DNA from: a virus
DNA length: 30,807 nt
Virus record (IMG/VR): IMGVR_UViG_3300037087_000076
Location: 1 to 30,807 of that record
Strand: one strand, 5' to 3'
A program made the position numbers and the translations under genes. Below are positions 1-30,807 of the stretch, in pieces (positions within the stretch are counted from its first letter, which is position 1; each line of letters starts with the position of its first letter). The notes beneath the pieces are model-generated. The model was not told where the DNA came from. It saw nothing but the letters and a program-made list of their open reading frames with translations, and ran no database searches.

Positions 1-320
1 ACTCCCTCGCGGTAGAAGTTGGCGTACTTGATGTTTCCGCGAAAGAACGTGTGCGTGTTTCCCTGGTATCCACCACGCAATATGATGTCGTTGAATTCAT
101 CGCGAACCAGCGTCTCGTTAGCCTGGTTCATGTTGTAGATCCAAATCGTGGCCACGTTCGGCGTTCGGTAGATCGTCTTTGTGAACTCCCACTTGATGCG
201 AAGCTCTTCAATCAGAAGCCCATTCGACGGGGACACATCGCCGTTGCCGTTCTTACCGACCAGTAATTGGCACGTGCGCAGCCACTTGGTGGACTTCTTT
301 TCTGTGGCCGTAATCGTCAC
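1..320 (-). CDS. Baseplate hub-like protein, N-terminal part (cut by window edge)
   Basis: A minus-strand frame is open from a GTG at 320 to the left edge (about 106 residues seen). The start shares four bases (GTGA) with the stop of the upstream gene, which argues for translational coupling and decides the start. The visible part begins MTITATEKKSTKWLRTC and continues as an alternating hydrophobic, beta-rich sequence (VATIWIYNMNQ, HTFFRGNIKYANFY). This style is seen in baseplate hub proteins that follow Dit-like and plug proteins in Pam3-type baseplates. The function is inferred mainly from gene order; no catalytic motif is visible. Confidence 0.6.
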   Translation of the reverse strand, partial: MTITATEKKSTKWLRTCQLLVGKNGNGDVSPSNGLLIEELRIKWEFTKTIYRTPNVATIWIYNMNQANETLVRDEFNDIILRGGYQGNTHTFFRGNIKYANFYREG

Positions 321-649
321 GCGACAACCTCACCCGGCGCCACAAACACGACCTGAATTCTAACGCCAAGGTCTTCAGGGCCAGCATCCACCGCGGCCAA
401 CATGCTCGACGCCGCTCGGTCGATTGCATACATGGACCCGATGCCAAGCGCATAGGGGGCCAGCAAGTCACACCCAAGCAAGATGGGAACGCCAGACACA
501 AGCGGCACGCCGGTCGAATCAAACGAGAGGTCGAAATACCACGTCTGGTTGCGCTCGTTGAAGTGCTGAACGAAATGATAGGCGACTCCGTTCAGGTTCG
601 CGGTGAAGTCGGACCAAGCATCGGATGAAAATGGGATGACTTGCATCAC
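317..649 (-). CDS. Baseplate plug-like protein (Pam3 gp18 type)
   Basis: A 110-residue protein whose sequence resembles the small plug proteins of simple contractile-tail baseplates. Recognisable features are an N-terminal MQVIPFSSDAWSDFTANLNG, a central HFVQHFNERNQTWYFDLSFD, and the later stretch GVPLVSGVPILLGCDLLAPY. Such proteins close the end of the tail tube next to the hub. ATG at 649 overlaps the end of the upstream gene (stop at 646-648), and the stop overlaps the GTG of the next gene. It is therefore the middle member of a tightly coupled trio. The assignment rests on recalled family resemblance and context. Confidence 0.65.
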   Translation of the reverse strand: MMQVIPFSSDAWSDFTANLNGVAYHFVQHFNERNQTWYFDLSFDSTGVPLVSGVPILLGCDLLAPYALGIGSMYAIDRAASSMLAAVDAGPEDLGVRIQVVFVAPGEVVA

Positions 650-1293
650 TTCCCCTTACCAGTAATGGAGGACAATGACGACTTCGTGGTCTTCTTTATG
701 TCCTCCGGCGGCTCCTCAGCTTCTTCCTTGCCCTTCGTGACCTTTGGCGCGGCCTTCCGATCAACCGCCTTGGTAGCGCGCGGAGAAAAAAGAACGGTCT
801 GGGTCGTCGCGAACGTCACTTGATGAAGCTGAATCTTCGCCCGCATTACCCCGCATGAGTCCTTCGCCTGCTCAGCCGAGCCGTTCTCAAACATCATGTT
901 CTGATACAAGCGCAAGCCCGTCTGCACATCGAAAATCGCAAACGACTTCGCTCGGTCAATGATGAACTTCCAGGCGTTAATCGACCTGCGAACGTTGCCC
1001 TCGCCGGCTTCCGTCCACGTCGTGGCGAGCTTGTATGATGGCGTTCCGCTGTCGTCGGAAATCAGTGGCGTGTCTGATACGGCAACCTCCATCGTGAGAA
1101 TGTCCGGCTTGTTGTAGGCGTGGTCAGCTAGGCTCACGCCTGTCTCGACTGGGTTTTCTGTAATCGCTACGTCGAAAGCGTGGTGCTCATTGATGACGGC
1201 ATCGAACACATAGATGGACGGAAGCCCCGTAACCTCATCGGTTCCGAAGTCAAACTTCCTATCTATGCGCTCTATGATTGCAGTTGTCGCCAT
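646..1293 (-). CDS. Dit-like baseplate/distal tail protein
   Basis: A 215-residue protein. Residues from about 5 to 90 (AIIERIDRKFDFGTDEVTGL, then AFDVAITENPVETGVSLADH) match the pattern of the phage Dit-like N-terminal domain, which forms the ring joining the tail tube to the hub. The family hallmark is the 'E-x-P-V-E-x-G-x-x-x-x-D-H' stretch followed by a block ending in 'M-E-V-A-V-S-D'. The C-terminal 35 residues are lysine and glutamate rich and look disordered. The gene starts where the tape-measure gene ends (shared position 1293) and overlaps the next gene by four bases. Confidence 0.75.
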   Translation of the reverse strand: MATTAIIERIDRKFDFGTDEVTGLPSIYVFDAVINEHHAFDVAITENPVETGVSLADHAYNKPDILTMEVAVSDTPLISDDSGTPSYKLATTWTEAGEGNVRRSINAWKFIIDRAKSFAIFDVQTGLRLYQNMMFENGSAEQAKDSCGVMRAKIQLHQVTFATTQTVLFSPRATKAVDRKAAPKVTKGKEEAEEPPEDIKKTTKSSLSSITGKGK

Positions 1294-3080
1294 TACCGTG
1301 TCCCGCCTTGACCGTCGCGAGTGTGGTTCCTGGCCGCCCGCTGTATGCGGCGCCAGGTCTTGTCACCGCTCGATGCTTCGTGGACGTGAACCTCTCCGAT
1401 GTGGACGCTGCTATCGCTGCGTTGATTCACTGTAGACCGACCTGCGCCCGTTCCCGAGCCCCATGGCATTGCCGCTGCGCTAGGGTCACTGAGTGCGCCA
1501 AGGCCTTTGTTGGTGCGATTGTTGAACGCTTGGTTTTGCTGATTGAACCAATCTTCATCCATCCCTGCGTATGCCGCACGGGTCTTACCAGTGCCGGATG
1601 TGGGAGCCTCGAAGGATGGCAGGACTATGCCAAGCGCTCCGGCTACCGCCTTCAGAGGTCCTGTGATGTAGCCGCCGATTTCTTTCAGCTTGTCGAAGCA
1701 CCACTCGAATGCTTTGCCCAGCCATGTTACGACCGGATCCCATGCTTCTTTAAGCAGCGAGGCGCCAAGCTTGATCTCCTCGATCGGAAGCAGCACCTTT
1801 GCGATTGGCTCTAGCCACTCCTCCCACATCTCGCTGAACCATTGCGAGACCGGCCCCCAGCTATCATAGAGGTCTGTGGCGGCGATGACGAGCCCACCAA
1901 TGCCAACAACCAGAAGCCCAAGCGGCCCGCTCCCCGTGGTCAGCGCAATGAGCGCCCCACTGAGAAGCGCGATCGCTCCCTGTGCAACCTGGACGGCATA
2001 CGGGAACTTCGTCAGGAGCCAACCGGTTACGCTCGTTCCACCTTGGTAGAACACGTACAGGTCTTCCGCCACGAGTGCCAGCGCCGCAAACAGGCCGCCG
2101 GTAAGGATTCCCTTCATCACGGAGAATCCGCTGTTGAGCAACCCGGCCGCGCCATTGGCAGAACCCAGCGCTTTGACCACCTTGGTGAGTTTCGATCCCC
2201 AGTCCAGGAACATCATCCCGTACTTGTGGGCCATGAGCACGCCGAACACGGCCGCGATCTTCCCGGCGTTCTCCCAGAGCAGCTTGGCCACTTTGACGAC
2301 GCCGTCGATGTAGCCCTGAATCATCTTGATGTTCTTGGCGTCCGATACCCACGCCGTGAACTTCTTCAGCAGGTCGTTTACGGTGGGCAGGAGCCCGATG
2401 GCAAGGCGTTGCTTGAGCCGCTGGAATGCGCCCTCGGCCTTTAGGAAAAGCTTCTCGCTCTTGTCTGCGCGTTCATAATCGCTATCCTTGAATGCTCCAG
2501 CCTTTAGGGCTTCCTCGCGAAGTCGCTGGAAATTTGCGCCACCTTCGCGCAGGAGCGGAATCAGCTTCTGGTCGATGCCGAGCGCGTTCGCCATGGCAAG
2601 GTTCTTGCCCGTGTTCCCGCCTTTCATCTTGTCAGCGACTTCGCCAAGCATCTGGTCGAAGGTCTTGATCTGCCCGTGGGCATCCTTCGCCTTGAGCCCG
2701 AAGCGTGACAGCATCTTCTCGGCCCGCGGGAACCCGGACGCAGCTTGACCTAGCGTAGCGTTCAAGCTCGCAATCGTGCTCTCCATGCCCTGCAAAGATG
2801 AATCGTGCTCGGCGGCGACGCGCCCGAGCGCAGCTACGTCGGTGGCCGCCAAGTCAACACGTTCGCTAAAAACCTGAATATCAGCCATCCCCTCGATGGT
2901 GGATTTTATGAACTCGCCAGCGCGCTTCAGTCCCTCGAATCCTAGGTACATCTCACCAAGATGCTTGAGTCCTTCCATCTTCTCTTTGAGATGGTCGACG
3001 TTCTTGGCAAAACCCTCCATGCCTTTCGGGTCAACCGAAAAGCCTAGCCGGACCATGAGCGAATCGAGAACCGTAGCCAC
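1293..3080 (-). CDS. Tail tape measure protein
   Basis: A 595-residue protein at the usual place directly after the tail assembly chaperone pair. The N-terminal third is amphipathic helix (residues 1-230). The middle holds several hydrophobic helices, for example around SVMKGILTGGLFAALALVAE and GSGPLGLLVVGIGGLVIAAT, as in tape measures that enter the host membrane. The C-terminus is polar and low in complexity. The GTG start at 3080 overlaps by one base the TAG of the frameshifted chaperone frame. At roughly 1.5 Å per residue, the rule used for tape measures, the length would suit a tail of about 90 nm. No peptidase or lysozyme domain is seen. Confidence 0.85.
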   Translation of the reverse strand: MATVLDSLMVRLGFSVDPKGMEGFAKNVDHLKEKMEGLKHLGEMYLGFEGLKRAGEFIKSTIEGMADIQVFSERVDLAATDVAALGRVAAEHDSSLQGMESTIASLNATLGQAASGFPRAEKMLSRFGLKAKDAHGQIKTFDQMLGEVADKMKGGNTGKNLAMANALGIDQKLIPLLREGGANFQRLREEALKAGAFKDSDYERADKSEKLFLKAEGAFQRLKQRLAIGLLPTVNDLLKKFTAWVSDAKNIKMIQGYIDGVVKVAKLLWENAGKIAAVFGVLMAHKYGMMFLDWGSKLTKVVKALGSANGAAGLLNSGFSVMKGILTGGLFAALALVAEDLYVFYQGGTSVTGWLLTKFPYAVQVAQGAIALLSGALIALTTGSGPLGLLVVGIGGLVIAATDLYDSWGPVSQWFSEMWEEWLEPIAKVLLPIEEIKLGASLLKEAWDPVVTWLGKAFEWCFDKLKEIGGYITGPLKAVAGALGIVLPSFEAPTSGTGKTRAAYAGMDEDWFNQQNQAFNNRTNKGLGALSDPSAAAMPWGSGTGAGRSTVNQRSDSSVHIGEVHVHEASSGDKTWRRIQRAARNHTRDGQGGTR

Positions 3081-3340
3081 TACTCACGCTTCTTTCGTTC
3101 AGCTTCCACCCGACGCTCGTGTTCCTCTTGCATGTCGAGTGCCTCGTGAAAATCAGCAAGCTCGCAAATCGAATACGTGCCCGCCCCGGCTTCGGTGAGC
3201 TGCCAGAGTTGGCAGAGGGGCGGATTCCTCATGATGGGCCTCCAGATGTACCAGTTCACGTTATCAGACGTGACTGGCTCTATGCTACTGGCGTCGTCGT
3301 TTCCTGGTTGCTGCTGGACCTTCGACGGAACTCTTCGACT
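3080..3340 (-). CDS. Tail assembly chaperone, -1 frame extension (gpT-like part)
   Basis: This is the second half of the chaperone, reached by a -1 slip at 3340-3346. After the slip the frame runs 86 codons to TAG at 3080-3082, giving a fusion of about 210 residues. It contains WYIWRPIMRNPPLCQLW and ends in a charged helix (MQEEHERRVEAERKKRE). An ATG at 3232 inside it has a good ribosome binding site (GGAGG seven bases upstream), so a free 50-residue product is also possible. In many tailed phages the two forms coat the tape measure before tube assembly. The extension spans the whole otherwise unexplained gap between chaperone and tape measure genes, which strengthens the call. Confidence 0.8.
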   Translation of the reverse strand, partial: SRRVPSKVQQQPGNDDASSIEPVTSDNVNWYIWRPIMRNPPLCQLWQLTEAGAGTYSICELADFHEALDMQEEHERRVEAERKKRE

Positions 3341-3711
3341 AAAGGGCCGAGGTTGTGCTCGACGGCAGCGATGAACGCCTGCCAGATGTCAAGCGGGCGC
3401 TCCGAGAAGTCCGAGTCGATGTGCGAGAATTTTCGCCCATCGATCGTCATGTAGTCGTTGAATACCAAATTCATCAACCGAGTCAACTCGGAGAGAGTGA
3501 GGTTCTTGGCCACGTTCGCGACCACCTCAGTGATCCCGAGCGCAAGCGCTGACCCGACGTCTCCCTTGGCCGCGGCAAGCAGCGGGGAGATGTCGAGTTT
3601 TCCAGCGACCTTGAGCAGCGACAGCTGAAGGTCGAGCGCTTGCGTGGCGGAACACCGAAGAATCTCGTATGTGCGCCCGCCGATTGCTTTCGTGGTTTTG
3701 CTGAATGCCAT
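3280..3711 (-). CDS. Tail assembly chaperone (gpG-like, zero-frame product)
   Basis: A 143-residue protein between the tube and tape measure genes. It starts MAFSKTTKAIGGRTYEILRC and has a helical core with LMNLVFNDYMTIDGRKF, a style seen in chaperones of contractile tails with DUF3277 tubes. ATG at 3711 lies three bases after the tube gene stop. It carries the slippery heptamer near codon 123, so it should give a short major product and a minor longer fusion. The final 20 residues (RRRSSSNQETTTPVA) are low in complexity, as is common past the slip site. Confidence 0.8.
   Translation of the reverse strand: MAFSKTTKAIGGRTYEILRCSATQALDLQLSLLKVAGKLDISPLLAAAKGDVGSALALGITEVVANVAKNLTLSELTRLMNLVFNDYMTIDGRKFSHIDSDFSERPLDIWQAFIAAVEHNLGPLVEEFRRRSSSNQETTTPVA
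3340..3346 (-). other. Programmed -1 ribosomal frameshift site (CCCTTTA)
   Basis: Reading the minus strand, the chaperone codons are GG[C] [CCT] [TTA], so the heptamer C-CCT-TTA has the X-XXY-YYZ form in the correct phase. Slipping back one base gives CCC TTT and leads into the open -1 frame. The zero frame ends 58 bases further on, at 3280-3282. Position, phase and neighbouring tape measure gene all fit the lambda gpG/gpGT arrangement. I did not identify a definite stimulatory RNA structure. Confidence 0.8.
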
Positions 3712-3714
3712 CGC

Positions 3715-4179
3715 TTAACCCAGGGCCTCGGCAATGGAAGTGGGAACGCCGGCAAAGGGCGGGTCGCCGAGTTGCATGTGCAATTGCTCGAAAATGAACA
3801 CCCACTCGACGGTGCTGGCCTTCGCGCCACGAGTATAGTCAGGGTGCTTCTTGATGTAGCCGACGGTGGTTCCGACGCCATCGTTTCGATAGACATCCTG
3901 CTGTTGGACAACAACGGGGACAAAACCCTCCATGTGGTCTTGCCCTGTAGTGATTTTGTTCAGGTAGCTGTTGGTCGGCGATGTCTGCTGCAGCTTGATC
4001 GTGACCTGTCCGGACTTGTCAGCCGACAGACTCACAACCATGTTGCCGTCGACGCCGACTTCGTGGCTCGCATTGTCTGCAAGACGCTCGGCCTTGAACG
4101 CATCATCGCCGCTTGCGAAGTTGGTCACGGGAACCCCGTTGACCGTCGTGAGAGTCTTTCGCCAATCGTAGAATTTCAT
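3715..4179 (-). CDS. Tail tube protein (DUF3277 family)
   Basis: A 154-residue protein beginning MKFYDWRKTLTTVNGVPVTN. The order sheath, tube, chaperone and the pattern '...NGVPVTNFASGDDAF...VSLSADKSGQVTIKLQQTSP' match the DUF3277 tail tube family. The protein stacks as hexameric rings inside the sheath. ATG at 4179 is preceded by AAGGAG with seven bases of spacing, one of the strongest ribosome binding sites in the block, as expected for an abundant virion protein. Confidence 0.85.
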   Translation of the reverse strand: MKFYDWRKTLTTVNGVPVTNFASGDDAFKAERLADNASHEVGVDGNMVVSLSADKSGQVTIKLQQTSPTNSYLNKITTGQDHMEGFVPVVVQQQDVYRNDGVGTTVGYIKKHPDYTRGAKASTVEWVFIFEQLHMQLGDPPFAGVPTSIAEALG

Positions 4180-4190
4180 GTTTCAGCTCC

Positions 4191-5342
4191 TTAGCGTTGG
4201 AAGATGATGGTAGGGGCGAGGTACTGAAGCGCGCCTGCGCCTACGACAGCGGTGGTGATGGCAGGGGCCTTGCGGGCGGCTCGGTCCGCCGTGGTCAAGC
4301 TCGTGATCGGCTGGGCATACGAGTAGTAGCCGGTGCCCACGAAGTCGTTCTGATCGAGCTCTCCGAAGCCAGGGAAGCCCCATACGCCGGGAGCCGCCAG
4401 GCCATTACGCACGGCCTTGTCGAGCGTCTTCTTGGCCGCGTTCACGAGTAGCTGCGCGCCCTTGTCGGTGCCTGGAACTCGCTGGCTCGTGAGAAGGTTC
4501 ACGTAGTCGACTTGCATGTTGGCAACGAGCCAGTCGAGTGCCATTCCCTCATCGACAAATCGGCCATTGACGCCCGTTCCGCCGAACGCCTGACCACGCT
4601 GGAGCATGAGAGCAGAGCCGAATACCGCGTAGACGTTGCCGTTAAGTCCAGGGGTAGCACCATCGGTGGTTCCGCAAATCGCATTGAACTGAGTCTGTGT
4701 GACAGTCGCGCCAGAGACCCCAGTAAGAACCGCCATGAGCGACGTCTTGATGCCGTTCGGCTGGTCGTATTGGGTCGTCATGTAGAAGGCCATCACGGCC
4801 GCGTGAATCGTCGCGTGAGCATCGCTGGCGGCGTCCGAGTAAATGCCCATGCTTCGCGAGTAGCCAGCCGCGTTCGCGGTGTGGAGCATGCTCGTGGTGT
4901 CAGGTGGGCTGATGCACGCTGCCTCTTGAGTGCAGAAGAAGAACCGGCGGCCGTTGGCCTCAACCCAAGCAGCGACCAGCATCTGGTCAGCAGTCGCGAC
5001 ATCCGACACGCAAGCCACTCCGTAGAAAGCCGGGTTGGCGTCAGCGCAAGCGGTAATAGCCGCCGTATAGGTAGCGTCAGCCGTGGCATGCACGCCGACC
5101 ATGAGCGACGCAGGAGTTGGCGTCTGCGAAAAGTAGGTAGCTGCGAATTGCAAAAGTACGGTGTCGCTCACGAAGGCCGCAGCAACCGCCGCATAGGTTG
5201 TGAAAGTTTGCACCCGCCCTGCACCAGGAACGCTCGTCCCATGCGTGAGCACGAGCCCGGAGTTGAAGCTGGGCGCCGCCTGCGGGGTCGCAGAAAGCAC
5301 CAACGTGACGGGGGCGATGTTGTTCAGAGAAAGCGTGCTCAT
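4191..5342 (-). CDS. Contractile tail sheath protein (DUF3383 family)
   Basis: A 383-residue protein. The start MSTLSLNNIAPVTLVLS and the C-terminal block with GQLLV-like helix, GFGELDQNDFVGTGYYSYAQ and AP-x-I-T-T-A fit the DUF3383 sheath family. Sheath subunits surround the tube and contract to drive it through the envelope, so this gene shows that the phage has a contractile tail. ATG overlaps the stop of the upstream terminator gene (ATGA, 5339-5342). Confidence 0.88.
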   Translation of the reverse strand: MSTLSLNNIAPVTLVLSATPQAAPSFNSGLVLTHGTSVPGAGRVQTFTTYAAVAAAFVSDTVLLQFAATYFSQTPTPASLMVGVHATADATYTAAITACADANPAFYGVACVSDVATADQMLVAAWVEANGRRFFFCTQEAACISPPDTTSMLHTANAAGYSRSMGIYSDAASDAHATIHAAVMAFYMTTQYDQPNGIKTSLMAVLTGVSGATVTQTQFNAICGTTDGATPGLNGNVYAVFGSALMLQRGQAFGGTGVNGRFVDEGMALDWLVANMQVDYVNLLTSQRVPGTDKGAQLLVNAAKKTLDKAVRNGLAAPGVWGFPGFGELDQNDFVGTGYYSYAQPITSLTTADRAARKAPAITTAVVGAGALQYLAPTIIFQR

Positions 5343-5968
5343 GGTGTGACCTCAATTGGGTAGACGTCCGGCGATGTCTTGCCTGGTGATTGGTAACGAA
5401 CCTCTGCGCTCTTGATTGAGCCGAACGATTCGATAAGAAATTGCTCACGGTTCACAATGACGAAGGTCATGTCCACGCTGCCGCGGTCTTCCCACGTCGA
5501 GCTGTTGACGAATGCACCGACGTCGCGGGGCTCGCTGGAGTCTTCAAGGCCGAGGCCCATTTGCTCCATGAGCGCCATCATCGGCGATGATGCTAGGATC
5601 GTGTCGAGACGTGCAGCCTTGTCGACTGCTGACATCCCGAACTGGGCAAGCCCTGCACCGTCAGAAGTGGGCGTGGCATGGCGAAAGAATTGGATCGAGG
5701 CCGTGAACCTGTAGACGTTCTCGATGTTCTCGTTGACCTTCGTACTTCCCGTAGTCGGGTCGTTCACGTACTCCACCGACTGCGCGCCAAAATCAGCCGA
5801 TGGCCCGGCCATGATCTTGACCGTCGCAAATTCTGACACCTCGTTGCCCACCGGATACGGCTGGCCGGCAGGACGAACGCTTCCGCTCGGCATGTTGTAC
5901 GCTGCGCCCACGAGCTTGCGCACGAAATGGGAACACGCATCGACGAATGAAGGAGGCGCGTAGCTCAT
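5339..5968 (-). CDS. Tail terminator / neck protein (LIC_12616-like)
   Basis: A 209-residue protein directly before the sheath. It has an N-terminal MSYAPPSFVDACSHFVRKLV, a central 'VYRFTASIQFFRHAT' beta segment, and a C-terminal region around WEDRGSVDMTFVIVNREQFL. This agrees with neck terminator proteins that cap the tail and join it to the head. The start overlaps the stop of the preceding gene by four bases (5965-5968). The family name is from recall; the role is well supported by order (connector, this gene, sheath, tube). Confidence 0.7.
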   Translation of the reverse strand: MSYAPPSFVDACSHFVRKLVGAAYNMPSGSVRPAGQPYPVGNEVSEFATVKIMAGPSADFGAQSVEYVNDPTTGSTKVNENIENVYRFTASIQFFRHATPTSDGAGLAQFGMSAVDKAARLDTILASSPMMALMEQMGLGLEDSSEPRDVGAFVNSSTWEDRGSVDMTFVIVNREQFLIESFGSIKSAEVRYQSPGKTSPDVYPIEVTP

Positions 5969-6342
5969 ACCGCCTCGCCATACAAGCGCTGTGCGAGCGC
6001 CTTGGTCATGCCGTGCTTGTCAAATGCTTGGACGTGGACAACGCGGAACTGGTTGCCAGCGTCGTCGATCAGAACGTCAGGGAGTTGTGATTGTCCATCG
6101 CCGGGGCTCAGGTCGGCTGATGCCGTGAAGAACGCTTGCACGTCAGCTAGCCGCGTTCCTTCAGGAAGGTATTTCGCGTCGGCAGTGGCCGCCGGCTGAA
6201 TGATCCCAGGGATATCGGTAGTGTCGGTATAAGTCGTGGTGGCCAGGCCGTAATTGGAAAGCGTAGACGTTGGCCGGCGACGCGTGAACAGAGTCCCGCC
6301 AAGGTCGGCGTCTGACATCAGGTCGGACACGTCAACGCGCAT
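5965..6342 (-). CDS. Head-tail connector-like protein
   Basis: A 125-residue protein if translation starts at the ATG at 6342, which has GAAGG about eight bases upstream; a GTG at 6351 in frame is an alternative. It begins MRVDVSDLMSDADLGGTLFT and contains a threonine-rich middle and DVLIDDAGNQFRVVHVQAFD. This layout (short beta-rich protein between a gp10-like protein and a tail terminator) is typical of head-tail joining or stopper proteins. No motif allows a more exact name. Confidence 0.6.
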   Translation of the reverse strand: MRVDVSDLMSDADLGGTLFTRRRPTSTLSNYGLATTTYTDTTDIPGIIQPAATADAKYLPEGTRLADVQAFFTASADLSPGDGQSQLPDVLIDDAGNQFRVVHVQAFDKHGMTKALAQRLYGEAV

Positions 6343-6859
6343 TGGACGCACCTTCGACGACGTACGTCACAGCCTGCCTTAAATTTCCCGTATCGATAAG
6401 CGGGCGCGTAGAGCCCTTGCGCTTGATGGTCTCGGGCTTGAGCGGCACGAACGAGCCGACAACAAACTCGCGTTTGACCTCGCCGACTGCAACCACTCCA
6501 AGCTTTTCGAGTGCTTGTTCGATGGTCATCTTGCCGAGCAGCACTTTGCGAAGACTATCGATATTTACCGCGTTCAGCTTGGGCGCCGCGCGCCGAATGC
6601 CACCGCGAAGAAAAGAACGCTCTGGGATGCCCTGCTCGGGCGAGCCAAACTCGTGGACGGCCGCGATGGTGGCCATGGATGTACCGCCGCCCGCATCGTG
6701 CTTTACCGTGACCTTGGCCTTCTTGCCGTTGTCGAAGGTAACGTCCGCCTTGAACGCCGTGTGCTCTACGCCAGCCGGTACGCCAACCAGCACCGAACGA
6801 TTCGCCGAGTTCATGCGCGCCATCAGCGCCTTGAGCCCTGGGAGATCGCCGCCGCTCAT
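6332..6859 (-). CDS. Tail completion / HK97 gp10-like protein
   Basis: A 175-residue protein. Residues from about 65 (ATIAAVHEFGSPEQGIPERS) through FLRGGIRRA and the C-terminal block (PLKPETIKRKGSTRPLIDTG, NLRQAVTY) are the hallmark of the HK97 gp10-like and related tail-completion families. In particular 'HEFGSPEQGIPERSFLR' and 'PLIDTGNLR' are conserved there. These proteins act at the head-tail interface. The ATG overlaps the stop of the connector gene upstream (6856-6859). The call is secure at family level. Confidence 0.82.
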   Translation of the reverse strand: MSGGDLPGLKALMARMNSANRSVLVGVPAGVEHTAFKADVTFDNGKKAKVTVKHDAGGGTSMATIAAVHEFGSPEQGIPERSFLRGGIRRAAPKLNAVNIDSLRKVLLGKMTIEQALEKLGVVAVGEVKREFVVGSFVPLKPETIKRKGSTRPLIDTGNLRQAVTYVVEGASNAR

Positions 6860-7224
6860 GCCGCAAACCCTCCCATGCCAACGAGCCGCCGCAGCCGGCA
6901 GAACTCTTGCCCGTAGCTAGTCCGCATGTACGGGTCCTTGGCTTGGGCGTTAATCATCATGGAGTCGTATGACTTTGAAACAGGTCCAACCGCCTTGGAC
7001 GCAGTGTCACCCGCGTCCGCGCGATTGGTGGGTTGGGTAGCGCGCAGGTTCGACATTACGATCCTGTGCGCTATCCAATTGCCAAGACCTTCCGAGTACC
7101 AGGCCCCCCATCGATCAACGTCGAAGAAGGGCGCAGCCTTGACCAGCCACTTGGCAATGGTCGCCGGTGTCTCTGCCGCGAATGCGGCAAAGTCAGGGTC
7201 GGCTAGAAACTCGGCAGGTGTCAT
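6856..7224 (-). CDS. Head-tail connector (DUF4054 family)
   Basis: A 122-residue all-helical protein. It starts MTPAEFLADPDFAAFAAETP and continues with AAPFFDVDRWGAWYSEGLGNWIAHR, the pattern of DUF4054 connectors (FP-EFxxxPD start, then a tryptophan-rich 'AxxFxDxxxWGxxYxxGxxLWxAH'-like block). The C-terminal DPYMRTSYGQEFCRLRRLVG is also typical. It follows the major capsid gene and should bind beneath the portal. Confidence 0.85.
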   Translation of the reverse strand: MTPAEFLADPDFAAFAAETPATIAKWLVKAAPFFDVDRWGAWYSEGLGNWIAHRIVMSNLRATQPTNRADAGDTASKAVGPVSKSYDSMMINAQAKDPYMRTSYGQEFCRLRRLVGMGGFAA

Positions 7225-7242
7225 TGATGCCCGTTGCTTGCT

Positions 7243-8355
7243 CTAGGCTTCGTCGCAGTAGAGCCAGGTGTAGGGATAGCGCACGTTCAGGCCGGCGTAG
7301 CGGTAGGTGCCCGGCACGAAGATGTCGAGACCTTCGGGCTGAGGAGCCAGGAACCGCAGCGGCATGGGGATGTGCATGATCATCCGGCGCGACTCGTTCC
7401 GGTAGAACAGCATGCGGCTGGCCGCCGTGGAACCGTTCGAGTGGCTGAAGCCCTTGTTCGAGAACTGATAGACAGGCTCGATACTGATTGGCTCTTTCTT
7501 GGTCGTGGTGAGGATGTTGCCTTCCTCGATCAAGCTGAGCAGCGTCTTGGTCCCGAGCGCGTTGTAGGTGGTCGCCAGCACCGAGTAGGTGGCCGGGTCC
7601 ATCGCAACGGTATTAGGAAGCACGACGTACTGACTGTTCTGCCAGGCCGTGAGCAGGCACAGATTGAAGTCGGCAAGAATCTTTTGGAAGTTGCCCAACG
7701 CAGCCTGAGTCGCCCAGGCGCCGGTGTAACCCGACATGGACTGGTTGATCAGCGTGATTTGTCCAGCGGCCGTTCCGGTCGTCTGATTGGTCATGCCGAG
7801 GTAGCTCGCGCCACCCGCAACGCCGGCCACTTCGCCGTTCATCGCGACTTCGTTCAAGTGGCGCTCTGCCATCTCGACGGCGGTCTGCATACGAGCAATC
7901 GGGAGCGGACGAAGGAACTTCGCCGACTCGATCAGCTCTTGCTGATTGTAGCGGTAGCCAGCGCCACCGTTGACCACCTGGATTTCGACCTGGCCCGCAG
8001 ACACGTCAGCCGTGGGAACATCCTTCGAGCTGGCAGAAACCCGCTTGCCCTGGCCGACCTTGTCGTAGACCTGGTAACGAACGCTGGCCGCTTCGGGGCC
8101 GGCTTCGGAAGTCACGGGTACGAGGGAACGGAACTGCATCTCCGTGTATTCGCGCTCGTAGACAGTCGCCTCGGTATAGGCGAGCTGAGACACCACGAAG
8201 GCCATCGTCTCGGGCGAGTCGACTACTTCCTGGTGACCGTTGTTGTGCATGAGCTTGGCGACTCCCTCGCGCAAAAGACCCATCCGGGCCTCGTCGACCA
8301 GGGCGGTCGTAGGTGCGCAGGACTCGCAATCAATGACGTTTACTTTGCGTAGCAT
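7243..8355 (-). CDS. Major capsid protein (DUF2184 family, HK97 fold)
   Basis: A 370-residue protein in the expected slot after cement protein and before connector. Sequence blocks such as YTEATVYEREYTEMQFRSLV, AGYRYNQQELIESAKFLRP and the C-terminal FLAPQPEGLDIFVPGTYRYA match the DUF2184 major capsid family (HK97 fold). Unlike many HK97-type capsids, no long N-terminal delta domain precedes these blocks, in line with a separate scaffold. AGGAG precedes the ATG by about eleven bases. Confidence 0.9.
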   Translation of the reverse strand: MLRKVNVIDCESCAPTTALVDEARMGLLREGVAKLMHNNGHQEVVDSPETMAFVVSQLAYTEATVYEREYTEMQFRSLVPVTSEAGPEAASVRYQVYDKVGQGKRVSASSKDVPTADVSAGQVEIQVVNGGAGYRYNQQELIESAKFLRPLPIARMQTAVEMAERHLNEVAMNGEVAGVAGGASYLGMTNQTTGTAAGQITLINQSMSGYTGAWATQAALGNFQKILADFNLCLLTAWQNSQYVVLPNTVAMDPATYSVLATTYNALGTKTLLSLIEEGNILTTTKKEPISIEPVYQFSNKGFSHSNGSTAASRMLFYRNESRRMIMHIPMPLRFLAPQPEGLDIFVPGTYRYAGLNVRYPYTWLYCDEA

Positions 8356-8374
8356 GTTGTGTTCTTTCTCCTGA

Positions 8375-8923
8375 TTACGAGGTAGTGCGCGGGTTGCTTG
8401 TTCCGGTCAGTCGCACCCTTCCGATGGTGCCGGCCGCGATGGTGGTTTGACCGAGGTTGGCGATCCACGTGGCGCCAGGGATAACGAGGCGGTCAGCGCT
8501 GGCCGCGCCAGTCGTGATGCCGCCGAGCTTTCCGCCCTGCGAGACAATCGCGAGAACGGCATCGCCGTCGGTGACGGTTTCGTACGCGGCGACGTAGATG
8601 TCGCCGAGGTACATGATGCCAACGGCGTCAGTCGGCGCGTAGCCCACGTTGTTGAGTCCGTCGGGACGCAGGGAAGCGTCGCGAACCGTGATGCCAATCG
8701 GGAGATCACCTTGAGCGGCGATGCGCTTGCACATGCCAGCGTTGGTCCCGCGGGAAACCGCGATTCCGAAGTCGAGCATGCCAGGTGTGGCGGTGCTGGT
8801 TCCGCCGGTGACAGACTCGTTGATACGAGTCATGATGGAGCATTCCTCTTCATTGGCGATTTGGCCAGGGTAGCCCAGCGCCAGCAGCGGGCCTCCTGCG
8901 GTAGCGAGTGTTGCGATACTCAT
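8375..8923 (-). CDS. Capsid cement/decoration protein
   Basis: A 182-residue protein with GGPLLALGYPGQIANEEECS near the start, then DFGIAVSRGTNAGMCKRIA and a glycine- and valine-rich C-terminal half. 'YPGQxAN' followed by a short beta barrel is characteristic of the structural cement family found between protease/scaffold and DUF2184 capsid genes. Cement proteins stabilise the expanded shell. The ATG has AAAGGA with a spacing of about nine bases, fitting high expression. Confidence 0.8.
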   Translation of the reverse strand: MSIATLATAGGPLLALGYPGQIANEEECSIMTRINESVTGGTSTATPGMLDFGIAVSRGTNAGMCKRIAAQGDLPIGITVRDASLRPDGLNNVGYAPTDAVGIMYLGDIYVAAYETVTDGDAVLAIVSQGGKLGGITTGAASADRLVIPGATWIANLGQTTIAAGTIGRVRLTGTSNPRTTS

Positions 8924-8965
8924 GTTGATTTTCCTTTGCAGAAGTTCGTGATGGTTCTGGGTTGA

Positions 8966-9616
8966 CTAGGCGGTGTGCCGCTTGGGATGACAGAGGTTCC
9001 ACTTGTAGCGCTCGTACCCGCTAAGGTCAGAGCCGTCGCCCTTCGATACGGCGGAGTCGACAACGGTCTTGTCATCGCCAGCGGTGAGCAATTCGCGCGT
9101 GAAGGCGCTATCAGTCGCGGTCGTCGCGACGGTCTCGGTCTTCTTCTGGCGCTTCACAGCCAGCGCAACCGAGAACGCAGAGCCGAGACGATCGTCTCCG
9201 GCCTTGTCCAACGCCTCTCCACAGAGAGCGGCATCGACTGCGAGCTTGATCGCGGCGTCGCCCTTGCAGGCAATCGCAATCGCTTCACGTCGCAGGGTGG
9301 ACGACGGCTTGCCCGCCGGCTTCACTTCGGGGGCCAGGATACCGGCCTCGACGATGATGCCAGCGTGGTCAAGAGCGACCTTCTCGGCGTCAATGGCCGC
9401 CTTCTGGGCGCCCTTCAACTCCAGGATTTCGGCGTCCTTGGCCGCGATTGCCAGCTTGCCGCTTTCGAGAACGGTCGCCAGGTCGCCGATCACTTTCTCG
9501 TGATCGATGGTCAGTTGCGCGTGGTCTGCGGCGAGGGTTTCCACCATCGACGCTGCCGGTTCCTCGAACTCCAGCGGCGTCTTGCTCTTGCCAATCCTTA
9601 CGGTGCGTGTTGCCAT
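8966..9616 (-). CDS. Nested in-frame scaffold protein (internal start)
   Basis: Codon 189 of the protease gene is ATG at 9616, preceded on the minus strand by GAAAGGA with seven bases of spacing. The product would be 216 residues, beginning MATRTVRIGKSKTPLEFEEP, and would contain only the helical scaffold part. This mirrors the lambda C/Nu3 design, where a free scaffold is made in excess over the protease fusion. The start falls exactly between the conserved protease core and the helical region, which favours a real internal start. Confidence 0.7.
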   Translation of the reverse strand: MATRTVRIGKSKTPLEFEEPAASMVETLAADHAQLTIDHEKVIGDLATVLESGKLAIAAKDAEILELKGAQKAAIDAEKVALDHAGIIVEAGILAPEVKPAGKPSSTLRREAIAIACKGDAAIKLAVDAALCGEALDKAGDDRLGSAFSVALAVKRQKKTETVATTATDSAFTRELLTAGDDKTVVDSAVSKGDGSDLSGYERYKWNLCHPKRHTA

Positions 9617-10180
9617 GGTCTTGTCCTTTCGGGTTTCTGAATCGGCAACGATACAATCGGCGCCGCCGCGACCTCGCGGTACTAGGGCTGTATGATTTGC
9701 CCGGATATTTCTCATGTACCCATCGACGGGCTTTCCGTCGGGGGTTTGCTTGATTGAATCGTCGAAGTCGAACATGTAGCCGGTGGACAGCCCGTCACAG
9801 CCGGCGTTCAGCGCATCGATCGCCCGCTTCGCCTTGAACGTCAGCGTGGCTTGCATCTGGTCGCCCACCATGTGGACGCCGCTGGTATCGCCGCACGCGT
9901 TCTCTAGCCAGTTGGCCGAGGTCAGCAGCTTGCCCTTGGGGTGCGGGTAAGTGAGACTCGCGCCTTCGTAGCTAGATGCCGCCTTGGCCACTTCGTCGAC
10001 TGGGCGGTAGAGGTTAATCCGCGTGTTGGGCGGAACGCCTGGAAGGTCAAGCTCGGAAGCCAGGTACGTCTGGATATTCCCGCCGACCGCAATCGTGCCC
10101 GGCGCGGTGACGAAGCCCGTCTTGCCGTCCACTGTCCGCTGAGAAAGCGTCGAGAAGTCGTGAGCCGTGCAAGTCTTCAT
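8966..10180 (-). CDS. Prohead protease with C-terminal scaffold region (DUF2213 family)
   Basis: A 404-residue protein starting at the ATG that overlaps the stop of the upstream gene (ATGA, 10177-10180). Residues 1-180 are the DUF2213 protease domain. His80 in SLTYPHPKGK, Ser132 in CDGLSTGY and His163 in NIRANHTALVPRGRGG are the likely catalytic and conserved residues. Residues 190-404 are mostly acidic helix with alanine and lysine, typical of scaffold, and contain a coiled-coil stretch (about residues 215-275). The full-length form should carry the protease into the prohead and then cut scaffold. A nested start for the scaffold part is listed separately. Confidence 0.85.
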   Translation of the reverse strand: MKTCTAHDFSTLSQRTVDGKTGFVTAPGTIAVGGNIQTYLASELDLPGVPPNTRINLYRPVDEVAKAASSYEGASLTYPHPKGKLLTSANWLENACGDTSGVHMVGDQMQATLTFKAKRAIDALNAGCDGLSTGYMFDFDDSIKQTPDGKPVDGYMRNIRANHTALVPRGRGGADCIVADSETRKDKTMATRTVRIGKSKTPLEFEEPAASMVETLAADHAQLTIDHEKVIGDLATVLESGKLAIAAKDAEILELKGAQKAAIDAEKVALDHAGIIVEAGILAPEVKPAGKPSSTLRREAIAIACKGDAAIKLAVDAALCGEALDKAGDDRLGSAFSVALAVKRQKKTETVATTATDSAFTRELLTAGDDKTVVDSAVSKGDGSDLSGYERYKWNLCHPKRHTA

Positions 10181-11019
10181 GCCGCCGCTCCGAATCCGAA
10201 CTGCGCTTCCATGTTGTCTAAGTCTAGGTGCGGCAACGCAACGCATCGACAATTGCACGCCATTCCCGGATTGACTGGCTCGTCGTCGACAATGGGCGGG
10301 TTGTCCCAACTGAAAACTTCGCCATCGAGTTCGGCATGGCTGTCTCGTACGCGCTCGTCCTCACTTGTCGACCACTCGTATTGCTCAATACCGAGATCGG
10401 TCTGCCGGACCTGGTTGAAGCTCGAATTCATTTTCGAAGTCTGGTCGCGCGCGATGAAGGCGGCGCGGTTTTCCGTGATGTCGCCAATCTCTTGAATGCG
10501 ATCGGTAAGCGACTCCCACCGCATGCCCTCGGCCCAATGGGTTTCGACGGCGTTGGTGATCTTGTCGAAGTACTGCTCGGGGATGGACTTGATCAGGTCG
10601 ACGTTGTCCTTGATCGCCGAGTGGGTCGCCGAGGTGATGCGCGGGTTGTTGGTCAGGAACGGCTTGACGTCGACGCTTACCGATGCGCGGATGGCAGAGG
10701 CCAGTCGTTCGTCAACGGCGTCCCGGCTGCGCGCGGCTGCGCCGAACGCGAGACGGTCGGCCAGCTTGCCGATGCCGCCGAATTCGCGCGAGAGATTCTT
10801 GATCTGCGCCTTGGCGCTCGATTCGTTCGGGCTGTCAACCGCAAACAGCTCGCCGTCGGTAGCCTGCTGGGGGAAGAGCGACTTGAGCGCAGGAATCAGG
10901 ACGGCCTGCGTGCGCTGCCTTAGATGCTTCACCAGACGTTGAAGCTCGGCCCGATACCAAAGCTCGTTCTTGTGGCTGGGGCGCACCGGGCGCATCGTGC
11001 GGCCCTGTCGCTTGCGCAT
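10177..11019 (-). CDS. Mu gpF-like head morphogenesis protein
   Basis: A 280-residue protein if started at ATG 11019, preceded by GGAGAGG; ATG 10995 is an alternative, and the frame stays open upstream to a TTG at 11145. The N-terminus RPVRPSHKNELWYRAELQRL fits the usual start of the Mu gpF-like family. The C-terminal signature is clear: RVRDSHAELDGEVFSWDNPP, then NPGMACNCRC, with the R-H-D and paired cysteines of the minor head protein family. The protein goes into the prohead in few copies, near the portal. It is unusual that it is separated from the portal gene by about 6.4 kb of inserted genes. Confidence 0.82.
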   Translation of the reverse strand: MRKRQGRTMRPVRPSHKNELWYRAELQRLVKHLRQRTQAVLIPALKSLFPQQATDGELFAVDSPNESSAKAQIKNLSREFGGIGKLADRLAFGAAARSRDAVDERLASAIRASVSVDVKPFLTNNPRITSATHSAIKDNVDLIKSIPEQYFDKITNAVETHWAEGMRWESLTDRIQEIGDITENRAAFIARDQTSKMNSSFNQVRQTDLGIEQYEWSTSEDERVRDSHAELDGEVFSWDNPPIVDDEPVNPGMACNCRCVALPHLDLDNMEAQFGFGAAA

Positions 11020-11136
11020 CCTCTCCACGGCATGGCCCGGCCCCGTTATTCCGGAGTGGAGCAAGTGCCCGATCTTGATGTGCACGCCCCCATAGTGAGG
11101 CAACCGTGATGCACGTGGAAGAGCGACGTAGACCGG

Positions 11137-11153
11137 TTGGCACAAAACTTGCT
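11137..11153 (+). promoter_or_regulatory. Possible sigma-54 (RpoN) promoter
   Basis: TTGGCAC, five bases, then TTGCT. This fits the -24/-12 consensus TGGCAC-N5-TTGCW at every conserved base except the optional G after TGGCAC. The expected start point is near 11164, upstream of the only plus-strand operon. No good sigma-70 pair is visible in the same gap. No enhancer site was identified, so it may be a chance match. Confidence 0.45.
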
Positions 11154-11204
11154 AGCGTCTGATAGCTTGACTCTTTCGTCTTGGTTGTGCGAGACTCGCT
11201 GCCC

Positions 11205-11420
11205 ATGGGATCGAATACCGTCACTTTGGACAAGGAACTCAGGTATTCGTTGCTGCAACTCATGGGAGAAAAGGGCGGCATTTCTAATGCCTCTAGGATC
11301 CTGAAGATTCCCAGGCAGACGCTTCTCAACGCTGCGAATGCGCTCCCGATTCAGCGTGGGACGGAGGCGCTGATCACGCAGAAGATGGCGGCGCGGGGAA
11401 AGACTGGGAAGGCCACATGA
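11205..11420 (+). CDS. Small helix-turn-helix protein, likely regulator
   Basis: A 71-residue protein from ATG 11205; an in-frame TTG at 11181 would add eight residues. Residues about 26-46 (ISNASRILKIPRQTLLNAAN) have the spacing of a helix-turn-helix, with A-S-R-I-L-K-I-P as first helix and turn and RQTLLNAAN as recognition helix. It is the first gene of the plus-strand operon and ends in an ATGA overlap with the next gene. A role as an autoregulator of the operon is inferred from size, fold and place. No strong ribosome binding site precedes either start. Confidence 0.6.
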   Translation: MGSNTVTLDKELRYSLLQLMGEKGGISNASRILKIPRQTLLNAANALPIQRGTEALITQKMAARGKTGKAT

Positions 11421-12400
11421 AGATCGTGGATGCGATGGAAATAGGACGGGCGATCGTATTATCCACGCATGGCCCTGTGACCCGTGATGCCCCCCAGTAC
11501 AAGCGGTCAGCATATGAACTTCCAATTTTCGATGCAACGGAAGTGCATTCACTTCTCGATCCTGACGTGGACAATGGCACAGAGAATCTTGTTGTTGATG
11601 GGATCAAGTTCAGCCTTCCATTCGATGGCATGGTGATTGTTGATAGATTCGCCAACAAAGAAGAACTAAACGGCACCGAGTTCGCCATCTTGGCCTGCCA
11701 GGTCGCGTCCGATATCGAGGGGCCGTACAGCCTCCAGTTCCGCGCGACTTTCCCAGGGGCAGCATCTTTCATTCGCGCGGATGTCCTCTGTTTGCCGAAG
11801 GATCACAAGCTGCCAATAGTGCTAGGATCCGGGATGCTTGGCATTGACGAAAATATGACGCTTATAAAAGCCAATTCAATTGCCATTACAGATTATAAGC
11901 GACCAACTGGGAAGTGGAATGACTACGTCACGGTGATGATGGATCGAAACATTGATCCAGAAGCCATCGAAGGCCAGAGAAGCGCTATCGTTCAAGAAAT
12001 TTCTGGGTTACTGTTCATGATAGCCCTACTGAACTGTAAGAACGTAAGTGCATCGCTGAGTCCGTATCCAATTACAAAACCGACGCTCAAATGGGGAAAA
12101 TCTAAGCAACCCAAGGGGAAGCGCTATTACGTCTTGGACATAGAGCCCATGCGGAGGCTCATGAAGCATGAATTTCAGGGAGGCCAAATCACGACGGCCA
12201 AGGCGCTCCATCTATGTCGTGGCCACTTCAAGAACTTCGACGACAAGCCGCTCTTCGGAAAGCTCAAGGGAACGTATTGGTGGCAGCCCCACGTGCGCGG
12301 TGCCGCTGAGGCTGGCGTGGTCGACAAGGACTACCGGATCAAGTTGGAAGCCAAAGCGATGCCATCGACCGACCCCCCCCCCCCCAAGGAGACCGCATGA
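11417..12400 (+). CDS. Uncharacterised protein with conserved HFK...KPLFGK...WWxPHVRG block
   Basis: A 327-residue protein, no function recognised. The N-terminal 200 residues are mixed alpha/beta with no membrane segment. Residues about 235-305 hold a striking block: KRYYVLDIEPMRRLM, LHLCRGHFKNF, DKPLFGKLKGTYWWQPHVRG. I recall similar blocks in hypothetical proteins of phages and plasmids, but no activity is known to me. Codon use is visibly richer in A/T in 11.4-12.1 kb than in the capsid genes, which suggests separate acquisition. The gene ends in a run of 13 C (12373-12385) encoding prolines, just before the AAGGAG of the next gene. ATG 11417 overlaps the stop of the HTH gene. Confidence 0.7.
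   Translation: MKIVDAMEIGRAIVLSTHGPVTRDAPQYKRSAYELPIFDATEVHSLLDPDVDNGTENLVVDGIKFSLPFDGMVIVDRFANKEELNGTEFAILACQVASDIEGPYSLQFRATFPGAASFIRADVLCLPKDHKLPIVLGSGMLGIDENMTLIKANSIAITDYKRPTGKWNDYVTVMMDRNIDPEAIEGQRSAIVQEISGLLFMIALLNCKNVSASLSPYPITKPTLKWGKSKQPKGKRYYVLDIEPMRRLMKHEFQGGQITTAKALHLCRGHFKNFDDKPLFGKLKGTYWWQPHVRGAAEAGVVDKDYRIKLEAKAMPSTDPPPPKETA
12373..12385 (+). repeat. Homopolymer tract of 13 C
   Basis: Thirteen consecutive C residues lie in the last codons of the 327-residue protein (four prolines and flanks). They are followed at once by AAGGAG and, nine bases further on, by the next start codon. A change of one or two bases would alter the C-terminus and break the ATGA coupling with the next gene. 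Confidence 0.95.
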
Positions 12401-12642
12401 TCTTCCCTCCGCCAATTCCGCTCCACGCTCCGCTCTACTACGGTGAACCACCGTCAAAGACAGTTGCGGTCGTGATAGTATGGGGCATCGTTGCCTTATG
12501 TGTGTTTGCTGTGAGAGCCGCTGACGCGATATTCGACCAAGGCTACCGAGTGAACCATCGTCGCAGCGCCTTCCTGTCATTCCTCGCGCCGCTCTGGCCG
12601 AAAGTGTTGTTCTGCCAACCGAAGGAGAAGACCGATGAGTGA
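12397..12642 (+). CDS. Small single-pass membrane protein
   Basis: An 81-residue protein. Residues about 22-39 (TVAVVIVWGIVALCVFAV) form one clear transmembrane helix, followed by a basic region (VRAA...VNHRRS), so the C-terminal part is probably cytoplasmic. The N-terminus is proline rich. ATG overlaps the stop of the previous gene (ATGA, 12397-12400) and has AAGGAG upstream. It ends eight bases into the following gene. I do not recognise the family; it is not a clear holin. Confidence 0.65.
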   Translation: MIFPPPIPLHAPLYYGEPPSKTVAVVIVWGIVALCVFAVRAADAIFDQGYRVNHRRSAFLSFLAPLWPKVLFCQPKEKTDE

Positions 12643-12940
12643 CCAAGTAGCCCCCATGAGTGAACCGATGTTAAATCTTTCACAGCGCCTTTCCGCTCAG
12701 GAAATCATCTCAATGTCCGCAGATGCCGTAAGACGCCGTGACTACCTGAAAAATACCCGCATCCCGGAGTTGAAGGCCACCATTAAGGGCTACACTGAAT
12801 CCTTGATTGAAGAAGAAATGGATCTAGTTCGACGGGAACGGAAGGTAGCAGAACTGGATATTCCGTACCAGCAAGCAACCGCGCTTCTAGCAGAGGTTAC
12901 CTATGTCGAACCCGAACCCACGAAGGAACCCACCACATGA
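12635..12940 (+). CDS. Small coiled-coil protein
   Basis: A 101-residue protein, no family recognised. Residues about 30-75 (AVRRRDYLKNTRIPELKATI through EEEMDLVRRERKVAEL) are charged with heptad-like leucine, isoleucine and valine spacing, as in a coiled coil. The C-terminus is Glu/Pro/Thr rich. The start is in an overlap of eight bases with the membrane protein gene, and GGAGAAG lies upstream. The end overlaps the next ATG by four bases. Tight coupling suggests that the operon products act together. Confidence 0.6.
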   Translation: MSDQVAPMSEPMLNLSQRLSAQEIISMSADAVRRRDYLKNTRIPELKATIKGYTESLIEEEMDLVRRERKVAELDIPYQQATALLAEVTYVEPEPTKEPTT

Positions 12941-13254
12941 GCCAGAAGCCAGCTACCCAACCCGCCGCCCGTCAGTCCACTCTCGCCACGTTCTCCCCGC
13001 CCATCCCGCGCCCCGAACCGTGGACACGCGATGGAAGCTGGATACTCAACCATGAACACCGGCCAGTGTGCATGCTGCTTCCGAACACGACCGACGCGCC
13101 GAAGAAACTGTTGCTCGCCGCGGGCGATACGGCTTGGCAGCGCGATGTGATGCTGGCATGCCTACGAGACGTGGCGACCGCGCCGGGACTGGAAGGTGTC
13201 GCGGTTGATTCGGCGCGAGCCCTGCTTGCGGAGATGGACAAGGACGCCACATGA
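12937..13254 (+). CDS. Hypothetical protein
   Basis: A 105-residue protein of unknown family. The first 30 residues are Pro/Thr/Gln rich and probably disordered. The rest has a short beta segment (SWILNHEHRPVCMLLPNTTD) and two helices (WQRDVMLACLRDVATA, AVDSARALLAEMD). It is coupled by ATGA overlaps on both sides (12937-12940 and 13251-13254). No motif points to an activity. Confidence 0.6.
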   Translation: MSQKPATQPAARQSTLATFSPPIPRPEPWTRDGSWILNHEHRPVCMLLPNTTDAPKKLLLAAGDTAWQRDVMLACLRDVATAPGLEGVAVDSARALLAEMDKDAT

Positions 13255-13478
13255 GAGAGGGCGACCGCGTGATGCTGGTTGCCGACTTCGAGCGGATAGC
13301 CGGGGGCACAATCCAGGCCGGCACCTTCGGACTCCTCGGCGTTACCGTCGGAAACGTTGGGCACGTCATGCTCGACGGCGGCGGCTCGGCCATCGTTCCC
13401 GTGAGCCTACTGCGCGCGGCCTTGCCCCGCCAGTCGCATCAAGCCGAAACCAGCGACCCAGAGAAAGACAAGCCATGA
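13251..13478 (+). CDS. Small beta-barrel-like hypothetical protein
   Basis: A 75-residue protein beginning MREGDRVMLVADFERIAGGT and continuing with alternating glycine and valine strands up to about residue 55. The opening 'GDRVMLV' and the later 'GHVMLDGGGSAIVPVSLLR' resemble small SH3/KOW-like barrels. The last 20 residues are polar. The function is unknown. The start and stop both lie in ATGA overlaps. Confidence 0.6.
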   Translation: MREGDRVMLVADFERIAGGTIQAGTFGLLGVTVGNVGHVMLDGGGSAIVPVSLLRAALPRQSHQAETSDPEKDKP

Positions 13479-13942
13479 GCGAATCCAAGCACAATCCGCA
13501 AGCCCTTCTAGCCGCCACGATGCCCGCGTTGCTCCCGCCGGGCTTCGTCTGCCAGGGTATGACGCTCGGAATGCAGATGCGTCCGAACCCGAACATCCTT
13601 CTCTTGCCAAGGGAACTCATGCGCACCAGCGTGGAAGGCCCCAACATGGGAGAACTAGAAGTGTTCATCGCAGGCCCCAACGGCGAGCCGGATGGATGGC
13701 GGCGCGCTCCTGAGGGCATGGAGGCGCATCTTCTAGGCACGCCGCTACCTACCGAGAAGTGCAGCGTGGTCATCATGGCCATGTCGTCAGTAGTGGATAC
13801 GCTCGATAAGGGCATCGTCACCCTCGACGGTAAGCCGCGACAGACCATGCAATCGACCATCGGGCACAAGGTGATTGCCGTGGTGCCGCTGGACGTGTTC
13901 CAGAAAGAGCACATGGCGAATCTGCGAGGGCCTACGACCTAG
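13475..13942 (+). CDS. Hypothetical protein ending the plus-strand operon
   Basis: A 155-residue protein of unknown family, started at the ATG that overlaps the previous stop (13475-13478); the longer frame upstream to 13196 runs through two real genes and is rejected. It is methionine rich (GMTLGMQMRPNPNILLLPRE, VVIMAMSSV). Two beta segments flank a loop with GPNGEPDGWRRAP, and it ends in IGHKVIAVVPLDVFQKEHM. No signal peptide or membrane helix is seen. Its stop shares the palindrome CTAG with the stop of the convergent glycosyltransferase gene. Confidence 0.65.
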   Translation: MSESKHNPQALLAATMPALLPPGFVCQGMTLGMQMRPNPNILLLPRELMRTSVEGPNMGELEVFIAGPNGEPDGWRRAPEGMEAHLLGTPLPTEKCSVVIMAMSSVVDTLDKGIVTLDGKPRQTMQSTIGHKVIAVVPLDVFQKEHMANLRGPTT

Positions 13943-14583
13943 CCCCGTTCCGAATGTAACCTTGCCAGTATCGCCATGACCTGATGCCTTGCGAGCCCGT
14001 CTGCCCTTATCGCTTTCATGGCGTGGCGGGAAGCGTGAAGCATCAGCGTCTTGTCGGTCATGACCTGCGGCTCCTGACAAATCAGCAACTCGTCAACGTG
14101 GCGATCGCTTGCCCGCTGCAAAATCGTCATATCCGAAACATGTGGGCGGCCTTCGTAGGTGTCATCGGCCGTCGGTTCGTAGCCAAGCATCATCTGGCAC
14201 CACTGGGCAGCGCCATTACTCGTCAGGGCCATGGCACACGGTACATAATAGTTGCACAAGCAGATGATGTCAGGGCCGGCAACGATGGCAGGCGCTCGGA
14301 ACCCGATGTTGACTACGTCGTAGTCCACCATCAACCCGCCGCCTATGGCGCGCATTGCAAACCACCGAAGGTAGCAGGCCAGGTCATAGCCTTGAGGGTT
14401 CACGCTGGGCAGGCGCTGTAGCCGCTCCATCTCTTCGATGGTGATGACTACGTCGCCTCGGCCTAGTACCTTGCACTCCCAGCCCCAACGCTCCCAGGAC
14501 TCGCGCCACACGGCCAGCTCTGCACGCTGGATAGACTCGTCAACGTTGGGGAGTGGCTCGTAGTAGGTGTGGACAACGTTCAT
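13939..14583 (-). CDS. Glycosyltransferase with DxD motif (GT32-like)
   Basis: A 214-residue protein. It begins MNVVHTYYEPLPNVDESIQR, followed by a region with Y-L-R-W-F-A-M and IGGGLMVDYDVVNIGF. Asp87-Tyr-Asp89 is the metal and nucleotide-sugar binding DxD, and 'LRW...GGxxxDxD' is typical of the GT32/DXD sugar-binding group. It is last in the three-gene transferase cluster, with an ATGA overlap to the methyltransferase (14580-14583). The sugar and acceptor cannot be told from the sequence. Cytoplasmic: no signal or membrane segment. Confidence 0.75.
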   Translation of the reverse strand: MNVVHTYYEPLPNVDESIQRAELAVWRESWERWGWECKVLGRGDVVITIEEMERLQRLPSVNPQGYDLACYLRWFAMRAIGGGLMVDYDVVNIGFRAPAIVAGPDIICLCNYYVPCAMALTSNGAAQWCQMMLGYEPTADDTYEGRPHVSDMTILQRASDRHVDELLICQEPQVMTDKTLMLHASRHAMKAIRADGLARHQVMAILARLHSERG

Positions 14584-15227
14584 GCGCTACGCCGACTCAA
14601 CACCGCGAAGAACTCACCCGGCTCCATCGTCCACTTGCCATCGGCGCACGCGATGAACTCGTCAACCGCGGTCTTTACGCCACTGGAGAAAAATCCATAA
14701 TCGTCGCATACCACTACCGCGCCATGAACCGCCACGTTGTCAAGCCACGCCAGCGCATCACTCGTGCCATCGAAGAAGTCCAAATCCACATAAGAGAACT
14801 TGACCGCCAATGGCAGAGCGGCCACGTCCTTCAGCGTGTTCGCGATAAAGCCGTCGTGGATAACCACCCGATCACTCGGAAACCAGATGGCGCTCAACTC
14901 CGATTCTACGAGCTCGCGGCGAATGGACATCTGGCCCGCGTATGCGTCCATACTTCCGAGACTAAAGATGTCGTTCAGGAGATGGTCACGCTCGCCAGGC
15001 GCCGGCAATCCCTGGAAGCTGTCGAACAGGTGCAGCGCCGTCGCTTCGTCGCGGATTTCGTTGGCGATGAGCGCGGATGTTCTCCCTTGGGCTACCCCGA
15101 ATTCACAGCAGGAGCCGGGCAAGTCTCGGACCTCTGCGAGTGCGGCGATGATGACTTGCGCCTCGTCTTGGGATGTGCCGAGGAGGGCGGCGAGCAGTCC
15201 GGGGCGAAGTTCGTCGCGGACGCTCAT
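14580..15227 (-). CDS. TylF/MycF-type O-methyltransferase
   Basis: A 215-residue protein of the macrocin O-methyltransferase (TylF) family. Seen features are the SAM-binding motif EFGVAQGRTS (residues 42-51), the signature LFDSFQGLPAP (67-77), the metal-binding type DLD at 148-150 and DDYG at 175-178. The family methylates hydroxyls of sugars or related products using S-adenosylmethionine and Mg2+. Placed between two glycosyltransferases, it most likely methylates a sugar they transfer. ATG overlaps the TAA of the upstream gene by one base, so the three genes are translationally coupled. Confidence 0.85.
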   Translation of the reverse strand: MSVRDELRPGLLAALLGTSQDEAQVIIAALAEVRDLPGSCCEFGVAQGRTSALIANEIRDEATALHLFDSFQGLPAPGERDHLLNDIFSLGSMDAYAGQMSIRRELVESELSAIWFPSDRVVIHDGFIANTLKDVAALPLAVKFSYVDLDFFDGTSDALAWLDNVAVHGAVVVCDDYGFFSSGVKTAVDEFIACADGKWTMEPGEFFAVLSRRSA

Positions 15228-16918
15228 TACCTACCCCTGTGCACAAGCAGCGACGTCGCATGGCCAATCGCTGAGTAATCCTTAACGCTGACGAGAAGCG
15301 CGCTCTCTTTGGCCATGCTCAGAAACACTTCCGCAGAGATATTCGTGCACCCATATTCGTTCCGTATGATCCCCGATGGCCCAGCCTCGGCCAGTAGCAC
15401 TTCACCAAGAAAAACGTCCCATGCCAGCTTGGGATGACAGCGGTGCAAGCTTGGACGGTCAGGCCAAAGCGAACAGTGGCACACGAAGCTACCATTTACG
15501 TGCCAGTGCTGCCGCCCACCGAACGTCATCCTCGGGCCTGTGATTCGCTTCCCGAGTTGCAACGTGTGGTTGTGCGCTTCCTTGATTCGGTTGATCCAAT
15601 CGGGCGACAACGGACACGCGTCGCCTTCTATCATGAGCGCATTGGCACACGGCAGCCTCCCGCTGTAGTACGCATCCGAGACCTTCTGCATAGCGCTCGC
15701 CCACGGGTCGAAGGCAATTCCCGGATACGTCTTCTTCTCGTCTACCGTGACCTCCATGGGCACGTAGCCGAACTTGTGCCCCACGTAGGCCATGGTCTTT
15801 CGAATGTCGTCATCCATCGGCGTGGCGCTCTGGCGGGCGAACACCATATAGACGTCGTCGCGCCAGCACGGCTCGATATCGGCGATGAGTCGGGCCAGCG
15901 CCATGGCTCGGTCTTTGTCGCCACTCCAGAACTGCAACACGATGGCCAGGCAGTCGGGGACAGCCTTCGCCGCCGCGTCTTGCTCCATCTGCTCATCGAG
16001 AATGCGCCTGGCGTGCGTGGCGCCGAACGGGTAGCGCTCGGCCGCGGGCATGGCCTTGGCGGGAGGCTTGGGGGGCGCTGGCGCGACAACGGGCCGGAGG
16101 GCGTCGATGTTCTTCACGGCTTGGGAGATTCGAGCTTTGGCTTCATTGTGTGCATCCATGACCAAGTCGATGGACTGCCTCGCGATGGCTTCCCCGTATC
16201 TCTCGACGCGCGCCTTGGCCTCTCCCGAAAGGGGAGGGATAGTCACGGTGAAGTGGGACGGGTCATTCTGGTCAACGTCACACGCCCCGTGCGTGTTCTT
16301 CACCGCTTCAAGCAACGCCAGCTTGTTCTCAATCCCTACGGTCCAATTCGCGTGATGCACCATCAAGTCAGCCGGCGGCGCCACTGGATCGCCTGGTTTC
16401 CAGCAAACGCCATTCCTGCCCACGGTCCAGTAGCGCTCTGGCAGAAGCCCCCACGCTGGCGCGAAGGGCGTTTCGAGCAAGCGGTTCGCCGCGTCCTGGT
16501 CCATTTGATTCGTCTCGCGCATCCACTCGGCGACCTTGCGCCAGTATTCCAACACCCGCGGCGTGGGACGCATGACCATGAACCCGGTGCACGCGCCGGC
16601 GGGGCCATCGTCCTGGAAGAGGATGTCGCTGTCGCCAAACAACTGCATCAGGTCCGCCGTCGGGTCGCCGTAGAAGCGCACGTCAACGTCGCTGAAAATG
16701 AACGGCTCGCCGTCGAGGTTAGCGGCCAGCACTTCCAGGATGTAGCCTACCTTGGCGAGGCACGTCGCTTGGAAGCCGTCGCTCTGGAATGCGCCGGTTG
16801 CGCTTTGCTGGGGGAGAAGACGGACGCTGAAGTTGAGACGGCTGGTTCGCAACGATGGTGCGAAGTGTTTCTCAAACATCCCATTATGGCTTGGCGTATA
16901 GCAGGCGTAGATCTTCAC
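15227..16918 (-). CDS. Two-domain glycosyltransferase
   Basis: A 563-residue protein with a GTG start overlapping the stop of the preceding gene (GTGA, 16915-16918). Domain 1 (about 1-225) has FIFSDVDVRF with the DxD at 77-79, then GACTGFMVMRPTP, as in nucleotide-diphospho-sugar transferases. A helical, proline-rich linker spans about 230-300 (APPKPPAKAM). Domain 2 (about 320-563) has a second glycosyltransferase-like core with LMIEGDACPLSPDW, where Glu431-Gly-Asp433 stands in the DxD place. It could add two sugars in turn, or the second domain may be a non-catalytic binder. Function in virion or surface glycosylation is inferred. Confidence 0.75.
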   Translation of the reverse strand: MKIYACYTPSHNGMFEKHFAPSLRTSRLNFSVRLLPQQSATGAFQSDGFQATCLAKVGYILEVLAANLDGEPFIFSDVDVRFYGDPTADLMQLFGDSDILFQDDGPAGACTGFMVMRPTPRVLEYWRKVAEWMRETNQMDQDAANRLLETPFAPAWGLLPERYWTVGRNGVCWKPGDPVAPPADLMVHHANWTVGIENKLALLEAVKNTHGACDVDQNDPSHFTVTIPPLSGEAKARVERYGEAIARQSIDLVMDAHNEAKARISQAVKNIDALRPVVAPAPPKPPAKAMPAAERYPFGATHARRILDEQMEQDAAAKAVPDCLAIVLQFWSGDKDRAMALARLIADIEPCWRDDVYMVFARQSATPMDDDIRKTMAYVGHKFGYVPMEVTVDEKKTYPGIAFDPWASAMQKVSDAYYSGRLPCANALMIEGDACPLSPDWINRIKEAHNHTLQLGKRITGPRMTFGGRQHWHVNGSFVCHCSLWPDRPSLHRCHPKLAWDVFLGEVLLAEAGPSGIIRNEYGCTNISAEVFLSMAKESALLVSVKDYSAIGHATSLLVHRGR

Positions 16919-17280
16919 TTGGTTGGGTCCTTCACGATGGTGGCCGGCACTTGCTCGCCGTTGATGGTGATGGTCTCGGGCTTCTGTTCTTCGAAGAAGT
17001 AGCTCTTGGGCTCGAATGGCTTCGGCTCTTGGGCTGGCCGCTGCGCCGCCATCCGAAAATGTTCATCCGTGATCGTGAACACCTCGCCGGCCTTTACGTT
17101 TCGCGCCCACACGAGCCTTCCGTCGACCACGCGAACGGTCGGCCGAGCTTCCCACTCGCGCCGATGCCGCATCTTGCGCCGCTGCTTTCGGGTGGGCCGG
17201 CCCGAGTAGCACCTTGGAACATCCCACACTATCGCGTTCATGTCCCGGCGTTGCTTGCGGGTTGGGTGAATGCGCTTCAT
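16915..17280 (-). CDS. Small basic protein with duplicated TRKQRR motif
   Basis: A 121-residue protein from ATG 17280; the frame is open up to a GTG at 17340. The first 45 residues are highly basic and contain an internal duplication, HPTRKQRRDM and RPTRKQRRKM, about 24 residues apart, suggesting nucleic acid or polyanion binding. The C-terminal half (WARNVKAGEVFTITDEHFRM onward) is ordinary and ends EQVPATIVKDPTK. No family is recognised. It lies between portal and the transferase cluster and overlaps the GTG of the latter. Confidence 0.6.
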   Translation of the reverse strand: MKRIHPTRKQRRDMNAIVWDVPRCYSGRPTRKQRRKMRHRREWEARPTVRVVDGRLVWARNVKAGEVFTITDEHFRMAAQRPAQEPKPFEPKSYFFEEQKPETITINGEQVPATIVKDPTK

Positions 17281-17437
17281 GGCTTGCCCCGTTTTGCTCC
17301 CCCAGAATGCCCCACAGCAGCGCACGCGGCAGACAACCACTACGACCGACAGCGTGATGGTGGGGCAATCAAGGGGAGCAAGTGAATGGCCATCGTGGTG
17401 AGGCCATTACGGCACGACGGCGCGGCGCTGTCAAGCT

Positions 17438-19129
17438 CTAGTCGTCGTTGCCCGCGGCGGGCTTCCTCTCGAACGGCGAAGGCTTCGCGGCCGGCTCGCC
17501 TTCCTTGCCGTTCTTTGGCTCACCCGCGACGGCGCCTACTTCACCGGGCACCGCTGGCACCCCAGTCGGCGCAACCACTTCAGGCGGGTTGAGCAGGTCG
17601 TCCATTTCCTTTTCCGATCGCGCCTCGCCGAGCTCCTTTGCCATCTGGACGTCCTCGTCTTCCATCGTCTTGAAGCTGCCGTCGTTGCTTCTCTCGCGTG
17701 CGATGAGGCCTTCGCTGGCTACGCCCATATCGAACCACGTCTTGTCCGAGTTGGCCTTGTTCACTCTCACCGTTGACGCTTGCACTTCCCCGAGCTGGCG
17801 CAGCGGATTGAACTCGCTCTGGAAGTTGTCGGGCATGTAGCCGAGCGCGCTTCTGGCCATCACCTGGTCGATGGTGTTGAGCTGCGGGCCTAGGTCAAGC
17901 TCTTGCTTCGCCTGAATGTGATCGTCCCAGTTGTCCTGTTCGCCGTCGCCGTTGCTGCCGAGTCCGCCGGGAGATTGTCCGAAGAGCCTGGTCATCGGCA
18001 TGTCGTACGCGCCCGCGAGGTCGGTGCGGCTATCGCTAAGCATCTGTGCGACGCCCGAGAACTGCGCCGGGTTGCGCGTGTAGGTCTCCTTGTCCTTGTC
18101 GAGGATCATCATCCGCGTCGTGCCCTTCATGGCGTTCAAAAGCTGGTAGCGCTTCATCGCCGTGACGGTGCCATCATCGGTGGTGAGCAAATCCCACAGC
18201 CCCTCGGCGGAAATAACATCCTGATTCGCCTCGGTGATCAGCGTGCCAGCGCCAGCGACGATACTGTCATAATTCTTCGTGGCTGTCTTCACCGAGCGAA
18301 AAACGCTGTCATCCCACAGGGCGTTGCGCATCCATTCGTACCAAGGCAGCTCCTCACCGTTAAACCGCACGCATCGCGAATGATGAACCTGCACCGACGT
18401 GTCAGCGAGGAAGTAGTATTCAGGCAAGCCGAAGTTGGGATCGCCGAGCGACTGATTTAGGTACGGCGCAACGATGGAGGCGTCGACCTGTGCTTGACCT
18501 TGAACCATGGCCGCCTTCGACGGCGGCATGCCGTACACGCGCCAACGGTCGAAGGGCAAAATCCCGAGCAGGCAATCTTTCTTGAGGCGGTCGAGCTCAA
18601 GCGGCTCCTTCATGGCCTCCGCGCTGGCCTGCCCCTTGATCATCATCACGCCGATGCAGCCGCCGTAAAGCCGCGACCACTTGATGCACTGGTGAACGCG
18701 CTTCTTGAGCTGTACACGCTTCTCCTCGGCGAGGATGGCCGGCAGTCCATTCTCGGCCTTGCCCTTGTCCATGCCATCCCATGAAATTTTGCGCCACTTG
18801 CGAACCATGTCGTCGGCCGGCGTGACCACAAGCCTCTTGCATGACCACGAATTCTCGAACATCGCATCCGCGGTCAACCGGTCAATCGGCGGGCCGGGCA
18901 CGTACTTGCTGTACGTGGTCTTGTCCGAGTGCGTACCCATGCCGGTAACGAAGTTGACCAGACCATCGACCACGAACGGGTTGATGGTGCCCGGCGTGCC
19001 AGGGCTATCGATGGCGGTATGCTGCATCTGCGGCGGCAAGCTCGAAAGAATCTTGTAGCCAGCGCTGTCGTTCGCCACGTGCGGCGAATGGCTAGACTCT
19101 GGAATGCCGAAAAATGATCGTAGACTCAT
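17438..19129 (-). CDS. Portal protein (DUF1073 / Phage_portal_3-like)
   Basis: A 563-residue protein following the large terminase by eleven bases. Typical portal blocks are LTADAMFENSWSCKRLVVTP near residue 90, WSRLYGGCIGVMMIKGQ near 150, and the stretch DLAGAYDMPMTRLFGQSPGG near 380, which is highly characteristic of DUF1073 portals. The portal forms the dodecameric ring through which DNA enters. In some relatives a phosphoesterase of the Acb1 anti-CBASS type follows this domain; here the C-terminus is only a proline/glycine-rich tail (VVAPTGVPAVPGEVGAVAGE), with no sign of Acb1. Confidence 0.88.
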   Translation of the reverse strand: MSLRSFFGIPESSHSPHVANDSAGYKILSSLPPQMQHTAIDSPGTPGTINPFVVDGLVNFVTGMGTHSDKTTYSKYVPGPPIDRLTADAMFENSWSCKRLVVTPADDMVRKWRKISWDGMDKGKAENGLPAILAEEKRVQLKKRVHQCIKWSRLYGGCIGVMMIKGQASAEAMKEPLELDRLKKDCLLGILPFDRWRVYGMPPSKAAMVQGQAQVDASIVAPYLNQSLGDPNFGLPEYYFLADTSVQVHHSRCVRFNGEELPWYEWMRNALWDDSVFRSVKTATKNYDSIVAGAGTLITEANQDVISAEGLWDLLTTDDGTVTAMKRYQLLNAMKGTTRMMILDKDKETYTRNPAQFSGVAQMLSDSRTDLAGAYDMPMTRLFGQSPGGLGSNGDGEQDNWDDHIQAKQELDLGPQLNTIDQVMARSALGYMPDNFQSEFNPLRQLGEVQASTVRVNKANSDKTWFDMGVASEGLIARERSNDGSFKTMEDEDVQMAKELGEARSEKEMDDLLNPPEVVAPTGVPAVPGEVGAVAGEPKNGKEGEPAAKPSPFERKPAAGNDD

Positions 19130-19140
19130 GGTGTCGCCTT

Positions 19141-20370
19141 TCAGAGAATGTCGGCCATCGTGGCGCCTCGCGCTCGAATCATTGGCTGCATCCCATACCT
19201 AAGTGCGTCGATGCAGTGATTGTGCTTGTCGACAATGTCCGGCAGCACATCGCCGGTAAGCTTGTCGGTCTTGTAACTATACAAACGGAACTCGTCGGCG
19301 GTCCGCTTACACCTTGGATGTATAACGATTTGCTCGAACCCACGAAGCCACGATATGCCGTCTTCAACCGAGCCTGACCACTTGTCAGCCGCCACACAGT
19401 CGAAGCCTGCATTCTTCATGTGGTGGATCGTCTCTGGCCTGGAACAGTCGGCGCGAATTTTCCTCTTCCTGCTCCCCTCAATCTTATCAAACAGGGTCGG
19501 CGTGTCGGTAAGGTCGCAGCCGACAGCGTACGCTTCGCGCTCTATGTACAGCCGTCTTCCGAATATCCACGCCTTGATGAGTGTCGTAGGGTCCTGTGAG
19601 AAACCCCAGTCCGCTCCGAAGTAAGGGCCACTCCAAACGTCGCTTGACTTGCTCGGCGACGTCATCGGCACGAAGTCATCGATCGCCCATTTACCATTGA
19701 ACACCTGGGCATCACTGCGCGCCCACGTGCCGCCCTCCCAGACGTGCTGGTAGGCATCGGGATCGACTCGGCGAAGGTGCTCAAGCTCGGCAAGCAGAAC
19801 GTCGGGCAGCGCAGGGTTGTCTCGCCAGCTGACTTGCACGGACCTTGTCCGCTTTGGGTCGTAGTTTGGCTGGCCTTCGACGAATCGCTTGTAGGTCGGG
19901 TCAGCCTCCTGATCAGGGTTGAACGTCACCCAAATCTCAGAGCCAGGCTTGCGCACCGTCGGGATGAGATAGGCCCATGACTCTTCACTGACGGCCTCGG
20001 CCTCTTCTACCCAGCAAATGTCAATTCCTTCGAGAGACTTCAGCGAACGGATGTTGTGCTTTAGCCCAGCGAAGATGATGCTACTTCCACTTGGTAAGCA
20101 CTTGATCGTAGTCTTCTGGACGTCGAAGAAAGCCGAGAGTCCTAGTCGAGCGATCTGCGTATCCAGCAAATGGTGAACGGAATCGCCAATCGACCGTTGA
20201 AACTCGCGCGCGCACAAGATGCGCAACGGTTCGTTGAACGCGCGAACGATCAGCGCGTCGGCTGCGGCCCATGACTTCGCCGACCCTCGGCCTCCGTATG
20301 CCGCCTTGTACCTGCATCGCGACTTGACGAAAAGTCGCCAAAGCTTCCCGGTGAAGACGACCTTGCCCAT
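19141..20370 (-). CDS. terL: Terminase large subunit (PBSX type)
   Basis: A 409-residue packaging motor. ATPase domain: Walker A-like GGRGSAKS at 26-33, Walker B in GIDICWVEE at 115-123, and the coupling motif TFNPD at 149-153. Nuclease domain: Asp254 in YFGADWGF, Asp308 in IRADCS and Asp388 in HNHCIDALRYG give the three acidic metal ligands of the RNase H-like fold. Length and motifs agree with the PBSX-type family. The gene directly follows the small subunit with no gap (20370/20371) and precedes the portal. Confidence 0.92.
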   Translation of the reverse strand: MGKVVFTGKLWRLFVKSRCRYKAAYGGRGSAKSWAAADALIVRAFNEPLRILCAREFQRSIGDSVHHLLDTQIARLGLSAFFDVQKTTIKCLPSGSSIIFAGLKHNIRSLKSLEGIDICWVEEAEAVSEESWAYLIPTVRKPGSEIWVTFNPDQEADPTYKRFVEGQPNYDPKRTRSVQVSWRDNPALPDVLLAELEHLRRVDPDAYQHVWEGGTWARSDAQVFNGKWAIDDFVPMTSPSKSSDVWSGPYFGADWGFSQDPTTLIKAWIFGRRLYIEREAYAVGCDLTDTPTLFDKIEGSRKRKIRADCSRPETIHHMKNAGFDCVAADKWSGSVEDGISWLRGFEQIVIHPRCKRTADEFRLYSYKTDKLTGDVLPDIVDKHNHCIDALRYGMQPMIRARGATMADIL

Positions 20371-20925
20371 TTACTTCGGCGGCGTCTCGTTGGCGGTCGT
20401 CGAGTCGCTTCCCTCGAAAAGGGTTACCTCAAGTCTAGGCGGCGCCACCGGCGTGCCGTCTGGGTTCTCCAGAATCGAGCTATTGCGCTGGCGCCAGTTC
20501 TCCGGGTCGCTACGCTCAAGCACGAAAGCCTCGGCCTTCCAATCATCGGAGCCTTGTTTCTGAATGCGCTTCAGTGCCTCGATGCGGCGAAGCGCTCGGG
20601 CTCTCCCACACCATGACGCGAACGCGCGAAGCTCCTCGGTGGTCTTCTCCACGTCTTCAGCCTGGGCAATCCAGTTGTTCAACGTGTTGCGAGAAATTCC
20701 AGCCGCTTCGGCAGCGTCGGTCTTAGTCGCGGCAACGCACAGATACTGGACAATCTCCAGGGCCGTCTCGGGCGTGAACCTGGGAGGGTTGCGCTTGTCC
20801 CATCGGCGCTTGGCGGACTCGTCGACGTAGATTGCGCCATGCGTATCACCAGCGGATTTCTCCTGAACGAAAACCGGACGGTCCTGCATCCACTCGGAAT
20901 CAGGCGTAGATGACTCTTCTGCCAT
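20371..20925 (-). CDS. terS: Terminase small subunit
   Basis: A 184-residue protein from ATG 20925 (MAEESSTPDSEWMQ). The frame is open to an ATG at 20958, but that codon abuts the -35 hexamer of a candidate promoter. Residues about 55-95 hold a helix-turn-helix (VQYLCVAATKTDAAEAAGIS, RNTLNNWIAQ), the DNA-recognition part of small terminases. The pattern 'A-x-A-A-G-I-S-R-N-T-L-N-N-W' is typical of the phBC6A51-like group. It then has a helical oligomerisation region (FASWCGRARALRRIEALKRI) and a disordered tail. No ribosome binding site precedes either start. Confidence 0.8.
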   Translation of the reverse strand: MAEESSTPDSEWMQDRPVFVQEKSAGDTHGAIYVDESAKRRWDKRNPPRFTPETALEIVQYLCVAATKTDAAEAAGISRNTLNNWIAQAEDVEKTTEELRAFASWCGRARALRRIEALKRIQKQGSDDWKAEAFVLERSDPENWRQRNSSILENPDGTPVAPPRLEVTLFEGSDSTTANETPPK

Positions 20926-20934
20926 ACTGTCGAA

Positions 20935-20965
20935 AGAATAACACGACCTCTCGACCATTTGTCAA
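20935..20965 (-). promoter_or_regulatory. Candidate promoter for terminase/morphogenesis genes
   Basis: On the minus strand TTGACA (20960-20965) is followed after 19 bases by TATTCT (20935-20940), or after 18 bases by TTATTC. The -35 is a perfect match; the -10 and spacing are weak. Transcription would begin two to three bases before ATG 20925, so the terS message would be nearly leaderless, which fits the missing ribosome binding site. Confidence 0.4.
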
Positions 20966-20986
20966 CGTTCTACGCCCAATTGACAA
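20959..20986. repeat. Inverted repeat TTGTCAA-N14-TTGACAA
   Basis: Two perfect 7-base arms (20959-20965 and 20980-20986) overlap the -35 element of the terS promoter candidate. A further TGTCAA occurs near 21028. Such an arrangement could be an operator, or part of a packaging recognition region, which often lies near terS. Confidence 0.5.
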
Positions 20987-21793
20987 CTCGCGCCTAATAC
21001 GTGAGCGAATGCCGCCACCCGCCGCAAAATGTCAAGCCTCGCGTTCCAGAATGTCGCAAGCCGCTCGCTCAGTACGTGGGCGATTCCAGATATGGCGCGG
21101 GGAAATCTGGGAGTCAGGCACAGAACCGCACGCCCTGATCCGGACGGATCAAGACGTCGCCATGTTTCAGACGTTAAATCAGCGCCATCCTCTAGTGACG
21201 CCTACATGTGGCGTCTCGGCGCGCTTGCGCTGCTCAGGCTGACCGGCGTGGGTTACTTCCATGCCTATCTGGTTGACGCCCATTTCAACTCTTGTCCCCA
21301 ACTAAATGATGCGGCCCACCAACTCGACAACGAGGATTTTGGCAGTCTGGACACGGCGCGTGTGAATCGTGCCTTGCCATGAGTGCTCCACCTATCGTTT
21401 GGTACTCCAAGGGGGCATAGCCGAGGGTTTGGGACTCCCCATCGCTCGTGGGGGACCATGGTCGGGGTGGATGCTTTCCCGGGTATAGGATAGCTTGGGC
21501 GAGACTGACGTGTAGGCTCGTGTAGTTGACGTAATGTTTCTTATCAGACATTGAGAGCAAAGTGGCGTTTGAACGGACTATGCTCCGGCTCGTTCCTTGC
21601 TGCGAGTAATCGCATGACGAAATTGGAACGCCCGAAATCTTTCGGTGCTGGCCGCCAACCGACGCTTCCAACCGACCACTCTGGCGATCACCTGGACGAG
21701 GACACCGCGGACGACGAGCACGCCGCCGATCAGGACTATGATGATGACGCGGACGAGGATGTTCGTCCGCCAAGCTAGCCTAGAAGCCGTCGC
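20987..21793. other. Region without a confident gene between terS and the repeat protein
   Basis: About 800 bases with no clear family match. Two tiny minus-strand frames are possible. One is 21285-21380, 31 residues with CPDCQNPRC and GGTGGAG before the ATG. The other is 21179-21283, 34 residues beginning MGVNQIGMEV. A near-palindrome TGATCCG-GA-CGGATCA lies at 21136-21151. The right end holds a perfect 8-base stem-loop and two rival frames on opposite strands (21581-21793 minus, hydrophobic; 21614-21778 plus, acidic). The region may carry the packaging site. Confidence 0.4.
21749..21770 (-). terminator. Stem-loop 24 bases after the repeat-protein stop
   Basis: Perfect 8-base arms GCGGACGA and TCGTCCGC around a 6-base loop. 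No T-run follows on either strand, so a classical intrinsic terminator is not shown. It could slow transcription, protect the 3' end of the message, or simply lie within a coding frame. Confidence 0.35.
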
Positions 21794-23821
21794 TCACGAA
21801 AGCGTTCTCCAAACTCCTCCGACCTTCGTTTGCCCGCTGAGCACCGTTCGCCACTGGCCGCTGACCCTTATCGACGTCGACACGACGGTGCGCCACTGGC
21901 CGGCGACAAGCAGTCGCCCGCCCGAGCCCTGAACGACTACGCCGCTGGTCGATTCCGTTTCAGCCACAGATTCGGATAGCCCAGCGATGGCAGCCGTCGA
22001 TGTGGTTGACTGCTCCGTTTCGGTTTCGCTATCGGAAAGGCCAACGCTGGCACTTATCGAGCCGGCGACCGTCGCGGAAATCGCCTCGGTCTCGGCCAAC
22101 GAAGCGGACAGTGCGAGGCCGCCCGTCATCGACTCCGTGGTGCCTTCTGTCTCACTGACACCTACGGAGGAAACCCCGGTGGCCGCGACCTGTTCGGATT
22201 CCGCCTCGGAGTCTGCCAGTCCCGCGTTCGCCTTCGCCGAGGTTGCAGCAGCTTCGGAAGTCGCTTCCGACTCGGCGAGCCCCGCAGTAAGCGCAAGGCC
22301 GCCTGTCATCGATTCGGATTCGGCGTCCGCCTCGGAAAGGCTTGCGCTCGCCGTTTCCGTGGCCGCGGCTTGCTCTGTTACCGCTTCGGATTCGGCCAGA
22401 CCAGCGATCGCGGATCCAACCGCCGCAGTGCTTTCCGATTCGTCCTCGGACTCGGTCACGGCTACAGGCACCGTGCGAATGGCCGACGTGCTCTCCGTTT
22501 CCGCTTCGTTTTCGGACAGTTCAGCGGACAGCGCCAAACCGCCCGTCATCGCTTCGGCCACGGTCTCGCTCTCGGAAACCCCGCTCTGGATGAGCACTGA
22601 AGGAGCGACGGATTCCGCGACGGCGTCAGACTCAGTTACCCCAACGGTCAAGGCGAGACCGCCTGTCATCGCTTCCGATTCGGCCTCGCTCTCGGACAGG
22701 CCTGCGGACAATGCGAGGCCGCCCGTCATCGACTCCGTGGTCGCTTCGCTCTCGGAAACGCCCGCGCTCGCCGCTGTCGATACCCCGGTGCTTTCGGTGA
22801 CAGCGTCCGACTCGGACAGTCCGGCCACCGCCGTCGAAGTCGTGGCGGCGCTCTCCGTTTCAGCTTCGGACTCCGCAAGGCCGGCGGCCAAGGCGAGGCC
22901 TCCCGTCATCGATTCCGCAACGGTCTCGCTTTCGCTGACACCTTTTTGGATGAGCACTGAAGGGGCAACGGCGTCCGATACAGCATCGGACTCGGTCAGC
23001 CCCGCGGATGCTACCGAAGACGACGCCGTGCTCTCCGCAACGGCATCTGACTCGGTCAGCCCAGCGACCGCGATAGCCGTCGCGGCAGCCTGCTCCGTTT
23101 CCGCCTCTGACTCTGCCGCCCCCACGGTTGCCGCCGTAGTTGCAGTTGTGCTTTCGGTGACAGCATCCGACTCGGATACGGCCACCGGCACGGTGCGAAC
23201 TGCTGTCGCCGATTCCGTTTCGGCTTCCGACTCCGAAAGGCCAGCGTTCGCCGTCGCTGTCGTGGCAGTGCTTTCCGATTCGTCCTCGCTCTCGGCCACC
23301 CCGAGCACAGCAGATCCAACCACCGCAGCGATTTCTGCCACGCCCGCCGAATCGGTAAGGCTCGCCGACACACGCGCAGAAGTCGCTGTACTTTCTGACT
23401 CTGATTCAGTCTCGTAGACCGACGCCGAGAACACGGTCGCCGTGGCTACTGACTCCGATGCCGCTTCCGATTCCGCGACCGCCGTCGAAACGATCACCAC
23501 GCCAGCAACAGCCTCGGCGACGGCTTCGGACTCGGCGAGGATCGGGACTGCTATTGTCCCGTCTGCCGCTTCTGTGACGGTCTCAGATTCAGCTACTGCG
23601 GCAGCGTCAATTGTCGCTGCCTGTACATCTTCCGTCTCGGCAACGCTCTCCGTAAGCTCGGAGTCTACCGTGTACAGAATTCCGGCAGTTTGCCCAGGAT
23701 CTGGAACTATGAGCGACGGCGTCGTCGGATTGTAGAACTGTCCCGTGTCCCCCACGGGACAGTATCCCAGTGGGTACAACCAGTTCGCTGCCGCGCCGGG
23801 CGCACCTATACGGTAGGACAC
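21794..23821 (-). CDS. Repeat-rich virion/adhesin-like protein, 29 x 20 residues
   Basis: A 675-residue protein with GTG start at 23821 (GAGG seven bases upstream). Residues 1-53 are a unique head (MSYRIGAPGAAANWLYPLGY). Then come about 29 repeats of 20 residues with consensus (L/V)(S/A/T)ESEAVTES, followed by a variable ten-residue part, for example MTGGLALSAG or TATTATANAG. The protein is very acidic and has almost no Lys or Arg in the repeats. The C-terminus has three copies of a 'V-x-G-x-W-R-T' unit (VAGQWRTV, VSGQWRTV, VGGVWRTL), as seen in phage tail and adhesin ends. It probably forms a long stalk; location after the fibre genes supports a virion surface role. No signal peptide. Confidence 0.75.
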   Translation of the reverse strand: MSYRIGAPGAAANWLYPLGYCPVGDTGQFYNPTTPSLIVPDPGQTAGILYTVDSELTESVAETEDVQAATIDAAAVAESETVTEAADGTIAVPILAESEAVAEAVAGVVIVSTAVAESEAASESVATATVFSASVYETESESESTATSARVSASLTDSAGVAEIAAVVGSAVLGVAESEDESESTATTATANAGLSESEAETESATAVRTVPVAVSESDAVTESTTATTAATVGAAESEAETEQAAATAIAVAGLTESDAVAESTASSSVASAGLTESDAVSDAVAPSVLIQKGVSESETVAESMTGGLALAAGLAESEAETESAATTSTAVAGLSESDAVTESTGVSTAASAGVSESEATTESMTGGLALSAGLSESEAESEAMTGGLALTVGVTESDAVAESVAPSVLIQSGVSESETVAEAMTGGLALSAELSENEAETESTSAIRTVPVAVTESEDESESTAAVGSAIAGLAESEAVTEQAAATETASASLSEADAESESMTGGLALTAGLAESEATSEAAATSAKANAGLADSEAESEQVAATGVSSVGVSETEGTTESMTGGLALSASLAETEAISATVAGSISASVGLSDSETETEQSTTSTAAIAGLSESVAETESTSGVVVQGSGGRLLVAGQWRTVVSTSIRVSGQWRTVLSGQTKVGGVWRTLS
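21900..23660 (-). repeat. 60-bp coding tandem repeat, about 29 units
   Basis: The repeat region of the 675-residue protein keeps a 60-base period almost without exception (one unit has 19 residues). The first half of each unit is conserved (acidic ESE core). The second half comes in recurring cassettes: MTGGLAL six times, VAPSVLIQ twice, RTVPVAV twice. The pattern shows shuffling of half-units. Confidence 0.9.
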
Positions 23822-23879
23822 GGCATGGCCTCGCTGATGGTCAGCTTGTCAGGAGACGCCGGGGGCCGCCGCTCCATGT

Positions 23880-24326
23880 CTACTCTTCGAAGGCTACATA
23901 CCCGCTCAGGACGCTGATCGCGCCGCCTGTCTCGTTCCACAGCGCTATGTAGTCAGTCGCCGTGGCTCCTCTGATATACAAGCCATTGCGAAACGACCAC
24001 ACCACACCCGCGCCAATGGCAGCAGGGGCACGCCCACTGCGTATCCTAGCGGCTGCTGTGACAGTGGGAGCCGTCGACCACGCTGTGTCCACCAATCCAG
24101 TTGCCGCGTGATCAACGGGAAATGTGGCCTGCCCAACGCTCGTTGACGTCGTAGCCGTGTACCCGCCAACCGTGTTTCGGTACAGCGTGATCCCGCTAGC
24201 CGTTGCGGCGTTGCAGTTCCAACCGATCTCCCAGATCTTCAGGCCGTTGGTCGGAGCGCGGATCGCGGCCATCGCAGCCCCGTTGGCCGTTGCCGTTGTA
24301 ATGAAGGCAATTTCGTAAAACGGCAT
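23880..24326 (-). CDS. Hypothetical virion-associated protein
   Basis: A 148-residue protein of unknown family starting MPFYEIAFITTATANGAAMA. Small residues and beta strands dominate (ATSTSVGQATFPVDH, GVVWSFRNGLYI, DYIALWNETGG). 'ANGLKIWEIGWNCNAAT' followed by a strand-rich body resembles small phage decoration or fibre-associated proteins. It lies between two proteins of the fibre module. The ATG is close to the end of the upstream gene (stop at 24336-24338). Confidence 0.6.
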   Translation of the reverse strand: MPFYEIAFITTATANGAAMAAIRAPTNGLKIWEIGWNCNAATASGITLYRNTVGGYTATTSTSVGQATFPVDHAATGLVDTAWSTAPTVTAAARIRSGRAPAAIGAGVVWSFRNGLYIRGATATDYIALWNETGGAISVLSGYVAFEE

Positions 24327-24335
24327 GGTAATGCC

Positions 24336-24857
24336 TTACGAGATGGTGATTGTGAACGTGACGGCGAGCTGGTCGCCAATCTGCAGCGTGCGCTGGGTGA
24401 AAGCCAGTGCGTGGTGCATGATGCCGCCGGAACCTGCCGAGAACAGCGCGGCTTTCTGCGCCGCCTGCGCTCCCGTGGCACACGTGAAGGTCTTGGAGAT
24501 CGTTACGGTGGCGGCCCCGGCGCTATGCGCGTAAGTGCCAATGGCGCGGGTCAGACCGTTGGCAGCGATCTCGTTCGAAAGCGTCGTGCTCGCCGTGGTC
24601 TCGGTCAGGGTGTCGTTCGAAAGGGCGATGTAGTTCAGGCCGTTGGCTTGCGCGCTTGTTCCGTAGGTCTGTGCGAACGTGAAGTCAATTCCGGCCGTCG
24701 TCTTGACGTTCAGGACTTCCTCTGTCGACAACACCTTCCCATCGCGAATATGGGTGATCGTGCCCTTCGCTCTGGCCACCCGTACGTTCTCTTGTGTCTC
24801 TGCTGCGGCCTTGAATCCGATGGCTACACCCTCTTCGTCTGCCATTTTTTCGTTCAT
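24336..24857 (-). CDS. Hypothetical fibre-module protein
   Basis: A 173-residue protein starting at ATG 24857, chosen because AAAGGAAAGAG lies just upstream; a TTG at 24875 would add six residues. Beta-rich and threonine-rich: AQTYGTSAQANGLNYIALSN, ETTASTTLSNEIAANGLTRA and a C-terminal LQIGDQLAVTFTITIS. The pattern 'G-L-N-Y-I-A-L-S-N-D...E-T...L-x-x-E-I' with later 'SKTFTCATGAQAAQKAALFS' is familiar from phage tail-associated proteins. No enzymatic motif is seen. Probably a virion surface component. Confidence 0.65.
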   Translation of the reverse strand: MNEKMADEEGVAIGFKAAAETQENVRVARAKGTITHIRDGKVLSTEEVLNVKTTAGIDFTFAQTYGTSAQANGLNYIALSNDTLTETTASTTLSNEIAANGLTRAIGTYAHSAGAATVTISKTFTCATGAQAAQKAALFSAGSGGIMHHALAFTQRTLQIGDQLAVTFTITIS

Positions 24858-24871
24858 GACTCTTTCCTTTC

Positions 24872-26203
24872 TCAACTGATTTTGAAATAGATGCTTCCGT
24901 CTGGCAGCCCGCCAGGTGGATCTCCGGTACCCGTGTGAATGTTCGTGCTGACAAGAATCGCTTGAGTCGGGATGTCAAACCCAACGTTGATAAGAGGATC
25001 GGCGCTATCAATCCCGGCGAACTCAAGATCCACGCCGTACTTTTGGATGTAGACGCCGGTTCCCCGCGAGTTGATGTTGCTCGCCGTGTTGACTTCGCCA
25101 CCGCCGCCGCCACCGGCAATCGTAGCTATGCCGAACTTTCCGGCCGGCCTGAAGATCGCCTGCCCCGCGGATACTTGCAGATTGGTGGCGCCCTGCTGAA
25201 CGATGAGCCAGCCACGAAACGTGGCACCGACCACTGACGGGTCCACGTTGGTCGGGTCTTGAATGTGCGCCAGCGCGTCCGCCGAAGTTGCATAGACAAT
25301 CTGCCCGTAGACAATCCCCGTGAGGTTGACGAGCGGAAACCACCACAGGGCTTGGATTGTCCATTCGCCGTCTGGCACCGCTGTCAGAATCCCGTTGTCC
25401 GCGTCCCAATGATCGGGGTCAACGGTAACCGTGGGAGCGCCGGTCGTAAACGTACCGTCGCCCATTTGCCAAGATGGCATAAGGATGCACTGGCCCGCCG
25501 ACAGGGTTGGATCCACGACAAAGTCCGGGTCTTTCCTGGAGTTCTCGGCATTCAGGTCTGACCCAAAGGTGACTCCACCCGTCTTGGTCAGCATCATGGA
25601 TGGAAAAGGGGTAGGTCCGTAGACGTTCCCGGAGGTCGTCATCAGCCCCAGGGTTCGGCACAGGTCGACCAGTTTCTTGTAGACGTCAATATCATTGTAG
25701 GGCTGGCTGTACGCCAGCACCTCATAACCTCCAAAGTGCGCCACGCCCCCTAGCTGGACAACGTCGCGGGTTGCGGAGGTCGAGATAATCGACTCCGAAA
25801 TCAACGGGGTTACCACCCCGGCAACCAGTTGCACTCCTACGATTGTGGAAGTGGTGATCGTCAAGTACGGGTCGGGCACGGACAGCCACGGCCCAGCTTC
25901 GACCTCGACAACTACCGGATTCAAGGGGTCAGTGTAGTTGTCGACGAAACGAAATAGGCCCGCGCCTATGTTGATCGATTGATGGTCGGCTCCAATCGAA
26001 AGCGTGCCACCCCGCAGGCATGAAGTGCTGTGCGCGGACTTGGCCAGCGCGAGCGCTTGCGATGCCGTCGCGCGCGCGGTCGTGTCAACCGTTCCTCCCA
26101 ACCCGGACCCGTCCTCACCCTTAGGCCCACGCAACCCCGTCGACACGGTGATTGACTGCACTGGTCCGGGCACTTGAACGGTAATGCTTTGGACATCAGA
26201 CAT
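24872..26203 (-). CDS. Tail fibre-like protein with short collagen-like segment
   Basis: A 443-residue protein. Residues 23-34 (GLRGPKGEDGSG) are a short collagen-like Gly-x-y segment, followed by a helix (ATASQALALAKSAH) and long beta-rich regions. The end reads GDPPGGLPDGSIYFKIS, a 'G-x-P-x-x-x-x-D-G-x-I-Y-x-K' finish common in phage fibre and baseplate-wedge proteins. It follows the BppU-like gene by one base and precedes the other module members. No intramolecular chaperone or sugar-cleaving domain is recognised, so binding rather than depolymerase activity is the likelier role. Confidence 0.7.
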   Translation of the reverse strand: MSDVQSITVQVPGPVQSITVSTGLRGPKGEDGSGLGGTVDTTARATASQALALAKSAHSTSCLRGGTLSIGADHQSINIGAGLFRFVDNYTDPLNPVVVEVEAGPWLSVPDPYLTITTSTIVGVQLVAGVVTPLISESIISTSATRDVVQLGGVAHFGGYEVLAYSQPYNDIDVYKKLVDLCRTLGLMTTSGNVYGPTPFPSMMLTKTGGVTFGSDLNAENSRKDPDFVVDPTLSAGQCILMPSWQMGDGTFTTGAPTVTVDPDHWDADNGILTAVPDGEWTIQALWWFPLVNLTGIVYGQIVYATSADALAHIQDPTNVDPSVVGATFRGWLIVQQGATNLQVSAGQAIFRPAGKFGIATIAGGGGGGEVNTASNINSRGTGVYIQKYGVDLEFAGIDSADPLINVGFDIPTQAILVSTNIHTGTGDPPGGLPDGSIYFKIS

Positions 26204-26204
26204 G

Positions 26205-26567
26205 TTACACGTACGGAATGTTTCCGCCCGGATCGACCGCTAGATTACCGACGAAGCGCATACATGGATGGGACGGATCGTCGGCCAGCGCTAGATCAAC
26301 CTCGATGATGGACTTCAGCCCAGCTGGAAGCGCATCGGACTGATCTTGAGTCCACGTAAAATCGCACTCTAGGTTTCCTGAGACAACAGACGTCACGATA
26401 GCCGGAACGATAAGAGGATAACCAGCGGTTGCCGTCCTGCGAATCTGGCACGTGACCACGGCGCCCGTTAGGGATACGCCGTCCCTCGGCGTGATCGTCA
26501 GGTGGAACCCGTCTTTTTGGTGCGCGCATGTCTTGATGTCGGTTGCGAATTTGGTTACGTCAGGCAT
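26205..26567 (-). CDS. BppU-like N-terminal domain protein of the fibre module
   Basis: A 120-residue beta-rich protein: FHLTITPRDGVSLTGAVVTC, QIRRTATAG, LECDFTWTQDQSDALPAG, IIEVDLALAD. This series of strands with an Ig-like look fits small baseplate/fibre adaptor domains that precede fibre genes. ATG at 26567 has AGAGG upstream. It is first in the fibre module, behind a plausible promoter at 26583-26611. Confidence 0.6.
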   Translation of the reverse strand: MPDVTKFATDIKTCAHQKDGFHLTITPRDGVSLTGAVVTCQIRRTATAGYPLIVPAIVTSVVSGNLECDFTWTQDQSDALPAGLKSIIEVDLALADDPSHPCMRFVGNLAVDPGGNIPYV

Positions 26568-26582
26568 GGGGAACCTCTTAGG

Positions 26583-26611
26583 ATATTACCTAAACGGAGT
26601 CGGAAACACAA
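26583..26611 (-). promoter_or_regulatory. Candidate promoter of the fibre module with overlapping palindrome
   Basis: Minus strand TTGTGT, 17 bases, TAATAT (26583-26588). The -10 sits in the centre of a perfect inverted repeat TTAGG-6-CCTAA (26578-26593). The predicted start point leaves room for the ribosome binding site of the gene at 26567. Matches are 3/6 and 4/6, so support is moderate. Confidence 0.45.
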
Positions 26612-26634
26612 CACGGTCACGGGAAGCAAACTCC

Positions 26635-26763
26635 CTATGCGCACAGCTCGCCAAACGGGCAGGCCAGCGGCGCGCACTCCGATGCATCTGCGTGGCGGTC
26701 GCATGCGGCGTAGGTGGCGCCGGCGATGGCGATGGTCAGGGCGATGCGGATGATGGTGGTCAT
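26635..26763 (-). CDS. 42-residue signal-peptide protein, short paralogue
   Basis: A small gene with ATG at 26763 and a strong ribosome binding site (AGGAGG, eight bases). The product begins MTTIIRIALTIAIAGATYAA, then CDRHADASECA, and ends PLACPFGELCA. Residues 1-20 form a hydrophobic signal sequence; Cys21 follows YAA, so lipid attachment is possible although Tyr is not usual at that site. The first 32 residues are nearly the same as the start of the 140-residue protein encoded at 29543-29965, so it is a copy with a different end. Five cysteines in the mature part. Role unknown. Confidence 0.7.
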   Translation of the reverse strand: MTTIIRIALTIAIAGATYAACDRHADASECAPLACPFGELCA

Positions 26764-26774
26764 GACTGGTCCTC

Positions 26775-27116
26775 CTACTGTGTCCAAATTTGCGGGCCGT
26801 CCTGCAGCCCTAAAATCCTGTTGCGTGCGCGAATGGCCAGCGCCTCAATCGCGTAGATGCGGGCCAGCTTCGGGTCATCGTCGGCCAGCGACTCGTAGTC
26901 CTCCCAGGTCATCGCGATGATGCTGCCATCGTCGAGTACGGAGTAGACGCGGTTGGCGTTGAGAGATTCGAAAAACGCCGACGCGCCCTTGGCTGGCCCG
27001 CCGCCGTCGATGGGCCTGGCGAATCTCCCACCGCAGAGAGGACAGCAGCCAGCGTGCTCGGGGACGATTTGGAGACAGTGCAGACAGGCGCGGGTTGCCA
27101 CGAGGCGGGTTGCCAC
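26775..27116 (-). CDS. Zinc-ribbon protein
   Basis: A 113-residue protein. GTG 27116 was chosen because GGAGG lies ten bases upstream and it falls just after the previous stop; a further ATG at 27182 would overlap that gene, and GTG 27101 is also possible. CLHC (near residue 10) and CPLC, ten residues later, form a C-x2-C-x10-C-x2-C zinc ribbon. The C-terminal part (YSVLDDGSIIAMTWEDYESL, DPKLARIYAIEALAIRARNR) is a small alpha/beta region. Possible nucleic-acid or protein binder; family not recognised. A 12-base direct repeat GTGGCAACCCGC spans both candidate GTG starts. Confidence 0.6.
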   Translation of the reverse strand: MATRLVATRACLHCLQIVPEHAGCCPLCGGRFARPIDGGGPAKGASAFFESLNANRVYSVLDDGSIIAMTWEDYESLADDDPKLARIYAIEALAIRARNRILGLQDGPQIWTQ

Positions 27117-27118
27117 GG

Positions 27119-27313
27119 CTAGCGAGCCTCCAATTCTGAACCGTCCACGCAAACGTCCCCAACGTGGCGGAATCCCTGCCACAAGCGAACCTCGTACATC
27201 CCAGGGCTTCTGTACGCATCAAGCACGATTGCTTCGCGGTTGCCGTTGCACACAACCTTGTCGCCTCGGCTCCATGTCCTCGTCTTCGCTGCCGTGTTGT
27301 TTTGCGTTTCCAT
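27119..27313 (-). CDS. Small SH3/KOW-like protein
   Basis: A 64-residue protein: METQNNTAAKTRTWSRGDKV, then VCNGNREAIVLDAYRSPG and MYEVRLWQGFRHVGDVCVDG. A polar tail of 15 residues is followed by five short strands typical of a small barrel ('GDKVVCNG...A-I-V-L...Y-E-V-R-L'). The function is unknown. AAGGA touches the ATG, too close for normal use, and a promoter candidate ends six bases before the ATG, so the message may be leaderless. Confidence 0.6.
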   Translation of the reverse strand: METQNNTAAKTRTWSRGDKVVCNGNREAIVLDAYRSPGMYEVRLWQGFRHVGDVCVDGSELEAR

Positions 27314-27319
27314 TCCTTG

Positions 27320-27348
27320 AATATAGTCCGCCTGGCGGACGAGCGCAA
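27320..27348 (-). promoter_or_regulatory. Candidate promoter with 15-base palindrome in its spacer
   Basis: Minus strand TTGCGC (27343-27348), 17 bases, TATATT (27320-27325, 5/6 match). The palindrome GTCCGCC-A-GGCGGAC (27326-27340) fills almost the whole spacer, an ideal place for a repressor. The adjacent upstream gene encodes a ribbon-helix-helix-like protein that could bind it. Predicted start point is at the ATG at 27313. Confidence 0.6.
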
Positions 27349-27352
27349 GCTC

Positions 27353-27574
27353 TTATTTTGTGGTTGATGTCGATTTCTTTGGGCACGTCAAAACCGCGTC
27401 CGCGCCCACTGGCGCCACCTCAAGCCCGAGCTTGACGCGCACATACTGCCCCATATTGAGCCCCGACCGATTGACCTCGGCCAGAAATTGCTTGTGCTGA
27501 TCCTCGCTGAATCGGATCGAGATGCGGGGGCTGTACTCGCCGCGCCCGGCGTTGGGAGTGTGTTGGTTGGGCAT
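27353..27574 (-). CDS. Ribbon-helix-helix-like DNA-binding protein
   Basis: A 73-residue protein. Residues about 17-50 (RISIRFSEDQHKQFLAEVNR, then SGLNMGQYVRVKLGL) fit a ribbon-helix-helix: one strand 'R-I-S-I-R-F', a helix, a turn with G-L-N, then a second helix. The same layout is found in MobC-like and small phage regulators. ATG 27574 has AAAGGA at a good distance. It lies just upstream of a palindrome in a promoter spacer, which is its probable target. Regulation of the following small genes is inferred. Confidence 0.65.
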   Translation of the reverse strand: MPNQHTPNAGRGEYSPRISIRFSEDQHKQFLAEVNRSGLNMGQYVRVKLGLEVAPVGADAVLTCPKKSTSTTK

Positions 27575-27582
27575 GTTTCCTT

Positions 27583-29202
27583 TCAGGCGGTCGCGGGGGA
27601 TAGCTGCAACATCGCATCGGTTTCGACGATGTACTTCGCAGGGTCGGCCATGACCTTGGCGTAGACCTCCTTTCCCTCAAATGAGTCGACCGCGGCTTGC
27701 TCGGTCGCGCTCATGTCGGCGTACTTGCGCTTGCCGTACGAAGGCGGCAACCACTGCTTCCGCTGCGCGCCGAATCGGTTCAGACGGTCGAGTAGATCCT
27801 TGCGCGAGAATCGGATGTGCACCGTCCCCTTTTTGAAAAAGGTCACGCTGAAGAAGCTGGACTCGATGTTTGACGATTGCTGTATTTCCTTCGCACGGGT
27901 CATCGCGGCCGCGATGGTCACGTCAGGTGGAAGCCCTCCGTTCAGAAACGTTAGGCACTTCTCCAGGTCGGTCAACTCTCGTGCGCCATTCGAGCGATCC
28001 CAGCGATTCCAAATCTTGTCCCACGCGTGGTGCGGTAGGATCACTTTGTCGTTGATCTTCCAACTCTTGTTCGTACACCACCCGTCGAAATAGTGGATGT
28101 TGTCGGAATCGTGATCCCACGAATGAACGCGTGACAGGTCGTCGAACTGCTTGAGAATCGTCGCCTCGATGCTGGCGATGGTGTGGTTCGACAAATCCCT
28201 CTGAATCGACACGATGTTGACCCGAGAGAATTCGTACTCGGCCAACGTCTCCACCTTCGCCGTCAACTCGCGCTGGAGGTTCGAAGTGAGCTGCCCGATG
28301 AACTGAGGCGCCTCGAAGAGCGCCTGCCAGTATTTCAGACGGGTCAGGCGGATGTATCCGTTCAGCATGTCGTTGTCACGACAACGGAATTTTCGCTCGT
28401 CGATGGTCAACTGGAGGATGGGATTGCGATTGTCTCCGCCAAGCTGGTCGAGTAGGTGCGGGCGGATCCGTTCGTACTCATGGAGCAATCGCATGCCCGC
28501 ATCGACCTCAAACCGATAGCGGGAGATGATGGCGTCGACGAAGTCTCCAGGAGCGATCTCCGTGGGTCCGCCACGCTTTGTGGCCTCGGCCTTCTGCGCC
28601 TCATGCAGGTCTTCGAGAATGATGCTGTCCGATACGCTGTTGGGAATGCCAACTCCGATGAACGCAACCTCGACGTCGGTGGGACGCTCGGCCTGGGCAA
28701 ACTCGCCCGCGTGGAATGTCACCGTCGCGCCCAGCGCTTCCAGTTTCTTGGCTAGGGCCTTGCGCTCGAACGTATACGGGTTGCGAATCGTCTCAGCGTT
28801 CAGCACACACCGCACTTGCCCGCCGTATTGGGCCAGCTCCAACGCTTTCAGCAGATGGCGAGCACCATCGGAAAACGGTGGGTTCATCACGATCAGGTCG
28901 TAGTGCTTACGGGTGTCGTAGGTTAGGAAATCGTCGTGCACCACGCGGAAGCCTGCGCCCTTGAGGGTATTGCGCAGGTCGGGGTCAAGTTCTATACAGT
29001 CGATATTGCTTTTTCCGTCGTAGCCGCGCGTGCTGCGGTAACTCCGTTCGCGAGCCGATTCGAGCATCTTGGCGACACGGGCGGCGATGTCGCCCTTACC
29101 GACCTGTGGCTCCAGCACCGTCACAATCGTGCTCCAGTCGATGTCCGCGAGCATTCGCGAGATGAGTTTCGGTGGCGTGGGAAAAAACTCATGGTCCAGC
29201 AT
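27583..29202 (-). CDS. DNA adenine methyltransferase with DUF4942 domain
   Basis: A 539-residue protein. Residues 1-230 form the class I methyltransferase: motif I LEPQVGKGDI (30-39), acidic motif CIELDPDL (69-76) and catalytic NPPF (107-110), the N6-adenine/N4-cytosine signature. Residues about 240-510 fit DUF4942, including YFDGWCTNKSWKINDKVILP and FFKKGTVHIRF. No restriction subunit is nearby, so it is an orphan enzyme, probably protecting phage DNA or controlling expression. Motif I has Gln-Val in place of the usual small residues but keeps the glycines. ATG 29202 lies two bases past the upstream stop. Confidence 0.85.
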   Translation of the reverse strand: MLDHEFFPTPPKLISRMLADIDWSTIVTVLEPQVGKGDIAARVAKMLESARERSYRSTRGYDGKSNIDCIELDPDLRNTLKGAGFRVVHDDFLTYDTRKHYDLIVMNPPFSDGARHLLKALELAQYGGQVRCVLNAETIRNPYTFERKALAKKLEALGATVTFHAGEFAQAERPTDVEVAFIGVGIPNSVSDSIILEDLHEAQKAEATKRGGPTEIAPGDFVDAIISRYRFEVDAGMRLLHEYERIRPHLLDQLGGDNRNPILQLTIDERKFRCRDNDMLNGYIRLTRLKYWQALFEAPQFIGQLTSNLQRELTAKVETLAEYEFSRVNIVSIQRDLSNHTIASIEATILKQFDDLSRVHSWDHDSDNIHYFDGWCTNKSWKINDKVILPHHAWDKIWNRWDRSNGARELTDLEKCLTFLNGGLPPDVTIAAAMTRAKEIQQSSNIESSFFSVTFFKKGTVHIRFSRKDLLDRLNRFGAQRKQWLPPSYGKRKYADMSATEQAAVDSFEGKEVYAKVMADPAKYIVETDAMLQLSPATA

Positions 29203-29204
29203 GG

Positions 29205-29402
29205 TCAGGCATCCTCAACCGTCGAGATGGCCCGCAACTCACTTCGCGTCTCAGTCATCCCGAGTTGCAGCTCTGCCCGGCAAATCGCGTCGATTGCCAT
29301 CTCGTGGATGCTCATCGGCGGAAACAACTTGCGACGCTTCGGCGGGAATATCCGCGCCAGTAGCTCGGGCGTAATGGGAATTTCTTGGGTGGTCGCAAAC
29401 AT
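29205..29402 (-). CDS. Small hypothetical protein
   Basis: A 65-residue protein starting MFATTQEIPITPELLARIFP, with PPKRRKLFPPMSIHEMAIDA and a helical C-terminus (ICRAELQLGMTETRSEL). ATG 29402 is chosen because AGGAG lies eight bases upstream. The frame is open to an ATG at 29546 that overlaps the stop of the previous gene, which would give 113 residues; the added part looks like untranslated sequence. Family unknown. Expressed together with the methyltransferase. Confidence 0.55.
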   Translation of the reverse strand: MFATTQEIPITPELLARIFPPKRRKLFPPMSIHEMAIDAICRAELQLGMTETRSELRAISTVEDA

Positions 29403-29542
29403 TGTCGGTCTCCTGTGGTTGGTTGGTCGGTAGTCCCTGGCGCCGCTATCGTCGGGTGAGCGCTGGAGCTGTGAGCGTCGCGCCCTCGCTGACGTCGAGC
29501 CCGCCCATGACCGGCCTGCGACGGCTTCGAACTCGAGAAGGA

Positions 29543-29965
29543 TCATGGCGTCGCCCCAATCCCGAGCACGCTGTCCACCGTCGCGTCGCACCCGGCTACC
29601 GCGCACCATGCAGGGTCCGGCTCTGCGGCTACTGCGGCGGGCGGGTCAGTCTCCCAGGGCTCCGAGTTGTCGAATGGCTGGGCCGACGATGCCGGAGCGT
29701 CTGGAGTACAAACCGCAACCGCGGTCCGATACTCCTCGGCTGCAGCGGTCAGCACGTCACGGAGGGCCTGGCGGGAGGGCTCCTTGCTGGGCGGGTCGAG
29801 CTGCATTTCCCACAGCCTGGCCTGGACGTCGACCAGCGTGGCCTCGGCGCGGGCAACGGCGGGTGACTGCGCGCACTCCGATGCGTCGGCGTGGCGGTCG
29901 CACGCGGCGTAGGTTGCGCCGGCAATGGCGAGATAGAGGGCGATGCGGACGATCGCGCGGGTCAT
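29543..29965 (-). CDS. Secreted or lipid-anchored small protein, long paralogue
   Basis: A 140-residue protein from ATG 29965 (ATGA overlap with the preceding stop). A signal sequence (MTRAIVRIALYLAIAGATYA) ends before Cys22. After the shared CDRHADASECA comes a helical part (VARAEATLVDVQARLWEMQL, RQALRDVLTAAAEEYRTAVA) and a proline/alanine-rich end. A helix behind a signal peptide recalls outer spanins, but there is no partner inner spanin or lysin here, so this is only one option. DNA over 29871-29965 is closely similar to 26672-26763. Confidence 0.65.
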   Translation of the reverse strand: MTRAIVRIALYLAIAGATYAACDRHADASECAQSPAVARAEATLVDVQARLWEMQLDPPSKEPSRQALRDVLTAAAEEYRTAVAVCTPDAPASSAQPFDNSEPWETDPPAAVAAEPDPAWCAVAGCDATVDSVLGIGATP

Positions 29966-30037
29966 GTGGTCGGCTCCGTCCATGGGCAGGAGACCAGCTC
30001 GCGAATGTCAGCGATCTGTAGTCTTTTTTCGGCGGCG
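29961..30037. repeat. 77-bp exact direct repeat, copy 1
   Basis: Identical to 30602-30678. It covers the common C-terminus of the two tripeptide-repeat genes, their stop codon and the overlapping start codon of each following gene. Confidence 0.95.
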
Positions 30038-30606
30038 CGGGCGTCGAGGGCGGCGCGGGCGTCGCGGGCGTCGCGGGCGGCGCGGGAGGCGAGGGCGTCG
30101 AGGGAGGCGAGGGAGGCGAGGGAGGCGCGGGAGGCGAGGGCGTCGCGGGCGGCGAGGGCGTCGAGGGCGTCGAGGGCGGCGAGGGCGTCGAGGGCGTCGC
30201 GGGCGTCGCGGGCGGCGAGGGCGTCGAGGGCGTCGAGGGCGTCGCGGGAGGCGCGGGCGTCGAGGGCGTCGAGGGCGTCGAGGGCGTCGCGGGCGGCGTC
30301 ACAGATCGTTGAAAAACCAGAATCGTCTGGCAGTGCTCGCAGCGCCCCCGCACGTATCGTCATCCCGTAGGCGTCCATGATCGTCGCAGCATGCACCCTC
30401 GCGCCCCTCAGTGCCCACCTCAGCGCCAACGGCCGTACGGATATCCAGTCGCGGCCACGCGTGAGCCACCATACCGCCCAATCAATGTGGCCCTCCGAAA
30501 GCAGTTTTTCCCAGCACTCCGCAGCGGTGGCGCAATGCTCGGACACCCATTTGCGGCCCTCGCTGCACGCGCCGATTGATAAAAAATGCTCGTCCAATTT
30601 AGTCAT
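29962..30606 (-). CDS. Phage protein with 29 binary tripeptide repeats
   Basis: A 214-residue protein from ATG 30606 (ATGA overlap with the preceding stop; GGAG nine bases upstream). The N-terminal 100 residues (HFLSIGACSEGRKWVSEHCA, WEKLLSEGHIDWAVWWLTRG) resemble a group of phage hypothetical proteins that start with an 'A-C-x-E-G' and 'W-x-x-W-L' block and then carry alanine-rich repeats. From about residue 100 to 190 there are 29 tripeptides of the form (D/A)(A/S)(L/R). The last 24 residues (EKRLQIADIRELVSCPWTEP) match those of the partly visible upstream paralogue exactly. Function unknown. Confidence 0.7.
   Translation of the reverse strand: MTKLDEHFLSIGACSEGRKWVSEHCATAAECWEKLLSEGHIDWAVWWLTRGRDWISVRPLALRWALRGARVHAATIMDAYGMTIRAGALRALPDDSGFSTICDAARDALDALDALDARASRDALDALDALAARDARDALDALAALDALDALAARDALASRASLASLASLDALASRAARDARDARAALDARAAEKRLQIADIRELVSCPWTEPTT
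30038..30299 (-). repeat. 9-bp coding repeat, 29 units
   Basis: Every unit is (GAC or GCC)(GCC or TCC)(CTC or CGC). Each codon place has only two states that differ by one base. Only six of eight combinations occur; Asp is never followed by Ser. The period is nine bases throughout with no indels. Confidence 0.9.
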
Positions 30607-30678
30607 GTGGTCGGCTCCGTCCATGGGCAGGAGACCAGCTCGCGAATGTCAGCGATCTGTAGTCTTTTTTCGGCGGCG
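30602..30678. repeat. 77-bp exact direct repeat, copy 2
   Basis: Identical to 29961-30037; first mismatch is the next base (A against C). Confidence 0.95.
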
Positions 30679-30807
30679 AGGGAGGCGCGGGAGGCGCGGG
30701 CGTCGAGGGAGGCGCGGGCGTCGCGGGCGGCGCGGGAGGCGAGGGCGTCGAGGGCGGCGAGGGCGGCGCGGGCGTCGAGGGCGGCGCGGGCGGCGAGGGA
30801 GACGAGG
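30603..30807 (-). CDS. Second copy of the tripeptide-repeat protein, C-terminal part (cut by window edge)
   Basis: The minus-strand frame is open from the right edge to TGA at 30603-30605. The visible 67 residues hold about 14 tripeptides (AAR, AAL, DAR, DAL, ASR, ASL and an edge unit VSL) and then the same 24-residue end as the downstream copy. Bases 30602-30678 equal 29961-30037 in all 77 positions, showing a recent duplication or gene conversion. It is too short for the usual frame listing but has the same codon structure and an ATGA overlap with the next gene. Confidence 0.75.
   Translation of the reverse strand, partial: LVSLAARAALDARAALAALDALASRAARDARASLDARASRASLAAEKRLQIADIRELVSCPWTEPTT

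Follow-up and report, generated by a model that had tools for sequence, protein, structure and literature searches.

An undescribed family of phage glycosyltransferases (GTs), which we call GTC, is tied to the major capsid protein (MCP) gene of uncultured viruses, and this, our strongest new result, goes beyond the coordinates originally given. GTC is the second domain of a protein encoded in a 30.8-kb virus record (30,807 nucleotides), probably a fragment, that as a whole is referred to here as the window. There it forms part of a three-gene cluster that is probably, if far from certainly, a virion-glycosylation island making an O-methylated glycan, most plausibly on a capsid or tail protein; the sugar, the order of the steps, the acceptor and the benefit to the phage are what we infer. 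The evidence consists of the families and folds of the encoded enzymes, their conserved catalytic residues, the translational overlap of the genes, and the recurrent placement of such genes beside those for portal and capsid.

The original prediction placed three overlapping genes at 13939-16918, and they lie exactly there on the minus strand (Table 1), the genes for the two-domain GT and the O-methyltransferase (OMT) overlapping by 1 nt and those for the OMT and the small GT, GTs, by 4 nt. The small ORF upstream also overlaps the two-domain GT gene by 4 nt, and resembles, over a stretch of 35 aa (46%), an ORF found between the GT and MuF genes of a related locus, L023. Along the minus strand the order is small terminase, large terminase, portal, small ORF, the three-gene cluster, an interruption, the Mu gpF-like protein (MuF), a DUF2213 protease, a cement protein and the MCP. 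GT and sugar-methyltransferase genes thus sit in the head-gene interval. The cluster lies between portal and the Mu gpF-like gene, as predicted, but does not directly abut the latter gene: a plus-strand cassette separates them. The first ORF of this cassette has a 39%-identical homologue in an opposite-strand cassette at the same place in locus L024, and its 327-aa protein matches phrog_20769 (function unknown). Recent acquisition, judged by composition, was rejected, since the GC content of the cluster (0.59-0.61) is that of the genome (0.60) and so gives no sign of recent import. A scan for promoters and terminators returned nothing above shuffled sequences.

Table 1. Features of the window discussed in the text.
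Feature	Position	Strand	Basis
Major capsid protein (MCP), candidate acceptor	7243-8355	-	phrog_264 6.3e-63
Mu gpF-like head morphogenesis protein	10177-11145	-	PF04233 7.1e-22
Opposite-strand cassette: 71-aa ORF (11205-11420), phrog_20769-like 327-aa protein, five more small ORFs	about 11205-13942	+	
Small GT-A glycosyltransferase (GTs), 214 aa	13939-14583	-	16-member alignment, structure model
TylF-family O-methyltransferase (OMT), 215 aa	14580-15227	-	PF05711
Two-domain glycosyltransferase, 563 aa, GTG start	15227-16918	-	PF03407 + GTC
Small ORF, probable ATG start near 17280	16915-17340	-	ORF list
Portal protein	17438-19129	-	PF06381 4.8e-76
Acidic repeat protein, 675 aa (Ala 20%, Ser 16%, Glu 13%, Thr 12%)	21794-23821	-	no Pfam family

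The largest protein of the cluster is a two-domain GT, as had been proposed. Residues 35-202 match the Nucleotid_trans family (PF03407; E=1.4e-14, 55.1 bits against a cut-off of 22), with the DXD motif in 'FSDVDVRFYG'; this motif is kept as DVD or DCD in L023 and L025. The second domain, GTC (aa ~318-563), matched no Pfam or PHROG family and carries an E-x-D-x-x-P motif at aa 431-436. An AlphaFold model of residues 318-563, computed from four relatives (pLDDT 78, pTM 0.82), has a GT-A fold, with a VIA Z of 14.4 to GlyE (over 204 residues) and a GT8 protein; LgtC, GnT-I and glycogenin also resemble the model. By this model GTC is a GT-A domain, given a match that spans most of its length and an acidic metal-site motif. 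The acidic motif is kept across 86 sequences (E114 in a fraction of 0.94, D116 in 1.00), as are H156 (1.00) and K229 (0.98).

The smallest protein, GTs, has the motif GGGLMVDYDVVN with its DXD at aa 87-89, and likewise matched no Pfam or PHROG family. A 16-member alignment keeps W30, G34, W35, R73, W74, GG and DYD, with D87, Y88 and D89 invariant; across 39 sequences D87 is conserved at 0.97 and D89 at 0.87. The AlphaFold model (pLDDT 90.8) has a GT-A fold, with a VIA Z of 13.1 to the catalytic domain of UGGT. The top Foldseek match is domain 1 of PBCV-1 A064R, at a weak E=1.8e-3 and with many GT-A enzymes close behind. This protein had been called GT32-like. The resemblance survives as a GT-A fold and a DXD following a GG-rich segment, a likeness of motif only, and membership of GT32 was rejected because PF04488 went unmatched in all 16 members at E 0.1. 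An ORF of L024 (5837-7093) joins the first half of one GTs homologue in frame to an SDH/SppA-type serine protease-like stretch, which may be either a genuine fusion or an artefact of assembly.

Between these two lies the OMT, whose assignment to the TylF family was borne out by PF05711 (E=2.1e-15, 57.1 bits against a cut-off of 23). It has the SAM motif EFGVAQG and a metal-binding and catalytic Asp pattern, DLD...DD. The solved proteins closest in sequence are the 5i10 and 4cdz O-methyltransferases, NovP and CalS11, a TDP-rhamnose 3'-O-methyltransferase, and the metal-site Asp residues align with theirs. Because sugar OMTs such as NovP and CalS11 are among these relatives, the family assignment suggests methylation of a sugar rather than of DNA or protein. 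The antibiotic-pathway enzymes act on different substrates, and no antibiotic pathway surrounds the phage enzyme. A TylF enzyme 58% identical to the OMT is encoded in locus L163 beside an FkbM methyltransferase; the OMT scan that reached this locus found no contig with the same three genes.

The PF03407 and TylF matches, together with homologues of all three proteins in independent contigs, indicate that the cluster is not a product of chance. The original prediction had named loss of catalytic residues across relatives as grounds for refutation; these residues are instead kept. Its proposal of a short methylated sugar stands as to sugar transfer and O-methylation, on the strength of families, folds and motifs, with the sugar and its acceptor left as putative.

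Both GTC and GTs recur in uncultured viruses. Their relatives in viral contigs came from the small-GT scan and from alignment-based scans; no relatives emerged when viral contigs were scanned with one sequence at a time of the two-domain GT, the OMT or the portal. After dereplication at 60% identity, GTC sequences formed 40 clusters, 29 of which show both a portal and a capsid gene, and GTC lies between the two in 29/29, often 180-250 nt before the capsid domain. To avoid selection by GTC itself, loci were also fetched by the capsid protein alone. Among those with a portal in view, 53/54 carry GTC in the portal-capsid interval, corresponding to 15/16 clusters at 90% MCP identity. The virion-associated location that had been predicted from the window is supported, as is a recurrent link to the capsid gene. 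The sole capsid-chosen locus with a portal in view and no GTC, L161, also has the shortest portal-capsid interval (2965 nt) and is a candidate empty site.

One virion backbone is common to most GTC loci, so their shared position is partly inherited, and the recurrence points to a stably kept, near-core gene more than to separate placements on many occasions. Different terminase and portal types occur in the window (together with L023-L025) and in L002 and L027, and the module still lies beside head or terminase genes; in L002 it is upstream of TerL and not beside the capsid gene. Two-domain relatives occur in L023 (45% over aa 37-547), L024 and L025, all of the same backbone type, and L023 keeps the two-domain GT without the OMT and GTs genes. 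GTC is a free-standing protein in L002 and in many other contigs. GTC and GTs are adjacent (<300 nt) in 20 loci, nine of which have them as single fused ORFs and some of which are near-duplicates. From this fusion and adjacency we argue that the two probably act in one pathway. The original prediction had proposed a search for the same three-gene order in other phages: the exact set and order were found only in the window contig, while sub-modules were found in other loci.

Searches of cultured phages at the DNA level, and by tblastn with GTC, GTs and capsid representatives, found nothing. Pattern scans for GTs and GTC across 84,980 genomes likewise came back empty, a provisional absence since each relied on one short peptide pattern. 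GTC and GTs are therefore undescribed families by the measure of Pfam, PHROG, the tested cultured phages and the genome pattern scans. A wider reading, which we hold to be slightly less likely than not, is that GTC is an undescribed phage-specific GT family, near-core in the capsid block of a group of uncultured phages whose capsids would as a rule carry phage-specified glycans, often with methylated or deoxy sugars, and that the module has spread to unrelated backbones including that of the window.

Among the companion genes in the portal-capsid interval, 17/93 are of the GDP-mannose 4,6-dehydratase/epimerase type, 4 match Methyltransf_24 and 2 match other methyltransferase models. An epimerase adjoins the two-domain GT in L024, and L010 encodes a fused protein (10810-12153) with a Methyltransf_24-type C-terminal part in an island that also has a GTC-GTs fusion. 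These islands resemble kits for building sugars whose components can be exchanged.

Most of the documented cases of phage virion glycosylation come from a few mycobacteriophages. The presence of GTC beside the capsid gene in nearly every examined member of an uncultured group suggests that capsid glycosylation is ordinary there, not rare, and sugar coats may be far more widespread among phage particles than is known. GTC and GTs offer marker genes for finding such phages, as well as enzymes that can be tested directly. This has a practical bearing, as mycobacteriophages are reported to be protected by their virion sugars against the binding of antibodies (PMC12363180).

The closest architectural precedent is found in cluster O mycobacteriophages, which carry three glycosyltransferase-type genes and an O-methyltransferase gene in the interval from portal to protease (PMC4351075). 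For Firecracker we confirmed the gene order, overlaps of 4-8 nt and the TylF family of the methyltransferase. Like the window, cluster O phages (Corndog gp35-38, Firecracker gp33-36) place a TylF OMT and overlapping GT-type genes directly after the portal and before the protease and capsid, and the OMTs belong to the same Pfam family with conserved Asp residues; E42-F-G, D148, D150 and D175 of the window OMT are common to the Firecracker and Yoshi enzymes. In contrast, the cluster O GTs are GT2/GT25-like and gave no match to the profiles of GTC, GTs or the PF03407 domain, and the phage backbone is another one. The Corndog proteins were detected in infected cells but went unreported in virions banded twice; capsid peptides were fewer than expected, for which the authors invoked possible methyl and glycan modification (PMC4351075). 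Later work cited in PMC12363180 (Freeman 2023 for Corndog and Che8) reported glycosylated virion proteins for Che8, Corndog and Myrna, and found that glycosylation of the capsid requires gp38 in Corndog and gp110 in Che8. Overlapping GT and TylF OMT genes are also found in cluster F1 (Che8; Yoshi gp114-116, with gp114 fusing a GT2 to a TylF domain), whose virions have glycans on capsid and tail tube. Unlike those of the window, the F1 genes lie at the right genome end, outside the morphogenesis block, and their GT families differ. The comparison showed no sequence relationship between the window and mycobacteriophage GTs, so the window cluster would be a system of the same kind put together from other GT families. 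Two GT domains with an O-methyltransferase also recall PBCV-1 A064R, a proven GT-GT-methyltransferase series that ends a capsid glycan with a methylated disaccharide (PMC9614988). A064R is, however, one three-domain algal-virus protein with no sequence relationship shown, and the fold match is common to many GT-A enzymes.

In our reading, one GT domain of the window cluster would begin a short glycan on an abundant structural protein, at a Ser/Thr or another side chain; a capsid or tail protein is the likeliest acceptor. The remaining GT-A domains would extend this glycan, and the TylF enzyme would O-methylate a sugar, probably capping the chain. The donor nucleotide sugars would be supplied by the host in the window phage; related islands bring their own GDP-mannose dehydratase/epimerase. 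The benefit could be that receptors or epitopes are masked, that the virion resists proteases or that adsorption is changed. Counting against this reading, the window MCP has no obvious S/T-rich tail. An S/T-rich capsid C-terminal tail as a general acceptor signature was rejected: the mean was 0.177 in the tail against 0.130 in the body, with the tail above the body in just 13/20 relatives, an enrichment too weak to be relied on.

The same enzymes could instead act on DNA: ahead of packaging the GTs would add sugar to a base that is hydroxymethylated or similarly modified, and the methyltransferase would cap that sugar. The cluster is close to the terminase and portal genes, DNA-decorating phage GTs are known (Pyle 2024, as cited in PMC12619734), and the window phage has a methyltransferase-like protein with DUF4942. 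That protein (27583-29202, minus strand) has its methyltransferase-like part at the N-terminus and is possibly a DNA methyltransferase. A thymidylate-synthase-type gene (PF00303, the dCMP hydroxymethylase family) was found, however, in only 1/20 records (the window being a fragment), capsid genes are what lies next to the cluster, and in the nearest precedent by architecture it is a virion protein that is modified. DNA is a disfavoured target, and we rate this reading as unlikely.

Enzymes of these kinds might also alter the host surface (O-antigen, capsule or teichoic acid), blocking superinfection or re-adsorption. TylF and FkbM methyltransferases occur in polysaccharide loci too. Surface-modifying GTs are found in many temperate phages (PMC12619734). 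None of the three cluster proteins has a transmembrane segment, however, no GtrA/GtrB-like partner was seen among the neighbours within the fragment that the window represents, and a surface-conversion gene set would not be expected to be tied so strongly to the portal-capsid interval. We therefore regard host-surface modification as improbable.

Virion glycosylation could, finally, have a tail or fibre protein in place of the capsid as its acceptor, a reading that departs from ours on the acceptor only. Here the acidic repeat protein, which the original prediction had put forward as an attractive acceptor, is possible from its composition (16% Ser and 12% Thr, or S/T 28%), a small GT lies near a collagen-like repeat protein in L005, and the mycobacteriophage tail tube is also glycosylated. 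Across relatives, however, it is the capsid gene that shows the genomic link, and no repeat-protein homologue was seen beside an island; we give a tail or fibre acceptor in place of the capsid a low probability. An ORF with a low-complexity Ala-Leu-Asp/Arg repeat lies on the minus strand at the contig end (29962-30624).
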